Shown here in pieces: positions 1-64,000 of a stretch of 64,000 nt of DNA. How positions within the stretch are numbered: the first letter of the stretch is position 1; each line of letters opens with the position of its first letter. The notes below the pieces were generated by a model that was not told where the DNA came from, did not search any database, and saw only the letters and a program-made list of their open reading frames with translations. Origin of the DNA: Rhizobium brockwellii (GTDB lineage: Bacteria > Pseudomonadota > Alphaproteobacteria > Rhizobiales > Rhizobiaceae). The translations under genes and the position numbers were made by a program. The DNA lies in assembly GCF_000769405.2 (NCBI RefSeq), contig NZ_CP053439.1:1798001-1862000 (forward strand). Reading direction: 5' to 3'.

Positions 1-741
1 GGCGCTTCCGAGGAGGCCGTGCTCAAGCTCTTCGAACCGGGCTCCTACGAGCTCGTGCCGCATGACGGCATGCGCAAGACGATCGCCAGGCGCCTGGTCG
101 AATCCAAGCAGACGATCCCGCATTTCTACGTCAGCGTCGATTGCGAACTCGATGCGCTTCTGGCGCTGCGTGCCCAGCTGAACGATGCGGCTCCGCGCAA
201 GGATAACGCTCCGGCCTACAAGCTCTCGGTCAACGACATGGTCATCAAGGCCATGGCGCTGTCGCTGCGCGACGTTCCGGATGCCAACGTCTCCTGGACC
301 GACAACAACATGATCAAGCACAAGCATGCCGATGTCGGCGTTGCTGTCTCGATCCCCGGCGGCCTGATCACGCCGATCATCCGCAAGGCCGAGGAAAAGA
401 CCCTGTCGACGATCTCCAACGAGATGCGCGATCTCGGCAAGCGGGCCAAGGACCGCAAGCTGAAGCCTGAGGAATATCAGGGCGGCACCAGTTCGGTCTC
501 GAACATGGGCATGATGGGCGTGAAGAACTTCGCAGCCGTGGTCAACCCGCCGCATGCGACGATCCTCGCGGTCGGCGCCGGCGAACAGCGGGTCGTCGTC
601 AAGAAGGGCGAGATGGCGATTGCCACTGTGATGTCAGTCACGCTCTCGACGGACCATCGCTGCGTCGATGGCGCGCTCGGCGCCGAGCTGCTCCAGGCCT
701 TCAAGGGCTACATCGAAAACCCGATGGGCATGCTTGTCTGA
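1..741 (+). CDS. pdhC: Pyruvate dehydrogenase E2 (dihydrolipoamide acetyltransferase), C-terminal part
   Basis: The gene begins before the window; the frame is open from base 1. What is visible is the 2-oxoacid dehydrogenase acyltransferase catalytic domain, which moves the acetyl group from lipoyl-lysine to CoA in the pyruvate dehydrogenase complex. The active-site signature STDHRCVDGALGAE (HxxxDG) lies near the C-terminus, and an E3/E1-binding-type linker end (GMRKTIARRLVESK) is near the start. The lipoyl domains are outside the window. Downstream lpdA (E3) and lipA support the E2 of PDH rather than of the 2-oxoglutarate complex; that choice is inference from context. Confidence 0.93.
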   Translation, partial: GASEEAVLKLFEPGSYELVPHDGMRKTIARRLVESKQTIPHFYVSVDCELDALLALRAQLNDAAPRKDNAPAYKLSVNDMVIKAMALSLRDVPDANVSWTDNNMIKHKHADVGVAVSIPGGLITPIIRKAEEKTLSTISNEMRDLGKRAKDRKLKPEEYQGGTSSVSNMGMMGVKNFAAVVNPPHATILAVGAGEQRVVVKKGEMAIATVMSVTLSTDHRCVDGALGAELLQAFKGYIENPMGMLV

Positions 742-760
742 TAGCGTCGCGGAGGCGGAA

Positions 761-1402
761 ATGACCAAGACCGTTCTTTGCTATGGTGACTCGCTGACCT
801 GGGGTTATGACGCCGAGACGATCGGCCGTCATGATTACAAGAATCGCTGGCCGAGCGTGCTTCAGGCAGCGCTCGGCAGTGAGGCCCGCGTCATTGCCGA
901 AGGCCTGAACGGTCGCACCACCGCTTTCGACGACCACCTCGCCGATTGTGACCGCAACGGTGCGCGCATCTTGCCGACGATCCTGCAGACGCATGCGCCG
1001 CTCGACCTCGTCGTCCTTCTGCTCGGCACCAATGACATGAAGCCGGTCGTGGCAGGCTCGGCCTTTGCCGCATGCCAGGGCATCAGCCGGCTCGTGCGGC
1101 TGATCCGCAATCATGCCTGGCCCTTCGAATTCGATGGGCCGGAGATCCTGATCGTGGCGCCACCGGCGATCCGCGCGACGGGCAATGTGCCCTTCGCCGC
1201 GTCGTTTCCCGGCGGCATCGAGGAATCGGCAAAACTTGCAACGCTTTATCGTGATCTTGCCGACGAACTCGGTTGTGGCTTCTTCGACGGCAATTCTGTC
1301 GCCAAGACCACACCGATCGATGGCATTCACCTCGATGCGGAGAATACGCGTGCGCTCGGTCGCGGGCTGGAATCGATCGTGCGGATGATGCTGGGGATCT
1401 GA
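761..1402 (+). CDS. SGNH/GDSL-family hydrolase (arylesterase-like)
   Basis: The product has 213 residues. The GDSL block reads CYGDSLTWGYD with the nucleophilic Ser about ten residues in. The Gly block (EGLNGRTT), Asn block (LLGTNDMK) and C-terminal DGIHLD supplying Asp and His are all present, so an active SGNH esterase or lipase fold is expected. There is no signal peptide, so it is probably cytoplasmic. The ATG at 761 follows GGAGG at 751-755 and was preferred to an upstream start that would overlap pdhC. It sits 19 bp after pdhC and just before the GNAT gene, probably in one transcript. The substrate cannot be told from sequence. Confidence 0.88.
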   Translation: MTKTVLCYGDSLTWGYDAETIGRHDYKNRWPSVLQAALGSEARVIAEGLNGRTTAFDDHLADCDRNGARILPTILQTHAPLDLVVLLLGTNDMKPVVAGSAFAACQGISRLVRLIRNHAWPFEFDGPEILIVAPPAIRATGNVPFAASFPGGIEESAKLATLYRDLADELGCGFFDGNSVAKTTPIDGIHLDAENTRALGRGLESIVRMMLGI

Positions 1403-1404
1403 CC

Positions 1405-1986
1405 ATGACCTCCTTCATCGCCCTCCGGCAGGCCTCACGGCGGGATGCCTCGGAGCTGGCGATTCTGGCGGATATCGCATCGCGCGGTTTTGCCTCCTGG
1501 CTCTGGGTTGCCGGTGTGGAAAACGGCGTGAGCGACACGCCGCTGGAGCGGGGCCGGCTGAAGATGAGCGAGGAGGAAGCTGTCGGCAGCTGGCGGGATG
1601 CCGTCATTGCCGAGGCCTATGGCGAGGTCGCTGGTGTGGCGATCGGCCATGCGCTGGGTGAGGGGATAGGCGATATCGAGGCGACGATTCCGGCGACCGC
1701 ACCGATGCTCGCCTTGCAGAAAACGGTGGTCGGAAGCTGGTTCATCGGCAGTCTCGGCGTCTATCGCCACCTGCGCGGCATCGGCATCGGACGCAGGCTG
1801 CTGGACGATCAGATCGAAAGGGCCGATCGGCGGCCCGTCAGTCTCATTACCGCAAGTGATAACGAAGCGGCTTTGTCGCTTTATGGAAGAAACGGATTCC
1901 TGGAGGCTGCGCGCGCCGATGCCGTGCCGCTCTTCGAAAACAGCAAAAGACATGCGTGGGTGCTCATGACCCGCAGCGCAGCGTAA
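1405..1986 (+). CDS. GNAT-family N-acetyltransferase
   Basis: The product has 193 residues. The acetyl-CoA binding motif A is visible as GVYRHLRGIGIGRRLLDDQI around residues 115-134, followed by a typical motif B (ASDNEAALSLYGRNGFLE). The start ATG at 1405 lies 2 bp after the SGNH hydrolase stop, so the two genes are probably co-transcribed and translationally linked. Its acceptor substrate is unknown. Insertion of this pair between pdhC and lpdA does not by itself suggest a role in pyruvate oxidation. Confidence 0.85.
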   Translation: MTSFIALRQASRRDASELAILADIASRGFASWLWVAGVENGVSDTPLERGRLKMSEEEAVGSWRDAVIAEAYGEVAGVAIGHALGEGIGDIEATIPATAPMLALQKTVVGSWFIGSLGVYRHLRGIGIGRRLLDDQIERADRRPVSLITASDNEAALSLYGRNGFLEAARADAVPLFENSKRHAWVLMTRSAA

Positions 1987-2002
1987 CAAAGGCAGGAAAC
2001 AC

Positions 2003-3451
2003 ATGGCTGAATCCTACGACGTCATCATCATCGGCTCGGGTCCCGGCGGCTATGTCGCCGCCATCCGCGCCAGCCAGCTCGGCCTGAAGACCGCGATCGT
2101 CGAGCGCGAGCATATGGGCGGCATCTGCCTGAACTGGGGCTGCATTCCGACCAAGGCGCTGTTGCGCTCGGCCGAGGTGCTCGATCACGCCAATCACTTC
2201 AAGGATTTCGGCCTCGTTCTCGAAGGCACGGTCAAGCCGGATGCCAAGGCCGTCGTCGGCCGCTCGCGGGCCGTCTCCGCCCGCCTGAATGCTGGCGTCG
2301 GCTTCCTGATGAAGAAGAACAAGATCGACATCATCTGGGGCGAGGCAAAGATCACGAAGCCGGGAGAGGTCGTCGTCGGCAAGTCGTCGAAGGCCGTCGT
2401 CGAGCCGCAGCATCCGCTGCCGAAGAACGTCAAGAGCGGCGAGGGCACCTATACCGCCAAGCACATCATCATCGCCACCGGTGCCCGTCCGCGCGCGCTG
2501 CCCGGCATCGAGCCGGATGGCAAGCTGATCTGGACCTATTTTGAGGCGCTGAAGCCGGATGTTCTGCCGGAGTCGCTGATCGTCATGGGCTCGGGAGCTA
2601 TCGGCATCGAATTCGCCAGCTTCTACCGCTCGATGGGCGTCGACGTCACCGTCGTCGAAGTCATGCCGACCATCATGCCTGTCGAGGATGCCGAGATAAC
2701 GGCGATCGCCCGCAAGCAGCTTGAAAAGCGCGGCCTCAAGATCTTCACCAGCGCCAAGGTCTCGAAGGTCGACAAGGCCGCCAACAGCGTTACCGCCCAT
2801 GTCGAGACGGCCGATGGCAAAGTGCAGCAGATCACCGCCGACCGACTGATTTCGGCCGTCGGTGTTCAGGGCAATATCGAAAACCTCGGTCTCGAGGCGC
2901 TCGGCGTCAAGACCGACCGCGGCTGCGTCGTCATCGACGGTTACGGCAAGACCAATATCGCCGGCATCTATGCGATCGGCGATGTCGCCGGCCCGCCGAT
3001 GCTGGCGCACAAGGCAGAGCATGAAGGCGTCGTCTGCGTCGAAAAGATCGCCGGCCTGCCGAACGTTCATCCGACCGACAAGGGCAAGGTCCCGGGCTGC
3101 ACCTATTGCAATCCGCAGGTCGCCTCCGTTGGCATCACCGAGGCCAAAGCCAAGGAACAGGGCCGCGACATCCGCGTCGGCCGCTTCTCCTTCGCAGCGA
3201 ACGGCAAGGCGATCGCGCTTGGCGAAGACCAGGGCATGGTGAAGGTGATCTTCGACAAGAAGACCGGTGAGCTGCTCGGCGCCCACATGGTCGGCGCCGA
3301 AGTCACCGAGCTCATTCAGGGCTTCGTCGTCGCGATGAACCTCGAAACGACCGAGGAAGAGCTGATGCACACGATCTTCCCGCATCCGACCGTGTCGGAA
3401 TCGATGAAGGAAGCGGTGCTCGATGCCTACGGCCGTGTCCTGAACGCTTGA
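2003..3451 (+). CDS. lpdA: Dihydrolipoyl dehydrogenase (E3)
   Basis: This 482-residue flavoprotein reoxidises dihydrolipoamide of 2-oxoacid dehydrogenase complexes with NAD+. The N-terminal FAD motif is GSGPGG (residues 11-16), and the redox disulfide is GGICLNWGCIP with Cys42 and Cys47. A second Rossmann motif (GSGAIGIEFAS) binds NAD. The dimerisation domain ends with the active-site FPHPTVSESMKE His-Glu pair. Length and motifs are normal for the family. GGAAA precedes the ATG at 2003. Proximity to E2 and lipoyl synthase marks it as the PDH-associated E3. Confidence 0.96.
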   Translation: MAESYDVIIIGSGPGGYVAAIRASQLGLKTAIVEREHMGGICLNWGCIPTKALLRSAEVLDHANHFKDFGLVLEGTVKPDAKAVVGRSRAVSARLNAGVGFLMKKNKIDIIWGEAKITKPGEVVVGKSSKAVVEPQHPLPKNVKSGEGTYTAKHIIIATGARPRALPGIEPDGKLIWTYFEALKPDVLPESLIVMGSGAIGIEFASFYRSMGVDVTVVEVMPTIMPVEDAEITAIARKQLEKRGLKIFTSAKVSKVDKAANSVTAHVETADGKVQQITADRLISAVGVQGNIENLGLEALGVKTDRGCVVIDGYGKTNIAGIYAIGDVAGPPMLAHKAEHEGVVCVEKIAGLPNVHPTDKGKVPGCTYCNPQVASVGITEAKAKEQGRDIRVGRFSFAANGKAIALGEDQGMVKVIFDKKTGELLGAHMVGAEVTELIQGFVVAMNLETTEEELMHTIFPHPTVSESMKEAVLDAYGRVLNA

Positions 3452-3477
3452 TAATTTCCAAGGCTGCCCTTTATGTC

Positions 3478-3518
3478 GGGGTGGCAACGCCATCCCCAAG
3501 GGGTGGCAAAGCCATCCC
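3478..3518 (+). repeat. Two tandem short hairpins between lpdA and the GlsB-like gene
   Basis: GGGGTGGCAACGCCATCCCC (3478-3497) is a perfect 8-bp stem with a small loop. It is followed at once by a near copy, GGGGTGGCAAAGCCATCCC (3500-3518). There is no T-run, so these look like transcript-stability or intergenic repeat structures rather than a classic terminator. Confidence 0.6.
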
Positions 3519-3550
3519 ACCGGGGGTGGAAAAAACGAAAGGAAATCATC

Positions 3551-3805
3551 ATGTCTATGGAGACGCAGGCGTTGCTGGTATTTTTGCTGATCGGCCTGGT
3601 CGCAGGCTTCCTCGCAAGCCTGGTCGTCGGTGGCGGCGGGTTGATAAGATGCCTGCTGAGCGGCATTATCGGCGCCTTCGTCGGCGGTTATCTGTTCAGC
3701 GCGCTCGGCATTTCGCTGGGCATTGAAAACGCGCTGGTGGTGCAGATCATCCACGCCACCGTCGGCGCCATCATCGTGGTTCTGATCGCCAGAGCGGTCG
3801 CTTGA
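3551..3805 (+). CDS. GlsB/YeaQ/YmgE-family small membrane protein, copy 1
   Basis: This 84-residue protein has three hydrophobic segments (about residues 6-28, 33-50 and 60-83) rich in glycine, with the GLVAGFLAS and GIIGAFVGGYLF pattern of the transglycosylase-associated (GlsB/YeaQ) family. It probably sits in the inner membrane; family members are often stress linked, but the biochemical role is not established. GAAAGGAAATC just before the ATG at 3551 serves as ribosome binding site. A second, diverged family member follows at 3843. Confidence 0.8.
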   Translation: MSMETQALLVFLLIGLVAGFLASLVVGGGGLIRCLLSGIIGAFVGGYLFSALGISLGIENALVVQIIHATVGAIIVVLIARAVA

Positions 3806-3842
3806 GGCGTAACTGAGGGCCAACTTGAGGGTAGGGGCAGGC

Positions 3843-4091
3843 ATGGAAAGCGTCGGCTGGATTTCGGCAATCATCATCGGTGGGCTTGCGGGCTGGCTCG
3901 CCGGCAAGCTGATGGAAGCGCGATACGGGATTTTTCTGAACATTGTGCTCGGCATCGTCGGTTCGGTCGTCGCAAGCGCCGTCCTTGCGCAGTTCCATGT
4001 CGAGGTGGTCGGCGGACGGCTCGGTTACTTCGTGACGGGTTTCCTTGGCGCCTGCCTGTTGATATTCCTTGCGCGGCTGGTGCGGCGCTAG
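3843..4091 (+). CDS. GlsB/YeaQ-like small membrane protein, copy 2
   Basis: The protein has 82 residues and three predicted membrane helices. The N-terminal GWISAIIIGGLAGWLAGKLM and central GIVGSVVASAVL are typical of the GlsB/YeaQ family. The ATG at 3843 is preferred over an in-frame TTG at 3825 because GGGTAGGGG lies a few bases upstream of it. It is a tandem paralogue of the preceding gene but clearly diverged. Both lie between lpdA and lipA and could be co-transcribed with them. Confidence 0.8.
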   Translation: MESVGWISAIIIGGLAGWLAGKLMEARYGIFLNIVLGIVGSVVASAVLAQFHVEVVGGRLGYFVTGFLGACLLIFLARLVRR

Positions 4092-4139
4092 ATCCGAATG
4101 AGATTTGCCGCATAGGGGCGGTAGAAAGCTGAAACTGCA

Positions 4140-5111
4140 ATGGTGACGATCCTCGATACGATCAATCCCGACGCCAAGCGCGTGCGGCATCCCGAGAAGG
4201 CGCATCGGCCTGATACGGAAGTCGTGCGCAAGCCGGACTGGATTCGCGTCAAGGCGCCGACCTCCAAGGGTTATGCCGAGACGCGCGCGATCGTGAAGGA
4301 GCACAAGCTCGTCACCGTCTGCGAGGAGGCCGGCTGCCCGAATATCGGCGAGTGCTGGGACAAGAAGCACGCGACGTTCATGATCATGGGCGAGATCTGT
4401 ACCCGCGCCTGCGCCTTCTGCAACGTCGCCACCGGCAAGCCGAATGCGCTCGACATGGCCGAGCCGGAGAATGTCGCCAAGGCGGTCAAGGAGATGGGCC
4501 TATCCCACGTCGTTATCACCTCGGTCGACCGTGACGACCTGGAGGACGGCGGCGCCGAACACTTCGAAAAGGTGATCTGGGCAATCCGTGCGGCCTCGCC
4601 GATGACGACGATCGAGATCCTGACGCCCGACTTCCTGAAGAAGCCGGGTGCGCTGGAACGCGTCGTCGCCGCCAAGCCCGACGTCTTCAACCACAATATG
4701 GAAACGGTGCCTGGCAACTATCTGACGGTTCGCCCTGGCGCCCGCTACTTCCATTCCGTCCGCCTGCTGCAGCGGGTGAAGGAACTCGACCCCACCATGT
4801 TCACCAAATCGGGCATCATGGTCGGTCTTGGCGAAGAGCGAAACGAAGTCCTCCAGCTGATGGACGATCTGCGCACAGCCGATGTCGACTTCCTGACGAT
4901 CGGCCAGTACCTGCAGCCGACACGCAAGCACCACAAGGTCGAAAGCTTCGTCACGCCCGACGAGTTCAAGTCTTATGAGACCGTCGCCTACAGCAAGGGC
5001 TTCCTGATGGTCGCCTCCAGCCCGCTGACCCGCTCTTCCCACCATGCCGGCGACGATTTTGCCCGGCTGAGAGCGGCGCGCGAAAAGAAGCTGCTGATCG
5101 CCACCGAGTAA
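4140..5111 (+). CDS. lipA: Lipoyl synthase
   Basis: This 323-residue radical SAM enzyme inserts two sulfurs into octanoyl groups on E2 and GcvH proteins. Two cysteine clusters are visible: [12 protein letters not shown] for the auxiliary 4Fe-4S cluster and CTRACAFC (CX3CX2C) for the radical SAM cluster. A C-terminal RSSHHAG motif supplies the conserved RSS serine ligand. Length is normal. It follows lpdA and thereby supplies cofactor to the E2 encoded upstream. A strong hairpin terminator follows at 5136. Confidence 0.97.
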
Positions 5112-5135
5112 GCGCCGGCACTTGCTTTTTGATTG

Positions 5136-5164
5136 AACCGCGGCGATTTTCGCCGCGGTTTTTC
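5136..5164 (+). terminator. Rho-independent terminator after lipA
   Basis: An 11-bp GC-rich stem (AACCGCGGCGA paired with TCGCCGCGGTT) with a short T loop is followed by a T-run. It ends the pdh/lip transcript and separates it from the kinase-like genes. Confidence 0.88.
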
Positions 5165-5176
5165 TTTGGGCTGTCG

Positions 5177-5728
5177 ATGATGAACATCACCTCCGGATTG
5201 AAATCGCCGCTGATCGAAGCCAATCGTATCCTGGTGATCGGCTGCCCTGGCAGCGGCAAAAGCACGCTCGCAAAGCGGCTTTCGCGAGCGCTCGACCTTG
5301 ACTACATCTCCATGGACCGTGACTTCTACTGGCAACCGGGCTGGAGAAAGAGACCGCGCGACGAGATCGACCGCCGGATCGCCAAGGCGGTGGCGGAACA
5401 GCGCTGGATCATGGATGGAACCGGCCTCAGCTCCTTCCATCTTCGCCTGCCGCGCGCCGACGCCGTCATCTGGCTTCGGCTGCCCAGATATGCATGCCTG
5501 TACGGCGCGGTCTCGAGAACATTCCGTTATTTTGGGCGCAACCGTCCCGAACTGCCTGCCGGCTGCCCCGAACGCCTCTCGCTGGACGCGCTTGGCTATA
5601 TCTGGAATTTCGAGCGCGACGCCGCGCCTTTGATCGAGGCAGCACTCCAGGATCACGGGCTTGCAAATTCCACCGTCATCATAAGATCGCGTAAAGCAAC
5701 TAACCGGTTCGCCGCTCTTAGCGCTTGA
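5177..5728 (+). CDS. P-loop kinase-like protein (FlaR/adenylate-kinase type), copy 1
   Basis: The protein has 183 residues. The Walker A motif GCPGSGKS is at about residues 22-29. It is followed by DLDYISMDRDFYWQPGW, the substrate-side segment seen in topology-modulation (FlaR-like) and small nucleotide kinase-like proteins, and a Walker B-like WIMDGT. The start was set at the ATGATG (5177/5180) after the terminator; an upstream ATT/TTG extension would read through the terminator hairpin. The next gene is a tandem paralogue with the same layout. True substrate unknown. Confidence 0.75.
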   Translation: MMNITSGLKSPLIEANRILVIGCPGSGKSTLAKRLSRALDLDYISMDRDFYWQPGWRKRPRDEIDRRIAKAVAEQRWIMDGTGLSSFHLRLPRADAVIWLRLPRYACLYGAVSRTFRYFGRNRPELPAGCPERLSLDALGYIWNFERDAAPLIEAALQDHGLANSTVIIRSRKATNRFAALSA

Positions 5729-5768
5729 GTCGCGCCGGCGAAACGCACGTCTGGCTCGAGGGAGTTGC

Positions 5769-6365
5769 ATGATGGATAAGAGAGTAGACTTGCCGCCGCA
5801 TCAGCAGATCACCGATCTCGAACAGGCTGCGGAGCATATTCGCACAGCCCGCCGCATCCTCGTCATGGGTTGCTCGGGCGGCGGCAAATCCACGCTATCG
5901 CTGAAGATCGCCAAGCGCTTCGGGCTTTCCTACATTTCGCTCGATCGCGACGTATTTTGGCTTCCCGGCTGGGTGGTGCGCGACAGGGTCGAGCAGAGAA
6001 ATATCATCGCCAGCCGGATTCTCGAAGAATGTTGGATCATGGACGGCACGAACCCGTCCTCCCTGGACATTCGACTGCCGCGCACCGATCTCGTCCTCTG
6101 GGTCCGCATGCCGCGGCTTCTCTGTATCTGGGGCGCAATCAGCCGGTGGGCGAAATGGATCGGCCGCACTCGCCCCGAAATGGCGCCGGGCTGTATCGAG
6201 AAGGTCGATTGGCAATTCCTCCGCTTCATCTGGACCTTCGAGGAGAAATTCGCGCCGCGCCTCGTCGCGGGCATCGCCGAGCACGGCCCTGACGTACCTA
6301 TTCTTCAGCTAAAATCCCGCCACCAGATGCGCGAGCTTCTTGATCTTCTCGGCTGGCCCGATTAA
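5769..6365 (+). CDS. P-loop kinase-like protein (FlaR/adenylate-kinase type), copy 2
   Basis: The protein has 198 residues with Walker A GCSGGGKS at residues 34-41, then LSYISLDRDVFWLPGW and CWIMDGT in the same order as in the preceding gene, which shows tandem duplication followed by divergence. It carries about 12 extra N-terminal residues. The ATGATG at 5769 follows GGGAGTTGC. Both genes point towards the COQ10-like gene 9 bp downstream. Function as a nucleotide or small-molecule kinase is inferred from the fold only. Confidence 0.75.
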   Translation: MMDKRVDLPPHQQITDLEQAAEHIRTARRILVMGCSGGGKSTLSLKIAKRFGLSYISLDRDVFWLPGWVVRDRVEQRNIIASRILEECWIMDGTNPSSLDIRLPRTDLVLWVRMPRLLCIWGAISRWAKWIGRTRPEMAPGCIEKVDWQFLRFIWTFEEKFAPRLVAGIAEHGPDVPILQLKSRHQMRELLDLLGWPD

Positions 6366-6374
6366 TTGCCGCTT

Positions 6375-6827
6375 ATGCCGCAATTCGAAACGCACCGTCC
6401 CGTCCCGCACACGCCCGAGCAGATGTTCGATCTCGTCGCCGATGTCGAGCGCTATCCGGAATTCCTGCCGCTTTGCGAAGCCCTCGCCATCAGGAGCCGC
6501 AAGGAGCGCGACGGCAAGATCCTGCTCGTCGCCGACATGACGGTCGGCTATAAGGCGATCCGCGAGACCTTCACGACACAGGTGCTGCTGAACAGGGCCG
6601 AACACGTCATCGAGGTTAAATATATCGATGGTCCTTTCAAATATCTCGACAATCGCTGGCACTTTGCCGAGACGCCGTCTGGCGGCTGCACCGTCGATTT
6701 CTTCATCGATTACGAATTCAAGAGCCGCATCCTGGGCGCGTTGATGGGCTCGATGTTCGATCGCGCCTTCCGCATGTTCACCGAAGCCTTCGAGACGCGC
6801 GCAAACAGGATCTACACGCCGGCCTGA
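6375..6827 (+). CDS. COQ10/RatA-family START-like protein
   Basis: The protein has 150 residues and one polyketide-cyclase/START-like domain. The N-terminal motif VADVERYPEFLPLC and the middle segment FKYLDNRWHF are characteristic of the COQ10/RatA family. In alphaproteobacteria such proteins are thought to bind ubiquinone or related lipids; the RatA toxin label comes from E. coli and should not be assumed here. The ATG at 6375 was chosen over TTG at 6366. The gene is convergent with the CinA-like gene, with 14 bp between stops. Confidence 0.85.
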   Translation: MPQFETHRPVPHTPEQMFDLVADVERYPEFLPLCEALAIRSRKERDGKILLVADMTVGYKAIRETFTTQVLLNRAEHVIEVKYIDGPFKYLDNRWHFAETPSGGCTVDFFIDYEFKSRILGALMGSMFDRAFRMFTEAFETRANRIYTPA

Positions 6828-6841
6828 TGAGCGAACCCGCG

Positions 6842-7345
6842 TCAGGCCGCATAGAGCGAGCGCACCATCTCCAGCGCCGTCCTGATCGTCGCCAGCCGGA
6901 CCTCGCTGCGGCCGATATCGCCATAGAACATCTTTCGATGGATGATCGCGCCGGCGCGCGATTTGGCGGCGAGATGCACGAGGCCGACCGGTTTTTCCGC
7001 CGATCCGCCGCCAGGACCGGCAATGCCGGTGACGGCAACGGCGATCTCGGCGCCTGAGCGGAAGAGAGCGCCATGCACCATCTGCCGCGCCGTTTCCTCG
7101 GAGACCGCCCCGAAACGCAGTAGCGTTTCCGCCTGCACGCCGAGCATCTCCACTTTTGCGCTATTCGTATAAGTGACGAAGCCGCGGTCGACGACGGCGG
7201 ACGAACCCGATATCTCCGTCAGCGCCCCGGCGATCAGCCCGCCGGTGCAGGATTCGGCAGTCGAGACCATCAGGCCTGCAGCCGTGAAGTCACGGATGAT
7301 CGTCTCCGCCATCGAAATAATATCGTCGGGAAAAAGGTTCATCAT
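6842..7345 (-). CDS. CinA-like amidohydrolase domain protein (NMN deamidase type)
   Basis: The protein has 167 residues and corresponds only to the C-terminal CinA domain: [21 protein letters not shown] near the start and [11 protein letters not shown] in the middle. Members of this family deamidate nicotinamide mononucleotide (PncC activity). The N-terminal MoCF-like domain of full CinA is absent, as is usual in many proteobacteria. Its ATG (7345) overlaps the ispDF stop as ATGA, so translation is coupled to ispDF. Confidence 0.88.
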
Positions 7346-8559
7346 TTCTTCCCGCGATAGACGACGGTGGCAGTCGCGATCGCCGCGATGCCTTCGCGCC
7401 GGCCGACGAAGCCGATCGTCTCGTTGGTCGTCGCCTTGACCGAGCAGCGCTCGATATCGATGCCGAGATAATCCGACAGTTTCGCCCGCATGGCGTCGCG
7501 ATGCGGGCCGACCTTCGGCGCCTCGGCGATCAGCGAGACGTCGGCATTCATGATCGTGCCGCCGCGCTCGCGCACGATCCGGGCAGCATGCTCGATGAAG
7601 ATCCGCGAAGGCGCGCCCTTCCATTGCGGGTCGGATGGCGGGAAATGATCGCCGATATCGCCGGCGCCGCAGGTGGCAAGCAGCGCGTCCGTTAGCGCAT
7701 GCAGCGCGACGTCGGCATCCGAATGACCTTTCAGCTTCTGATCATGCGGAATGAACACGCCGCAGAGCGTCACGCCATCGCCGGCTACGAGCTGGTGCAC
7801 GTCGTAGCCGTTGCCGGTGCGCACGTCCGGAAGCAGCGAAGCCGACAGCTTGTCGTCGGCCATGGCGATATCGTTCTTGACCGTCAGCTTGACGTTGTCG
7901 GCCGTGCCCTCGACGATCGTCACCGGAATGCCCAGCCATTCGGCGATCGAGGCATCGTCGGTGAAATCGCTTCGTCCGCTTGCCGCCGCCTTCTCATGCG
8001 CCTCGAGGATCGTTTCGAAGGCGAAGGATTGCGGCGTCTGCGCCGCGTAGAGATGCTCGCGTGAAACCGTCGTCAGCACGGTGCCGGCGCTGTCGGCGCG
8101 TTTCAGCGTATCGGTGACCGGGATCGCCGGCAGGACCGCCTGTGCGCCGGCATCAAGGCTCTCGGTGATGCGGTCCAGGAGATCATGGTCGAAGAACGGC
8201 CGCACGGCATCATGGATCAGCACATGGCTGATTTGCTTGTCCTTGAGGTATCTGAGGCCCGCCAGCACGGATTGCTGCCTAGTCGCACCCCCATGCACCG
8301 TTTCGATCGGCGTTGCCGAGATGATGTGGCGGAAGGCTCTCGCAAACAGCGCATCGTCATCGGGATGAATGACGACGACGATCTCAGTTGCCGCTTCCCA
8401 TGTCATGAAGTTTTCAAGCGTATGCACGATAACCGGCTTACCGCCGATCATGCGATACTGCTTGGGGCCTTCCGTGGAGGATCCCGCGCGCTCGCCGCGG
8501 CCGGCGGCCACGATGACAATTCCAGCCGATATCGGTTGCTTAGAAGGCATTTGCAGCAT
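7342..8559 (-). CDS. ispDF: Bifunctional IspD/IspF (MEP isoprenoid pathway)
   Basis: This 405-residue fusion carries 2-C-methyl-D-erythritol 4-phosphate cytidylyltransferase (about residues 10-235, motif [10 protein letters not shown]) and MECDP synthase (about 245-403, motif GNGYDVHQL with KGHSDADV metal ligands). It catalyses two non-consecutive steps of isoprenoid precursor synthesis. The fusion is typical of alphaproteobacteria. The start at 8559 has AGGGGA upstream; an ATG three codons later is an alternative. It is divergent from dusB. Confidence 0.95.
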
Positions 8560-8704
8560 AAATCCCCTAAAATATGCGGAATTGACCCGAGTGCTCTAAC
8601 GTCTTGCTTTGGCCTTTTCCAGCATCTGCCCGAAAAATATCAATTCCCATCCCATCCCCCTTGGCAAGCCAGGGAATAGTGGCTAAAAATAATGCAGTTC
8701 TATT

Positions 8705-9721
8705 GTGTGCCCGAAAGATAATCATTTGATTTCCAAGGACCTCGCAGCGCCTTTCCGAATCGGACCCGTGTCCGTGCGGAACCGCGTTGTGCTGGCGCCG
8801 ATGTCCGGCGTCACGGATATGCCCTTCCGCGAGCTTGCCTGGCGCTTCGGCGCCGGCCTCGTCGTCACCGAGATGGTGGCGAGCCGCGAACTGGTCAACG
8901 ACACGGCCGAATCCTGGTCGCGGCTCAGTGCTGCGGGCTTCCGGCCGCATATGGTGCAGCTTGCCGGGCGCGAGGCGCACTGGATGGCGGAGGCCGCCAA
9001 GATCGCCGCCGATCATGGCGCCGATATCATCGACATCAACATGGGCTGTCCGGCAAAGAAGGTGATCGGCGGTTATTCCGGCTCGGCGCTGATGCGCGAC
9101 CCCGATCACGCGCTCGGCCTCATCGAGGCGACGGTGAAGGCCGTCGACATTCCGGTGACGCTGAAGATGCGCCTCGGCTGGGACGAGAATTCGATCAACG
9201 CGCCTGATATCGCCCGCCGCGCCGAGGCCGCCGGGATCCAGCTTGTGACCATTCACGGGCGCACCCGCATGCAATTCTATGAAGGCCGCGCCGATTGGGA
9301 TGCGATCCGCGCCGTCCGCGAGGTGATCTCCATTCCGCTGATCGCCAATGGCGATGTCGAAACCGCAGGCGATGCGCAGGAAATATTGCGCCGCTCGGGC
9401 GCCGACGCCGTGATGATCGGCAGAGGCTGCCAGGGCAGGCCGTGGCATGCCGGCGTCATATCAGGGGCGCCCGCACCGCTACCCCCTGACATCGCCGATA
9501 TCGCCGTTGAACATTACCGGATGATGCTGGATTTCTATGGCGAGGCCGTGGCGATCCGCCACGGCCGTAAGCACCTTGGCTGGTATCTCCAGCGTTTCGC
9601 GCCTGATCTGTTGGGCGACGAAAAGGCTGCGATCATGACTTCGCGCGACCCGCGCGAAGTGGCCGCGCGTCTTTACGATGCATTGGCGGCCAGTGTTGTC
9701 GACAGCCGGGAGGCGGCATGA
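8705..9721 (+). CDS. dusB: tRNA-dihydrouridine synthase DusB (NifR3)
   Basis: The protein has 338 residues. The FMN-dependent TIM barrel is marked by [14 protein letters not shown] and the catalytic cysteine motif [10 protein letters not shown]. It reduces uridines in tRNA. The start is GTG at 8705; a TTG at 8726 is an alternative and no convincing ribosome binding site separates them. It is the first gene of the classic dusB(nifR3)-ntrB-ntrC operon; its TGA overlaps the ntrB ATG as ATGA, indicating translational coupling. Confidence 0.94.
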
Positions 9722-10872
9722 CGAAAGATATGACATCTCCGTCCGATCACGCCGGCGGGACCGTCGCCATGGCCGTGCTGAACGCCATCCAGAACCCCGT
9801 CGTCATGGTCGACGAATCCGGCTTCGTCGTTTTCGCCAATTGGGAAGCGGAGGCCTTTTTCGGCGCCAGCGCCTCGCATCTGGCCCGTTACCGGATTTCG
9901 ACCTTCATTCCTTTCGGCAGCCCGCTGCTTGCCCTGATCGACCAGGTGCGCGAGCGCAAGGCGCCGGTCAACGAATATCGCGTCGACCTGAGTTCGCCCC
10001 GCCTCGGACAGGACAAGCTCGTCGATCTCTACGTCGCCCCGGTGCTCAGCGAGCCCGGCGCCGTCGTCATCGTCTTTCAGGAACGCTCGATGGCCGACAA
10101 GATCGACCGGCAGCTGACGCATCGCGCCGCCGCCCGCTCGGTGACCGGCCTTGCTTCGATGCTGGCGCATGAGATCAAGAATCCGCTCTCCGGCATCCGC
10201 GGCGCCGCCCAGTTGCTCGAACAGTCTGCGGTCGACGACGATCGGGCGCTGACCCGGCTGATCTGCGACGAGACCGATCGCATCGTCTCGCTGGTCGATC
10301 GTATGGAAGTCTTTTCCGACGAACGCCCTGTCGACCGCATGCCGGTCAACATCCATTCGGTGCTCGATCATGTGAAGGCGGTCGCCAAGGCGGGTTTTGC
10401 GCGCAACATCCGCGTCACCGAGAGTTACGACCCGTCGCTGCCGGCCGTCTATGCCAATCGCGACCAGCTCGTCCAGGTCTTCCTCAATCTGGTGAAGAAC
10501 GCCGCCGAAGCGGTCGGCGATCGGCCGGACGGCGAGATCATGCTGACGACGGCCTATCGCCCCGGCATCCGTCTTTCGGTCGCCGGCACGCGCGAAAAGA
10601 TCTCGCTGCCGCTGGAATTCTGCGTCCACGACAACGGCCCCGGCGTCCCCCTCGATCTGGTGCCGCATCTCTTCGATCCCTTCATCACCACCAAGCCGAA
10701 CGGCAGCGGCCTCGGACTGGCGCTGGTCGCCAAGATCATTGGCGATCACGGCGGCATCATTGAATGCGACAGCCAGAACAGCCGCACGACATTCCGCGTT
10801 CTCATGCCGGCGTCGAAGGACGCCTCGCTCGAAGACGCCTCTATAGCAAGCTCGACAGGACCTTCTCGATGA
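9718..10872 (+). CDS. ntrB: Nitrogen regulation sensor kinase NtrB (GlnL)
   Basis: This 384-residue soluble kinase has an N-terminal PAS domain (about residues 15-110), the H-box [14 protein letters not shown] with His151, an N-box ([11 protein letters not shown]) and G-boxes ([16 protein letters not shown]). It is expected to phosphorylate NtrC under nitrogen limitation and act as a phosphatase with PII when nitrogen is plentiful. Start and stop both overlap neighbours by ATGA, so dusB, ntrB and ntrC are tightly coupled. Confidence 0.96.
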
Positions 10873-12320
10873 CAGCCACGATCCTCGTTGCAGATGATGA
10901 TGCGGCCATCCGGACCGTGCTCAACCAGGCTTTGAGCCGCGCCGGTTATGACGTTCGCATCACCTCCAACGCCGCTACCCTCTGGCGCTGGATTTCGGCA
11001 GGCGAGGGCGATCTGGTCGTCACCGATGTGGTGATGCCCGACGAAAACGCCTTCGATCTGCTGCCGCGCATCAAGAAGGCGCGGCCCGACCTGCCCGTCC
11101 TCGTCATGAGCGCCCAGAACACCTTCATGACCGCCATCAAGGCCTCGGAGAAGGGGGCTTACGACTATCTGCCGAAGCCCTTCGATCTCACCGAACTTAT
11201 CGGCATCATCGGCCGGGCGCTGGCCGAGCCGAAGCGCAAGCCCGCCAAGCTCGAAGACGACATGCAGGACGGCATGCCGCTCGTCGGCCGCTCGGCGGCG
11301 ATGCAGGAAATCTACCGCGTGCTCGCCCGCCTGATGCAGACGGACCTGACGCTGATGATCACCGGCGAATCCGGCACCGGCAAGGAACTCGTCGCCCGCG
11401 CGCTGCATGATTACGGCAAGCGCCGCAACGGCCCGTTCGTCGCGATCAACATGGCCGCGATCCCGCGCGACCTGATCGAATCCGAACTCTTCGGCCATGA
11501 GAAGGGCGCCTTTACCGGCGCGCAGACCCGCTCGACCGGCCGCTTCGAGCAGGCCGAAGGCGGCACGCTCTTCCTCGACGAGATCGGCGACATGCCGATG
11601 GACGCCCAGACACGGCTCTTACGCGTCCTGCAGCAGGGCGAATATACCACCGTCGGCGGCCGCACGCCGATCCGCACCGATGTGCGCATCGTTGCCGCCA
11701 CCAACAAGGACCTCAAGCAGGCGATCAACCAGGGCCTCTTCCGCGAGGACCTCTATTACCGCCTCAATGTCGTGCCGCTGCGCCTGCCGCCGCTGCGCGA
11801 CCGCGCCGAAGACATTCCCGATCTGGTGCGCCATTTCATCCAGCAGGCGGAAAAGGAAGGTCTTGGCTCCAAGCGCTTCGATCAGGAGGCGCTCGAACTG
11901 ATGAAGGCCTATGCCTGGCCCGGCAACGTCCGCGAGCTGGAAAATCTCATCCGCCGCCTGATGGCGCTTTACCCGCAGGATGTGATCACCCGCGAAATCA
12001 TCGACGCGGAACTGCGTTCCGACGTGCCCGACAGCCCGATCGACAAGGGGCCGATGCGCAGCGGCTCGATGACGATCGCGCAAGCCGTCGAGGAGAACAT
12101 GCGCAGCTATTTCGCAGGCTTCGGGGACAATCTGCCGCCGCCCGGCCTCTATGATCGCGTGCTGACCGAAATGGAATATCCGCTGATCCTCGCCGCTCTG
12201 ACGGCGACACGCGGCAACCAGATCAAGGCCGCCGATCTTCTCGGTCTCAACCGCAACACCTTGCGCAAGAAGATCAGGGAACTTGGCGTCTCGGTCTACA
12301 GGAGTTCCCGCACCGCCTGA
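10869..12320 (+). CDS. ntrC: Nitrogen regulator NtrC, sigma-54 enhancer-binding protein
   Basis: The protein has 483 residues: receiver domain with phospho-acceptor Asp53 (VVTDVVMP), AAA+ domain with Walker A GESGTGKE, the sigma-54 contact loop EKGAFTGA and Walker B FLDEIGDM, and a C-terminal Fis-type helix-turn-helix ([17 protein letters not shown]). All hallmarks of an active sigma-54 activator are present. It controls genes for nitrogen scavenging such as glnII and amtB in rhizobia (known for the family). Start overlaps the ntrB stop. Confidence 0.97.
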
Positions 12321-12562
12321 GCCTGCTCCGGGGCGCAATTGAAAGAAGGCGGCGGGCCCTCATGTTGCCCACCGCCCACCCCTCCCGGCGTCCGCCGCCA
12401 CGGTCGGGAGGAGAGGTGAGCCTATCTGAGCCAGGCCACGGTTTATATCCAAGCAGACAAACAAAGATGCGGTGTCATTCGACAGTCACATAAGCATTTG
12501 TGAAGATTGTTTTGCCGACAGGCAAATGTCATTGAAGTTGCTGCGATCATCGTCGCCGTGCC

Positions 12563-12582
12563 TGTGGATAAGCTGTGGATAT
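12563..12582 (+). promoter_or_regulatory. Two adjacent DnaA-box-like 9-mers
   Basis: TGTGGATAA (12563-12571) is the exact complement of the consensus TTATCCACA. TGTGGATAT follows with an 11-bp period, and a third degenerate GGTGGATGA starts at 12585. Binding by DnaA is inference. Confidence 0.4.
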
Positions 12583-12718
12583 CCGGTGGATGACAGGATC
12601 AATCAGCGGTCGATAATGTCGCAGATTCCAATCGCATGTTGCCTATCCGTTCCGAATCTAGTCATTCTGCCGTTGCTGCTGTCGACCTCCGCCGCAAACG
12701 TCGTCGATCGCATGCCAC

Positions 12719-12757
12719 GGGGCGCTCCGACTGATGTCGTGGAGCGCCCTTTTTCTT
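12719..12757 (+). terminator. Rho-independent terminator upstream of the aldo/keto reductase
   Basis: GGGGCGCTCC pairs with GGAGCGCCC across a short loop and is followed by TTTTTC. It terminates whatever transcript arrives from the ntrC side, so the downstream aldo/keto reductase needs its own promoter. Confidence 0.82.
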
Positions 12758-12926
12758 TACGGTCGGGGGCTGACAGGAACTGCGACATCGTGTTTTGGTC
12801 AACTTGACGCGTTGAGCCTCGCATATCGTTACGCATGCCATAGATTACGCCAATCGGTGGTCGATCAATCGGGCGACGCCGACCCCGGTGACAGGCCGGC
12901 ACATATTCATAATTTGCGGGAGTTGC

Positions 12927-13919
12927 ATGATGGAATATCGACGTTTGGGAAAGTCGGGCCTGCAGGTGAGCGAGTTCTCCTTCGGTTCCTGGGTGACGTT
13001 CGGCAAGCAGGTCAGTGGAGGCGACGCCGTCGACCTCATGAGGCTTGCCTATGACAACGGGGTGAACTTCTTCGACAATGCCGAAGGATACGAGAGCGGC
13101 AAGTCCGAGATCGTGATGGGCGAGGCGCTCAGCAGGCTCGGCTGGAGCCGCGACAGCTTCATCGTCTCCAGCAAGGTCTTCTGGGGAGGCCAGAAGCCGA
13201 CGCAGCGCGGCCTGTCGCGCAAGCATGTGACCGACGCCTGTCATGCAGCGCTCAAGCGGCTTCAGGTCGACTACCTCGACCTTTACTTCTGCCACCGCCC
13301 GGATATCGACACGCCGATCGAGGAAACGGTTCGGGCGATGCACGATCTCGTCGCCCAGGGCAAGGTGCTCTACTGGGGAACGTCGGAATGGTCCGCCCAG
13401 CAATTGACGGAAGCCTACGCCGTTGCCCGGGACTTGCGCATCACGCCGCCGACCATGGAGCAGCCGCAGTACAACATCTTCGAACGCCAGAAGGTCGAGT
13501 CCGACTATCTGCCGCTCTACGACCTGATCGGCCTTGGCACCACGATCTGGTCGCCGCTCGCCTCGGGCGTCCTGACCGGCAAGTACAATAATGGTGTGCC
13601 GGCCGACAGCCGTATGAACCTGCCGGGCTACGAATGGCTGAAGGAAAAGTGGTCCAGTGATGCCGGCCTTGCCCAGCTCAAACAAGTTGGCGAGCTCGCA
13701 AAGCTCGCCGACGAGATCGGCATGTCGATCACGCATCTCGCCCTTTTGTGGTGCCTCGCCAACCGGAACGTCTCGACGGTCATTCTTGGAGCCTCGCGCG
13801 CCAGCCAGCTGCAGGACAATCTCGCGGCCCTCTCACACCGAGACAAGATGACGTCTGACGTGTTGGAGCGGATCGACACGATCGTCGGAAACAAACCCGA
13901 AGGACCGCGTCGCTTCTAG
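12927..13919 (+). CDS. Aldo/keto reductase (K+ channel beta-subunit-like)
   Basis: This 330-residue TIM-barrel NADPH oxidoreductase shows FFDNAEGYESGKSE with catalytic Asp and Tyr, VSSKVFWGG with Lys and YFCHRPD with His. The overall sequence resembles the Kv-beta/YghZ branch. The ATGATG at 12927 follows GGGAG. It has its own transcription unit between ntrC and ntrY, a place where ntrY follows directly in several rhizobia (remembered gene order), so it looks like an insertion. Substrate unknown. Confidence 0.88.
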   Translation: MMEYRRLGKSGLQVSEFSFGSWVTFGKQVSGGDAVDLMRLAYDNGVNFFDNAEGYESGKSEIVMGEALSRLGWSRDSFIVSSKVFWGGQKPTQRGLSRKHVTDACHAALKRLQVDYLDLYFCHRPDIDTPIEETVRAMHDLVAQGKVLYWGTSEWSAQQLTEAYAVARDLRITPPTMEQPQYNIFERQKVESDYLPLYDLIGLGTTIWSPLASGVLTGKYNNGVPADSRMNLPGYEWLKEKWSSDAGLAQLKQVGELAKLADEIGMSITHLALLWCLANRNVSTVILGASRASQLQDNLAALSHRDKMTSDVLERIDTIVGNKPEGPRRF

Positions 13920-14151
13920 AGGAAACAGACCTCCCCCGACGGATCAGATTAAGGCCCGTCGAGGGAAGCGCGGCTTGACAATGTGACGAGACGCGTTGCA
14001 TTTTCGCCACAATGCGTTGCTTAAAGGTCACGCACGGGTTTTGGACATTCGCTCCCGATCGAGTCGTTGCAACGCTGGCTTCTTTAAGCCGGCGTTTCCT
14101 TGGTTTCGATCGGATGGCGAGGGCGGCAGGTGCCGTCCGAAGAGAGGCCGA

Positions 14152-16422
14152 ATGACGCAGGATGGGGTATCGCCGGCGGCGGCGGGCGAGACGGTGACGA
14201 CGGTGACCGATCGCCGCGCGCTTTTTGCCGTGCCCGGCCTCGTGCTCGCCGGCGGCGCGCTTCTCTGCGCCACGGCCACGCTTTTCGTGCTGCTCGGACT
14301 GACGCCGATCGCGCCGACGTCGCATGTCGTCATCACCTCGGTGATCGTCAATTCCTTCTTTGTCCTGACGCTGCTCGCCCTGATCGCTCGCGAGGTGGCA
14401 AGGCTGCTGAAGGCGCGCACCCGCGGCCGCGCCGCAGCCCGCCTGCATATCCGCATCGTCGTGCTCTTTTCGATCGTCGCGATCACGCCGGCGATCCTCG
14501 TCGCCATCTTCGCCAGTATCACGCTGAATGCCGGTCTTGACCGCTGGTTTGCCCTGCGCACCCAGTCGATCGTCAGCTCGTCGCGCAATATCGGCCAAGC
14601 CTACATGATGGAGAATGCCAGCTATCTGCAGGGGCAGACTGTCTCCATGGCCAACGACCTCGAGCGCAACCGCGCGCTCTACAGCCTCGACAGGACGGGC
14701 TTTGCCGACCTGATGACCCGCCAGGCGAGGGGCCGCGGCCTGCTCGGCGCCTTCCTGGTCGAGCGCGACGGCTCGGTGATCGTCCAGGCCGATATCGCCA
14801 CCGAAAAGCCGCTGCCGGCCATTCCGCAGGACGCGCTGGAAAAGGCGGCGGCCGGCCAGCCGACGCTGATCCCGCCCGGCGTTACCAATCTCGTCGGCGC
14901 CATCATCAAACTCGATGCCATCCAGGGCACTTTTCTCTATACGGTGCGCGCCGTCGATCCCAAGGTCATGGGCGCCATGCGCATGATGGAGGAGAACGCC
15001 ACCGAATACCGCTCGATGGAGGCCAACCGCTTCTCGCTGCAGGTCGCCTTTGCCGTGCTCTATATCGGCTTCGCGCTGATCGTGCTCCTGGCGGCGATCT
15101 GGACTGCGATCGCCGTCGCCGACCGTATCGTCCGGCCGATCCGGCTGCTGATCACGGCGGCCGACAGCGTTGCATCGGGCAATATGGATATCGTCGTGCC
15201 GGTGCATGCCGTCGATGGCGACGTCGCCAACCTCTCGCGCACATTCAACAAGATGATTTCGGAAATCCGCACCCAGCGCGACGAGATCCTGGAAGCCAAG
15301 GACGAGGTCGACGATCGCCGCCGCTTCATCGAGGCGGTGCTGTCGGGCGTCACCGCCGCCGTCATCGGCGTCGAGCAGGACCGCCGCATCGCCATCGTCA
15401 ACAGTTCGGCCGAGACGCTGATGTCGCTGTCGGCCGACGAAATGCTCGGAAAGCAGCTGGTTGACATCGCGCCGGAGGTCGATCACGTGTTGACCGAGGC
15501 GGCGGTGCGTTATCGCGGCGATTTCCGCAAGCAGATCGCCCTTGTGCGCGGCGGCACGGTGAGGACGCTGAGCGTTCAGGTCACCCGCGAGGAAGTGCGC
15601 GACATGAGCGAATCCTACGTGATCACGCTCGACGACATCACCGATCTCGTCATCGCCCAGCGCTCGACCGCCTGGGGCGACGTGGCCAGGCGCATCGCCC
15701 ATGAGATCAAGAACCCGCTGACGCCGATCCAGCTGTCCGCCGAGCGCATCCAGCGCCGCTACGGCAAGCAGATCGACCCGGATGACCGGACCGTCTTCGA
15801 CCAGTGCACGGATACGATCATCCGCCAGGTCGGCGATATCGGCCGCATGGTCGACGAATTCTCAGCCTTTGCCCGCATGCCGAAGCCGACCAAGGAGCCG
15901 AGCGACCTGCGCAATATCCTGCGCGACGCGATCTTCCTGCGCGAGATGGGTAACCATCACGTCACCTTCGAGCAGGATTTCGGCGACCAGCCGCTGGAGG
16001 GCTTGTTCGATAGCCGCATGCTCGGCCAGGCTTTCGGAAATCTCATCAAGAATGCCGTCGAATCGATCGAGGCCGTTCCGAGCGACGAACGGGACGAACG
16101 CAAGGTTCTCGTCCGCGCAGCCCTCGATACCGGCCGCGACCGCTTCACCGTCGACGTCATCGACAATGGCCGCGGCCTGCCGGTGGAGAACCGCCACAGC
16201 ATTCTGGAGCCCTATATGACGATGCGCGAGAAGGGCACCGGCCTCGGCCTCGCCATCGTCAAGAAGATCATCGAGGAACATGGCGGGCAGCTCGAGCTGC
16301 ATGATGCGCCCGCCGATTTTGACCGGGGAAGAGGGGCCATGATCCGCGTGCATCTGCCACGCCTGGATCCGACGCCTGCTGCCCCCGCAGCCAATGACAA
16401 GGAAAGCGTTTATGGCCTCTGA
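14152..16422 (+). CDS. ntrY: Membrane sensor histidine kinase NtrY
   Basis: The protein has 756 residues. Several N-terminal membrane helices (about residues 25-115) are followed by a periplasmic segment and a further helix near 300-320. A HAMP domain, a PAS domain, the H-box [19 protein letters not shown] and ATPase boxes (NLIKNAVES, GTGLGLAIV) complete the kinase. It is the partner of NtrX in nitrogen and redox control. The ATG at 14152 after AGAGAGG is favoured; an upstream in-frame ATG at 13996 would add a non-conserved N-terminus. Confidence 0.94.
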   Translation: MTQDGVSPAAAGETVTTVTDRRALFAVPGLVLAGGALLCATATLFVLLGLTPIAPTSHVVITSVIVNSFFVLTLLALIAREVARLLKARTRGRAAARLHIRIVVLFSIVAITPAILVAIFASITLNAGLDRWFALRTQSIVSSSRNIGQAYMMENASYLQGQTVSMANDLERNRALYSLDRTGFADLMTRQARGRGLLGAFLVERDGSVIVQADIATEKPLPAIPQDALEKAAAGQPTLIPPGVTNLVGAIIKLDAIQGTFLYTVRAVDPKVMGAMRMMEENATEYRSMEANRFSLQVAFAVLYIGFALIVLLAAIWTAIAVADRIVRPIRLLITAADSVASGNMDIVVPVHAVDGDVANLSRTFNKMISEIRTQRDEILEAKDEVDDRRRFIEAVLSGVTAAVIGVEQDRRIAIVNSSAETLMSLSADEMLGKQLVDIAPEVDHVLTEAAVRYRGDFRKQIALVRGGTVRTLSVQVTREEVRDMSESYVITLDDITDLVIAQRSTAWGDVARRIAHEIKNPLTPIQLSAERIQRRYGKQIDPDDRTVFDQCTDTIIRQVGDIGRMVDEFSAFARMPKPTKEPSDLRNILRDAIFLREMGNHHVTFEQDFGDQPLEGLFDSRMLGQAFGNLIKNAVESIEAVPSDERDERKVLVRAALDTGRDRFTVDVIDNGRGLPVENRHSILEPYMTMREKGTGLGLAIVKKIIEEHGGQLELHDAPADFDRGRGAMIRVHLPRLDPTPAAPAANDKESVYGL

Positions 16423-17776
16423 TATTCTCGTCGTCGACGATGAGCACGATATTCGCGAGATCGTTTCCGGCATTCTCTCGGATGAAGGGCACGAGACGCG
16501 CACGGCCCACGACAGCGACAGCGCACTGGCGGCGATTTCCGATCGCGTGCCGCGGCTGATCTTCCTCGATATCTGGATGCAGGGCAGCAAGCTCGATGGT
16601 CTGTCGCTGCTCGACGAGATCAGGACCCGCCATCCCGAACTGCCCGTCGTCATGATATCAGGCCATGGCAACATCGAGACCGCCGTCTCGGCGATCAAGC
16701 GCGGCGCCTTCGATTTCATCGAGAAGCCCTTCAAAGCCGACCGGCTGATCCTGATCGCCGAACGTGCGCTGGAGAATTCCAAGCTGAAGCGCGAGGTCTC
16801 GGATCTGAAGCGCCGCACCGGCGATGCGCTGGAGCTGATCGGCACCTCGGTCGCCGTTTCACAGCTGCGCCAGACGATCGAGAAGGTTGCACCGACCAAC
16901 AGCCGCATCATGATCCTCGGCGCCTCCGGCTCCGGCAAGGAGCTGGTGGCGCGGATGATCCACAAGAAGTCGTCCCGCGCCAACGGCCCCTTCGTTGCGA
17001 TCAACGCCGCCAACATCACGCCCGAACGCATGGAAGTGGCGCTGTTCGGCACCGAGGGCACGCCCGGCCAGGCGCGCAAGATCGGCGCGCTCGAGGAAGC
17101 CCATCGCGGCATCCTCTATCTCGACGAAGTCGGCGAAATGCCGCGCGAGACGCAGAACAAGATCCTGCGCGTCCTGGTCGACCAGCAGTTCGAGCGGGTC
17201 GGCGGCTCCAAGCGTGTCAAGGTCGATGTCCGCATCATCTCCTCGACCGCCTATAATCTTGAGAGCCGCATCGCCGAGGGCTGGTTCCGCGAGGATCTCT
17301 ACCATCGCCTCGCCGTCGTTCCGGTGCGTGTGCCGGCGCTGGCCGAACGGCGCGAGGACATTCCCTTCCTCGTCGATCAGCTGATGCGCCAGATATCGGA
17401 GCAGGCCGGCATCCGTCCGCGCCGCATCGGCGACGACGCCATGGCGGTGCTGCAGGCGCATGACTGGCCCGGCAATATCCGCCAGCTGCGCAACAATATC
17501 GAGCGGCTGATGATCCTTGCCCGCACCGACGGCCCGGATGCGCCGATCACCGCCGACATGCTGCCGACCGATCTCGGCGATATGCTGCCGAAGGTGTCCG
17601 CCAAGAACGACTATCACATCATGACGCTGCCGCTGCGCGAAGCCCGCGAGATGTTCGAGAAGGATTATCTGATCGCCCAGATCAACCGCTTCGGCGGCAA
17701 TATCTCGCGCACCGCGGAATTCGTCGGCATGGAGCGTTCGGCGTTGCACCGCAAGCTGAAGTCGCTCGGCGTCTGA
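16412..17776 (+). CDS. ntrX: Response regulator NtrX
   Basis: The protein has 454 residues: receiver domain with Asp53 (LIFLDIWMQG), AAA+ domain with Walker A GASGSGKE and Walker B YLDEVGEM, and a C-terminal Fis-type HTH (TAEFVGMERSALHRKL). Where NtrC has GAFTGA, NtrX reads GTEGTPGQ, so the sigma-54 contact loop is missing, as is usual for NtrX. Its start lies 11 bp inside the 3' end of ntrY, so the pair is translationally coupled. Confidence 0.96.
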   Translation: MASDILVVDDEHDIREIVSGILSDEGHETRTAHDSDSALAAISDRVPRLIFLDIWMQGSKLDGLSLLDEIRTRHPELPVVMISGHGNIETAVSAIKRGAFDFIEKPFKADRLILIAERALENSKLKREVSDLKRRTGDALELIGTSVAVSQLRQTIEKVAPTNSRIMILGASGSGKELVARMIHKKSSRANGPFVAINAANITPERMEVALFGTEGTPGQARKIGALEEAHRGILYLDEVGEMPRETQNKILRVLVDQQFERVGGSKRVKVDVRIISSTAYNLESRIAEGWFREDLYHRLAVVPVRVPALAERREDIPFLVDQLMRQISEQAGIRPRRIGDDAMAVLQAHDWPGNIRQLRNNIERLMILARTDGPDAPITADMLPTDLGDMLPKVSAKNDYHIMTLPLREAREMFEKDYLIAQINRFGGNISRTAEFVGMERSALHRKLKSLGV

Positions 17777-17840
17777 TTGTATCCGGCGCGGCCGACGCCG
17801 CGCCGCGTCCCATATTGCTTCCCGGAAGACCAGGTTTCCC

Positions 17841-18704
17841 ATGCCGAGAATTGCCTATGTGAATGGCCGTTACGTCAAGCATTCCGATGCCAGCGTGCAT
17901 ATCGAGGATCGCGGCTATCAGTTTGCCGATGGCGTTTACGAGGTCTGCGAAGTGCGCCATGGTTATATCGTCGATCTCACGCGCCATCTGAACCGTCTCG
18001 ACCGTTCGCTCGGTGAGTTGCGCATCGCCCGGCCGATGGGCCGGGCGGCGCTGACGCAGGTCATTCGCGAGACGCTGCGCCGCAACCATGTCCGCAACGG
18101 GCTTTTCTACATGCAGGTGACGCGCGGCGTCGCCCGCCGCGATCATGTCTTTCCGGCCGAGGGAACGCCGCCCTCGCTTGTCATCACCGCCAAGAGCACC
18201 GATGCCAGGATCATCGCCGCCAAGAACGCCAACGGCATCAAGGCGATCACCCTTGTCGACAATCGCTGGGACCGCGTCGACATCAAGTCCGTCGGCTTGC
18301 TGCCGAATGCCATGGCTCGCCAGCAGGCCAAGGAGGCGGGCGCCCAGGAAGCGATCTATGTCGACGGCGACGGCATGGTGAAGGAAGGGGCGGCGACCAA
18401 TGTCTGGATCGTCGATCCTGATGGAACGCTGGTGACGCGCCCGGCCGAACACGGCATTCTGCGCGGCATTACCCGCACCACTCTGATGGATGTCGCAGCC
18501 AAGTTGGAGTTGAAAATCGCCGAGCGGAGCTTCTCCGTTTCGGAGATGCTCGCAGCCCGCGAGGTCTTCCTCACTGCAGCCACAAGCATTTGTTTTCCGG
18601 TCGTTTCCGTCGATGGCCAGGTCATTGCCAACGGCCATCCGGGCAGCGTTTCGCAGAAAGTCCGCGAGGCCTTTTTCGACGTTGCGGAAAAGATTGCGAT
18701 TTGA
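17841..18704 (+). CDS. dat: D-amino-acid aminotransferase (class IV PLP enzyme)
   Basis: The protein has 287 residues. DRGYQFADGVYEV at the N-terminus, the PLP lysine in VDIKSVGLLPN and EGAATNVWIVD are fold-type IV aminotransferase signatures closest to D-alanine transaminase. It interconverts D-amino acids and 2-oxoacids, supplying for instance D-Ala or D-Glu for peptidoglycan. It lies between ntrX and hfq, a conserved position in rhizobia. Distinction from branched-chain aminotransferase or aminodeoxychorismate lyase is by overall resemblance. Confidence 0.87.
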   Translation: MPRIAYVNGRYVKHSDASVHIEDRGYQFADGVYEVCEVRHGYIVDLTRHLNRLDRSLGELRIARPMGRAALTQVIRETLRRNHVRNGLFYMQVTRGVARRDHVFPAEGTPPSLVITAKSTDARIIAAKNANGIKAITLVDNRWDRVDIKSVGLLPNAMARQQAKEAGAQEAIYVDGDGMVKEGAATNVWIVDPDGTLVTRPAEHGILRGITRTTLMDVAAKLELKIAERSFSVSEMLAAREVFLTAATSICFPVVSVDGQVIANGHPGSVSQKVREAFFDVAEKIAI

Positions 18705-18816
18705 TACCAAGATTTGCTGGACAGGTGGAACGAGGATGCCGCCGGTCTTCGCATGGTGAGGTTGATTGATATTCTACCGGCCAGATCAGGTCGGCAATAA
18801 AGAAAGAAGCGGCGCG

Positions 18817-19059
18817 ATGGCGGAACGTTCTCAGAATCTTCAGGACTTATTTCTCAATACTGTTCGCAAGCAAAAGATTTCCCTGACAATCTTTCTGATC
18901 AACGGCGTGAAACTCACGGGCGTTGTTACGTCTTTTGACAATTTCTGTGTTCTTCTTCGCCGTGACGGCCATTCGCAGCTCGTGTATAAGCATGCGATCT
19001 CGACGATCATGCCGGGCCAGCCCATGCAGATGTTTGAGAGCGAAGAAGCAGCGTCCTAA
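18817..19059 (+). CDS. hfq: RNA chaperone Hfq
   Basis: The protein has 80 residues. The Sm1 motif runs from [12 protein letters not shown] to [11 protein letters not shown], and Sm2 has [10 protein letters not shown]. It forms hexameric rings that pair small RNAs with mRNAs; in rhizobia it also affects nifA and general metabolism (known). The ATG at 18817 is chosen because the preceding in-frame residues are not conserved. hflX follows, as in many proteobacteria. Confidence 0.97.
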
Positions 19060-19136
19060 CAGGATCAGCCGTCATTTCGACACGCGATACCAAGAACGAT
19101 TCGATCATCCCTGAGGCCGCCAAGCACAGGGACGAC

Positions 19137-20462
19137 ATGCGCGCGACCGTCGTCGTGCCGGTTCTGAAATCGCGCAGTCGCGGCGGCCAGAGCGAATCGG
19201 CATCGACCCGCACGCCGGAAAGCCGGCTCGAAGAGGCGACGGGCCTTGCCCAGGCGATCGACCTCGATGTCGTCAATGGCCAGATCGTCCCGGTCAACGA
19301 CCCGAGACCGGCCACATTGCTCGGCACCGGCAAGATTGAGGAGATCAAGGCGCTGCTCGACGAGCGCGATTCCGGTCTCGTCATCGTCGATCATCCGCTG
19401 ACGCCGGTGCAGCAGCGCAACCTCGAAAAGGTATGGAACGCCAAGGTCATCGACCGGACGGGCCTCATCCTCGAAATTTTCGGCCGCCGCGCCTCCACCA
19501 AGGAAGGCACGCTGCAGGTCGATCTCGCTCATCTCAATTATCAGAAGGGCCGCCTGGTCCGAAGCTGGACCCACCTTGAACGCCAGCGCGGCGGCGGCGG
19601 TTTCATGGGCGGCCCCGGCGAAACTCAGATCGAAGCCGACCGACGGATGCTGCAGGACCGCATCATCAAGCTCGAACGCGAGCTGGAGCAGGTCGTGCGC
19701 ACCCGCCAGCTCCATCGCGCCAAGCGCCGCAAGGTGCCGCACCCGATCGTGGCGCTGGTCGGTTATACCAATGCCGGCAAGTCGACGCTGTTCAACCGCA
19801 TCACCGGCGCCGGCGTGCTGGCTGAAGACATGCTCTTTGCCACGCTCGACCCGACGCTTCGGCGCATGAAACTGCCGCACGGCCGCACCGTCATCCTGTC
19901 CGACACCGTCGGCTTCATCTCCGACCTGCCGACCCATCTGGTCGCCGCCTTCCGGGCGACGCTGGAAGAGGTGCTGGAAGCCGATCTCATCCTGCATGTC
20001 CGGGACATGTCCGATGCCGACAACCAGGCGCAGAGCTCCGACGTGATGCGCATCCTGAACGACCTCGGCATCGACGAGGCCGAAGCCGAAAAGCGACTGA
20101 TCGAGGTCTGGAACAAGATCGACCGGCTGGAGCCCGAGGTGCACGATGCCATGGTGCAAAAATCGGCGGGCGCTAGCAACGTGGTGGCGGTTTCGGCCGT
20201 CAGCGGCGAAGGCGTCGATACGCTGATGGAAGAGATCAGCCGCAGACTGTCAGGCGTGATGACCGTGGCGACGATCCGCCTTCCGGTCGACAAGCTGGCG
20301 CTGCTGCCCTGGCTTTACGATCACGCGATCGTCGACGGCCGCGAGGATAATGAGGACGGCACGATCACCCTCGATCTGCGCCTTTCCGAAACCGAGGCGA
20401 CCGAACTCGAACGGCGTATTGGCAATGGCTCGAGGTCTTCAAAGGAAGATTGGGAACGGTAG
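19137..20462 (+). CDS. hflX: GTPase HflX
   Basis: This 441-residue ribosome-associated GTPase has an N-terminal HflX domain with a glycine-rich GGGGFMGGPGETQIE stretch, then G1 GYTNAGKST, G3 DTVGFISDLP and NKIDRL (G4). It splits stalled or hibernating ribosomes in E. coli. The ATG at 19137 has AGGGA five bases upstream. The frame stays open upstream to 19038, but the only candidate starts there are non-standard (ATT at 19074). Forms an operon with hfq. Confidence 0.94.
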   Translation: MRATVVVPVLKSRSRGGQSESASTRTPESRLEEATGLAQAIDLDVVNGQIVPVNDPRPATLLGTGKIEEIKALLDERDSGLVIVDHPLTPVQQRNLEKVWNAKVIDRTGLILEIFGRRASTKEGTLQVDLAHLNYQKGRLVRSWTHLERQRGGGGFMGGPGETQIEADRRMLQDRIIKLERELEQVVRTRQLHRAKRRKVPHPIVALVGYTNAGKSTLFNRITGAGVLAEDMLFATLDPTLRRMKLPHGRTVILSDTVGFISDLPTHLVAAFRATLEEVLEADLILHVRDMSDADNQAQSSDVMRILNDLGIDEAEAEKRLIEVWNKIDRLEPEVHDAMVQKSAGASNVVAVSAVSGEGVDTLMEEISRRLSGVMTVATIRLPVDKLALLPWLYDHAIVDGREDNEDGTITLDLRLSETEATELERRIGNGSRSSKEDWER

Positions 20463-20472
20463 TTGGCGAGAC

Positions 20473-20622
20473 CAGCCCCTCATCCGGCTGCCGCCACCTT
20501 CGTAAACGGGGCGAAGGGACAAGCCGCGAGCTCTCCATCCCCCGCATTCCCCTCGTATGGCACGTCCCCTCTACCCGTTTACGGGGAGAGGGTTGGGGTG
20601 AGGGGCAGCCATCTGCACGCAC
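20473..20622. repeat. RIME-like intergenic repeat, copy 1
   Basis: The sequence begins CCCCTCATCCGGCTGCCGCC and ends with GGGTTGGGGTGAGGGGCAGCC, its imperfect inverse, enclosing CGTAAACGGGGCG and CCCGTTTACGGGGAG. The same outer and inner blocks recur at 53137-53325. This matches the description of the Rhizobium-specific intergenic mosaic element. It sits between convergent hflX and mazG. Confidence 0.75.
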
Positions 20623-20636
20623 GGGTAGGCGATAAA

Positions 20637-21482
20637 TCACTCCGCCCCAACCACGATCGCTCTCTCGATCGCCTTGGCCGCCTGCCAGATTTCTTCCATA
20701 CGTTCGAGGCTGGCCGCTTCCAGCGTCTCGCCTCCTGCTTCAAGAACCTGTTCTATATGGCTGAAGCGACGACGGAATTTCGTATTCGTGCCGCGTAGCG
20801 CCTGTTCCGGATCGGCCTTGACGTGCCGGCCGATATTGACGACCGCGAAGATCAGGTCGCCGAGCTCGTCGCTGACCTTTGCCTGATCGCCTTCCTTAAG
20901 TGCCACCCGCAATTCGCCGATCTCCTCCTCGATCTTGTCGAGGATCGGCTCCGGCGCTGACCAGTCGAAGCCGACTTTGGCGGCGCGTTCCTGCAGCTTC
21001 AGCGCTTCCGTCAAAGCCGGGAAGCTGCGCTGTACGGAGCCGAGGAAGCCGCTGTTGAAGTTCTCGGTGATGCCACGCCGTGACCGCCGCTCGGCGCGCT
21101 CGCGTTTCTCCGCCTGCTTGATCTCGTCCCATTGTATCTTCACCGCGTCCGGCGTATCCGCCGCCGAGCGGGCAAAGACATGCGGGTGGCGGCGGATCAT
21201 CTTGGCGGTGATGGCGTTGACCACGTCGCCGAAGGAAAATTCGCCGGCCTCCTCGGCCATGCGGGCGTGAAAGACCACCTGCAGCAGCAGATCGCCCAGT
21301 TCGTCGCAGAGATCGTCCATATCGCCGCGCTCGATCGCGTCGGAGACCTCATAGGCCTCCTCGATCGTATAGGGCTTGATCGTCTCGAAGTTCTGCACGA
21401 TGTCCCAGGGGCAGCCGGTTTCGGGATGGCGCAGCGCCGCCATGATCTCGATCAGCCGCGAAATGTCTTTGGAAGGTTCCAT
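20637..21482 (-). CDS. mazG: Nucleoside triphosphate pyrophosphohydrolase MazG
   Basis: This 281-residue protein has two tandem MazG domains. The first shows GCPWDIVQNFETIKPYTIEEAYE and CDELGDLLLQVVFHARM (EExxE..ExxD metal site), the second EEEIGELRVAL..DELGDLIFAVVNIGRH. It hydrolyses NTPs to NMP plus pyrophosphate and clears aberrant nucleotides. It probably follows the deaminase gene upstream in one transcript, with a tandem-repeat spacer between them. Confidence 0.94.
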   Translation of the reverse strand: MEPSKDISRLIEIMAALRHPETGCPWDIVQNFETIKPYTIEEAYEVSDAIERGDMDDLCDELGDLLLQVVFHARMAEEAGEFSFGDVVNAITAKMIRRHPHVFARSAADTPDAVKIQWDEIKQAEKRERAERRSRRGITENFNSGFLGSVQRSFPALTEALKLQERAAKVGFDWSAPEPILDKIEEEIGELRVALKEGDQAKVSDELGDLIFAVVNIGRHVKADPEQALRGTNTKFRRRFSHIEQVLEAGGETLEAASLERMEEIWQAAKAIERAIVVGAE

Positions 21483-21500
21483 GTTGCCTCGGTTCAGCAG

Positions 21501-21590
21501 GCTTCAGTTCAGAGGCCCTCAGTTCAGTGGCCCTCAGTTCAGGGGCCCTCAGTTCAGTGGCCCTCAGTTCAGGGGCCCTCAGTTCAAGGG
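21501..21590. repeat. Six-copy 15-bp tandem repeat between the deaminase and mazG
   Basis: CCCTCAGTTCAGTGG and CCCTCAGTTCAGGGG alternate from 21516 to 21590, with a diverged sixth unit at 21501. On the minus strand each unit reads about ATGAACTGA-like codons ending CTG AAC TGA, so every unit repeats the deaminase stop codon in frame. Confidence 0.9.
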
Positions 21591-22166
21591 GATGTCGTTG
21601 GCGCTCTTCGACGACTGATAGCTGGTCGACAGCGCGTCGTAGCGCGCCTTGATGCGGGCGGTCTGTGTCTTCAGCGCGGTCTTCAGCAGAGTCTCCTCGG
21701 TCTCGACGAGATCGGCGATGGCAAAGCTGTTCCAGAAGGCGTTTTGCCTGCGGTAGCCGCCGGGTTCAAGCCCGAAGACTTCCTTCAGGATCTTCAGGTC
21801 GTGCGGAATGGCGAAGGCGTCGCGCGAATCCTCGTGGCTGAAAAAATAGTAGAAATTGTCGAAGCCGGCCCAGGTGATCGCCGACATGCACATGGTGCAG
21901 GGTTCGTGCGTCGACAGGAAGATCAGATCCTTGGTCGGCGGCTTGTCGCCAAGCTCGTAGAAACGCTTCAGCGTATGCACCTCGCCGTGCCAGAGCGGAT
22001 TTTCCAGCTCGTTATTGGTCTCTGCGACGACAAGCGAAAGATCGGATTTCCGTAGGATCGCCGCACCGAACACCTTGTTGCCAAGCGAAACGCCACGCTC
22101 CGTCAGCGGCAGGATATCGTCTTCCATGACCTGAAGCAGGCGGGAGGCAATGGTCTTATCAGGCAT
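21579..22166 (-). CDS. Nucleoside/cytidine-deaminase-family protein
   Basis: The protein has 195 residues. The zinc motif is HGEVHTL (in place of HAE) with PCTMC (PCxxC), so hydrolytic deamination of a nucleobase or nucleoside is expected. The segment NNELENPLWHGEVHTL and the FYYFFSHEDS region are unlike TadA, so tRNA editing is less likely than guanine- or cytosine-type deamination. The last codons and the stop lie in the first (5'-most) unit of a 15-bp repeat array. It is divergent from cysG. Confidence 0.8.
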   Translation of the reverse strand: MPDKTIASRLLQVMEDDILPLTERGVSLGNKVFGAAILRKSDLSLVVAETNNELENPLWHGEVHTLKRFYELGDKPPTKDLIFLSTHEPCTMCMSAITWAGFDNFYYFFSHEDSRDAFAIPHDLKILKEVFGLEPGGYRRQNAFWNSFAIADLVETEETLLKTALKTQTARIKARYDALSTSYQSSKSANDIPLN

Positions 22167-22431
22167 GAGGACACTCCAGTTTTCCTCAGTCTATCGCCTT
22201 GGCGGCGCGAGTGAAATGCGTCAAGCAGCGGTGGACGACTTTTGTCACAGGCTTTATACTGCGCTGCAGCAAGCGGGCTGGGAACATGCGGTTTTTGGGC
22301 CGCACGGGTGACTTTTCTCAAATCACGGACGGCACGAGCAAAAGAATACCTGCTTGCTTGGGCTTTCGAATTTCTGTTCCTTCAATCCCTTGTCGATCAA
22401 GGGCATATTCCGGCAACTTCGAAGTGGATTT

Positions 22432-23871
22432 ATGATGCCTTCCAAGACTGAACAGCTTTCGGTATTTCCCGCCTTCTTTCGCGTGGAAGGCCAGAAGACG
22501 GCTGTCTTCGGCAATGGCGACGAAGCTTTCGCCAAGGTGCGGCTGCTGCTGAACACAAAGGCGCGGATCATTGCCTATGCCGACCGGCCAGAAGCCGATT
22601 ACCATGCCTTCCTGATCGCCAACCGCATCGAGACCATGCGCGCTGCCTTCTCCGCCGAACAGGTCGAGGGTTCAGCACTCGTCTTCGCCGCAACCGGCAA
22701 TGAAGCTTATGACCGCAGCATCGTCGATGCCGCCCGCGCTGCCAGAATTCCGGCCAATGCCGTCGATCAGCCCGATTACTGCGATTTCTTCACGCCGGCG
22801 CTGGTCAACCGCGCGCCCGTCGCCGTTGCGATCGGCACCGAAGGGGCAGGGCCGGTTCTGGCGCAGATGATCCGCGCGCAGATCGACCAGCTTCTTTCGC
22901 CCTCGCTCGGCCGTCTTGCCGGTCTGGCGACGAGCTACCGCAAGGCCGTCGAACAACTGGTTCCCAGAGGCGTCTCCCGCCGGGTCTTCTGGCGCCGCTT
23001 CTTCTCCGGTGCCGTTGCCGATGCGGTCGCCAACGGCAACCTGCCGCAGGCCTGCCATGCGGCTGACCGGTTGCTGCACGCGATGGACAAGGTCGCCGGC
23101 CACGTCTGGCTGGTCGGCGCCGGTCCGGGTGCCGAGGATCTTCTGACGCTGCGCGCCCAGCGGGTGATGATGGAAGCCGACGTCATCGTCTATGACGCGC
23201 TGGTGCCGCAGGCGATCGTCGATATGGGCCGCCGCGATGCCGAGCGGCTTTCCGTCGGCAAGCGCAAGGGCTGCCACTCCAAGTCCCAGGAAGAGATCAA
23301 CGACCTGCTGGTCGATCTCGGCCGCCAGGGCAAGCGCGTCGTCCGTCTGAAATCCGGCGATCCGCTCGTCTATGGCCGGGCAGGGGAAGAGATGGCGGCA
23401 CTGCGCGCTGCCGGCATCACCTATGAGGTCGTGCCTGGTATCACCTCGGCTTTCGCCGCCGCTGCCGATTTCGAGCTGCCGCTGACGCTGCGTGGCGTCG
23501 CCTCCTCGCTGGTCTTTACCACCGGCCATGATCTCACCGGCGACGTGCTGCCCGATTGGGCAAGTCTTGCCGTTTCCGGCGCGACGATCGCCGTCTATAT
23601 GGGTCGCACGGTTGCCGCCTCCGTCGCCGAGCGGCTGATGCAGGCGGGCATTCCGTCTGAGACTACCGTTGCCGTCATCGAAAATGCCAGCCGCGCCGAT
23701 CGTCGCCTGCTGCATGGCACGCTCGCCGATCTGCCCGATCTGCAGCACCGCGACGAATTGACCGGGCCTGTCATGGTCATCATCGGCGATGCGGTCGCCG
23801 GCGCCAATTTCGAACTGTCCGAGCCCCTGGTGCGCGCAAACGCCCGGCTCGAGGAACTTGCAAGGAGCTGA
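22432..23871 (+). CDS. cysG: Siroheme synthase CysG (multifunctional)
   Basis: The protein has 479 residues. The N-terminal half is precorrin-2 dehydrogenase/ferrochelatase (VFGNGDEAFAKVRLLL dinucleotide site). The C-terminal half is uroporphyrinogen-III methyltransferase (VWLVGAGPGAEDLLTLRA, then VVRLKSGDPLVYGRAGEE). It makes siroheme for the sulfite reductase encoded two genes later. The ATGATG at 22432 follows AAGTGGA. First gene of the sulfite-assimilation operon. Confidence 0.95.
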   Translation: MMPSKTEQLSVFPAFFRVEGQKTAVFGNGDEAFAKVRLLLNTKARIIAYADRPEADYHAFLIANRIETMRAAFSAEQVEGSALVFAATGNEAYDRSIVDAARAARIPANAVDQPDYCDFFTPALVNRAPVAVAIGTEGAGPVLAQMIRAQIDQLLSPSLGRLAGLATSYRKAVEQLVPRGVSRRVFWRRFFSGAVADAVANGNLPQACHAADRLLHAMDKVAGHVWLVGAGPGAEDLLTLRAQRVMMEADVIVYDALVPQAIVDMGRRDAERLSVGKRKGCHSKSQEEINDLLVDLGRQGKRVVRLKSGDPLVYGRAGEEMAALRAAGITYEVVPGITSAFAAAADFELPLTLRGVASSLVFTTGHDLTGDVLPDWASLAVSGATIAVYMGRTVAASVAERLMQAGIPSETTVAVIENASRADRRLLHGTLADLPDLQHRDELTGPVMVIIGDAVAGANFELSEPLVRANARLEELARS

Positions 23872-23873
23872 AT

Positions 23874-24188
23874 ATGGGTGACAAGGTTCTGACCGCCAAC
23901 CGGCTGACCGACGGCATTGCCGTCTGGCTGGATGCGAACGGCAAGTGGTCCACCTCGCTGCAGGAGGCGCTCGTTGCCCGTCATGCCGAGGCCGAAGCGG
24001 CGCTGGAGGCGATCGGCAAGAAATCCTATGCCGACAACGAGGTGGTTGACGTGGCCGTCGTCGACGTTCAGGAAACCAACGGCATTCTCTGGCCGCTTCG
24101 CCTTCGCGAGCGCATCCGCGCGCAAGGCCCGACCATGGAATATGCCCCGGGCTACGCTCCTGCCGATCCCGAATTCATTGCAGTCTGA
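23874..24188 (+). CDS. DUF2849-family protein of the sulfite-reduction operon
   Basis: This 104-residue cytoplasmic protein is recognised as DUF2849 by its position between cysG and cysI and by its NRLTDGIAVWLDANGKWS start. It begins 2 bp after the cysG stop. A role as accessory to siroheme-dependent sulfite reduction is inferred from the constant linkage; no catalytic motif is visible. Confidence 0.82.
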   Translation: MGDKVLTANRLTDGIAVWLDANGKWSTSLQEALVARHAEAEAALEAIGKKSYADNEVVDVAVVDVQETNGILWPLRLRERIRAQGPTMEYAPGYAPADPEFIAV

Positions 24189-24196
24189 GGAAGACG

Positions 24197-25867
<1,671 letters not shown>

Positions 25868-25874
25868 GGAGGGG

Positions 25875-26390
25875 ATGATGACGAAGATCTGGAGAGAAAC
25901 CGGTTTTGTCGAAAACGATCCCTGGGTGATCGAAACCGACGAGGTGAAGGCGACCGAGGAGCAGAAGCCGCTGCTCGGTCTCGACGAACTGATTGCCAAG
26001 GCCGACGAAAGCAACGATGTGGGCCTCGGCGTGCTGATCAAGCCGGCCGACGACGTGCGCCGGCTGGAGCCCTATCTCGATCGCCTCGAAATCGTCGCCG
26101 TCGCCTTTCCGGCTTTCAACGACGGCCGCGCCTTCAGCCATGCCTCGCTGCTGCGCCAGCGCCTCGGCTACACCAATGAGCTGCGTGCCGTCGGCGACGT
26201 GCTGATCGATCAGGTGCCGCTGATGCTGCGCGTCGGCATCGACAGCTTTTCCGTCACCAACGCCACGGCGCTGAAGCGGCTTTCCGAAAACCGTCTTCCC
26301 GCCATTCCCCATCATTATCAGCCGGCGGTGCGTGACGCCGAAGCCGGCAAGGGCTATAGTTGGCGCCGTCAGGCGAAGCCGGCCGCATAA
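25875..26390 (+). CDS. DUF934-family protein of the sulfite-reduction operon
   Basis: The protein has 171 residues. Family recognised from the FPAFNDGRAFSHASLLRQRLGYTNELRAVGDVLIDQ-type core (first part FPAFNDGRAFS) and the position after cysI. Such proteins are always near sulfite reductase or cysH and are thought to help electron delivery or assembly; the activity is not known. AAGGAGGGG precedes the ATGATG start. A cysH gene, which often follows, is not present here. Confidence 0.85.
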   Translation: MMTKIWRETGFVENDPWVIETDEVKATEEQKPLLGLDELIAKADESNDVGLGVLIKPADDVRRLEPYLDRLEIVAVAFPAFNDGRAFSHASLLRQRLGYTNELRAVGDVLIDQVPLMLRVGIDSFSVTNATALKRLSENRLPAIPHHYQPAVRDAEAGKGYSWRRQAKPAA

Positions 26391-26428
26391 GCGGCTGGTC
26401 AGCCGTTTTACCTTGACGGAACGGTAGC

Positions 26429-27640
26429 ATGAAGAGATTCGAAGTAGCGGTGATCGGTGGCGGTCTCGCCGGCATGATCGCCGCAATCGCGCTGGCGCGT
26501 GGCGGTCGCAATGTCGCGCTGGTGGCACCCCTCGCTCCGAAGGAGGATCGGCGCACCACGGCGCTGATGGATCAATCGATCCGCTTCCTCGACCGGCTGG
26601 CGCTCTGGGAAAAGCTCCGTCCCGCAGCCGCTCCTCTGACCAGCATGCGCATCGTCGACGGTACCGATCGACTGCTGCGCGCGCCGACCACCACTTTCCG
26701 CGCGGCCGAGGTCGGCCTCGATGCCTTCGGCTACAATTTCCCCAACAAGGCGCTGAACGGCATTCTCGAAGAGGCTGCCGCCGGCGAGGGCAATATCACC
26801 CGTTTCACCGATATGGCCGAATCGATCGACATATCAGCCGAGGCTGTCTCGATCCGCATTACTGGCGGCGAGACACTGTCGGCCGATTTTGCCGTCGGCG
26901 CCGATGGCCGCGGCTCGAAGCTGCGCGAGACCTCCGGCATTGCCGTGCGCAACTGGTCCTATCCGCAATCGGCCATGGTGCTGAATTTCGCCCATTCGCT
27001 GCCGCACCAGAACATCTCGACCGAATTCCACACCAAACACGGCCCCTTCACCCAGGTGCCGCTGCCGGGAAGCCGCTCCAGCCTCGTCTGGGTGCAGGAT
27101 CCCGCTGAGGCGGCGAGCCGCGCGGAGTTGCCGCTTGCCGAGCTCGGCGCCCTTGTCGAAGCGCGCATGCAGTCCATGCTCGGCAAGGTTGATGTCGAGG
27201 AGGGCGTCCAGGTCTGGCCGCTCTCCGGCATGATGGCGCATCGTTTCGGCAAGGGGCGAAGCGCGCTGATCGGCGAGGCCGCCCATGTCTTCCCGCCGAT
27301 CGGGGCGCAGGGGCTGAACCTCAGCCTGCGCGATATCATGGCGCTCACCGATATCCTCTGCGACAGGGCGGAATTGCCGGTGCCGGCCGATGCCGGTGAA
27401 AGCTTCGACCGCAGGCGCCGCGCCGATATCATGACGCGCACGGCCAGTGTGGATATTCTCAACCGCTCGCTGCTTTCGGATTTCCTGCCCGTCCAGATGC
27501 TGCGGGCTGCCGGCCTGCATATCCTCTCGGCCATACCGCCGCTGCGCAACATCGTCATGCGCGAGGGCATCGAGCCCGGCGGCGGCTTTCGCGATATTCC
27601 GGATGCGCTACGGGAAAAGCTGAAGCGGAAGAAGGCCTGA
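26429..27640 (+). CDS. UbiH/UbiF/VisC-family FAD monooxygenase
   Basis: This 403-residue class A flavin hydroxylase has the dinucleotide site VIGGGLAGMIAAIAL at residues 7-21, the NADPH/FAD DG-type motif VGADGRGSKLRE and the second FAD motif LIGEAAHVFPPIGAQGLNLSL. The family adds ring hydroxyl groups in ubiquinone synthesis. Its 3' end overlaps the convergent AEC transporter by 33 bp. Which ring position it would hydroxylate cannot be decided. Confidence 0.88.
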   Translation: MKRFEVAVIGGGLAGMIAAIALARGGRNVALVAPLAPKEDRRTTALMDQSIRFLDRLALWEKLRPAAAPLTSMRIVDGTDRLLRAPTTTFRAAEVGLDAFGYNFPNKALNGILEEAAAGEGNITRFTDMAESIDISAEAVSIRITGGETLSADFAVGADGRGSKLRETSGIAVRNWSYPQSAMVLNFAHSLPHQNISTEFHTKHGPFTQVPLPGSRSSLVWVQDPAEAASRAELPLAELGALVEARMQSMLGKVDVEEGVQVWPLSGMMAHRFGKGRSALIGEAAHVFPPIGAQGLNLSLRDIMALTDILCDRAELPVPADAGESFDRRRRADIMTRTASVDILNRSLLSDFLPVQMLRAAGLHILSAIPPLRNIVMREGIEPGGGFRDIPDALREKLKRKKA

Positions 27641-28570
27641 TCGGATCACGATCAACCAGAGCGAAACCGTCACCACCGAAAGCACCGTCGTGATCAGGAT
27701 CGTCGCCGAGGCGCGCTCCTGCCAGACGCCGTATTGCTGGCCAATGACGAAGACGTTGGTCGCCGTCGGCAGCGAGGCGAGCAGCACGGCCGCCTGAATC
27801 CAGACCGGCTCGAAACCACCAATCGCCGTCAGCGCAACGAAAACCGCGATCGGATGCAGGATCAGCTTCGCCGGCACGATATAGGAGATCTCGGCCGGGA
27901 TCCGCTTCAGCGGCCGGAGCGCCAGCGTCACCCCCATGGCAAAGAGCGCGCAGGGCGCCGCCGCCTGGGCGAGATAATCGACCAGGCGCTGAAACGCCTG
28001 CGGCTGGTCGATGTGCAAGGCGGCTACGGCAAAGCCCAGCGCTGTCGACAGGATGAAGGGATGCAGCGCGACCTTCCGGACGATATCGGCGACAAGTTGG
28101 CCTGTTGAACGCTTGTCGTCGCCGGCTGCTGCCATCAGCGCCGGCGCCACGATGAAATGCAGCGCGTTTTCGAAGCAGATGATCAGCGCCACCGGCACCG
28201 CCGCGCCATCGCCGAGCGCCAAGAGTGCCAGGCCCGGCCCCATATAGCCGATATTGCCATAGGCGCCGGCAAAGGACTGGATGGTGCAATCGGCAAGCGA
28301 ATTGCCGCGCACGACGCGGCCGATGACGAAAAGCAGGATGAAGACCGCATAGGTCGCCGCGATGTCGGTGACAATGAAATCGACGCGCGTCAGCTCTTCG
28401 ATCGGCGTGCGCGAGACGAGCTTGAAGAACAGAGCGGGCAGGGCGGCGTAAATGATGAAGGTGTTCAGCCAGCCGAGCGCTTCGGCCGGCTGCTTGGTTG
28501 CCTTGGCGGCGATGTAACCGATTAGGATCAGGCCGAAGAACGGCAATAACAGGCTGACGATATCGGCCAA
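27608..28570 (-). CDS. AEC-family transporter (auxin efflux carrier fold)
   Basis: This 320-residue integral membrane protein has about ten hydrophobic helices in two inverted halves. The N-terminal LPFFGLILIGYIAAK and FAGAYGNIGYMGPGLAL are characteristic of the AEC family, which includes malonate and auxin carriers. Substrate unknown. Its end overlaps the UbiH-like gene on the other strand. Upstream lies the 3 x 56 bp repeat array, which may carry or disturb its promoter. Confidence 0.88.
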   Translation of the reverse strand: MADIVSLLLPFFGLILIGYIAAKATKQPAEALGWLNTFIIYAALPALFFKLVSRTPIEELTRVDFIVTDIAATYAVFILLFVIGRVVRGNSLADCTIQSFAGAYGNIGYMGPGLALLALGDGAAVPVALIICFENALHFIVAPALMAAAGDDKRSTGQLVADIVRKVALHPFILSTALGFAVAALHIDQPQAFQRLVDYLAQAAAPCALFAMGVTLALRPLKRIPAEISYIVPAKLILHPIAVFVALTAIGGFEPVWIQAAVLLASLPTATNVFVIGQQYGVWQERASATILITTVLSVVTVSLWLIVIRSGLLPLQLFP

Positions 28571-28618
28571 GAGGTCTTCCAGTACGCGGGGATGATCGGC
28601 GGGTCAGGATCTGACTTA

Positions 28619-28786
28619 AGCAATTCCAGCAAAAGTGTGTAGCGGTTTTGCGTTCGGAATTGCGCAGAAACAAGAGCAATTCCAGCAAAAGTGTGTAGCG
28701 GTTTTGCGTTCGGAATTGCGCAGAAACAAGAGCAATTCCAGCAAAAGTGTGTAGCGGTTTTGCGTTCGGAATTGCTCAAAAAACAA
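28619..28786. repeat. Three direct 56-bp repeats, each a stem-loop
   Basis: Units start at 28619, 28675 and 28731 and are near identical; the last diverges at its end. Within each unit GCAATTCC pairs with GGAATTGC and AGCAAAA pairs with TTTTGCG, so each can fold. The array lies upstream of the AEC transporter and downstream of the MBL hydrolase. Confidence 0.92.
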
Positions 28787-28791
28787 ACCGG

Positions 28792-28830
28792 TAGAGCGTG
28801 GACTCATTCACGCGATGAGTACACGCTCTA
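28792..28830. repeat. Palindromic intergenic element next to the 56-bp array
   Basis: TAGAGCGTG at 28792 pairs with CACGCTCTA ending at 28830, with an inner CTCATTC/GATGAGT pairing. It resembles in design the palindromes at 40698-40812 and may be a member of a dispersed repeat family. Confidence 0.7.
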
Positions 28831-28851
28831 AGATCCCAACCCAACAACCGG

Positions 28852-29787
28852 TCAGTAGTCCCAGAAGGCCGCTACCCAGCGAAAGGCGTCGCCGTCGGCC
28901 GCCACCCGGCCGACGGACGGGAACGGCAGGTGAGTGGCCACCAGCTGCTCGCCGGTATCCGCCAATTCCCGCAGAAGACGCAGGCGAACGCGGACTGCCT
29001 CCTCGGGGTCGTGTTCGAAGCCATTGTACCAGTCGGGGTGTTCGAACCCGACCGCAAACACGGCGTCGCCGGCAAACATCAGCCTGTCGCCGCCGGACGC
29101 CAAGCGGATCACGCTGTGCCCGGGGGTGTGGCCGCCGGTGCGATGGACGACCACGCCCGGCGCCACCTCGTAGTCGTCATCGAACAGCCTGAAATGGCTG
29201 CGATACTCTTTGGCGAACCGCTTGGCGGTCGCCCGAAGCGCGTCCGGGAACCCCGGCGGCATGGAAACCCGGGAGAAATCGGGCGCCTCCCAGAACTTGA
29301 CCTCGGCGGCGGCCACGTGGATCCGCAGGTCCGGACGCAGCTGGTCCTTCACCCCGTCGACGAGCAGCCCGCCAATATGGTCCATGTGCATGTGGGTCAG
29401 CACCACGTCGGTCACCGACGCAAGATCGATGCCGGCGGCTTCCAATCGCTTGATCAGCTGCCCGGCCCGTGGCAGGTGCAAGTCCGGGTCGATCCCCAGC
29501 CCGGCGTCGAGGAGTATGGTCTGATCGCCGCTGCGCACCACGACCACGTTCAGCGCCCAGTCGAAAGCGTCCACTGGCAGGAACATGTCTTTCAGCCAGG
29601 CCGCTCGGACGGTGGGATCGATGTTGTGTCCCAGCATCGCGGTTGGGAGCGGTAGCACGCCATCGCTGACCACCAGCACCTCAATTTCGCCGACCCGCAC
29701 CGCGTAGCGCGACGGAACCAATTCGTCGAGCCGAGGTCTGCCGGTGTGTGCAGTGTTGTCCAGGCTCATCTTTGTCTCAAGGTTCAT
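28852..29787 (-). CDS. MBL-fold metallo-hydrolase
   Basis: The protein has 311 residues. The dinuclear zinc site THMHMDHIGG (HxHxDH) is followed by a His in GGHTPGHS and an Asp in FAGDAVF and a last His in ATHLPFP, so the active site is complete. It resembles the lactonase/quorum-quencher and N-acyl hydrolase side of the superfamily, but substrate is not decidable. AAGGAG lies 7 bases before the ATG at 29787. First gene (by position) of a catabolic-looking accessory cluster. Confidence 0.87.
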   Translation of the reverse strand: MNLETKMSLDNTAHTGRPRLDELVPSRYAVRVGEIEVLVVSDGVLPLPTAMLGHNIDPTVRAAWLKDMFLPVDAFDWALNVVVVRSGDQTILLDAGLGIDPDLHLPRAGQLIKRLEAAGIDLASVTDVVLTHMHMDHIGGLLVDGVKDQLRPDLRIHVAAAEVKFWEAPDFSRVSMPPGFPDALRATAKRFAKEYRSHFRLFDDDYEVAPGVVVHRTGGHTPGHSVIRLASGGDRLMFAGDAVFAVGFEHPDWYNGFEHDPEEAVRVRLRLLRELADTGEQLVATHLPFPSVGRVAADGDAFRWVAAFWDY

Positions 29788-30205
29788 GTTCGTCTCCTTC
29801 TGACCGCCGCCTTAAACACGGCATCGACGACGCTACATGGAGGCGTGTTTGCGATCGATTGGGTCGAGGGATAAGAGCGGGTGGGGCCGAGGGACAGGGC
29901 AAGCCATACCACGGCATAGGTGCGGGCCGCGCTTTTTACTGCCGGCGGCGTGCTGATGAGCGCGGAGTCGATCAGCTCAGCGAACGCGGCAAGCCTATAA
30001 ATGGGCTCGCCACAAATGTCACTTTTGAAAGTCGAGGCCGGACATGATGCCGTTTTCCACGCTGCCGGAAGGCACCTTGCCGGGCCAACGGACCATAGCG
30101 GGCGCGCGAAGCCGCTTCGGAAAGCTGCCAAATAGCCCGCCACTGCAGCGCATTGCGGAGACAACTTCCGACGAAGACGGTGCAGTGGCCGGTCGGTAGA
30201 GTCCG
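29788..30205. other. 418-bp intergenic region between MBL hydrolase and SDR
   Basis: A minus-strand open frame (29784-30164) shows no recognisable family and no ribosome binding site. Nothing else was recognised. It may be degenerate sequence or the MBL gene promoter region. Confidence 0.4.
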
Positions 30206-30997
30206 TCAGAGCGTGTCGATCAGGCCTCCGTCAACGCGCATCGAAGCTCCAGTCGTTGCGGACGCCAAAGGGGAGGCCAGATAGGTGACGAGATTGGCAA
30301 TTTCCTCAACGCTCGCGGCGCGTTGGATGATCGAACCGGCGCGGTGCTTCTTGACGAAGTCCGCCGCCACCTCCTCGATCGGTTTCCCTGTCTTCGCACG
30401 TTCCTCGGCGAGCATCGCCTCGACGCCTTCCGACAGCGTGGGGCCTGGAAGGACCGAGTTCACGGTGACGCCCGTGCCGGCCATGCGCTTGGCAAGGCCG
30501 CGGGCAACCGCGATGTCTGCGGTCTTGCTGACACCGTAGTGGATCATCTCGACCGGAATGTTAAAGCCGGATTCCGACGCGATGAAGATGACGCGGCCCC
30601 AATCGAGCTTCTGCATGCCCGGAAGATATGCGCGCGAAAGCCTGACGGCGGACATGACGTTCACCTGCCAGTGGCGGTCCCAGACCTCGTCGTCCGCATC
30701 GAAGAAGTCTAGCGGCTGGAAGATGCCCGCGTTGTTGATGAGGATGTCCACGTGAGGAACTTGGGCGACAAGAGCGTCACATCCGCCAGCGGTTGCGAGA
30801 TCCGCCGCCGCCGCGGTGACGCTTCCCTTGGCGCCTTCGCCTTTCAGACGGTCGGCGGCCTTCGCGGTCTTTTCCTCGGACCGGCCGTTGACCACCACGT
30901 CCGCACCCGCCCTCGCGAGCTGGCGGACGATTGCATAGCCAATGCCTTCGGTGGATCCGGTAACTAGAGCGGTCTTGCCTGTGAGGTCGATCTGCAT
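30206..30997 (-). CDS. Short-chain dehydrogenase/reductase
   Basis: This 263-residue classical SDR has the cofactor motif TGSTEGIGYAI, NNAG (DILINNAGIF), catalytic Ser in IASESGFN, and YGVSK with Tyr and Lys. A C-terminal ATTGASMRVDGG is typical. AGGAGCAGAAG precedes the ATG at 30997. It belongs to the accessory cluster with the aldehyde dehydrogenase and probably oxidises or reduces a carbonyl intermediate; substrate unknown. Confidence 0.9.
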   Translation of the reverse strand: MQIDLTGKTALVTGSTEGIGYAIVRQLARAGADVVVNGRSEEKTAKAADRLKGEGAKGSVTAAAADLATAGGCDALVAQVPHVDILINNAGIFQPLDFFDADDEVWDRHWQVNVMSAVRLSRAYLPGMQKLDWGRVIFIASESGFNIPVEMIHYGVSKTADIAVARGLAKRMAGTGVTVNSVLPGPTLSEGVEAMLAEERAKTGKPIEEVAADFVKKHRAGSIIQRAASVEEIANLVTYLASPLASATTGASMRVDGGLIDTL

Positions 30998-31623
30998 CTT
31001 CTGCTCCTGTGGGTTGGATGACAGAACGTATGAACTGAAGACCGGTCTCGCAACAGCCCACGATGCGGATAATGCTTCCCCTTCGGCTGCGCGCCGCTGA
31101 GCCTAGAGCCTTTCCGGGTTAGATTGAAGCATTCTGCCGGAGCAGGTTTTCGTCAGGGCAGAGGCGATTGGCGAAGGGCATACCTTTTGGTACCTCCGAG
31201 CCGATCGCCTCTGATCCTGGCGGAAAGATGCCCGGCCCTTCGGGTTGGCTGAAACGGGCCGGCTGATCGACCGGCCGGCTTGGCCGTAGAGCTTGGCTAC
31301 GACGCGCGCCGGCCGGTCGACCATCCGACTCCGTTTGAGCCAACAGAATGCTTCAATCTAACCCGGAAAGGCTCTAGAACCGGAGTAGCTCTCGCCAGGT
31401 CTAGTCGAAGTCGCCGATGCGGCCGCCTGGAAGACAACGATCGGATCACCGTCTTCACCACGGCGGGCTTTCTTGACGCTTCACGACGAGAACGCCAGCA
31501 CCGCTCAGATCATCGCGGGTGGCGGGAAAAGCTACGATGGCCGCCAGTGCGGGGGTAGTCTGATCTGTGTCGTGGATGCGCCGATCGCCTCCACGACGTT
31601 CCGTTGCTTGAGGCTAGAGGCGC
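30998..31623. other. 626-bp intergenic region carrying a foldback element
   Basis: Apart from the 275-bp element at 31103-31377, no gene was recognised. The remainder (31378-31623) has only short, unsupported frames. Confidence 0.5.
31103..31377. mobile_element. 275-bp foldback (MITE-like) element with 34-bp perfect inverted ends
   Basis: Bases 31103-31136 are the exact reverse complement of 31344-31377; both ends begin CTAGAGCC. The interior contains further nested inverted pairs: CAGAGGCGAT/ATCGCCTCTG and GTCGACCGGCCGG-type arms (around 31266 and 31308). There is no coding capacity for a transposase. It could be a non-autonomous element or a structured intergenic repeat. Confidence 0.82.
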
Positions 31624-33153
31624 TTAGAATAGTTTGAGCGGCTCGGGAAGCAGATCTATCAGAAAGTCCTGATAGGAGACCGGGCGCAGGAAGCGATAGA
31701 TGGCCAACGTGCCGACGGACGTCGATCTCCCGTCCGATGTGGCTGGATAGGGTCCGCCATGGACCATGGCCGGGGATACCTCGACCCCCGTTCCGAAGCC
31801 GTTGACCAGAAGTCGGCCGGCCAGAAGCTCCAACTGCGAGATCATCGGCTTGGCGGCCCCGATGTCCCCGGCATCCACGTGCAGGGCGATGGTCAACTGA
31901 CCCTCCAGGGATCCCACGACCGTTCGCAACTCCTCATCGTCACGGCAGCGGACGATCAGTCCCGACGCGCCGAAAACCTCTTCCTGAAGTTCCGGATTCG
32001 CGAGGAATGCAGCAGCGGTCGTCTCGAAGAGCGCCGCCGCGGCCTGATTGGGCGTTCCGTCTTTTCCCGCGGCCACCTGCGAGACGGAAGGCGATGACGA
32101 CAGCCTTGCGACGCCATTGCAGTATGCGTCAAAGATGCCACCAGTCAGCATGGTTTGAGCCTGTGATTCCGAAAGCGCTGCGGCGGCACTCCCGATGAAG
32201 GCATCGAGGCCCGCACCCTCGACGGCGATGATCAGGCCAGGATTGGTGCAGAACTGACCGGCGCCGAGGATCAGAGAGGATGCGAACGATTTTCCGATCT
32301 CCGCCCCTCTGCTGCGAAGTGCGTTGGGATAGAGGATGACAGGGTTGATGCTGCTCATTTCGGCGTAGACAGGTATCGGCTGCTTCCGCTCCGATGCGAT
32401 CTTCATCAGCGCGGTGCCGCCACGGCGCGAGCCCGTGAAGCCGACGGCGCGTATGCGGTGGTCGGCGACCAGGGTCTGACCGACCTCGAATCCTGCGTCG
32501 AACAAAAGCCCAAACGTCCCCCGCGGAAGGCCGCATGCTGCGACCGCGTCCGCGACGGCTCTGCCGACCAGCTCGGACGTGCCGGGATGAGCGGAGTGCG
32601 CCTTGACGACAACCGGGCAGCCGGCGGCGAGGGCGGAGGCGGTGTCACCGCCAGCTACAGAGAAAGCGAGGGGAAAATTCGATGCTCCGAACACCGCGAC
32701 AGGGCCGAGAGCAACGTTTCGCAGCCGAAGGTCCGGCTTTGCAACTGGCCTGCGCTCCGCATCAGCCGGATCGAAGCGAAGTTCCTGAAACCTGCCGTCG
32801 CGAACCTCCTTGGCGAACAGGCGAAGCTGGCCGACGGTCCTGGCGCGCTCTCCTTCGATGCGGCCGCGTGGCAGGCCAGTCTCGTCAATCGCTCGCATGA
32901 CGAGATCATCGCCGAGTGCGACGATGCCTTCGGCGATTGCTTCCAGGAACCGAGCCCGATCATCGAGCGACGTCTCCTTGTAGACCGGGAAGGCGTCCCA
33001 CGCCAAACTTGTGGCCTCTTCCACCTGCTCCTTCGTCGCGCCCGCGAAGCTCGGTTCCATCGGGTTGCCGTTGGCGGGATTGATTGCGGAGAATGCTGCG
33101 GCCGCGCCGCGTACGTTCGCGCCGCCGATAATAAGGTCGCCGGAGAGTGTCAT
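31624..33153 (-). CDS. Aldehyde dehydrogenase, alpha-ketoglutarate semialdehyde dehydrogenase type
   Basis: The protein has 509 residues. The NAD(P) site is GFTGSRRGG, and the catalytic Cys lies in [10 protein letters not shown], both in the pattern of the KGSA dehydrogenase branch of the ALDH superfamily (N-terminal FSAINPANG also fits). That enzyme ends pentose, hexarate and hydroxyproline breakdown by forming 2-oxoglutarate. The ATG at 33153 with AAAGGATCC upstream is preferred over an upstream ATG at 33192. Neighbours suggest a catabolic role, though no sugar-acid dehydratase is nearby. Confidence 0.87.
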
Positions 33154-33295
33154 CGTGGATCCTTTCAAAATGAGAAGCCATGGCCCTCGCATGCTGAATG
33201 GAGGCTTTGCGTAAACCGTCTGCGTATGGCTGTCTATCTCACATAGGCATCGACGGCAGGCATGCCAACCCTTCGCTCATTAAAAGTATTACTTT

Positions 33296-33412
33296 TCAAA
33301 TCATGCCAAATTCGGCGCGCATTGCGACCGCCGGATGCTGACGGCCGTAGACCAGTCCCGCTCCGATTCCCTGCGAAGCCCCGGTGATAACCGCGGTTTT
33401 ATGCACGCTCAT
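33296..33412 (-). pseudogene. Truncated SDR gene remnant (N-terminus only)
   Basis: From an ATG at 33412 the frame reads 21 residues typical of the SDR start (KTAVITGASQGIG), then changes to unrelated residues (RQHPAVAMRAEF) and stops at 33296. Only the cofactor-binding beta-alpha-beta start of an SDR survives. It indicates a deletion or rearrangement just upstream of the aldehyde dehydrogenase gene. Confidence 0.72.
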
Positions 33413-33577
33413 GCCTGCCTCCGGCTCGGCGACGCGGGTAGCCTTCGTTCGCATTGCGGCGCGTGCTCCCTCGATTGATGCGTTGACCGGCTGCGTGCCG
33501 GAAGCAGCCGGACAGTCTGCGTCGTCCTCCGCTCTGCCGGGACAATCGCGCCGAAAACCGTGCCACGATATTGTACG

Positions 33578-33595
33578 AAGGTGTCTCCGATACCT
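33578..33595. promoter_or_regulatory. Operator element B upstream of nitronate monooxygenase
   Basis: AAGGTGTCTCCGATACCT is an inverted repeat (AGGT..ACCT; with flanks CGAAGGT..ACCTTCG). Sixteen of 18 bases recur at 37494-37511. Confidence 0.6.
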
Positions 33596-33611
33596 TCGGA
33601 TCGGGGTGCCG

Positions 33612-33628
33612 CCTTGGGCACACCAAGG
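33612..33628. promoter_or_regulatory. Operator element A upstream of nitronate monooxygenase
   Basis: CCTTGGGCACACCAAGG is a perfect 6-5-6 inverted repeat. TTGGGCAYACCAAGGT is shared with 37483-37498, upstream of the alpha/beta hydrolase. Probably the site of an unlinked regulator. Confidence 0.62.
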
Positions 33629-33693
33629 TACAATAGACGTGAGGAATGGCCGGAGGTATCACCCCAGCAGCACCACGAATGATTGGAGTTCAC

Positions 33694-34779
33694 ATGACTC
33701 GCTGGCCGGATCGCCGCATCCTCGATCTGTTCGGGATCGAGCTTCCCATCATACAGGCGCCCATGGCGGGGGCGACGACCGTAGACATGGTGGTAGCCAC
33801 CGCCAAGGCCGGAGGGCTGGGTTCGCTGCCGAGCGCCTTGTTGAACGTCGAGGGGCTCCGCAAGGCCTTGGGGGAGATCCGCGCGGCGACCAAGGCGTCC
33901 GTCAACGTGAACTTTTTCGCGCACCTTTCGCCGGCCGACGATCCGTCAGCGCAGGCGCGCTGGAGAGCACTGCTTGCACCATACTATGCCGAAGCCGATC
34001 TCGATCCGGCTACGATAGTCGCGGGAGGCGTGCGTGCGCCTTTCGACCCCGCCTTCTGCGATGTCGTGGAGGATTTGAGGCCTGAGGTGGTGAGCTTTCA
34101 TTTCGGGCTTCCGGCAAGGGAGCTCGTACAGCGGGTGAAGGCCACCGGCGCCAAAGTCGTTTCCTCCGCGACCACCGTCGCCGAGGCAGTATGGTTGGAA
34201 GCAAACGGAGTCGATGCCGTCATTGCGATGGGTTTCGAGGCGGGTGGCCACCGAGGCAACTTTCTGACAGATAACATGGCGACGCAGGTTGGCACGATGG
34301 CGCTCGTACCACAGGTCGTCGACGCAGTTGATGTTCCGGTCATTGCAGCGGGCGGCATCGCCGACGGACGAGGGGTGGCTGCCGCACTGATGCTGGGCGC
34401 TTCCGCCGTTCAGATCGGAACGGCATACCTGTTCTGTCCGGAGGCGCGCATTCCCGACGTCCACGCTGAGGCGCTGGCCGCCTCGAGAGACGACAGCACT
34501 GCGATTACGAACGTGTTTACCGGTCGTCCGGCGAGGAGCGTGGTCAATCGGCTCGTGCGCGAGCTTGGCCCAATCTCGGAGGGCGTTCCTGCATTTCCAA
34601 CGGCGGCCGCCGCGCTTGCCCCTATCCGAGCGAAGGCGGAGGCGGACTCGCGCGACGATTTCACGAATCTGTGGTCGGGACAGGCCGCAAAACTCGCTTT
34701 GAGGACAGGCGCAGAAACGCTGACTCGTGAGCTCTATTTAACGGCGCTTGACGTTCTCGATCGGCGCACGTCCTTCTGA
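33694..34779 (+). CDS. Nitronate monooxygenase (2-nitropropane dioxygenase family)
   Basis: This 361-residue FMN TIM-barrel protein has IIQAPMAGATT at the N-terminus, the MGFEAGGHRGNF catalytic His region and IAAGGIADGRGVAAALMLGASAVQIGTAY-type phosphate loop (first part IAAGGIADGRG). It oxidises nitroalkanes or 3-nitropropionate-type nitronates to carbonyl compounds. GGAG lies 6-9 bases before the ATG at 33694. A two-part operator lies 65-115 bp upstream. Confidence 0.88.
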   Translation: MTRWPDRRILDLFGIELPIIQAPMAGATTVDMVVATAKAGGLGSLPSALLNVEGLRKALGEIRAATKASVNVNFFAHLSPADDPSAQARWRALLAPYYAEADLDPATIVAGGVRAPFDPAFCDVVEDLRPEVVSFHFGLPARELVQRVKATGAKVVSSATTVAEAVWLEANGVDAVIAMGFEAGGHRGNFLTDNMATQVGTMALVPQVVDAVDVPVIAAGGIADGRGVAAALMLGASAVQIGTAYLFCPEARIPDVHAEALAASRDDSTAITNVFTGRPARSVVNRLVRELGPISEGVPAFPTAAAALAPIRAKAEADSRDDFTNLWSGQAAKLALRTGAETLTRELYLTALDVLDRRTSF

Positions 34780-34979
34780 TGGGAACTTTTGTCAATTCTA
34801 CCTATCCGCGGGGAGCGGTCTGCCGCAACGCAAACCTTCACCCGGCAGTTCACAACGACCAGTTTGATGAAGGCCGCCGCGTCTCCTCCCGGTCGAGCAT
34901 TCGAAGATGCTGGCCGGTTACCAGAAACTGACCTTTGGGTAAGAAGCTGCGCCGATCAATGTAGGCGCCCTCAATGGCT

Positions 34980-36017
34980 CTAGCCGAGACGGTATGCGCG
35001 AACGATCGGTGCGACGTGGGTGCCAAGAAGTTCGATCGAACGGCGCATTGCTTCGGTCTCCAAGGCGGCGGTACTCATCTGGAAGGTGAGGCGAGAAACC
35101 CCTCCCAATGTCCTGTTAACATGCTCGATCTTTGCCGCAACCGTCTGCGGGCTGCCAACCAGAAACGCGCCGTTCGGACCGCACATGAAGTCGAATTGTG
35201 CCTGCGTTGGTGGGGGCCAACCCCGTTCCCGTCCAGCGTCGGTGAACATCTGGAACCAGCCGGGGAAGAACGCTTCCCTGGCTGCCTTGTCGGTCTCCCC
35301 GACAAAGCCGAGAGCGTGCACGCCGACCCTCTGTTCGTCGCTTGGATGGCCCGCGGCCAGCCCTGCACGTCGATAGAGTTCGACCAACGGCTGAAACCGC
35401 TCGAAGCTACCGCCGATGATGGCGACCATCAGCGGCAAGCCAAGTGTTCCGGCGCGGATGAAGGATTCGGGCGTCCCGCCAACACCCAGCCAGATTGGCA
35501 AGGTTGGCTGGTGCGGACGGGGAAAGACACCCTCGCCACTGAGGGACGGTCGAAAGCGGCCCTGCCACTCGATCCTGGGTTTTTCCCTGATCTTCAGCAA
35601 CAGGTCCAGCTTCTCCGCGAAGAGGGCATCGTAGTCTCGCAGGTCGAATCCGAACAGGGGATAGGCCTCCACGGACGACCCGCGGCCGACTACGATTTCC
35701 GCTCGTCCGCGCGATATCAAATCCAGTGTGGCGAATTCCTGAAAGAGCCGCACGGGGTCGGCGGCGCTGAGGACGGCGACAGCGCTTGTCAGCCTGATCG
35801 ACTTCGTGCGCGCGGCGGCGGCCGCAAGGATCACGGCTGGCGCTGAATCAAGCGCGTTCTCTCGATGATGTTCTCCCATGCCAAAGACGTCGAGACCGAC
35901 TTGATCGGCCAGCTCGACCTCTGCAAGTACGCTCTCCATGCGATCGATGGCCGACTGCAGTCGTCCCGTAGCCGGGTCGTTCAGCAGCATCGCAAAACTA
36001 TCGATACCGATTTCCAA
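34980..36017 (-). CDS. Luciferase-like (LLM class) flavin monooxygenase
   Basis: This 345-residue TIM-barrel protein uses reduced FMN. GMGEHHRENALDSAPAVILAA (EHH motif) and GRAEIVVGRGSSVEAYPLFG are family signatures. The start is taken as TTG at 36017 because AAAGGATCC is correctly spaced and LEIGIDSFA is where family members begin; an in-frame ATG at 36077 would add 20 non-conserved residues. It is convergent with nitronate monooxygenase, suggesting linked oxidation of a small organic substrate. Confidence 0.85.
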   Translation of the reverse strand: MEIGIDSFAMLLNDPATGRLQSAIDRMESVLAEVELADQVGLDVFGMGEHHRENALDSAPAVILAAAAARTKSIRLTSAVAVLSAADPVRLFQEFATLDLISRGRAEIVVGRGSSVEAYPLFGFDLRDYDALFAEKLDLLLKIREKPRIEWQGRFRPSLSGEGVFPRPHQPTLPIWLGVGGTPESFIRAGTLGLPLMVAIIGGSFERFQPLVELYRRAGLAAGHPSDEQRVGVHALGFVGETDKAAREAFFPGWFQMFTDAGRERGWPPPTQAQFDFMCGPNGAFLVGSPQTVAAKIEHVNRTLGGVSRLTFQMSTAALETEAMRRSIELLGTHVAPIVRAYRLG

Positions 36018-36333
36018 CGAAGGATCCTTTCGAGGCACTGTTGCCACCCAACAGCGGTGGTCGCGGAGTTTCGGCACTCCAGCTTCTAAATGACTCGTCT
36101 TGGCGCTGGGGTGGAGCGGACACGACGGTGTCTATCTGACAAAAAGCGCCTCCCGCTTCATCACACAACTGACAGGCGTCCCACTACCCGTCATTTTCCG
36201 ATGGATACCATCCGAATATTCGATAGGTGAGTTTGTTTGTGCCGAGGCACAATGCAGGCGCTGGTCCGGCCTTCCGCACGTACTGGACTGCAGGCTGGCA
36301 ATCCTCGGAAGAGCCGTCCACCAATGCCGGTGG
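36018..36333. other. 316-bp intergenic region upstream of the LLM monooxygenase
   Basis: It holds GATGGATACCATC (about 36199-36211) and TTGTGCCGAGGCACAA (about 36237-36252), both palindromes, the second near perfect over 16 bp. These are candidate operators for the LLM gene. No coding region was recognised. Confidence 0.5.
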
Positions 36334-37371
36334 TCATGCCCATGCGTCCACGTCGATAACGGCCTGAGCGAAAGCCTCTGGTGACTCCTGCGGGAGATTA
36401 TGGCCTATACCGCCCTTGATCAGCCGGTGTTCGTATTTTGCCTTGAATTTTCCGGCATAGGCCTTCGGATCAGGATGCGGTGCTCCGTTGGCATCGCCTT
36501 CCATCGTGATCGCAGGCACGTGGATTTCGGGAGCGGATGCGAGCTTGGTTTCGAACTCGTCGAACCGCTTCTCTCCCTCCGTCAGTCCGAGCCGCCAACG
36601 GTAGTTGTGGACGACGATCGCGACATGGTCCGGATTGGCGAATGCCGCGGCGCTTCGTTCAAACGTCTTGTCATCGAATTTCCACTGAGGAGAGGCGAGT
36701 TGCCAGATGAGCCTGGCGAAGTCGTTCGTGTATTTTTCATAGCCGTCGCGACCGCGTTCTGTCGCGAAATAGAACTGATACCACCACTGCAGTTCGGCGG
36801 GTGGCGGCAACGGCACCTTTCCGGCGGTCTGGTTCCCGATGAGATAGCCGCTGACGGAGACCAAGCCCTTGCATCGTTCCGGCCAGAGCGCGGCGACAAT
36901 GCCGGCGGTCCGCGCGCCCCAGTCGAAACCTGCGACGGTGGCTCGCTCGATCCTCAGAACGTCCATCAGCTTGATGGCATCGACTGCCAGCGCCGATTGT
37001 TGGCCGTTGCGCATCGTGTCGTCGGCGAGGAACTTCGTGCTGCCGTATCCTCGCAGATGGGGGACGATGACACGATGGCCCTGGTCTGCGAGCAACGGGG
37101 CGACCTCGGCGAACGCATTGATGTCATAGGGCCAGCCGTGGAACAGAAGGACGGGCGATCCGTCGCTGGGGCCGAGTTCGGCGTATCCGACACTGAGGTC
37201 TCCCGCGTCGATTTGTCCGTCCGCGACCAGCCCATGGCCATTCTTTCGGGCAACCTTCTTGCCCTGGCCAGCACCCGCGGTATGTCCCGCGAGGATCCCC
37301 GCCGCCGTCAATCCGAGTGCGATCCCGCCGAAGGACCGACGTGTGAGGCTCCCATTTCTAAGATTGCTCAT
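36334..37371 (-). CDS. Exported alpha/beta hydrolase (epoxide-hydrolase type)
   Basis: The protein has 345 residues. A twin-arginine signal (TRRSFGG at residues 10-16, then a hydrophobic stretch to about 33) predicts folded export. The hydrolase core has the oxyanion HGWPYD, the nucleophile elbow GFDWGARTA with Asp as nucleophile, and the catalytic His in GGIGHNLPQE. Asp nucleophile places it with epoxide hydrolases, haloalkane or fluoroacetate dehalogenases rather than Ser esterases. Its promoter region carries the two-part operator shared with nitronate monooxygenase. Confidence 0.85.
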   Translation of the reverse strand: MSNLRNGSLTRRSFGGIALGLTAAGILAGHTAGAGQGKKVARKNGHGLVADGQIDAGDLSVGYAELGPSDGSPVLLFHGWPYDINAFAEVAPLLADQGHRVIVPHLRGYGSTKFLADDTMRNGQQSALAVDAIKLMDVLRIERATVAGFDWGARTAGIVAALWPERCKGLVSVSGYLIGNQTAGKVPLPPPAELQWWYQFYFATERGRDGYEKYTNDFARLIWQLASPQWKFDDKTFERSAAAFANPDHVAIVVHNYRWRLGLTEGEKRFDEFETKLASAPEIHVPAITMEGDANGAPHPDPKAYAGKFKAKYEHRLIKGGIGHNLPQESPEAFAQAVIDVDAWA

Positions 37372-37482
37372 GATTGCTTCTCCGATAATGGACGATGAAT
37401 GGACGCCTCGAGATCATGCTCAGAGAACGTTGGCATCGGGAGTTTGAGACTGATGACCGGGGTCCGCTAGTGGACGAAGGTA

Positions 37483-37511
37483 TTGGGCATACCAAGGTGT
37501 CGTCGATACCT
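37483..37511. promoter_or_regulatory. Operator elements A and B (overlapping) between hydrolase and small ORF
   Basis: TTGGGCATACCAAGGT (37483-37498) overlaps AAGGTGTCGTCGATACCT (37494-37511). ACGAAGGT precedes at 37474. All three blocks recur upstream of nitronate monooxygenase, so the two promoters are probably controlled by one protein. Confidence 0.62.
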
Positions 37512-37595
37512 AGGTGCAACAGCCGCCTCTTCTGCCGTTAGCCATACTGTTCTCCAGGCCGCGGGCGTTCCGCCGACGAGCTTTAGGAGAGGATG

Positions 37596-37814
37596 ATGAG
37601 CTACCGAGACAACGAGACGTCGGGGAGGCTTTTTCCCTGCGTCGCAATCCTTCTTGCGATGGCGGCCTTGGCCGGTGCCTTGGTATCGGTCAGACAACCC
37701 GTCGTGCCAGCCCGCGTCTGGGTACCCGTTCAGTCAGTCGGATCCTCGACCGTTAAGTCGGCGGCGGCGTGCTCCCCGGCATGGGCGGGCTGCAATCCGA
37801 CTGAGCCGATTTGA
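37596..37814 (+). CDS. Small putative membrane or secreted protein
   Basis: This 72-residue protein has one hydrophobic segment (about residues 13-33, PCVAILLAMAALAGALVSV) and a Pro/Ser-rich tail with two Cys. AGGAGA is well spaced before the ATG at 37596 (an ATG at 37593 is also possible). It is divergent from the exported hydrolase and would share its operator region. No family recognised; coding status is moderate. Confidence 0.42.
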   Translation: MSYRDNETSGRLFPCVAILLAMAALAGALVSVRQPVVPARVWVPVQSVGSSTVKSAAACSPAWAGCNPTEPI

Positions 37815-37948
37815 AACGGTGCGCCGAGGCGCGCAAATCAATGATCTGGCACAACAACATCTGCGGGGCTGCTGCGCTCCAACCCGAAGACGTAGCAATG
37901 ATACGAAACCTCGTCCGGGAGCGTTGCAAAAATCGCCAGGACCGACGG

Positions 37949-38743
37949 TCACGATCCCTCGTCCGGTATGTTCAAGACGTCTCCGCACGCCTTGCAATGA
38001 ACGGCGTCGGCGTCATGACGCTGAAGGCCGCATCGGTGGCAGGAATAGGTCACTTTGTGAGGGCGGACCACGGCCTGAGCAAGCCTGACGAATAGGGAAA
38101 TGCCGACGATCATCGTCACAACGGAAGTGAGCTTGCCCAGCGTTCCCGGAAGCGTAATGTCTCCGAATCCCGTCGTCGTCACCGTCGCGACTGTGAAGTA
38201 CAGCGCATCGACGAACCCTTCGCTTCCCTCCCTGTTGTAGAAGAAGGACGTATAGACGAACCCGGTTGCCATGAAGAGGAACACAAGGAGATTGATCACC
38301 GCCCGCACAACGTCGAGAAGGTATAAATAGCCGGCCTTGCGTAGCAAGTCCTTGAGCAGCGGACTGGTGCCGATCGCCCAGAACCGCATGATCCGCAGGA
38401 AAGCGAAATTGAAGAGCAGGTCCGGCAGCAACAGCGTGGCCAGCACCACGAAGTCGATCCAGGTCATCGGTCGCCGAATCCACTCGCGCACAGAGGATGC
38501 GGCGACCGCCCGGCCGACCATCTCGGCGGCGATCCACACTGCTATCGCATAGTCGATAATCAGATAGGAAGGACCGGATCGCAGGTACGGGCCGAGCAGG
38601 AAGAAGGCGAGAATGGCGACGTCAATGGCAGCAAATACCAGCCGAATGGCGACCGCCCGCCTGCCGTCGGCCCTGTCGAGCTTTCGCAGCACCTGACGAA
38701 GCGTATTCTGCCGAGAGCCGTTGTCGGATTCGAAGGTTTTCAT
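37949..38743 (-). CDS. Voltage-gated-type potassium channel with C-terminal zinc ribbon
   Basis: This 264-residue membrane protein has about six helices (for example 35-52, 58-78, 95-115, 145-165, 205-225), and a pore loop with selectivity filter TTTGFGD around residues 189-195. The cytoplasmic tail has Cys235, Cys238, Cys250 and Cys253 (CX2C-X11-CX2C), a rubredoxin-like zinc ribbon. K+ selectivity is inferred from the GFG filter. The ribbon could be a metal or redox sensor of gating. The TM count is estimated by eye. Confidence 0.85.
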   Translation of the reverse strand: MKTFESDNGSRQNTLRQVLRKLDRADGRRAVAIRLVFAAIDVAILAFFLLGPYLRSGPSYLIIDYAIAVWIAAEMVGRAVAASSVREWIRRPMTWIDFVVLATLLLPDLLFNFAFLRIMRFWAIGTSPLLKDLLRKAGYLYLLDVVRAVINLLVFLFMATGFVYTSFFYNREGSEGFVDALYFTVATVTTTGFGDITLPGTLGKLTSVVTMIVGISLFVRLAQAVVRPHKVTYSCHRCGLQRHDADAVHCKACGDVLNIPDEGS

Positions 38744-38852
38744 CCAGGGAATGTAGATCCCTCATTGGCGTCCGCAAGTCGCCGAAGAGATCCTTCAGGG
38801 GGAATCGTTGTTCTCGTCTGGATAAGATTTGCGCTGCAGGTTGCGCCTCGCC

Positions 38853-39623
38853 TCAGGCGACGGACCATCCACCGTCCACCAGCAGGTTCGCGCCGGTGAT
38901 CAGGCTCGCAGCCGGTGATGCAAGGAAGACTACGGCACCCACCACATCATCGGTTTCGCCGATCCGGCCGAGTGGAATGTGACCAAGCGTCGCTTCGCGA
39001 TTGTCGGCATCGGATAGAAAAGGTGCTGTGCCATCGGTGTGAATGAACGTCGGCGATACGGTATTTACCGTGACATCGTAGCGTGCCCATTCGGCTGCAA
39101 GGCAGCGCGTGAGGTGATTGATGGCCGCCTTGCTCATGCAATAAATTGCCTCGCCGCGCAGTGCCACGGTACCGGCCTGTGAGCTGATGTTGATGATCCG
39201 GCCACCATTGCGCTTGATCATGTGCCGGCCCACAGCCTGCGTCATAAGAAAGGTGCCCTTGATGTTGACATCGAGAATCTCGTCGAGATCCTTCTCCTCG
39301 ACGAGTTCCGCGAGATTGCCCGGAGCCACGCCGACATTGTTGACGAGGATGTCGATCCGACCGAACGTCGCAAGCGCCGCGTCGACGGCTTGCGCGATAT
39401 GGGCCTTGTTGGGAATGTCCAGTTCAACGGGCAGAACTTTTCGTCCCGCGCCCTCGAGTTCGGCAACCAGGCCCGCCGATGCTGCGACATCGCGGACTCC
39501 CAAAACAATATCGGAACCTGCCGCGGCACAGGCAAGTGCGCAAGCTCGACCGATGCCACGGCTCGCTCCCGTCACCAAAGTCACTTTGCCCTCAAGGCTG
39601 AAGTCCGGCGCATTCTTCTGCAT
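38853..39623 (-). CDS. Short-chain dehydrogenase/reductase
   Basis: The protein has 256 residues. Classical SDR motifs: TGASRGIGRACAL, DILVNNVGVAPG (NNVG variant of NNAG), Ser in NISSQAG, and YCMSKAA with Tyr and Lys. GGGGAGG sits 7 bases before the ATG at 39623, preferred to an upstream ATG at 39650. Resembles 3-oxoacyl-ACP reductase or sugar dehydrogenases; substrate unknown. An IS5-type element lies just upstream, so its promoter may have been altered. Confidence 0.88.
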   Translation of the reverse strand: MQKNAPDFSLEGKVTLVTGASRGIGRACALACAAAGSDIVLGVRDVAASAGLVAELEGAGRKVLPVELDIPNKAHIAQAVDAALATFGRIDILVNNVGVAPGNLAELVEEKDLDEILDVNIKGTFLMTQAVGRHMIKRNGGRIINISSQAGTVALRGEAIYCMSKAAINHLTRCLAAEWARYDVTVNTVSPTFIHTDGTAPFLSDADNREATLGHIPLGRIGETDDVVGAVVFLASPAASLITGANLLVDGGWSVA

Positions 39624-39878
39624 CACGATGCCTCCCCCGATGAAGCTCATTTATGGCAGCGTCGGCGTGCGGATGCCAGATATTCTGCGAGTGCTGACCC
39701 TTGACCAATGGGCTATCCCGCAACGTGGGATGTTTTTCCCGATACGCCCCGCAAAAAGCCGCATTGCCGGTCGGTTCCTGCACACGACGAGCGACGGCGC
39801 GGGAGGAGGTGGAGGAGCCCACGCACCTGCTGAATGGCCTGGAACATCGGCAACCGGTGGCCTAGGAGGTGTGGACAG

Positions 39879-40639
39879 TTATCTGATCCATAGAACGATT
39901 GCGGCGATAGTGATGATTGCGAGGTAGTTTTCGGCAGTTTTTTCGAAGCGAGTAGCGACCCTTCGGAACTGCTTAAGTCTCGAGAAGCAGCATTCGATCA
40001 GGTGGCGCTGGGCATAGAGATGCTTGTCCAGCGGGTATTTTTGTGCGCGGGAAGGATTGTTGGGGATCACCGCGACTGCGCCTTTATCAGCGATGGCATT
40101 GCGCAGGCGATCGCTGTCATAAGCGGTGTCTGCCATGACGATGTCGGCGGGCAGGCCCTCAATCAGGGCATCGGCTTGCGGCGCATCGCCCTTCTGGCCT
40201 GCGGTCAGCCTGAAGCGGACCGGGCAGCCGAGACCACGCACAGCCATGTGGATTTTGGTGCTTAGGCCGCCGCGAGAACGGCCAAGGGCTTGATCTTCAG
40301 CCCCTTTTTTGCGCCGGCAGCGTGCTGATGGGCGCGGATGATGGTGGAATCAACAATCAGGTATTCGAAGTCCGGATCGTCTGACATCGCGGCGAACATG
40401 CGCCACCAGATGCCCTTCCGGCTCCAACGGCTGAAACGGCGGAAGACGCTGTTCCACTCCCCGAACACTTCCGGCAGGTCACGCCAGGGCGAGCCGGTAC
40501 GCACAATCCAAAGCACCGCCTCCACAAACATGCGGTTGTCGCGGCCAGACGAACCGCGCGTGCGCTCGTCACCAATGATGTGATGCGATATCCGCTCCCA
40601 CTGCTCGTCCCGAAGGATCAGACGATCCAAAACACCCAT
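39879..40639 (-). mobile_element. IS5-family transposase (two frames joined by -1 frameshift)
   Basis: The N-terminal frame (40639 down to its stop at 40262) has RDEQWERISHHI, GSPWRDLPEVFG and the first catalytic Asp in VDSTIIRAH. The C-terminal frame (to 39879) has the second Asp in MADTAYDS and the Glu-Arg-Lys end ECCFSRLKQFRRVATRFEK. A canonical slippery heptamer A AAA AAG at 40310-40304 would join them by -1 shift into a 253-residue DDE transposase, the size of the IS427-like group. Terminal inverted repeats were not found with confidence. Confidence 0.88.
40304..40310 (-). promoter_or_regulatory. Programmed -1 frameshift heptamer A AAA AAG
   Basis: In the zero frame the codons are GCA AAA AAG. 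Slipping back one base continues GGG GCT GAA GAT into the frame that carries the rest of the catalytic domain. Confidence 0.8.
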
Positions 40640-40697
40640 GACTGCCTCCAAAAGACAGTCTTGAATCTGATTTGCTCAGCCTTGGAAACCCAAGCCC

Positions 40698-40749
40698 TAG
40701 AGCATGATGCCGAAAAGTGTGGGCGGTTTTCGGATGACATCATGCTCTA
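40698..40749. repeat. 52-bp palindromic repeat, element 1
   Basis: TAGAGCATGATG at the left pairs with CATCATGCTCTA at the right; the inner CCGAAAA pairs with TTTTCGG. This type of palindrome is frequent between rhizobial genes (remembered). It lies downstream of ccdA. Confidence 0.85.
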
Positions 40750-40760
40750 ACTATATGATG

Positions 40761-40812
40761 TAGAACAGGATTCAGATTTTAGGCCGACCCGGCCTAAAAT
40801 CATCCTGTTCTA
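40761..40812. repeat. 52-bp palindromic repeat, element 2, overlapping the ccdA stop
   Basis: TAGAACAGGAT pairs with ATCCTGTTCTA; the inner ATTTTAGGCCG pairs with CGGCCTAAAAT. Its last three bases are the ccdA stop codon (TAG on the minus strand). Confidence 0.85.
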
Positions 40813-41559
40813 GCCGATCTGCATCAGGATCGGAAAGGTTTGCTGGAACCAGATCGCCACATTGCTGACCCATCCGAACAGGAAGGCGAGGCCGGTCAGC
40901 ACGAGGAAAAGACCCATCACTTTTTCCACCGTGCCGAGATGGCGGCGGAAGCGCGACAGGAAGCGCATGAAGGCGCCGGAAAAGCCGGCGGCGATCCAGA
41001 AGGGGATGGCAAGGCCGAGCGAATAGATGGCGAGCAGCCCGGCGCCGGAGCCGACCGTCTCGCGCGAGGCGGCAACGCCGAGGATGGCGCCGAGCACCGG
41101 GCCGATGCAGGGCGTCCAGCCGAAGGCGAAGGCAAGGCCCATGATATAGGCGCCCGTCAGCGTCGCCGGCTTGCCGCTGCCCTGGAAGCGCGCTTCACGC
41201 GCCAGCACCCCGATTCGAAACAGGCCAAGGAAGTTCAGCCCCATGACAATGATGATCAGCCCGCCGATCTTCGACAGGAGGTCGAGATGTTGGCGAAGCG
41301 CCATGCCGATGCTGGAAGCCCCGGCGCCGAGCGCCACGAAGACGGTGGCAAAGCCGAGCGTGAAGAAGAGTGCGGAGAAAAACACGCCGCGCCTGACGTC
41401 GGGCGCCACCGTCACCGCACCGCCGCCGCGGAACTGCTCGACTGAAATGCCGGCCATATAGCAGAGATAGGGCGGGACGAGGGGAAGCACGCAGGGCGAC
41501 AGAAAGGAAAGCGCCCCGGCAATCAGCGCGCTCCACAGGGAAATATCGGCAATCGACAC
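40810..41559 (-). CDS. ccdA: Cytochrome c biogenesis protein CcdA
   Basis: This 249-residue membrane protein has six helices in the DsbD/CcdA fold. The two reactive cysteines are visible in FLSPCVLPLVPPYLCY and in GWTPCIGPVLGA, each with the Pro-rich context of the family. It carries reducing power from thioredoxin to the periplasm for cytochrome c maturation. The stop codon lies inside a palindromic repeat. Confidence 0.93.
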   Translation of the reverse strand: MSIADISLWSALIAGALSFLSPCVLPLVPPYLCYMAGISVEQFRGGGAVTVAPDVRRGVFFSALFFTLGFATVFVALGAGASSIGMALRQHLDLLSKIGGLIIIVMGLNFLGLFRIGVLAREARFQGSGKPATLTGAYIMGLAFAFGWTPCIGPVLGAILGVAASRETVGSGAGLLAIYSLGLAIPFWIAAGFSGAFMRFLSRFRRHLGTVEKVMGLFLVLTGLAFLFGWVSNVAIWFQQTFPILMQIG

Positions 41560-41792
41560 GCATTCTCTCCGGCTGCAATCTGCGTGATGTTCCTAGCTTT
41601 GCAGCCAAGCGATTGCCAATCACCTTTTTGCGCATACGCAAGACAAGATGCCTTTGCACGCAGGACATTTGTCTTTGCGCGCGCAAGAAATGTGCCGACC
41701 GCCGGAAAAAGGCAAATTTTCGGTTGACCGCAATGGGTCGCCTGCCTATGTTCCGCCCACTTCCGGCCGGGGTGGTCACACCCGCGGAGAGG

Positions 41793-41868
41793 GAGAGCGT
41801 AGCTCAGCTGGTAGAGCAACTGACTTTTAATCAGTAGGTCTCGGGTTCGAACCCCGACGCTCTCACCA
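41793..41868 (+). tRNA. tRNA-Lys (anticodon TTT)
   Basis: A 76-nt cloverleaf: acceptor GAGAGCG pairs with CGCTCTC, D arm AGCTCAGCTGGTAGAGC, anticodon stem ACTGA/TCAGT around CTTTTAA with anticodon TTT, T arm GGGTTCGAACCCC, and an encoded CCA. It lies at the border of accessory region B, a common position for island insertion, but no integrase is seen. Confidence 0.96.
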
Positions 41869-41898
41869 TTTCTAATCTTCAAGAGAGCCGCCGCGATC

Positions 41899-42141
41899 TT
41901 AGATCAGCAATCGCAGTAACGCGCCCTCGTCCTTCACCCCATGCTGGTACGAATGGATAACCCGCTGAGCCAGATCTTCACGCTCGGTGTCTGTTGTAAT
42001 TCGTCGCACCGAACTGATGCGGTCGAATACTCTCTGGCAGAGGGCAACTTCTTCGTCGCCCAACACGGTTTGTGCGTCAGCTATCTGGGATCGGATCATG
42101 ATCGCCCTCGCTTCCTTCGGATCGATAGGAGGGTGGAACAT
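41899..42141 (-). CDS. Hypothetical small protein
   Basis: The frame encodes about 80 residues from ATG 42141 (a longer start at 42225 is possible). The sequence is mixed polar and helical (EEVALCQRVFDRISSVRRITTDTEREDLAQRVIHSYQ) with a look of real coding, for instance a regular amphipathic pattern (first part EEVALCQRVFDRI). No family recognised. Start uncertain because neither ATG has a strong ribosome binding site. Confidence 0.5.
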   Translation of the reverse strand: MFHPPIDPKEARAIMIRSQIADAQTVLGDEEVALCQRVFDRISSVRRITTDTEREDLAQRVIHSYQHGVKDEGALLRLLI

Positions 42142-42225
42142 CTGCTTTTTAAGCGAATGAAGGGAGACACAAGGTCGTGAGGTCTCGCGTCTATTTTCGA
42201 GATGGGTCTTTGTCCCATCTGACAA

Positions 42226-42420
42226 CTAGTTCTCGTTCGGCCCGCTCCACACATAGGCAGAAGCCGGCTTTCTCTGGGCATTCCAGACCACTTCATACCC
42301 TATCTTCTCAAGTGAGAGTAAAGCGCCAAGCCTTTCGTCATCCGGCAGGCTTCGCAGAGAAACGTTAAGCGCGTCCAGGCCACCTAAATTGTAGAGGTTC
42401 ACGAATACATCGAGTGCCAT
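42226..42420 (-). CDS. Hypothetical small protein
   Basis: The product has 64 residues from ATG 42420, preceded by GGGGAGA. MALDVFVNLYNLGGLDALN at the start and SLRSLPDDERLGALLSLEKIGY in the middle (first 20: SLRSLPDDERLGALLSLEKI) suggest a small folded helical protein. An AT-rich promoter region lies upstream with TATACT at about 42438-42443 on the minus strand. No family recognised. Confidence 0.5.
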   Translation of the reverse strand: MALDVFVNLYNLGGLDALNVSLRSLPDDERLGALLSLEKIGYEVVWNAQRKPASAYVWSGPNEN

Positions 42421-42616
42421 TGCTCTTCTCCCCGTGGAACAGTATAACACAAGAACAGGGGAATATTTGCTTCATACATAAAAAATATTTTATACATCTA
42501 TTCGTTCTTCACGAATTATTTATGATTTTCTTCATTGGGGTGTGGATATTTGACATGGGCAGCGCCTTGCGTCTTTGCCGCAGGAATTGAGCTTCGCGGA
42601 AATCCGCTGAGACATA

Positions 42617-42642
42617 GGAACCAACTTCCATTGCGATCCGTT
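42617..42642 (+). promoter_or_regulatory. EcfG (general stress sigma factor) type promoter of csbD-like gene
   Basis: GGAAC (42617-42621), 17 bp, CGTT (42639-42642) matches the alphaproteobacterial EcfG/RpoE2 consensus GGAAC-N16-17-CGTT, 31 bp before the CsbD start. Confidence 0.7.
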
Positions 42643-42673
42643 TTCTCCTCATCATCAACAGGAGAAATCGACC

Positions 42674-42877
42674 ATGGATTGGAATCGCATCGAAGGAAAC
42701 TGGAAGCAGGCGAAGGGCAAGATCAAGGAGCAGTGGGGCAAACTCACCGACGATGATCTTGACCAGATCGCCGGCAAGCGCGACCAGCTGGAGGGCAAGA
42801 TCCAGGAGCGTTATGGCATCGAAAAGGACCGCATCAAACGAGACATCGATGACTGGAGCGGTCGCCAGACTTGGTAG
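42674..42877 (+). CDS. CsbD-family stress protein
   Basis: The protein has 67 residues. MDWNRIEGNWKQAKGKIKEQ and the LTDDDLDQIAGKRDQLEGKI helix are clear CsbD-like features. Family members are small, highly charged proteins induced by general stress; molecular role unknown. CAGGAG precedes the ATG. An EcfG-type promoter upstream and an intrinsic terminator downstream make it a single-gene stress unit. Confidence 0.92.
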   Translation: MDWNRIEGNWKQAKGKIKEQWGKLTDDDLDQIAGKRDQLEGKIQERYGIEKDRIKRDIDDWSGRQTW

Positions 42878-42886
42878 TGCCTGAAC

Positions 42887-42912
42887 AAAAGCCCGGTGAA
42901 AGCCGGGTTTTT
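42887..42912 (+). terminator. Rho-independent terminator after csbD-like gene
   Basis: CCCGG pairs with CCGGG in AAAGCCCGG-TGAAAG-CCGGGTTTTT, followed by a T-run. Confidence 0.8.
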
Positions 42913-43245
42913 GCTGTCGACGGATCTAACGCCGTCAAGACTGCGCGATGTCACGAAGATCCACCAAAAGCCAATAGAAGTGCGCCGATTGCGATAACGG
43001 CCAGCGGCTGCCAGTTTGCGATATCTCGAGGAATCTGAGGCCTTGGCGCCGTGGTTCCAGCGTGGTGCCGCCTTGCGTCATTTGATGTGGATTACTCGGT
43101 CTTCGACCAAGCGCCGAGGCAAAGAGAAAAACAAGTCCGCCGATGCTGATCGTTCCTTGAGTGACTGCTTGCTTGAACAACCTCCGCGTCGGAACCAGAA
43201 GCGCTTGCATGGAATTTGACCGCTGAGCAATGCTGGAGATCCCTG
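42913..43245. other. 333-bp region without a confident gene
   Basis: On the minus strand a frame ending near 42932 gives a hydrophobic C-terminal tail (NWQPLAVIAIGALLLAFGG), and an overlapping frame has ISIGGLVFLFASALG. These might be two pieces of a decayed small membrane protein; no intact gene is supported. Confidence 0.35.
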
Positions 43246-43416
43246 ATGGACAAGACACCGAAGACGGCCATCCGCGGAATGATGTTGTACGTGCTCGCTC
43301 TTCTCGTCCTCGGGGTGCTGGCAGGCGCCGCCTACACAATCTATGGCCATCCCGCCGATCCGTCCGAGCGACCAGCGGCCGAGACGATTCCGCAAAAAGC
43401 TCCAGCTCCGCAGTGA
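43246..43416 (+). CDS. Small single-pass membrane protein
   Basis: The protein has 56 residues with one membrane helix (MLYVLALLVLGVLAGAAYTI, about residues 13-32) and a Pro-rich C-terminus. TGGAGA lies before the ATG at 43246. A TTG start at 43216 would add ten residues. No family recognised; coding is supported by the ribosome binding site and coherent topology. Confidence 0.5.
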   Translation: MDKTPKTAIRGMMLYVLALLVLGVLAGAAYTIYGHPADPSERPAAETIPQKAPAPQ

Positions 43417-43767
43417 GATACGTCTTTCCGAGTAATTGATTGATCCCTTCGAGAGGAACGACCCCGGACGGCGCCTGCCACATTCGGCGCCCACCCGGTC
43501 AGGTCGTATTGAAAAGCTTGGGCTCCACAGCAAGAGACCCGCAAGTCGCGGCGAATAGGGCTTTGGAGAGCAAGCCTGAAATCCTGTCGCAAGTCCTTCC
43601 AACCAGTATGGAGCTTACATTTATAGGGAGAACAACCTGCGACAGAGAAAATCGGTATCTGCGCAGGGCCGATTGGATGGGCCGATTGGATGGGAAAAAG
43701 CAGTGGGGCCAGGTTTCTGGAACCCAGAGATATTGCGTTGGAACAATTGAAATAAGGGAGTTTGCGG
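43417..43767. other. 351-bp region upstream of FAD monooxygenase 1
   Basis: No gene recognised. A 13-bp direct duplication (CCGATTGGATGGG twice, about 43669-43694) lies some 75 bp before the start codon. Part of this region is probably the promoter and leader. Confidence 0.4.
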
Positions 43768-45261
43768 ATGAGGGAACATGCGGTCGTGATATCAGGGGCA
43801 GGGCCGACGGGCCTGATGCTGGCCGGCGAGCTGGCCTTGGCGGGCGTCGACGTCGCCATTGTCGAGCGCCGCCCTGACCAGGGGCTTGCCGGTACGCGGG
43901 CCGGCGGACTGAGCGCACGCACGCTCGAGGTTCTCGATCAGCGCGGCATCGTCGACCGATTCCTCGCGGAAGGGCAGGTAGCCCAGGTCACGGGGTTTGC
44001 GGTCACGCGTCTGGATATCAGCGATTTTCCCACCCGGCACAATTACGGGCTGGCGCTGCGGCAGAAGCATATCGAGCGCATTCTGGCCGGCTGGGTCGGC
44101 GAGTTGGCGGTGCCGATCTATCGCAGCCTTGAGGTAACGGGTTTCGCGCAGGACGATACCGGCGTCACCATCGCACTCTCCGATGGCGTCTCGCTCAGGG
44201 CGCGCTATGTCGTCGGCTGCGATGGCGGCCGCAGTCTGGTTCGCAAGGCTGCCGGCATTGAGTTTCCAGGATGGGATCCGACGACTGGCAACATTCTCGC
44301 CGAGGTGGAGATGGAAGAGGAGCCGCCATTGGGCATCCATCGCACGGCCCTCGGTATCTATGCCTTCGGCAGGGAGGAGTATGAAATCCAATACGGCAAG
44401 ATCGTCTTTGCCAAAGAGGGTCCGATCGGCCTGATGGTGCCGGAGAAGAATGCCGGCGCCACGACCGAACCGACGCTCAGTGATCTCAAAGAAGCGCTCA
44501 TTGCCGCATTCGGAACCGATTACGGCATCCATCACGTCAACTGGATTTCCAGGTTCACCGACATGTCCAGGCAGGCAGCGGCCTACCGCAAGGGCCGGGT
44601 ATTCCTCGCCGGCGATGCCGCCCATGTGCATTCTCCGGTCGGCGGGCAGGGCCTGAATACCGGTGTGCAGGATGCCGTCAATCTCGGTTGGAAATTGGCC
44701 CAGGTGGTGAAAGGCACGTCGCCTGAAGCCTTGCTCGACACCTATCATGCCGAACGGCATCCGGTTGCCGCCCGCGTGTTGCGCATGACGATGGCGCAGG
44801 TGGCATTGCAGCGGACCGACGATCGCACCGAAGCCTTGCGTGATATTGTGACGGAACTGCTTGGCATGGCGGAGCCGCGCAAACACATCGCGGCCGAAAT
44901 GTCCGGACTTGGTATCCGTTACGATCTCGGCGACGGGCATCCGCTGCTCGGCCGCCGCATGCCGGACCTCGATCTCACCACGCCCGAGGGTCCTCAGCGT
45001 CTCTTTACGCTGCTCCAGGATGCGCGGCCCGTGTTCCTGAACCTCGACGCGCCCGGCAGCTTCGACATGGCGGCGTGGTCGGACCGCATCAAGTTGGTCG
45101 ACGCCGGATATGACGGCGCATGGGAACTGCCTGCGCTGGGCTTGGTCTCCGCGCCGACGGCAGTGTTGATCCGGCCCGATGGATATGTGGCGTGGGTGGG
45201 CGACAGGACGCAGGATGGTCTGCAAGAGGCGATGAATAGCTGGTTCGGACCACTCGGCTAA
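43768..45261 (+). CDS. FAD-dependent aromatic monooxygenase (PheA/TfdB/Rox type), paralogue 1
   Basis: The protein has 497 residues. The FAD site ISGAGPTGLMLAGELALAGV, the VGCDGGRSLVRK motif and GRVFLAGDAAHVHSPVGGQG are class A hydroxylase signatures. The C-terminal thioredoxin-like extension (to FGPLG) places it with phenol 2-monooxygenase, polyketide hydroxylases and rifampicin monooxygenase. GGGAG sits before ATG 43768. A second, similar enzyme lies at 50450-51943. Substrate unknown. Confidence 0.87.
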   Translation: MREHAVVISGAGPTGLMLAGELALAGVDVAIVERRPDQGLAGTRAGGLSARTLEVLDQRGIVDRFLAEGQVAQVTGFAVTRLDISDFPTRHNYGLALRQKHIERILAGWVGELAVPIYRSLEVTGFAQDDTGVTIALSDGVSLRARYVVGCDGGRSLVRKAAGIEFPGWDPTTGNILAEVEMEEEPPLGIHRTALGIYAFGREEYEIQYGKIVFAKEGPIGLMVPEKNAGATTEPTLSDLKEALIAAFGTDYGIHHVNWISRFTDMSRQAAAYRKGRVFLAGDAAHVHSPVGGQGLNTGVQDAVNLGWKLAQVVKGTSPEALLDTYHAERHPVAARVLRMTMAQVALQRTDDRTEALRDIVTELLGMAEPRKHIAAEMSGLGIRYDLGDGHPLLGRRMPDLDLTTPEGPQRLFTLLQDARPVFLNLDAPGSFDMAAWSDRIKLVDAGYDGAWELPALGLVSAPTAVLIRPDGYVAWVGDRTQDGLQEAMNSWFGPLG

Positions 45262-45280
45262 AAGCCGAGAAAGCTTTGAC

Positions 45281-46030
45281 CTAAGCGGCGAGCGAGATCG
45301 GATCGCAATCCGATATCGTCGCGGCATCCGGTATCGGCTTGCCGCGGCGTTCCCACGTCCGGCGGCTGATGCCGAAAGCCTCCCAGGGGCGTGCTTGGCT
45401 GAAAGAATTAGCGAGATAGTCGGCTCTGGAAAGGGCGCCGGCGGCACGGCGCTGCTCCTCTTTTCGAGCTCGGTCCCGCTGGCGCCGCTTTTCCTTTTGA
45501 AGTTTTGCCCTTTTCCGCTTCGGCACATCGAATGCACCGATGGTGCGGATATCGAGGGCGCTCCGTTCTGCGTAGCTTAAGTGCAGAGCGTGGCCGAGCG
45601 CGTCGGCGGACAACGGAGAAAAGCGCACTTTCGTCCGCTCGTAGATGATCTCCTCAATGTCGGCTTTCCCAGCCCAGGGAAGCCATCGCGCCCCCCAGCC
45701 GAGGACCACCTCGACGAACTCTTCCTTGAATTCGACCAAGGCGAGGCCGGCGATCACCTCGACATAGATCAATGCGTCATCAGCCTCGGGCACGATGTCT
45801 CCATGGCGATGCCGGATCAATTTTTCGATCTCGCGCATCCGGCCGCGGAAATGGTTCCAACGGCTGGCCCGCACACGGCGCTGGACGGCCTTGTAACCGA
45901 GCAGACAGTCGCCGACCTTGATGGCCGTAACATCCCGCGCCAGGCCATCCGGCCAATCCGCTTTCTCAGCCCGCTTCTCCGATTGCGTCGCTTCATCTGC
46001 ACCAACGAGACGATCCATCGATTTTCCCAT
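45281..46030 (-). CDS. Hypothetical protein with basic coiled-coil and C-terminal HTH-like end
   Basis: The protein has 249 residues. The N-terminal 150 residues contain an unrecognised domain (GWGARWLPWAGKADIEEII). Then comes a strongly basic helix (KRKRAKLQKEKRRQRDRARK) and a tail RPWEAFGISRRTWERRGKP that looks like a helix-turn-helix of the kind seen in proteins of rhizobial plasmids and integrated elements. DNA or RNA binding is likely by composition. No phage or plasmid neighbours are seen. Confidence 0.6.
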   Translation of the reverse strand: MGKSMDRLVGADEATQSEKRAEKADWPDGLARDVTAIKVGDCLLGYKAVQRRVRASRWNHFRGRMREIEKLIRHRHGDIVPEADDALIYVEVIAGLALVEFKEEFVEVVLGWGARWLPWAGKADIEEIIYERTKVRFSPLSADALGHALHLSYAERSALDIRTIGAFDVPKRKRAKLQKEKRRQRDRARKEEQRRAAGALSRADYLANSFSQARPWEAFGISRRTWERRGKPIPDAATISDCDPISLAA

Positions 46031-46315
46031 GCATTGGCTTGAGAGGCCGAAACGACTGATTGTAAAGGAAGACCGAGGGGGTGATCATCCACTTTTCGCG
46101 CTGTTCACACGTCATTCTGCGGATAGTCGAGGACATGGCGGTCGATCTCGAATCGACCCGACGCTGCTCAAAAATGGCAAATGCGATAGCAAAGGAGTCG
46201 CTCAGGTGCCGAGTGTGCGGCGGCGACCGGCATTGCTTTGCCGATGGCCTGTTCCACACTTATGATGCGGGGGCGTCCGTGGACTGGCCAGCGGACTTAC
46301 GGAACGGAGAAAGAG

Positions 46316-46795
46316 ATGCGAAATTGGCTGGGCCTATGCGCGGTAGGCGCTCTTGTCCTGCAACCACTCACCTTCTCACAGGCGCAAGCAGCGAATGCGC
46401 TGGAGCGGGCCATCGGAGACGCCCAACCTTGCAGGTCGCTCAAGGCGAAGGTCTCGAGTTTTGGGATCACCGTGCAGGTAGGCGTCGACAAGCTCGATTC
46501 AGTGAAGATCGAAAACCTCCAGGTATCGGTGAATGGCGACGTCGCGGAGGCCCGTGCCCGAGGCACGCTGGCCTGCAAGACATCGGACGAAGCTCTCGTC
46601 AAAGGCGGGTTCTCGGCGACCGCTGAAGTCCATCTGCAGGTCGACCTTGCGACATGCAAGACCGCCGAGAGTTCGATCGAGATCGTAAAGACTGGCGGTC
46701 GCTTCGGCGATGTTGTCAAAGGACTACAGACCGAGATTACCGACGCACTGCGCCGAAGCCTCGAGAAGAACCTCGTGAAGCTTTGCGAGAGGTGA
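46316..46795 (+). CDS. Secreted or periplasmic protein of unknown function
   Basis: The protein has 159 residues. A signal peptide (MRNWLGLCAVGALVLQPLTF, cleavage after AQA near residue 26) is followed by a domain with four Cys (QPC, LAC, ATC, LC). GGAG before the ATG at 46316 sets the start. Beta-strand-like alternation suggests a compact periplasmic fold. No family recognised. Confidence 0.68.
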   Translation: MRNWLGLCAVGALVLQPLTFSQAQAANALERAIGDAQPCRSLKAKVSSFGITVQVGVDKLDSVKIENLQVSVNGDVAEARARGTLACKTSDEALVKGGFSATAEVHLQVDLATCKTAESSIEIVKTGGRFGDVVKGLQTEITDALRRSLEKNLVKLCER

Positions 46796-46944
46796 TCGAA
46801 GGCTTTTAAGCCGTTTAAGGCTTTCGCGGTTGGAGGCGCTCCCAATCCCTATCGATCCATCGGCGCGGATGAATTTATCGTCCATCCGATCGCCGGGAAG
46901 GGAAGGTGCGGTTCATTCGCCACATTCCATCAGCACGTTCGCAA

Positions 46945-47019
46945 TCAGCGGAAGCCGAAGAAACTCAAAATCGCGAGCACGATAACGACAGCGCCGACAA
47001 GCCAGATCAAATTGTTCAT
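46945..47019 (-). CDS. 24-residue membrane peptide
   Basis: The ORF MNNLIWLVGAVVIVLAILSF plus GFFGFR-like end (final residues FGFR) is a single hydrophobic helix with a short polar end. GGAGA lies about 10 bases upstream and an EcfG-type promoter about 50 bases upstream. Very similar tiny proteins are annotated in other rhizobia (remembered). It is too short for usual gene finders. Confidence 0.7.
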   Translation of the reverse strand: MNNLIWLVGAVVIVLAILSFFGFR

Positions 47020-47067
47020 GGGAAACCGTTCTCCAGTTAGTGTCGGGCCATTGTGACCCGATCACTT

Positions 47068-47093
47068 AACGGTGAGGCAGGGCTTGGAGTTCC
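47068..47093 (-). promoter_or_regulatory. EcfG-type promoter of the 24-residue peptide gene
   Basis: On the minus strand GGAAC (47093-47089), 17 bp, CGTT (47071-47068) matches the same consensus as the csbD-like promoter, with the same spacing. Confidence 0.68.
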
Positions 47094-47144
47094 CAACCAG
47101 TCCAATTGCTGCAGCATGCTGCCCAATTTACGGCTCTAAACCTT

Positions 47145-47324
47145 TCAATAGCTGCACGAGCGAGCATTGCTGGGTCTGAACCCATCTGCGCATGCCGGGT
47201 TTACCGATGTATTCCGCTGATATTGAAAATCCTGGTGATCCTGCCTTGCAGGCGACGTGCAGGAAGACGTCAATGCGGACACAGAGATCAGCACTCCCGC
47301 TACCAATGGAAAAAATCGGCTCAT
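47145..47324 (-). CDS. Small lipoprotein-like secreted protein
   Basis: The protein has 59 residues. MSRFFPLVAGVLISVSALTS followed by SC gives a lipobox-like LTSSC, then a polar tail with two further Cys (NPACADGF and ARSCSY). AAGAGA precedes ATG 47324. No family recognised. Coding is plausible because the signal is coherent while the opposite-strand frame is not. Confidence 0.45.
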   Translation of the reverse strand: MSRFFPLVAGVLISVSALTSSCTSPARQDHQDFQYQRNTSVNPACADGFRPSNARSCSY

Positions 47325-47640
47325 CTGAACGTCTCTTCGCAAGGTTGTCATGGTGGCAATCTACCATGCCCACACGAGAATATACGAAAACTTCTGGCCT
47401 GCTAGATCATGCTCACCAGAACCGAAACATTCCCACGATTGATCAATCAATCTATAATCGTGATACGCCGACCCTCAACCGATGATCAAATACGATTAAG
47501 TCTAACCTGGCCGGGCTATTCTGTCGTTATGGAAGTAGTTGAGCGACGTTAATAGTCAAGCTGACGCGATTTTGACTTGAATAGATTGCGGTTTTTGAGT
47601 AAAATTACACCATAAAAAGTAATATAAATGGGAGGATACT
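47325..47640. other. 316-bp AT-rich region before the first DUF982 gene
   Basis: Contains the palindrome GATTGATCAATC (47437-47448) and AT-rich promoter-like sequence near 47580-47630. No gene recognised. Confidence 0.4.
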
Positions 47641-47931
47641 ATGTCGTCAACTCGGTTTGATCCGATTCTGCTTCATCGCCAACATTTCATCGATGAGGTC
47701 ACGTGCCTCGATGAAATCTTCGATGTTCTGGACGGGTGGCCGGAGGACAAACGGGGTTTGGCATATGACACGCTGTTGAAGGCGTGCAGGGATACGGCCA
47801 ACGGGCGTTTCCCGTTGAGCGCTGCGCGCGAGAATTTCCGACGGTTCCTGAAGATGGCCGGCGTGCTGGCGAAGGTCGAGGGTGGCCCCAAATTCGACGG
47901 ACTGATGAATCATCAAATTGGTAATGCATAG
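47641..47931 (+). CDS. DUF982-family protein, copy 1
   Basis: The protein has 96 residues. FDVLDGWPEDKRGLAYDTLL and CRDTANGRFPLSAARENFRR (WP..RG.AY, C.DA..G, AR..F) give the DUF982 pattern, a family abundant in Rhizobiales and of unknown function. GGGAGGATACT precedes the ATG. A second member lies 1.4 kb downstream beyond the cyclase gene. Confidence 0.78.
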   Translation: MSSTRFDPILLHRQHFIDEVTCLDEIFDVLDGWPEDKRGLAYDTLLKACRDTANGRFPLSAARENFRRFLKMAGVLAKVEGGPKFDGLMNHQIGNA

Positions 47932-48113
47932 TCAGATTATAGGCCTGTTGGGGACCGTCTGCATGGCAGGGAGGGCGCGCCGTCACATTAGTTGCGGCGC
48001 GTTCTGGTTTCGATATCTGCTGATCCGATGATCGCCTATTTCTTGGCCGCAAAGCGCCGCGGCAAGCCCTGGCAAGAGGCAGTCGGCTATTCGGGTGTCG
48101 GATTTAGCAGATC

Positions 48114-48941
48114 TTAGTTTACGCCGGCATCGGCCCAATCGCATCGGAAGACCAGCATGGGCTTCGAGAACCCCTTGAACCGTCGGCGCGTTGCGTGAGT
48201 GAAGAGATCGGCAGCACCGTATTCCCGAAAAATATTCTCTGAGACCAGGATCTGGTCGCTGGAGGCTGCCGCGCAGAGACGTGCGGCAAGCTGCACGGTC
48301 GAGCCGAAGAGGTCGTTGCTGTCCTCGACCGGTTCGCCGCAATCCACTCCGATGCGGATATGGATAGGCTCGGTGTTTCCGCCGTTGTAACGCTGAAATT
48401 CCTGCTGGATCGCCATGGCGCATTCGACGGCTGCCGTTGTCGCGGCGAATGCCGCCATGATGCCATCGCCGGTGTGTTTCACTTCTCGGCCTGAATTCTG
48501 GCTGAGGCATCGGCGCACGACAGCGTCATGGGCCCTGACCATTTCGGTCGCAATGCGGTCGCCGAGGCGCGATGTCATCGCTGTCGATCCGACGATGTCG
48601 GTAAAGAGGATTGCCCGATGACCGGGATCGACGTCGCTGAACGACTGACCAGGCGCCGGCTCAGGATCGTGAATTCGGCCAAGAAAAGCCTCAACCGCCG
48701 ACAAGGCAACCTCGACGATCTCACCGGCGACGAAGCCGTGCGCTTCACGATGCACACATTGCGCGGTTTCTGCATCCGGCGCATCCACGAGGCAAAATGC
48801 GGTCCCGCGCCGCTGGTCGAACCAATAGGTCAGGAACTTGACGCCGTACTTGTCCTGAATGTCGAGATCCATGCGATGCGCCTGAGCAACGTCAGCCGCT
48901 GACGTTCCCTCAAGAAAGTGCCGGTCCATGAAAATAGGCAT
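48114..48941 (-). CDS. DUF4242 domain fused to class III adenylate/guanylate cyclase
   Basis: The protein has 275 residues. Residues 1-80 (MPIFMDRHFLEG..., HREAHGFVAGEIVEV) form a DUF4242 domain, a family that includes the nickel-binding protein SCO4226. Residues 107-270 form a class III cyclase with metal-binding Asp115 (FTDIVGST) and Asp159 (HTGDG), Lys155 for the purine and the AARL segment. The usual Asn before AARL is Gln (TVQLAARL). GGGAGGAG sets the start at 48941 rather than 49028. No membrane segment, so a soluble, possibly metal-sensing cyclase. Confidence 0.87.
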   Translation of the reverse strand: MPIFMDRHFLEGTSAADVAQAHRMDLDIQDKYGVKFLTYWFDQRRGTAFCLVDAPDAETAQCVHREAHGFVAGEIVEVALSAVEAFLGRIHDPEPAPGQSFSDVDPGHRAILFTDIVGSTAMTSRLGDRIATEMVRAHDAVVRRCLSQNSGREVKHTGDGIMAAFAATTAAVECAMAIQQEFQRYNGGNTEPIHIRIGVDCGEPVEDSNDLFGSTVQLAARLCAAASSDQILVSENIFREYGAADLFTHATRRRFKGFSKPMLVFRCDWADAGVN

Positions 48942-49369
48942 CGCGCGCTCCTCCCAGATCCGCCGCGTGCAGGATAGATCGCATTGTACGACCCGGATGA
49001 AACGCCGTCCACCTTTGGCACAATCCATGAATGGTTAGAGAGGTTCTTGCTTCGAGAAAAGCATATGAGTTGCTGTAATCCCTATAGAGTATAAAAGGAA
49101 AGACTGCGTTTTAACCAGCAGGCGTGGGATGGGAGGCCCGATATTTACCATAATCAGTCGCTTAAAGACTGATCGCAGGACTCCACTTCAAGCTATATGT
49201 TCTCAAACGCACCGGCTGCAGGGGGTCTGGAGGGGAGGAAGAGGAACGTCTACACTGCGAGCATCCAATCCCGTGAAGCCAGTCTTCGGCTGGTGAAGCG
49301 ACCTGCCAACGGCACGCAAATTGCATCGTACCCATTAGCTCCACCGAAATTGGAAAAAGCTGTAGCAAA
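48942..49369. other. 428-bp intergenic region
   Basis: Holds a small hairpin (ATCAGTC/GACTGAT, 49153-49173) and no recognised gene. It contains the divergent promoters of the cyclase and the second DUF982 gene. Confidence 0.4.
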
Positions 49370-49627
49370 GTGAGACAGACGGCACATTTTCGACCGGTTG
49401 GCTTGGCCTCAATGGGGCTCGGCCATTATGCAGTTGTTAACTCTGTGTGGGACGCCGCGCGCACGCTCCTGCGCGACTGGCCGGTAGACGACGGCGAAGA
49501 GTATTTCGAGGCCGTCAAGTCGTGCCTGGATGCGATTATCGGCGATCTCCCACCGGAACATGTGCGGGCGGCCTTCATCAGGGCGGCACAGGAGGCTGGC
49601 ATCGCCGTCATAGAAGCGGCGGACTGA
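49370..49627 (+). CDS. DUF982-family protein, copy 2
   Basis: The protein has 85 residues from GTG 49370 (an ATG at 49412 would cut into the conserved N-terminal FRPV segment). RDWPVDDGEEYFEAVKSCLD and RAAFIRAAQEAGI match DUF982. Diverged from copy 1 at 47641. Role unknown. Confidence 0.7.
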   Translation: MRQTAHFRPVGLASMGLGHYAVVNSVWDAARTLLRDWPVDDGEEYFEAVKSCLDAIIGDLPPEHVRAAFIRAAQEAGIAVIEAAD

Positions 49628-49696
49628 ATACTCTCCGCGCTTCCACACTTATTCCTCAAAGCCAGATCGTCCCGACGCTTGACTTTTCCTGCCGAA

Positions 49697-49722
49697 GTTC
49701 TAAAATAGAACAAAACAGGAAC
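49697..49722. promoter_or_regulatory. LexA (SOS) box with three half sites
   Basis: On the minus strand GTTC (49722-49719), 7 bp, GTTC (49711-49708) is the alphaproteobacterial LexA box GTTC-N7-GTTC. A third, inverted half site (GTTC on the plus strand, 49697-49700) continues at the same 11-bp period. Confidence 0.78.
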
Positions 49723-49735
49723 ATTGGAGATGATC

Positions 49736-49906
49736 ATGACGCATACGGAACAGGTGATCGCCAACGCCCTCGCGCTTGTCGAAGCCTCCCGCGCAGCCCG
49801 CGAGCGGGATCAACAGCGGCGTGCCGCCTGGCAGAGAAAGGTCGAACTCAGCCGGCCGCTGCCGCCCTTGCCGCGCCCGGTTCAATTGCCGTTGGCGCTG
49901 AACTGA
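49736..49906 (+). CDS. Small protein of a LexA-controlled operon
   Basis: The protein has 56 residues, with an alpha-helical start (TEQVIANALALVEASRAARE) and a Pro-rich end PLPPLPRPVQLPLALN. TGGAG is 6 bases before ATG 49736; ATG 49730 is too close to it. The stop overlaps the next start as TGATG. The LexA box ends 14 bp before the start, so induction by DNA damage is expected. The C-terminal QLPLALN resembles a beta-clamp-binding peptide (QLxLF-like), which is inference. Confidence 0.62.
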   Translation: MTHTEQVIANALALVEASRAARERDQQRRAAWQRKVELSRPLPPLPRPVQLPLALN

Positions 49907-50172
49907 TGCAGCCGGCAAAAGCCTTGGAACCCCATCGGGCACGCCCCGAACAAGCTGGGCTCGATCAAGCCTGGCCCGATCAAGCTTGGCCCGATCAAGC
50001 TTGGGAAGTCGAAGCCGTGCTTGCCTGGCATGACGACAATGCCAAGGCGGCGATACGCTCGCTGCTTGATGACTGCAAACATCTCCGCCAGCAACTGGCG
50101 CTGGCGGAAAGCGTGATGAGCCGCGGGATGGCCCGCGGGTGGGCGCCGCGATACGAGCGGGATGCTCTCTGA
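49906..50172 (+). CDS. Small protein with internal 5-residue repeats, SOS operon
   Basis: The protein has 88 residues. The repeat DQAWP-DQAWP-DQAWE is encoded by a 15-bp tandem repeat (about 49959-50007). The rest is a helical domain (AVLAWHDDNAKAAIRSLLDD, then CKHLRQQLALAESVMSRGMA). Translationally coupled to the preceding gene by TGATG. No family recognised. Confidence 0.6.
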   Translation: MQPAKALEPHRARPEQAGLDQAWPDQAWPDQAWEVEAVLAWHDDNAKAAIRSLLDDCKHLRQQLALAESVMSRGMARGWAPRYERDAL

Positions 50173-50449
50173 AAGATCGATGCTGCCTGGTCTATAGTGC
50201 GGCATCCTTCAATGCTCCTCATCCTTGTGCATAGCCCATCGGGCGGAGCCTCGACGGATCTGTCGCTGGGCTGCTTCTTGTCATCTCACATCTGGCGCCG
50301 AACACCCGCCTCGTCCTTCGAGGCTTCGGCCTATGGCCAACGCACGTCAGGATGAGGCTCTCTTGGGCCTTGTGCGGCGGCTGACAACGAAAGTGACCTA
50401 CTCGCAGTGGCGATTGGCTCCGGCGCGCGGTGGTGCTTTGCGTTGCCGC
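50173..50449. repeat. Intergenic region with a palindromic repeat
   Basis: CCTCGTCCTTCGAGG (50309-50323) to CAGGATGAGG (50348-50357) forms an imperfect palindrome of a type common in rhizobia and bradyrhizobia (remembered). No gene recognised in the 277 bp. Confidence 0.5.
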
Positions 50450-51943
50450 TTATGCAGCAAGGCCGACATTTGCGAGATAGGCTTCCAGAGCCCAGGCGTG
50501 AGCAGACGCAATGATAGCGCCGACATAGCCGTCCGGACGCACGAGCACCCAGTCGCCCGATGCCAGACCGTAGGCATCATGGAAATGCCCGCCTTCGTCG
50601 ATCACATCTCCGCGCCGGCCGATCCAGTGGATATGCAGGCCCGGGCGCGACGGCACGGCAGCTTGCTCGGCCTCATAGCCCAGCAGCGTCCAGTGCGGCC
50701 CCTTGAACAGTTCGAACAGACGCGTCGGCTGGCCGGCGACACCTCTAAGCGGCGCATCGGGCGCACGGTCGCCCGCAAGCAGGCCGGCGCTCCGCTCCGG
50801 CTTTTCCAGCGCGAAGGAGGAGGCATAGCCGATATCGAGTTGATGGACCTCGCGGCCGCGCCGCATATCGCCTCGCTTCATGGCGTCGAGAAGATTGGTC
50901 GCCAGCCCGAGCACGGCGGCGGCGACTGGACGACGCTCTTCCTCATAGCTGTCGAGCAGCGCGTCGGGAGCGCCGGCAGTGACTGCGGCCAGTTTCCATC
51001 CGAGATTATAGGCATCCTGAACGCTGGTATTCAGACCCTGTCCGCCGGTCGGCGGATGCGTATGGGCGGCATCGCCGGCCAGGAACACGCGGCCGAGCCG
51101 GTAGCGATCGGCAAGCCGGGCGTTCATGTGGAAGGCTGACGCCCAGGAGACCGATTGGACCTCGATGTCGTCGCGGCCGCTGCGCTCCTTCACCAGCGCA
51201 GTCAAGCCTGCCGCGGAGAGATCGACTTCGCCTTCGAGCGGGATGGGTCCCTGGATCTGGAACAGATCCGTTCCCGCCAGCGGGCAAATGGCGGTCTGTC
51301 GCTGCATGTCGCCATCGCCGAAGCGATGCCAAGCGTCGCGGTCCAATCCGGTCAGAATGACATCAGCGACGACGGCGCGCACGCCGAGCGTCTTGCCGGG
51401 AAAGCCGATATCGAGCGCATGGCGCACGAAGCTGCGGCCGCCATCGGCGCCGACGAGCCAGCGCACGCGGACGGTCTCTTCGCCGGATGTGCCTTTAAGC
51501 CGCGCAGTCACGCCCGCCTCATCCTGTTCGAAGCCGATGAGTTCGCTGGCGAATTCGGGCCGGTGCCCCAGCTCGAGCAGGCGCTCGCGCATCACCCCCT
51601 CGGTCAGGAACTGCGGCACCATCAGGGGAAGATGATAAGGCTCGGCCGGCGTCGGCTCCCCACCTACCACGGCGTCGGATTCGCTGAAGCTGCCGTCGTC
51701 GCGATATTCCCGCTGCCGGGGATAGGCGCCGCCCAGCGCGACGATCCGGTCGAGAATGCCGAGATCCTCGAACACCTCCTGGCTTCGCGGCTGAATACCC
51801 TTGCCACGGGAACCGCGGAACGGGTCGTTCAATTTTTCGATCAGGCGGAAGGAGACGCCCCGCCGCGCCAACTCGATTGCCAGCGTCAGGCCGGCAGCCC
51901 CGGCGCCCGATATCAGCACGTCGACTGTGGAATTCTCTGTCAT
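50450..51943 (-). CDS. FAD-dependent aromatic monooxygenase, paralogue 2
   Basis: The protein has 497 residues. ISGAGAAGLTLAIELARRGV, VGADGGRSFVRH and GRVFLAGDAAHTHPPTGGQG are the three flavin hydroxylase motifs, with a C-terminal thioredoxin-like extension. GGAGA sets the start at 51943. It is divergent from a MarR gene, 44 bp apart, with a MarR-type operator between, so it is probably induced by an aromatic ligand. Similar to the enzyme at 43768. Confidence 0.88.
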   Translation of the reverse strand: MTENSTVDVLISGAGAAGLTLAIELARRGVSFRLIEKLNDPFRGSRGKGIQPRSQEVFEDLGILDRIVALGGAYPRQREYRDDGSFSESDAVVGGEPTPAEPYHLPLMVPQFLTEGVMRERLLELGHRPEFASELIGFEQDEAGVTARLKGTSGEETVRVRWLVGADGGRSFVRHALDIGFPGKTLGVRAVVADVILTGLDRDAWHRFGDGDMQRQTAICPLAGTDLFQIQGPIPLEGEVDLSAAGLTALVKERSGRDDIEVQSVSWASAFHMNARLADRYRLGRVFLAGDAAHTHPPTGGQGLNTSVQDAYNLGWKLAAVTAGAPDALLDSYEEERRPVAAAVLGLATNLLDAMKRGDMRRGREVHQLDIGYASSFALEKPERSAGLLAGDRAPDAPLRGVAGQPTRLFELFKGPHWTLLGYEAEQAAVPSRPGLHIHWIGRRGDVIDEGGHFHDAYGLASGDWVLVRPDGYVGAIIASAHAWALEAYLANVGLAA

Positions 51944-51954
51944 TGATTTCTCCA

Positions 51955-51973
51955 TATGTGTATTATGCACATA
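51955..51973. promoter_or_regulatory. MarR-type operator 1
   Basis: TATGTGTATTATGCACATA has 6-bp inverted arms around a 7-bp centre. It lies between the divergent monooxygenase and marR genes, covering both start regions. Confidence 0.75.
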
Positions 51974-51987
51974 ACAGGAGAATCGGC

Positions 51988-52512
51988 ATGGCGTCAACAA
52001 AGAATGTGCAAAATACACATATATCCGCAAAACTGCGCGAACTGCATGGGGCCTTGATCGAGATCGTCAGCGTCATGAACCGCCCGCAGCGTGACGAGCA
52101 GATGGTCCGCGAGGCGGGGATTTCGCTCGATCGCGCGCTGTTTCCGCTGCTCGTCACGATAGAACGGCTCGGTCCCATCGGGGTGGTCGAACTCGCCGAC
52201 CGCGCCGGCCGCGACTACACCACCGTCAGCCGCCAGGTCGCCAAGCTCGAAAGCCTCGATCTGGTGGAGCGCCGCGGCAATGCCGCCGACCGCCGCGTGC
52301 GCGAGGCGGTCATCAGCTCGAAGGGCAAGGCAATGACCGATCGCATCGACGTCGCCCGCGAGCGGATGGGCTGCGCCATCTTCGAGAGCTGGGAGGAACA
52401 CGACTTCAATGAACTCGTGCGGCTCATGCGGAAGTTTGCGGAGGATATCAGTGGCGATATCGGCAATGGTGCAGGAGAAACTGAGGGCGAGGGCGGACCG
52501 CAGGCGGATTAG
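51988..52512 (+). CDS. MarR-family transcriptional regulator
   Basis: The protein has 174 residues. The winged helix is visible: VVELADRAGRDYTTVSRQVA (helix-turn-helix) and LVERRGNAADRRVREAVISS (wing with the DxRxR-type motif). AGGAGA precedes ATG 51988. It probably represses the divergent monooxygenase and itself: operator 1 lies upstream and operator 2 within its first codons. Confidence 0.9.
   Translation: MASTKNVQNTHISAKLRELHGALIEIVSVMNRPQRDEQMVREAGISLDRALFPLLVTIERLGPIGVVELADRAGRDYTTVSRQVAKLESLDLVERRGNAADRRVREAVISSKGKAMTDRIDVARERMGCAIFESWEEHDFNELVRLMRKFAEDISGDIGNGAGETEGEGGPQAD
52004..52020. promoter_or_regulatory. MarR-type operator 2 inside the marR 5' end
   Basis: ATGTGCAAAATACACAT has the same arms (ATGTG/CACAT) and 7-bp centre. 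It matches the reverse complement of operator 1 at all but one of 17 positions. Confidence 0.75.
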
Positions 52513-52623
52513 CCACTGAATCACTCCGGAATATGGCGGGTGAATTCACCGCAGCCATTGCGCCGGCGCCTCTGCGATGATTTTGTAGCGTCCTGCAATC
52601 GCAACGTTTTCCGGTGATTCCCA

Positions 52624-53097
52624 ATGTTCGATATTCTGTGGCGCGGCCTGGTGATCGGCGCCGGCGCAACCATCCTCATGGACCTCTGGGCGATCCTGCT
52701 CACCCAGTTCGGCCAGTCGGCGCCCAACTGGGCTCCTGTGGGACGCTGGTTCTGGCACCTTCGCCGCGGCAAGGTCTTTCACGACAGCATTGCCGACGCC
52801 GAGCCTTACGCTCATGAACTGGCGCTCGGCTGGATCAGCCATTACGCCGTCGGCATCCTCTATGGGGTGATCTTCGCCATCATCATGGGCTCGCCCTGGC
52901 TGGTGGCACCGACATTTCTTCCCGCCTGGATCTTCGGCATCGTCACCGTCGGGGCAGGGTGGTTCCTGCTGCAGCCCGGCCTCGGCATCGGCTGGGCCGC
53001 TTCCAAACACCCGACCCCGAACAAGGTTCGGTGCTTCAATCTGCTGGCTCATACGGTGTTTGCATTGGGGCTCTACGGCACGGCGTTGATCATCTGA
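52624..53097 (+). CDS. DUF2938-family membrane protein
   Basis: This 157-residue membrane protein has four hydrophobic helices (about 5-28, 68-86, 95-118 and 138-156). GLVIGAGATILMDLWAILLT at the N-terminus and the GRW(F)WH segment are typical of DUF2938. Function unknown. It follows marR but a gap of 111 bp makes joint control uncertain. Confidence 0.8.
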   Translation: MFDILWRGLVIGAGATILMDLWAILLTQFGQSAPNWAPVGRWFWHLRRGKVFHDSIADAEPYAHELALGWISHYAVGILYGVIFAIIMGSPWLVAPTFLPAWIFGIVTVGAGWFLLQPGLGIGWAASKHPTPNKVRCFNLLAHTVFALGLYGTALII

Positions 53098-53136
53098 TCC
53101 TGAGGTCGGTCGGCTTCGCTCCATGAGATCGCCGCC

Positions 53137-53325
53137 TGCCCCTCATCCGGCTGCCGCCACCTTCTCCCCGCAGGCGGGGAGAAGGGGACATGTCGTGACC
53201 TCTCCGTTCCCCACTGGCCTCTCGCAGGGCACGTCCCCTCGCCCCGTTTACGGGGGTCCGCAGGACGGGTCGAGACCAGTGGCTCGACCCCGGCAAGGTT
53301 AGGGTGAGGGGCAGCCACCGCACGA
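53137..53325. repeat. RIME-like intergenic repeat, copy 2
   Basis: CCCCTCATCCGGCTGCCGCC at the left, an internal CTTCTCCCCGCAGGCGGGGA hairpin, a GTTTACGGGG block and GTTAGGGTGAGGGGCAGCC at the right. It shares the outer and middle blocks with 20473-20622. It lies between convergent genes. Confidence 0.78.
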
Positions 53326-53362
53326 ACTGGATTGAGTTAGGGTGAGGGGCCACGTCTAGGCC

Positions 53363-54004
53363 TTACCGCGCAGCCCAGTTGGCGCCGCGGCGGAAGATGG
53401 TTTTCATCTGGGGAACGTCGAATTCCTTGGCCTGATGGCCGAGCGAGGAATAGAAGACGCGGCCCTTGCCGTATTTCCGCTTCCAGACAACAGGCATGAC
53501 GACGCCGTCGATCCAGTAGGCGTGATCGCCGGTGAATTTCGTCGTCGCCAGAACCTCGTTCGAGGGGTCGACATGCATGTAATATTGCTCTGACGTATAA
53601 GGGAAATCGGCGATTCCTTCCATGAGCGGATCGTCGGGCCGGGTGATGTTGACGGTGTAGTCGATGATGTTGCCCGGATGAGCCACCCACTGGCCGCCGA
53701 TGATGAACTGGTAGTCGACGGAGTCGCGGAAGGCATCGCCCGCGCCGCCGTGATAGCCGGCGATGCCGACGCCGCTTTCGATCGCCGTGGCGAGGTTCTT
53801 GACCTCCTCCTTCTCGATCTTCGACATCGTCATGATCGGCACGACAAGGCTGAGATCATGGACGGAAGGGTCGGCAAGGGCCTCGGTGCCGTGTTCGAGA
53901 TAGACCTTGAAGCCGTCTTCCTCCAGCATAGTCTTGATGATTTCGGCGCACTCCTGCGGTTCATGCCCGCTCCAGCCGCCCCAAACGATTAGTGCTTCAC
54001 GCAT
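53363..54004 (-). CDS. ThuA-like trehalose-utilisation domain protein
   Basis: This 213-residue soluble protein has a glutamine-amidotransferase-like fold (VWGGWSGHEP at the start, GIAGYHGGAGDAF and YGKGRVFYSSLGHQAKEF later). ThuA of Sinorhizobium is needed for the 3-keto route of trehalose and related disaccharides (known). It is followed upstream in transcription by a ThuB-like oxidoreductase, 18 bp away. The substrate here is inferred from context. Confidence 0.85.
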   Translation of the reverse strand: MREALIVWGGWSGHEPQECAEIIKTMLEEDGFKVYLEHGTEALADPSVHDLSLVVPIMTMSKIEKEEVKNLATAIESGVGIAGYHGGAGDAFRDSVDYQFIIGGQWVAHPGNIIDYTVNITRPDDPLMEGIADFPYTSEQYYMHVDPSNEVLATTKFTGDHAYWIDGVVMPVVWKRKYGKGRVFYSSLGHQAKEFDVPQMKTIFRRGANWAAR

Positions 54005-54022
54005 AGTCTTTCCTCCTGAAAC

Positions 54023-55123
54023 TTATTTCGCCAGCCGTCCGTCGACGATGGAATCGGACAGCGGGGCAGGGCGCTCCGTTGCCGTGGTGATCGCGACCGT
54101 CCGGCCGGTCGCGGCAGCGGTGTGGAACGCTTCCATGACTTCGAGCACATGTAGCGCCAGATCGCCATTGGCGCGGTGCGGCCGGTTGGAGCGGATCGCA
54201 TGCGCCATGTCGGCAACGCCGAGCGAGCGATAATTGCCGTCGGCATAGGGTGACGTGACCGGCTGGTCCTCGAACGAACCGCCCTTCTTCAGATATTCCA
54301 CCGGGCCGGCGAACTTGTTCGGATCGGGAACGATCAGCGTGCCCTCGGTTCCGTAGACTTCCAGCGGCACATGCTTGTGGCCGGCGACATCGAAGCTCAT
54401 GGCGATCTGGACGACGGCGCCGTTGGCAAAGGCCATCATGCCGGTGACATGGGTCGGCACATGCACGGGAATGCGTTCGCCGTTTCGCGGTTCGCTGGTG
54501 ATCAGCCGTTCCGCGCGCGGCGTCGTTGCAAAACCCGCAACTTGAGAAACCGGCCCGAGAAGATTGACGAGATCGGTGATGTAATAGGGACCCATATCGA
54601 GCATCGGCCCGCCGCCGACTTCATAATAGAAGGCCGGGTTCGGATGCCAGCGCTCATGGCCCGGGCACATGAAGGTCGCCGAGCCGCCGACCGGCTGGCC
54701 GATGACGCCATGGTCGATCAAGGCACGCGCCGTCTGGTGGCCGCCGCCGAGGAAGGTGTCGGGGGCAGCGCCGATGCGGAGATTCCTCGCCTTGGCGGCT
54801 TCCGCCAATTTTTTCCCTTCCGCGAAATTAATCCCGAGCGGCTTTTCCGAGTAGGTATGCTTGCCGGCCTCTAGCGCCTGCAGCGCCACGGCAACATGGG
54901 CCTTGGGGATCGTCAGATTGACGATGATCTCGACCTTAGGGTCGGCGAAAAGCTCCTCGACCGTCTTGACGGGAACATTGAATTCCGCAGCCTTCGCTTC
55001 CGCCAGCTCCCGGTTGAGATCGGCGACGCCGCGAATGTCGAGAATGGGAAAGGATGCCATCGCCGTGAGATAGGCGCCCGAAATATTGCCGCATCCGATG
55101 ATGCCGATACCGACCTTGTCCAT
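54023..55123 (-). CDS. Gfo/Idh/MocA-family oxidoreductase (ThuB-like)
   Basis: The protein has 366 residues. The N-terminal Rossmann motif is GIIGCGNISGAYL, and EKPLGIN gives the conserved EKP motif of the family. A GGPMLDMGPYYITDLVNLLG helix follows. It probably oxidises or reduces a sugar hydroxyl, for instance forming 3-keto sugars. GGAGGAATTC sets the start at 55123. In one operon with the ThuA-like gene. Confidence 0.88.
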   Translation of the reverse strand: MDKVGIGIIGCGNISGAYLTAMASFPILDIRGVADLNRELAEAKAAEFNVPVKTVEELFADPKVEIIVNLTIPKAHVAVALQALEAGKHTYSEKPLGINFAEGKKLAEAAKARNLRIGAAPDTFLGGGHQTARALIDHGVIGQPVGGSATFMCPGHERWHPNPAFYYEVGGGPMLDMGPYYITDLVNLLGPVSQVAGFATTPRAERLITSEPRNGERIPVHVPTHVTGMMAFANGAVVQIAMSFDVAGHKHVPLEVYGTEGTLIVPDPNKFAGPVEYLKKGGSFEDQPVTSPYADGNYRSLGVADMAHAIRSNRPHRANGDLALHVLEVMEAFHTAAATGRTVAITTATERPAPLSDSIVDGRLAK

Positions 55124-55168
55124 GAATTCCTCCATTGATCGTGCCATTGATTTTAATTGTGCCGCCCG

Positions 55169-56368
55169 TCAGAGCGCCGGCCCTGTCGTGCTCCAGGGCG
55201 ATTCGTAGAGTTCGTAGAGCGCCACCGCAGCGGCACCCTGAGCCCAGAAATCGTCGGTCGAATCGTCGAAGACGAGTTCGCTCACGCCGCGCAGTGACGG
55301 CGGAATGGCGAGCGCATAAGCATCGCGCAGGCTGTTGAGAAAGGGTTCGCCGAGCGCCAGGCTCGACCCCACAAGAATGACCCGCGGCGGCGCAAACAGC
55401 GTGACGATATTGGCAATGGTCAAACCGACCGCTTCGCCGGCGCGGATGGCGGCACTGATCAGCCGGTCGTCATCGGCCTTGATCAGCGCCTGGGCATGGT
55501 TCATGCCTCGCCCGAGGCGGATGGCCTCGGCAAAACGCCCATCAGCCTGTTGTTCTCCGAGGATCGCGCTTTCGCCGGCCTGGCTGAAAAGCCGGACGAC
55601 GCCGTTCGGTCCCATGCCGAGCACGAGGTCGCCGAGATTGTGGCTGAGGCCGCCGGCGCCGCGAAACAGGCTGTTGCCGTGCAGGACACCCAGCCCGAGC
55701 GTCTGCTCCAGCGAAATCAGCACCATATCTTCGAGATCGCGGGCCTTTCCGAACCAGTGATGGCCAAGCGTAATAGCGTGGGCGTCGCTTTCGACAATGG
55801 TCGGCGTTGCCAGCCGCGTCGACATCTCGGCGGCGAAATCGACATTGGTGTCGCGAAAGATCGGGCTGCTTCTGATGTAGCCGGTGCGGTGCTCGATGAC
55901 GCCGGGAAAGCCGAGGCAGACGCTGTCGACATCCTCCAGCGAAAGCCCGGCATCGACAACGCAACGCCTGACCCCATCCTCGACGAGATCGGCGATGACG
56001 CCGATCGGCTGCCGGTCGATGCGGATCGGCAAGGCGAGCTTCGACAGCACGTCGCCGCGGAAATTGGTGACGACGAAGACCATCCTGTTGGCGGCGATCT
56101 TGGCGCCGACCACGCGGGCAGCATCCGGATTGAGCTCCAGCATCACCCGCGGCCGTCCGCGCACCGCCTCGTTGCGGATATCGCCTTCGTGACGCGGCAG
56201 GATCAGCCCGTCGTCGAGCAACGAAGCGGTGATTGCTGAAACGGTCGTGGTGGAGAGTTCGGTACGCTCGCTGATCTCTATCCGCGAGATCGGGCCATGG
56301 CGCCTGACGGTATCGAGCACGTTCAAGCGATTGATCGCGCGCATTAATTCTGGATCTGCGGTCTTCAT
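55169..56368 (-). CDS. ROK-family transcriptional regulator
   Basis: The protein has 399 residues. The N-terminal winged helix (ISRIEISERTELSTTTVSAI) is followed by a ROK sugar-kinase-like domain (GFPGVIEHRTG, DAHAITLGHHWFGKARD). The zinc-binding CXCGX(4-5)C of many ROK proteins is absent: the matching stretch reads HNLGDLVLGMGPNGVV. It is divergent from the ABC transporter and adjacent to the ThuAB-like genes, so it likely regulates both in response to a sugar. Confidence 0.88.
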   Translation of the reverse strand: MKTADPELMRAINRLNVLDTVRRHGPISRIEISERTELSTTTVSAITASLLDDGLILPRHEGDIRNEAVRGRPRVMLELNPDAARVVGAKIAANRMVFVVTNFRGDVLSKLALPIRIDRQPIGVIADLVEDGVRRCVVDAGLSLEDVDSVCLGFPGVIEHRTGYIRSSPIFRDTNVDFAAEMSTRLATPTIVESDAHAITLGHHWFGKARDLEDMVLISLEQTLGLGVLHGNSLFRGAGGLSHNLGDLVLGMGPNGVVRLFSQAGESAILGEQQADGRFAEAIRLGRGMNHAQALIKADDDRLISAAIRAGEAVGLTIANIVTLFAPPRVILVGSSLALGEPFLNSLRDAYALAIPPSLRGVSELVFDDSTDDFWAQGAAAVALYELYESPWSTTGPAL

Positions 56369-56491
56369 GGGAACTAGCCAGGCGAGCGTTTCGTTGGGGC
56401 GGAACCCAAATATTTTTAACGGGTTACGAAATAAATAGCAGGGAATTCAGTGGTCATGTCAAGCGCATTTGATAAAAATAGAGGCATTGGG

Positions 56492-56526
56492 TTGACAATA
56501 TACCAAAGCTCCGTTGAATTAATCCG
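56492..56526 (+). promoter_or_regulatory. Candidate sigma-70 promoter of the sugar ABC operon
   Basis: TTGACA at 56492-56497 is followed 16 bp later by TTGAATTAAT as a weak -10. The start codon of the binding-protein gene lies about 50 bp downstream. Confidence 0.45.
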
Positions 56527-56570
56527 CATAGGGGAAAAATTGTGAGGATAGCCCCCTCGGAGGAGAAATC

Positions 56571-57875
56571 ATGACTTTTAGGTTCAAGAGCGCCGCTTTT
56601 GGCGGCAGGCGTATCGCATCCATGGCCGCGGCCGCCGGCATGTTGCTGGCTGGGGCAGGTGCCGCTTCGGCAACGACGGTGGTCAAGTGGCTGCATCTCG
56701 AGCTCGACCCGAAATATGTCGCGGCCTGGGAAGACATCGTCAAGAAATACGAAGCCCAGCATCCCGACGTCGATATCCAGATGCAGTTTCTCGAAAACGA
56801 GGCCTTCAAGGCCAAGCTTCCGACATTGCTGCAATCTAACGACGTGCCGGATTTCTTTTTCAGCTGGGGCGGCGGCGTCTTGAAGCAGCAGTCCGAGACC
56901 GGCGCGCTCCAGGATGTGACGCCGGCGCTGGATGCCGATGGCGGCAAACTGCGCGGCGCCTATAGCCCGGCTTCGGTCAGCGGCCTGACATTCGAGGGAA
57001 AGACCTGGGCTATTCCCTATAAGGTCGGTCTGGTCAGCTTTTTCTACAACAAGGCGCTGTTTGCCAAGGCCGGTGTGAAGGCCGAGGACATCAAGAACTG
57101 GGCTGATTTTCTGGGTACCGTGAAGAAGATCAAGGCAGCCGGCATCGTGCCGATCGCCGGCGGCGGCGGTGAGAAATGGCCGATCCACTTCTATTGGAGC
57201 TATCTCGTCATGCGCGAAGGCGGACAGAAGGTCTTCGAAGCGGCAAAGACCGGCCAGGGCGAAGGTTTCCTCGATCCCGCGATCATCAAGGCCGGCGACG
57301 ATCTCGCCGAACTCGGAAAGCTCGAACCGTTCCAGCCCGGCTATCTCGGCTCGACCTGGCCGCAGGCGCTCGGCGTTTTCGGCGACGGCAAGGCCGCGAT
57401 CATCCTCGGCTTTGAAAATACCGAGGCCAACCAGCGCAAGAATGCCGGCGACGGCAAGGGACTCGCACCCGAAAATATCGGCCGTTTCGCCTTCCCGGCG
57501 GTCGATGGCGGCGCCGGCAAGCCGACCGATACGCTTGGTGGTCTGAACGGCTGGGCCGTTACCAAGAAGGCATCCAAGGAAGCGCTCGATTTCCTCGCCT
57601 TCCTGACGAATGCCGACAATGAGCAGGCGATGGCCAAGGCCGGCATGCTTCTGCCCGTTGCCGTCGGCGCCGGTGACGGCGTCACCAACCCGCTGCTGGC
57701 CGAATCGGCCAAACAGCTGGCCGGTTCGACCTGGCATCAGAACTATTTCGACCAGGATCTCGGTGCGGCAGTCGGCCGTGTCGTCAACGACGTGTCGGTG
57801 GAAATCGTCTCCGGGCAGATGAATTCCAAGGACGGCGCCCAGATGATCCAGGACGCTTTCGAGCTGGAACAATAA
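56571..57875 (+). CDS. Sugar ABC transporter substrate-binding protein (CUT1)
   Basis: The protein has 434 residues. A long signal peptide (about residues 1-35, ending AGAASA) is followed by a family 1 solute-binding protein: WAIPYKVGLVSFFYNKALF and EDIKNWADFLGTVKKIKAAG are typical. GGAGGA precedes the ATG. It delivers an oligo- or disaccharide to the permeases encoded next. Ligand unknown; the ThuAB-like neighbours suggest a disaccharide. Confidence 0.9.
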   Translation: MTFRFKSAAFGGRRIASMAAAAGMLLAGAGAASATTVVKWLHLELDPKYVAAWEDIVKKYEAQHPDVDIQMQFLENEAFKAKLPTLLQSNDVPDFFFSWGGGVLKQQSETGALQDVTPALDADGGKLRGAYSPASVSGLTFEGKTWAIPYKVGLVSFFYNKALFAKAGVKAEDIKNWADFLGTVKKIKAAGIVPIAGGGGEKWPIHFYWSYLVMREGGQKVFEAAKTGQGEGFLDPAIIKAGDDLAELGKLEPFQPGYLGSTWPQALGVFGDGKAAIILGFENTEANQRKNAGDGKGLAPENIGRFAFPAVDGGAGKPTDTLGGLNGWAVTKKASKEALDFLAFLTNADNEQAMAKAGMLLPVAVGAGDGVTNPLLAESAKQLAGSTWHQNYFDQDLGAAVGRVVNDVSVEIVSGQMNSKDGAQMIQDAFELEQ

Positions 57876-57895
57876 CCAGCGCCTGCAGACCTCTC

Positions 57896-57920
57896 CTGGC
57901 GCTCCAGAGCGGAGCGCCAG
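57896..57920 (+). terminator. Intercistronic stem-loop after the binding-protein gene
   Basis: CTGGCGCTCC and GGAGCGCCAG form a perfect 10-bp stem with AGAGC loop, with no T-run. Such hairpins stabilise the binding-protein mRNA or reduce read-through into permease genes. Confidence 0.7.
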
Positions 57921-57953
57921 CATTGCTGCCGACGAGATGCGAAAGCAGGACCC

Positions 57954-58892
57954 ATGGCCAATATTTCAGTCCCATCGATAACCACGGCCGCCAGGCCGGC
58001 AAAAAGAGCCGCAAACAGCAAGAGCTCGGTCGCCCATGACCGGCTGGCGGTACTGTTGATCTTCCTGCCGCCGGCGCTGCTGCTTTTCACCCTCTTCGTC
58101 ATCATGCCGATGGGCGAGGCGGCCTGGTACAGCCTCTACAAGTGGAATGGCTACGGCACGCCGACCGAGTTCATCGCGCTGCGCAATTTCCAGGTTCTGT
58201 TCCGCAATGCGGCTTTCACGCAGGCGCTGGTCAATAACGGCCTGATCATCGTGATCTCGATCTGCATCCAGGTGCCGCTTGCCATCTGGCTGGCGACCAT
58301 GCTGGCGCACCGCATTCCGGGTGTCGTCGGTTACCGCCTGATCTTCTTCCTGCCCTATGTGCTGGCGGACGTTGCTGCGGGCCTTATCTGGCGCTTTGTC
58401 TATGATGGCGACTATGGCCTGTTTGCCGCCGTTTCCAACTTCTTCGGCTTCGCCAACCCTTACGTGCTCGCCGACAAGGACGTGGCGATCTATGCCGTGC
58501 TCGGGGTCATCGTCTGGAAATATTTCGGCTTCCACATGATGCTGTTCATCGCCGGCCTGCAATCTGTCGACAAGAGCGTGCTGGAGGCAGCCGAAATCGA
58601 CGGCGCCACCGGCTGGCAGAAGTTCCGTTACGTTACGCTGCCACTGCTCGGCTCGACCTTGCGTCTTTCCATCTTCTTTGCCGTCGTCGGCTCGCTGCAG
58701 CTCTTCGACATGATCATGCCGCTGACCGGCGGCGGGCCGTCCAACTCCACCCAGACGATGGTCACCTTCCTCTACACCTATGGCGTCATGCGCATGCAGG
58801 TCGGTCTCGGCAGCGCCGTCGGCGTCGTACTCTTCATCATCTGCGTGACGCTCGCCTTCGGTTACAAAAGGATATTCATGCGCCATGACTGA
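57954..58892 (+). CDS. Sugar ABC transporter permease (MalF-type)
   Basis: This 312-residue protein has six membrane helices after a polar N-terminus. The EAA loop is visible as EAAEIDGATGWQKFRYVTLP, the contact to the ATPase. Starts at ATG 57954 with GCAGGA upstream. Its end overlaps the next permease by 8 bp. Confidence 0.92.
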   Translation: MANISVPSITTAARPAKRAANSKSSVAHDRLAVLLIFLPPALLLFTLFVIMPMGEAAWYSLYKWNGYGTPTEFIALRNFQVLFRNAAFTQALVNNGLIIVISICIQVPLAIWLATMLAHRIPGVVGYRLIFFLPYVLADVAAGLIWRFVYDGDYGLFAAVSNFFGFANPYVLADKDVAIYAVLGVIVWKYFGFHMMLFIAGLQSVDKSVLEAAEIDGATGWQKFRYVTLPLLGSTLRLSIFFAVVGSLQLFDMIMPLTGGGPSNSTQTMVTFLYTYGVMRMQVGLGSAVGVVLFIICVTLAFGYKRIFMRHD

Positions 58893-59733
58893 TATGAGCT
58901 CTTCCATCCGCATGAGCACGTCTACACGCGTTTATCTCTACGTGTCGCTGAGCCTGATTGCCGCAATCGTGCTCGTGCCGCTGCTGACGACGGCGCTCGG
59001 CGGCTTCAAGACGCTGGGCGACCTGCGCACTAATCCCTTCGGCCTGCCGACAGAGTGGCAATGGGCGAACTATACCGATATTCTCTTCGGCGAGCGCTAC
59101 TGGCTGCAGATCGGCAATTCGCTGGTGATTGCGTCGCTCACCGTCCTCCTAACACTGATCGTCTCGTCCATGGCGGCTTTCGCCTTTGCCCATGTCCGGT
59201 TTTTCGGATCGTCGTTCCTGCTCAATTATTTCTTGCTCGGCCTGATGTTTCCGGCGGCGACCGCGATCCTGCCGCTGTTCATCCGCATCCGCGATCTCGG
59301 CCTGCTCGATACCTATTGGGGCGTGGTGCTGCCGCAGGTGGCTTTCGGCCTTGGCATGAGCATCCTGCTGTTTCGAAACTATTTCCGCAACCTTCCGGAA
59401 GAATTGTTTCAGGCGGCCTTCGTCGACGGTTGCGGTTATCTCCGCTTCTTCTGGCATATTTCGCTGCCGCTTTCCCGGCCGATCGTCGCCACCGTCAGCA
59501 TCATTTCCTTTGTCGGCAGCTGGAACAGCTACATCTTGCCGCTGATCATGCTGAACTCGGAATCGAAATATCCCTGGCCGCTCGGCATCATGGTCTATCG
59601 CGGCGAGTACGGCACGGAGTGGCAGCTGGTGCTGGCCTTCATTACGCTGACCATTCTTCCCACCATCATCGTCTTTTTCGTCGCCCAGAGACACATCATC
59701 GCCGGTCTGACCGCCGGTGCCGTGAAGTCCTGA
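58885..59733 (+). CDS. Sugar ABC transporter permease (MalG-type)
   Basis: This 282-residue protein has six membrane helices. The EAA-type loop reads [20 protein letters not shown]. Translationally coupled to the preceding permease by the 8-bp overlap. Confidence 0.92.
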
Positions 59734-59756
59734 GCCCGAACCATTGGAGTGCAATC

Positions 59757-60830
59757 ATGGCATCCGTTGAACTCACCGATATCAGCAAGACCTATGGGGC
59801 CGTCGACGTCATCCACGGCATTTCGCTTCATATTGAGGATGGCGAATTCGTCGCCCTCGTCGGCCCGTCCGGTTGCGGAAAATCGACACTGCTGCGGATG
59901 ATCGCCGGCCTCGAGGAGATCACCGACGGCGACATCTCCATCGGCGGCAAGGTCGTCAACGCCATGACGCCGCGCGAACGCAACATCGCCATGGTCTTCC
60001 AATCCTACGCGCTCTATCCGCACATGACGGTCGCCGAAAACATGGGTTTCAATCTGAAGCTCGCCGGCGTTGCCAAACCGCAGATCGAGACCCGGGTGGC
60101 CGAAGCCGCCCGCATGCTGGATCTCGCCGAACTCCTCGACCGCAAGCCGGCCCAGCTTTCCGGCGGCCAGCGCCAGCGCGTCGCCATGGGCCGCGCCGTC
60201 GTGCGCAATCCCGCCGTCTTCCTGTTCGACGAGCCGCTCTCCAACCTCGATGCCAAGCTGCGCGTGCAGATGCGCTCGGAAATCAAGACGCTGCACCAGA
60301 AGGTCAGGACGACCTCGATCTATGTCACCCATGACCAGATCGAAGCGATGACGCTTGCCGACCGCATCGTCGTGCTCAATCAGGGCAGGGTGGAGCAAGA
60401 GGGCACGCCGCTCGAACTCTACAGGAAACCCGCCAATCTCTTCGTCGCCGCCTTCATCGGATCGCCGGCGATGAACATGCTTGAAGGCACGGTCGACGGC
60501 GAAAATGGTGGGCCCGCTGCTCGTCTCAGCGACGGCACGGCGATCCGCATCGCGCCCGACCGCAAGGTCAAGGCCGGCCAGGCCGTCACCATCGGCCTGC
60601 GCCCCGAACATCTCGTTCCCGGTGTCGCCGCTGGCACGCCGCTCGCCGGCCGGACGATGCTGGTGGAGCCGACAGGCGCCCAGACCCATGTGGTCTTCGA
60701 TCTCGCCGGACAACAGGTGACCGCCATCGTCGACGGCGAATACCCCGCCCGTTATGGCGCCGTGTTCGAGGCGAGTATTACGAGTGATCAGGTGCACGTC
60801 TTCGACCGCGGTACTGGTGTGGCGCTGTAG
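59757..60830 (+). CDS. Sugar ABC transporter ATP-binding protein (UgpC/MsmK type)
   Basis: The protein has 357 residues. Walker [11 protein letters not shown]-loop [11 protein letters not shown], signature [12 protein letters not shown], Walker [13 protein letters not shown] and the H-loop VTHDQIEAM are all intact. The C-terminal OB-fold (TOBE) domain is typical of the MalK branch. It energises the two permeases. ATG 59757 follows TTGGAGT. Confidence 0.95.
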
Positions 60831-61002
60831 ACGGGGCGGTTTGTCCCACGGCTGTCTGATTCGCGGCGACGAGCGGGAACCGGGGAGGGTGCGGCATATC
60901 CTCTTCTCCCTGAGGAGAGAAGAGGGAGTCGAGAGATCGCGCGATGCCCGTTTGCGCGCAAGCCGAGTTAGAAGGACGGGCGAGATACATGGCTCCAGCT
61001 AA

Positions 61003-61160
61003 TCAATGCTGTGATTTGTCTTGCCATTTCGCGAGCCGTTCTCGGCGCGTTTTCGAAAATTGAATAACATCGAATATAAAACTGTCTTCTTCCGGAAAGT
61101 CTTTCTTGATCTGCTCGATTTCCTTGCCATCGCGGATGCGCCAGGATCGCCGCTGTCGCC
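61003..61160 (-). pseudogene. Truncated minus-strand gene remnant
   Basis: The frame ends in RDGKEIEQIKKDFPEEDSFI and then DVIQFSKTRRERLAKWQDKS, which looks like real coding, but towards its 5' side it runs into IS66 sequence (near 61190), so the N-terminus is missing. No family recognised. Confidence 0.38.
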
Positions 61161-61196
61161 CGTGCCTGTGCGGTTCCGGCATGATCTTTCCATCGA

Positions 61197-61500
61197 ACCG
61201 TGTGCTGGTGTCCAAATACGCCGATCATCTGCCGCTTTACCGGCAGGCCCAAATCATGAGCCGCCAAGGTATCGATCTCGACCGCTCAACACTCGCCGAC
61301 TGGGTCGGTGGTGCAGCATTCGAACTGCGCCCCGTCTTCGATGCGCTGATTGCCGACCTGAAGCGCTCGACCAAGCTCTTCATGGACGAGACCCGTGCGC
61401 CAGTTCTTGATCCCGGCTCCCGCAAAACCAAAACAGGATACTTCTGGGCGCTGGCTCGTGATGACCGACCGTGGGGCGGTGGTGTTCCACCTGGCGTCGC
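61197..61500 (+). pseudogene. IS66-family transposase (TnpC) internal fragment
   Basis: The frame reads VLVSKYADHLPLYRQAQIMS, DRSTLADWVGGAAFELRPVF and FMDETRAPVLDPGSRKTKTG, the central region of IS66 TnpC including the first catalytic Asp (MDET). The frame is lost after ALARDDRPWGG. Both ends and the partner genes tnpA and tnpB are missing. Confidence 0.82.
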
Positions 61501-61708
61501 CAGACAGAGACCCATTGGATGAAGGCGGAACTCATCCCAAACCGCTTGGCTGAAATCTAACGACGGCTTCTGGCGCAGAGTTGCCTGCCATCAAATCGAA
61601 AGTCTACCCGACAACGTGCGAGTGGCACACCGCTTCGTTGCACTTCATTCTAGCTTTGCATCAGAGCCATCTGAGTACATGATGAGGCCGTCAAGATAGG
61701 GGCGATTC

Positions 61709-62260
61709 ATGAAGTGCATCTCTGAACTTTTGATGGGATTGGCGGGAGCGACGCTGGTCGTTATTAGCGCAGTTCACCCGGCGGAAGCTAACAGTGACAA
61801 TGGCGAAGACCCATCTTGTGAAATCGTCAACTTTGCATACGCGGCAACCATGAACGCTACCCGGTCGAGCGTGACGGCTTATGCCGAGCAGGACGATGGA
61901 TCTTTAGTGTTTATTGCCGATTTGCGAACCCAGTTAGGTACTAATTATCTGAAAGATTCAACGCGAAAGCAATGGATCCGTTACCCACAGACAAAGTGGG
62001 TTCCAGCGGACCGATTTGGTCCAAAAATAACTGACTGTGTATTTAAGGGTGATGAAAGTCACCCGGATCTCGCAGCAAAGCACTATTCAGCTATCCGTCA
62101 TGAGGCACCGCATGTCTCTAAAGTGGATTTTTGGATTACGCATGACGATGGACGAATTGTAAAAATGCGAATTGGGCCGTGGGGGGTCAAGCTTAAGTCC
62201 GGACTAGGAGTAATTGAAATCCGGAAGTTCGATGATGAGGCATTGACCCCTCCGCTTTGA
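61709..62260 (+). CDS. Secreted protein of unknown function
   Basis: The protein has 183 residues. A signal peptide (MKCISELLMGLAGATLVVIS, cleavage near AEA at 25-27) is followed by a beta-rich domain (TAYAEQDDGSLVFIADL). AGGGGCG precedes the ATG. Codon use is more AT-rich than the core genes, so recent transfer is likely. No family recognised. Confidence 0.62.
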   Translation: MKCISELLMGLAGATLVVISAVHPAEANSDNGEDPSCEIVNFAYAATMNATRSSVTAYAEQDDGSLVFIADLRTQLGTNYLKDSTRKQWIRYPQTKWVPADRFGPKITDCVFKGDESHPDLAAKHYSAIRHEAPHVSKVDFWITHDDGRIVKMRIGPWGVKLKSGLGVIEIRKFDDEALTPPL

Positions 62261-62269
62261 TCCGCAGCC

Positions 62270-62380
62270 GCAACAGAGTTGCGCTTCCATTCGAACGGTA
62301 TGTCCGATGCTTTTGTCGAAATCCTGAAGCGGAATTACACGCGAATATCAGTTCCACAGGACGCTGAAACAGCGCTCTAA
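62270..62380 (+). pseudogene. IS3-family (IS2-like) transposase fragment
   Basis: The short frame reads FHSNGMSDAFVEILKRNYTR and VPQDAETAL before a stop, matching the SNGMAEAFV(K)TLKRDY region around the catalytic Glu of IS2-group OrfB. Only about 35 residues remain. Confidence 0.65.
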
Positions 62381-62745
62381 TCGCGCCGACGTCCAGTTTC
62401 CGTGAAAACCTTAAACCGCTGCGCCGGCACGTCTGAACTGGTGCTATGTGTAAATCATGTAATCGTCATATGTCGAAGCCCCGTTCGGCAACAACATCAA
62501 CAATCACACGCTGATCCGGAAGGTGGGGCCATAACACCGCTTACAGTGCGGAAGTTGATCGTTCATCAAAATGATCACTATTCATCTGCGGCCTTTATTG
62601 TGCTGTCGCTTCCGGAATTTCGATCAAAAGACCGAAACGGACGGATGAGCGGCTAAGCCATTTGGTTTCTCAACCATATCCGCCGCCACCGGACGTTGCC
62701 AATGCCACAAGTTGCACTATTGTCTGTCCGGCACGCGAAAACCTG
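62381..62745. other. 365-bp region without a supported gene
   Basis: An open frame (62402-62656) has no family signature or ribosome binding site. The region follows the IS3 fragment and is probably decayed sequence. Confidence 0.4.
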
Positions 62746-63513
62746 ATGGTGGTTATGCCGGTAGTAACTCGATATCTCATTGACCGGGGTGACGGAGCCA
62801 AGGTCGAGCTTTTTCAAGCTCAAGCCGCAAGCGAAACGCCCGCAGGAGCAATCCTATTCGTCCACGGCAATCAGGGTGGCCGTCTGCTTGGAGGGATAGA
62901 GGCGGTCGACAGCGGCGCGTTGCTTCGGTTCTGTTCTGGTCTGAATATCACTGCTGCGGCAGTCTCGCAGCCTGGTTTTGGGGCGTCAGATGGTCCTCCA
63001 GATTTCTGCGGTCCCAAAACCCAGCAAGCGATCATAGCTGCTCTCGCTTTCTTGCGGGGCCAGCCTTCCGTCGATCCTGACCGAATTGTTCTTTATGGAA
63101 ACAGTCGTGGCGCCGTTGCATCGGCCATGGTCGCCACCCAGGTTTCTGATCTGCGTGCAGTCATTCTATCCAGCGGCGTCTACGATCTTGAAGTCGCTTG
63201 TCACGAGAGTTCAGACGGTTTGCGGTGGGCTATCGAGAAAGAGGCGGGCCTATCGAGAGAGGCCTTTCTGGCTCGCTCTGCATTGCATTATGCGCCCGAA
63301 GTTCGGTCTGAGACGCTGTTGCTGCATGGAAAGCATGACGACCGTGCTCCCGTTGCCCAAGCCGAACTCTTCTCAAAAGCTCTGTCCAATGCCGGAGTCC
63401 TGGCGACGCTTCACGTCTTTGACTGTGGACATCAAATTCCGAGGAACCACATGCAGGGAGTTCTCAGGCCCTTCCTGCAAAGGGTGTTCAATCCCGTCGT
63501 AACGTACCACTAA
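62746..63513 (+). CDS. Alpha/beta hydrolase (Ser nucleophile)
   Basis: The protein has about 255 residues. VHGNQGG is the oxyanion loop, YGNSRGAVAS the nucleophile elbow with Ser (GxSxG-like GNSRG), HGKHDDRAPV carries the Asp and FDCGHQIP the His. The fold resembles dipeptidyl peptidase or acyl esterase-like hydrolases. The start is uncertain: ATG 62746 or 62755, with a TTG at 62662 giving a longer form. Located among IS remnants. Confidence 0.78.
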   Translation: MVVMPVVTRYLIDRGDGAKVELFQAQAASETPAGAILFVHGNQGGRLLGGIEAVDSGALLRFCSGLNITAAAVSQPGFGASDGPPDFCGPKTQQAIIAALAFLRGQPSVDPDRIVLYGNSRGAVASAMVATQVSDLRAVILSSGVYDLEVACHESSDGLRWAIEKEAGLSREAFLARSALHYAPEVRSETLLLHGKHDDRAPVAQAELFSKALSNAGVLATLHVFDCGHQIPRNHMQGVLRPFLQRVFNPVVTYH

Positions 63514-63600
63514 GGCAGCGTGACAGCTTCGGGCAGCGGGAAAGTGGCGAAAACCCAAAAGAGATCAAGCCCAAACCCGCCTCTTGAAGGAGAAGAAAAA

Positions 63601-64000
63601 ATGAAACGCATCGAGATGGAGGTGAGCGGCGGCTGCCAGTGCGGTGCCGTGCGCTACCACGCGACCGCTGTGCATGACAATTCGCATCTCTGCCATTGCC
63701 GCATGTGCCAGAAAGCCGCGGGCAACATCTTTGCCGCGCTCGTCGCCGCGCCCGATGATGCGCTCAGCTGGACACGCGGCAAGCCGAGCGTCTGGAAGAG
63801 CTCGGAGCTTGTCGAGCGCGGCTTCTGCGCCAATTGCGGCACGCCATTGTTCTTCCACCACCTCGAAAACGGTCGCACCAACCTGATGATCGGTTCGCTT
63901 GACGATCCACACGCCTTCGCGCCGCTTGCCAATACCTGCACCGAGAACATGGTGGCATGGTTCGATACGATCACGGGCATAGAAAATACCGGTGCGACCG
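63601..64000 (+). CDS. GFA-family (glutathione-dependent formaldehyde-activating-like) protein, 5' part
   Basis: The gene runs off the window end; 133 codons are visible. Zinc ligands: CQCGAVRY, CHCRMCQKAAG and CANCGTPLFF, as in the Mss4-like GFA fold. AAGGAG lies 8-9 bases before ATG 63601. True formaldehyde activation is established only for a few members, so the family name is used. Confidence 0.88.
   Translation, partial: MKRIEMEVSGGCQCGAVRYHATAVHDNSHLCHCRMCQKAAGNIFAALVAAPDDALSWTRGKPSVWKSSELVERGFCANCGTPLFFHHLENGRTNLMIGSLDDPHAFAPLANTCTENMVAWFDTITGIENTGAT

Follow-up and report, generated by a model that had tools for sequence, protein, structure and literature searches.

A shared 16-bp inverted repeat at detoxification-type promoters of Rhizobium brockwellii and a candidate StyR-related response regulator

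The closest described systems are StyS/StyR and TodS/TodT, which belong to styrene and toluene catabolism in Pseudomonas and have a receiver and GerE regulator in common with the candidate described below. According to PMC2442086, StyR-P activates from a site at about -40. PMC5874301 states that StyR-like proteins may recognise ATAAACN4GTTTAT and names Lys175, Val176 and His179 as recognition-helix residues of StyR/TodT. Among the atypical NarL-type regulators of Streptomyces, BldM is active without phosphorylation, and WhiI acts through heterodimer formation (PMC12632262). The abstract of this review says of pseudo-receivers that their ways of being switched 'remain a mystery', and a term search of the review gave no mention of STAND or ATPase. 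We found no published account of the control of the detoxification-type genes considered here in the open-access literature. The outcome of our analysis is a defined box together with a candidate regulator and regulon for these rhizobial genes.

We analysed a stretch of 64,000 nucleotides of the host genome (contig NZ_CP053439.1), referred to as the window. A preliminary description had reported a two-part operator shared by the nitronate monooxygenase (NMO) promoter and the divergent region between an exported hydrolase gene and a small ORF. A pattern search of the window returned both motifs at both places: TTGGGCAYACCAAGGT at 33614-33629 and 37483-37498, the only two matches that the window gave when as many as 3 mismatches were allowed, and AAGGTGTCKYCGATACCT at 33578-33595 and 37494-37511. 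Two matches were reached by 7 of 100 shuffles for TTGGGCAYACCAAGGT (at up to 3 mismatches) and by none of 100 for AAGGTGTCKYCGATACCT. The third common block, ACGAAGGT, was read by eye at 33575-33582 and 37474-37481. The regions do not form the single collinear match of more than 30 bases that had been described, as motif order and spacing differ: TTGGGCAYACCAAGGT and AAGGTGTCKYCGATACCT overlap by AAGGT in the hydrolase region, whereas they lie 18 bp apart and in the opposite order in the NMO region. The sharing holds, but instead of two distinct motifs we found a single box in several copies, which frequently stand in tandem with a spacing of 17 bp; both motifs are register variants of this 16-bp box, a 7-2-7 inverted repeat CGAYACC-WW-SGTRCAA. 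With 3 mismatches allowed at most, the unified pattern CGAYACCWWSGTRCAATRG had five matches in the window (shuffle mean 0.32; 0/100 shuffles reached 5). Four of them are promoters with 1, 2, 2 and 3 mismatches, the last being that of the hydrolase, and the fifth (20144-20162, 3 mismatches) lies within a predicted ORF and was taken as chance. Our first search pattern, the 17-bp palindrome AGGTRT-N5-AYACCW, was actually the junction of two tandem boxes; its matches at C1:736977 and C1:737012 (AT-rich) and at C1:2935228 (within an ORF) did not conform to the promoter model. The shared pattern very probably marks a genuine switch site that recurs at several promoters in the genome.

The four box promoters of the window are those of the NMO gene, a divergent SDR-gene remnant, the exported hydrolase and a conserved small ORF. 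The box facing NMO, GCACACC-AA-GGTACAA (33618..33633, + strand, PWM score 24.9), is also carried by orthologous promoters. It is abutted by a weak -35, TAGACG (33634..33639, + strand, TRGMC in the logo), and 17 bp further on follows the predicted -10 TATCAC (33657..33662, + strand), in which the A of the A..T signal is present and the T is missing. The NMO gene was placed at 33694..34779 on the + strand (PF03060, E 5.6e-75, on the longer reading 33646-34776); the ATG at 33694 fits the predicted promoter best, since translation from 33646 would begin ahead of the transcription start predicted near 33669. Toward the left, the box AGACACC-TT-CGTACAA (33571..33586, - strand, PWM score 25.4) faces the SDR remnant with a predicted -10 GATTGT at 33547-33542, and most NMO orthologues of regulator-positive genomes likewise have a divergent box. 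Downstream of this promoter about 20 N-terminal codons of the SDR gene are left (33350..33412, - strand, extent by eye), resembling those of the intact SDR at L019:3668-4390. An additional 7-2-7 box, CGATACC-TT-CGGATCG (33588..33603, 2/16 mismatches), is centred 17 bp from the left-facing box.

The exported alpha/beta hydrolase (36334..37371, - strand; PF00561, E 2.2e-20; Tat-type signal by eye) is faced by the weakest of the four boxes, CAATACC-TT-CGTCCAC (37470..37485, - strand, PWM score 18.2), with the -35 at 37469-37464 and the predicted -10 CAAACT at 37446-37441. The box CGATACC-TA-GGTGCAA (37504..37519, + strand, PWM score 21.4) faces the small ORF, with the -35 at 37520-37525 and the predicted -10 CATACT at 37543-37548. 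Transcription is predicted to start near 37434 for the hydrolase and near 37555 for the small ORF. Between these divergent promoters lies a central box, GCATACC-AA-GGTGTCG (37487..37502, 2/16 mismatches), 17 bp centre to centre from either neighbour. The small ORF (37593..37814, + strand) encodes a protein of 73 aa that looks membrane-anchored by eye. A phmmer comparison of 10 loci, one of them from the host genome, detected its relatives in six other box clusters (L178, L173, L185, L187, L184 and L190; E 6.9e-14 to 9.8e-10).

The TRGMC of the weak -35 abutting the box is conserved in a logo built from 89 non-redundant sites. The -10 signal (A..T) occurred at one fixed offset in 63 of the 108 non-redundant sites outside the host genome, compared to a mean of 3.9 for other offsets, and a second box was located exactly 17 bp upstream in 49/118. 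We had at first read TRCAAT as the -10; the box would then have sat inside the promoter spacer, as in a MerR-like or repressor geometry. This reading was given up when the -10 signal appeared on the downstream side, ~32 nt from the box centre. With the predicted -10 as reference, the centre of the box would fall near -42, which agrees with the -40 given for StyR/TodT, in position only. The regulatory sign is unreadable from sequence, and PMC2442086 reports that the non-activating sites STY1 and STY3 of the StyR system serve repression. However, a box that abuts a weak -35 at about -42 and is followed by a fixed -10 is the layout of an activator-dependent promoter, and we regard repression of these promoters by the same response regulator as unlikely. 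For activation, a regulator dimer would occupy the 16-bp inverted repeat GAYAC-N4-GTRY near -42, directly upstream of the weak -35, and would activate sigma-70-type promoters from there; where a box is present 17 bp upstream, a second dimer would strengthen the effect.

Across the host genome the full pattern gave nine matches compared to none for the reversed control. Eight of the nine were intergenic and they fell into three clusters, two of them besides the window, which confirmed the promoter bias of the sites. The box clusters encode NMO, SDRs, DJ-1, RidA, a tautomerase, a glyoxalase-like protein, an epoxide hydrolase and the exported hydrolase. The proposal of one regulon for two oxidative enzymes was thus right about a shared regulon and too narrow in its extent, as the window alone has four such promoters and the gene set is wider. 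The match at C6:47506 was identical letter for letter in the regulator-negative genome G077 and may be conserved coding sequence.

Over 100 genomes of the genus, host included, we counted 200 matches of the full pattern compared to 4 of the reversed control (summed by hand). Some of the promoters are paralogous, as both SDR promoters are, which would suit chance similarity or a recent local duplication of promoter DNA. This excess over the control, a geometry that was unchanged after redundancy removal and the recurrence of the box-regulator pattern in further genomes of the family leave that explanation a negligible probability.

One factor encoded outside the window very probably ties the NMO and hydrolase promoters into one regulon. 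In agreement with the preliminary description, we found no HTH Pfam domain in the seven main proteins encoded between 28.8 and 37.8 kb. The binder is most likely the FixJ/StyR-type response regulator at C1:1506114-1506773, the best-supported candidate, a protein of 220 aa whose gene and the NMO promoter are some 325 kb apart. The factor expected to be unlinked is indeed absent from the window, but this candidate adjoins another cluster of the same regulon. Taking regulator and regulon together as one explanation, we consider it probable that this StyR-related NarL/FixJ-family protein activates the box promoters of a regulon that would comprise about 10-12 promoters, grouped into three clusters, mostly of small-molecule detoxification-type enzymes. 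The inducer may be a reactive electrophile or nitro compound.

The regulator family and at least two boxes occurred together in 31 of 100 same-genus genomes, the regulator only in 2, the box only in 0 and neither in 67, with the regulator-positive set drawn after the box counts were known; when the host protein alone was used for the search, no regulator was called in the multi-box genome G094. The phi coefficient with at least two matches was 0.96 for the regulator, 0.76 for a STAND-like ATPase, 0.55-0.62 for a LysR-type regulator and 0.60 for the NMO gene. Among 195 further genomes of the family, with cut-offs carried over from the genus set, at least two boxes were found in 4/4 regulator-positive genomes compared to 2/191 others. 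The expected conservation upstream of NMO orthologues was also observed: 20/21 NMO loci of regulator-positive genomes carry the box (17/21 if it must face NMO) and 0/9 of regulator-negative ones, counts that cover 30 of the 45 NMO matches. In G011 we found no box facing NMO and in G024 no box at NMO. Co-occurrence alone does not distinguish the regulator from the remaining genes of these clusters.

At first we favoured the LysR-type regulator encoded at C4:144835-145767, whose gene and that of the epoxide hydrolase are divergent. The gap between the two holds a zero-mismatch match of the full pattern; 80 LysR loci gave 38 matches compared to 0 in the control, and in 10 of these loci a site is found no more than 400 bp upstream of where the LysR gene begins. 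On co-occurrence we rejected this binder, as the site does not track the LysR gene: 70/80 loci are without an upstream site, 12/35 LysR genomes have fewer than two matches, a LysR match (E <= 1e-100) is absent in 8/31 multi-box genomes (G009, G011, G027, G039, G063, G068, G087 and G088) and the epoxide hydrolase keeps its box in clusters without LysR. LysR sites usually have a T-N11-A symmetry, which is absent from the box, and altogether an operator of this LysR-type regulator is very unlikely. Even less credence goes to the winged-helix (Trans_reg_C) STAND-like ATPase (C1:1507041-1509884), whose gene is divergent from that of the candidate, as the binder itself with the response regulator as accessory. 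Close relatives of it (at least 64% identity) occur in 22/31 multi-box genomes and in just one genome besides, and the host copy is 88% identical to the query. However, it is absent in 9/31 multi-box genomes, and the box, as a 7-2-7 inverted repeat, is unlike the direct repeats to which winged helices of the OmpR type usually bind.

The response regulator thus stays our preferred binder. It shows the NarL/FixJ architecture, with a receiver (Response_reg, E 4.5e-07, 30.5 bits compared to a cut-off of 30.2) and a C-terminal HTH (GerE, E 1.1e-20). Among PDB entries StyR is its closest relative (1yio, E 3e-32), followed by FixJ (5xso), the rhizobial nitrogen-fixation regulator, with equal domain architecture and lower similarity. 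The FixJ regulon differs from the box regulon. The phospho-acceptor pocket of the host protein is incomplete (S, D, D, T, R, where two acidic residues, Asp, Thr/Ser and Lys are expected); lacking one acidic residue and the lysine it classes as a pseudo-receiver, and ordinary phosphorylation is therefore doubtful. The phosphorylatable Asp is kept and residual phosphorylation may occur. A complete pocket was found in 0/19 regulators of the host's own clade and in 10/10 canonical ones parsed. Canonical and degenerate sisters appear to read one box. Of the canonical regulator genes, 7/10 are faced by a box that lies between -127 and -159 and 3/10 are not; among the own-type regulators parsed a facing box was found at 0/19, and both gaps count against the candidate.

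The sisters form a natural pair for the question of pseudo-receiver switching, the canonical one occurring near PAS kinases (in its cluster in G011) and the degenerate one beside the STAND-like ATPase; since they appear to share one box but have different neighbours, an exchange of input is testable in harmless soil bacteria. A cognate PAS histidine kinase is a trait of the StyR/TodT group; we saw no kinase gene beside the host regulator at its locus. Tentatively, the host clade could have lost kinase control, with its activity set by the divergent ATPase as a small-molecule sensor that switches on an electrophile/nitronate detoxification regulon through the box used by the canonical, kinase-controlled sister in other genomes. 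The host system is set apart from StyR/TodT by the degeneration of its receiver and by the STAND-like ATPase gene divergent from the regulator gene, as well as by the detoxification-type targets and the tandem boxes at exactly 17 bp. With BldM and WhiI the host protein has a receiver without known kinase in common, whereas targets and phylum differ.

The inverted-repeat AC-N4-GT core and several sites per promoter are common to our box and the StyR sites (PMC2442086). The outer bases differ: the box reads GAYAC-N4-GTRCAA and not the ATAAACN4GTTTAT given for StyR/TodT in PMC5874301, with the half-site GAYAC here and ATAAAC for StyR. The recognition helix is KAHRG compared to KVHRH in StyR, so that the contact residues K, A, G differ at 2/3. 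KAHRG was found in 38/39 regulator loci examined. The exception, G235, reads KVHRS in a genome without a box match, and the host FixJ paralogue at C2:520505 also reads KVHRS.

Both motifs that the preliminary description reported for the nitronate monooxygenase (NMO) and exported hydrolase promoters are present in the window where it placed them. When the window was compared with shuffles, the second motif and a unified box were clearly above chance, the first motif alone less clearly. The two motifs do occur at both promoters but are not separate elements, as both reduce to one box, CGAYACC-WW-SGTRCAA, a 16-bp 7-2-7 inverted repeat with TRGMC directly after it. Boxes lie upstream of the NMO (33618-33633, plus strand), a short-chain dehydrogenase (SDR) remnant (33571-33586, minus strand), the exported hydrolase (37470-37485, minus strand) and a small ORF (37504-37519, plus strand). 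The centres of additional boxes at 33588-33603 and 37487-37502 are each 17 bp away from that of a neighbouring box, which is why two motifs were met, in an order differing between the two places. The SDR remnant itself (33350-33412) sits behind a box promoter that looks intact. A 73-aa protein encoded at 37593-37814 gave no match in a Pfam search; six further box clusters encode relatives, next to the hydrolase or close by.

We then searched the own genome (7.1 Mb, seven contigs; the window is C1:1798001-1862000) for the full 26-bp pattern with at most 3 mismatches and found 9 matches, compared to 0 for the reversed pattern. Eight of them are intergenic and fall into three clusters. The first (contig C1, 1515.5-1516.4 kb) contains SDR then RidA (leftward), SnoaL-like and DJ-1 genes, the second (C1, 1831.6-1835.5 kb) is inside the window and the third (contig C4, 140.7-146.1 kb) comprises a DJ-1-type gene with an early stop, a tautomerase, an SDR, a glyoxalase-like gene, a LysR gene and a Tat-exported epoxide hydrolase. 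A position-weight scan of the cluster stretches gave twelve box promoters at a score of at least 13, four each in the window and the fetched loci L019 and L020; one of them is weak (14.8) and one is without a good -10. By eye, the DJ-1-type gene with the early stop codon is at L020:4074-4164, with a box-like site (3 mismatches) upstream. A pair of AT-rich AGGTAT..ATACCT palindromes with a 35-bp spacing (C1:736977 and 737012) is apparently unrelated to the box promoters.

Three candidate regulators were found near the clusters: a FixJ/StyR-type response regulator (C1:1506114-1506773), a STAND-like ATPase (C1:1507041-1509884) and the LysR (C4:144835-145767). Across 100 same-genus genomes, own included, 31 had at least two box matches. 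The ATPase is absent from 9 and the LysR from 8 of these 31. The response-regulator family, under a combined definition fixed after the box counts were known, occurred in all 31, and also in G025 and G035 (one match each); of the 67 genomes lacking it, 12 had a single match and the rest none. A genome counted as positive if it encoded a match to the own regulator at E ≤ 1e-40 (31 genomes) or a protein at least 57% identical to that of G008, the latter rule adding G025 and G094; by the own-protein search alone G094 is a multi-box genome without a regulator call. The loci closest by LysR are mostly from Rhizobium, Ensifer and Sinorhizobium. In many loci of a more distant LysR group (among L079-L121) a different promoter element, TTTACTT..TTTTCGGGTGAATACT, looks conserved by eye; it lies ~60 bp upstream of LysR and is possibly that group's own operator.

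The genus cut-offs (3 mismatches, at least 2 matches; regulator E ≤ 1e-40, listed down to 1e-36) were carried over to 199 genomes of the family, 195 of them new. Four new genomes encode the regulator (G171, G184, G198 and G244) and have 4, 9, 5 and 7 box matches. The other 191 hold 18 matches in total, including two each in G126 and G133, both pairs at 3 mismatches and split between contigs; over the 195 genomes the reversed pattern had 11 matches. Weaker regulator matches occurred in G272 (E 1.6e-38), whose sole box match is ~90 bp past the 3' end of the regulator gene, and in G235 (8.9e-37), which has no box match.

The same association was seen at NMO promoters. Among the best 30 of 45 NMO matches (10 of the remaining 15 are from regulator-positive genomes), a box of either orientation with at most 3 mismatches was present in the upstream 260 bp at 20 of 21 loci from regulator-positive and 0 of 9 from regulator-negative genomes. 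In 17 cases it faces the NMO; G011 has a divergent box only, G053 and G070 have a facing box at 4 mismatches and G024 is the only complete miss.

The best solved-structure relative of the own regulator is StyR. The recognition helix reads KAHRG in 38 of the 39 regulator loci examined, all readable; the exception, from the genome without a box match (G235), reads KVHRS, as does an own FixJ paralogue (the one read of two fetched). A 31-row tree, with some long branches and an arbitrary root, separates canonical (10) and own-type (19) groups with full support. The receiver is complete in 10/10 canonical compared to 0/19 own-type members parsed, and a box faces the regulator gene in 7/10 and 0/19, respectively. 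Close ATPase relatives (identity of 64% or more) occur in 23 genomes, and in 22 of these the ATPase gene adjoins an own-type regulator gene divergently, judged from coordinates compared by hand; the exception is G025, and the ATPase gene is in pieces in two of the 22. In locus L183 the degenerate-receiver regulator (8112-8774) is divergent from the gene of a 948-aa Trans_reg_C and AAA/STAND-like protein (9042-11888); C1:1506.1-1509.9 kb spans both.

The logo of 89 non-redundant sites displays the box, TRGMC and then a distant A and T. This A..T pair, spaced four apart, is found at offset +37 in 63 of 108 non-redundant sites (own genome excluded); over the other offsets from +17 to +59 the mean count is 3.9 and the highest, at the next offset, is 15. 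We take it as a putative -10, 17 bp after TRGMC, which would therefore place the box centre near -42. Of 118 sites, 49 have a second box (at most 5 mismatches in 16) precisely 17 bp upstream; no other distance between 8 and 99 has more than 5. The predicted geometry favours ATG 33694 as the NMO start.

This arrangement most likely reflects activation, in which a regulator dimer bound at about -42 would contact RNA polymerase and make up for a weak -35; tandem boxes would raise occupancy. Input to the canonical members is likely to come from the PAS kinase of their cluster, as seen in G011. The own-type member has an incomplete receiver; on the bold reading its input would arrive via the STAND-like ATPase, and on the dull one it would be constitutively active and controlled through the amount of protein. 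The target enzyme families point to a role in removing reactive electrophiles or nitro compounds, perhaps of plant origin.

Response regulators that use more than one inverted-repeat box are already known. As far as could be seen, what is new is this box with its regulon, and the combination of a STAND-like ATPase with a degenerate receiver. Searches of open-access literature gave no description of the regulon, and none of the papers they listed on STAND ATPases or atypical regulators describes the pairing in its title or abstract opening.

Two further features of the window were noted by eye. Two ORFs near the box cluster (39879-40651) resemble halves of an IS transposase, and repeated DNA at 28528-28807, upstream of a transporter-like gene, reads NSERKTATHFCWN-like peptides in several frames.
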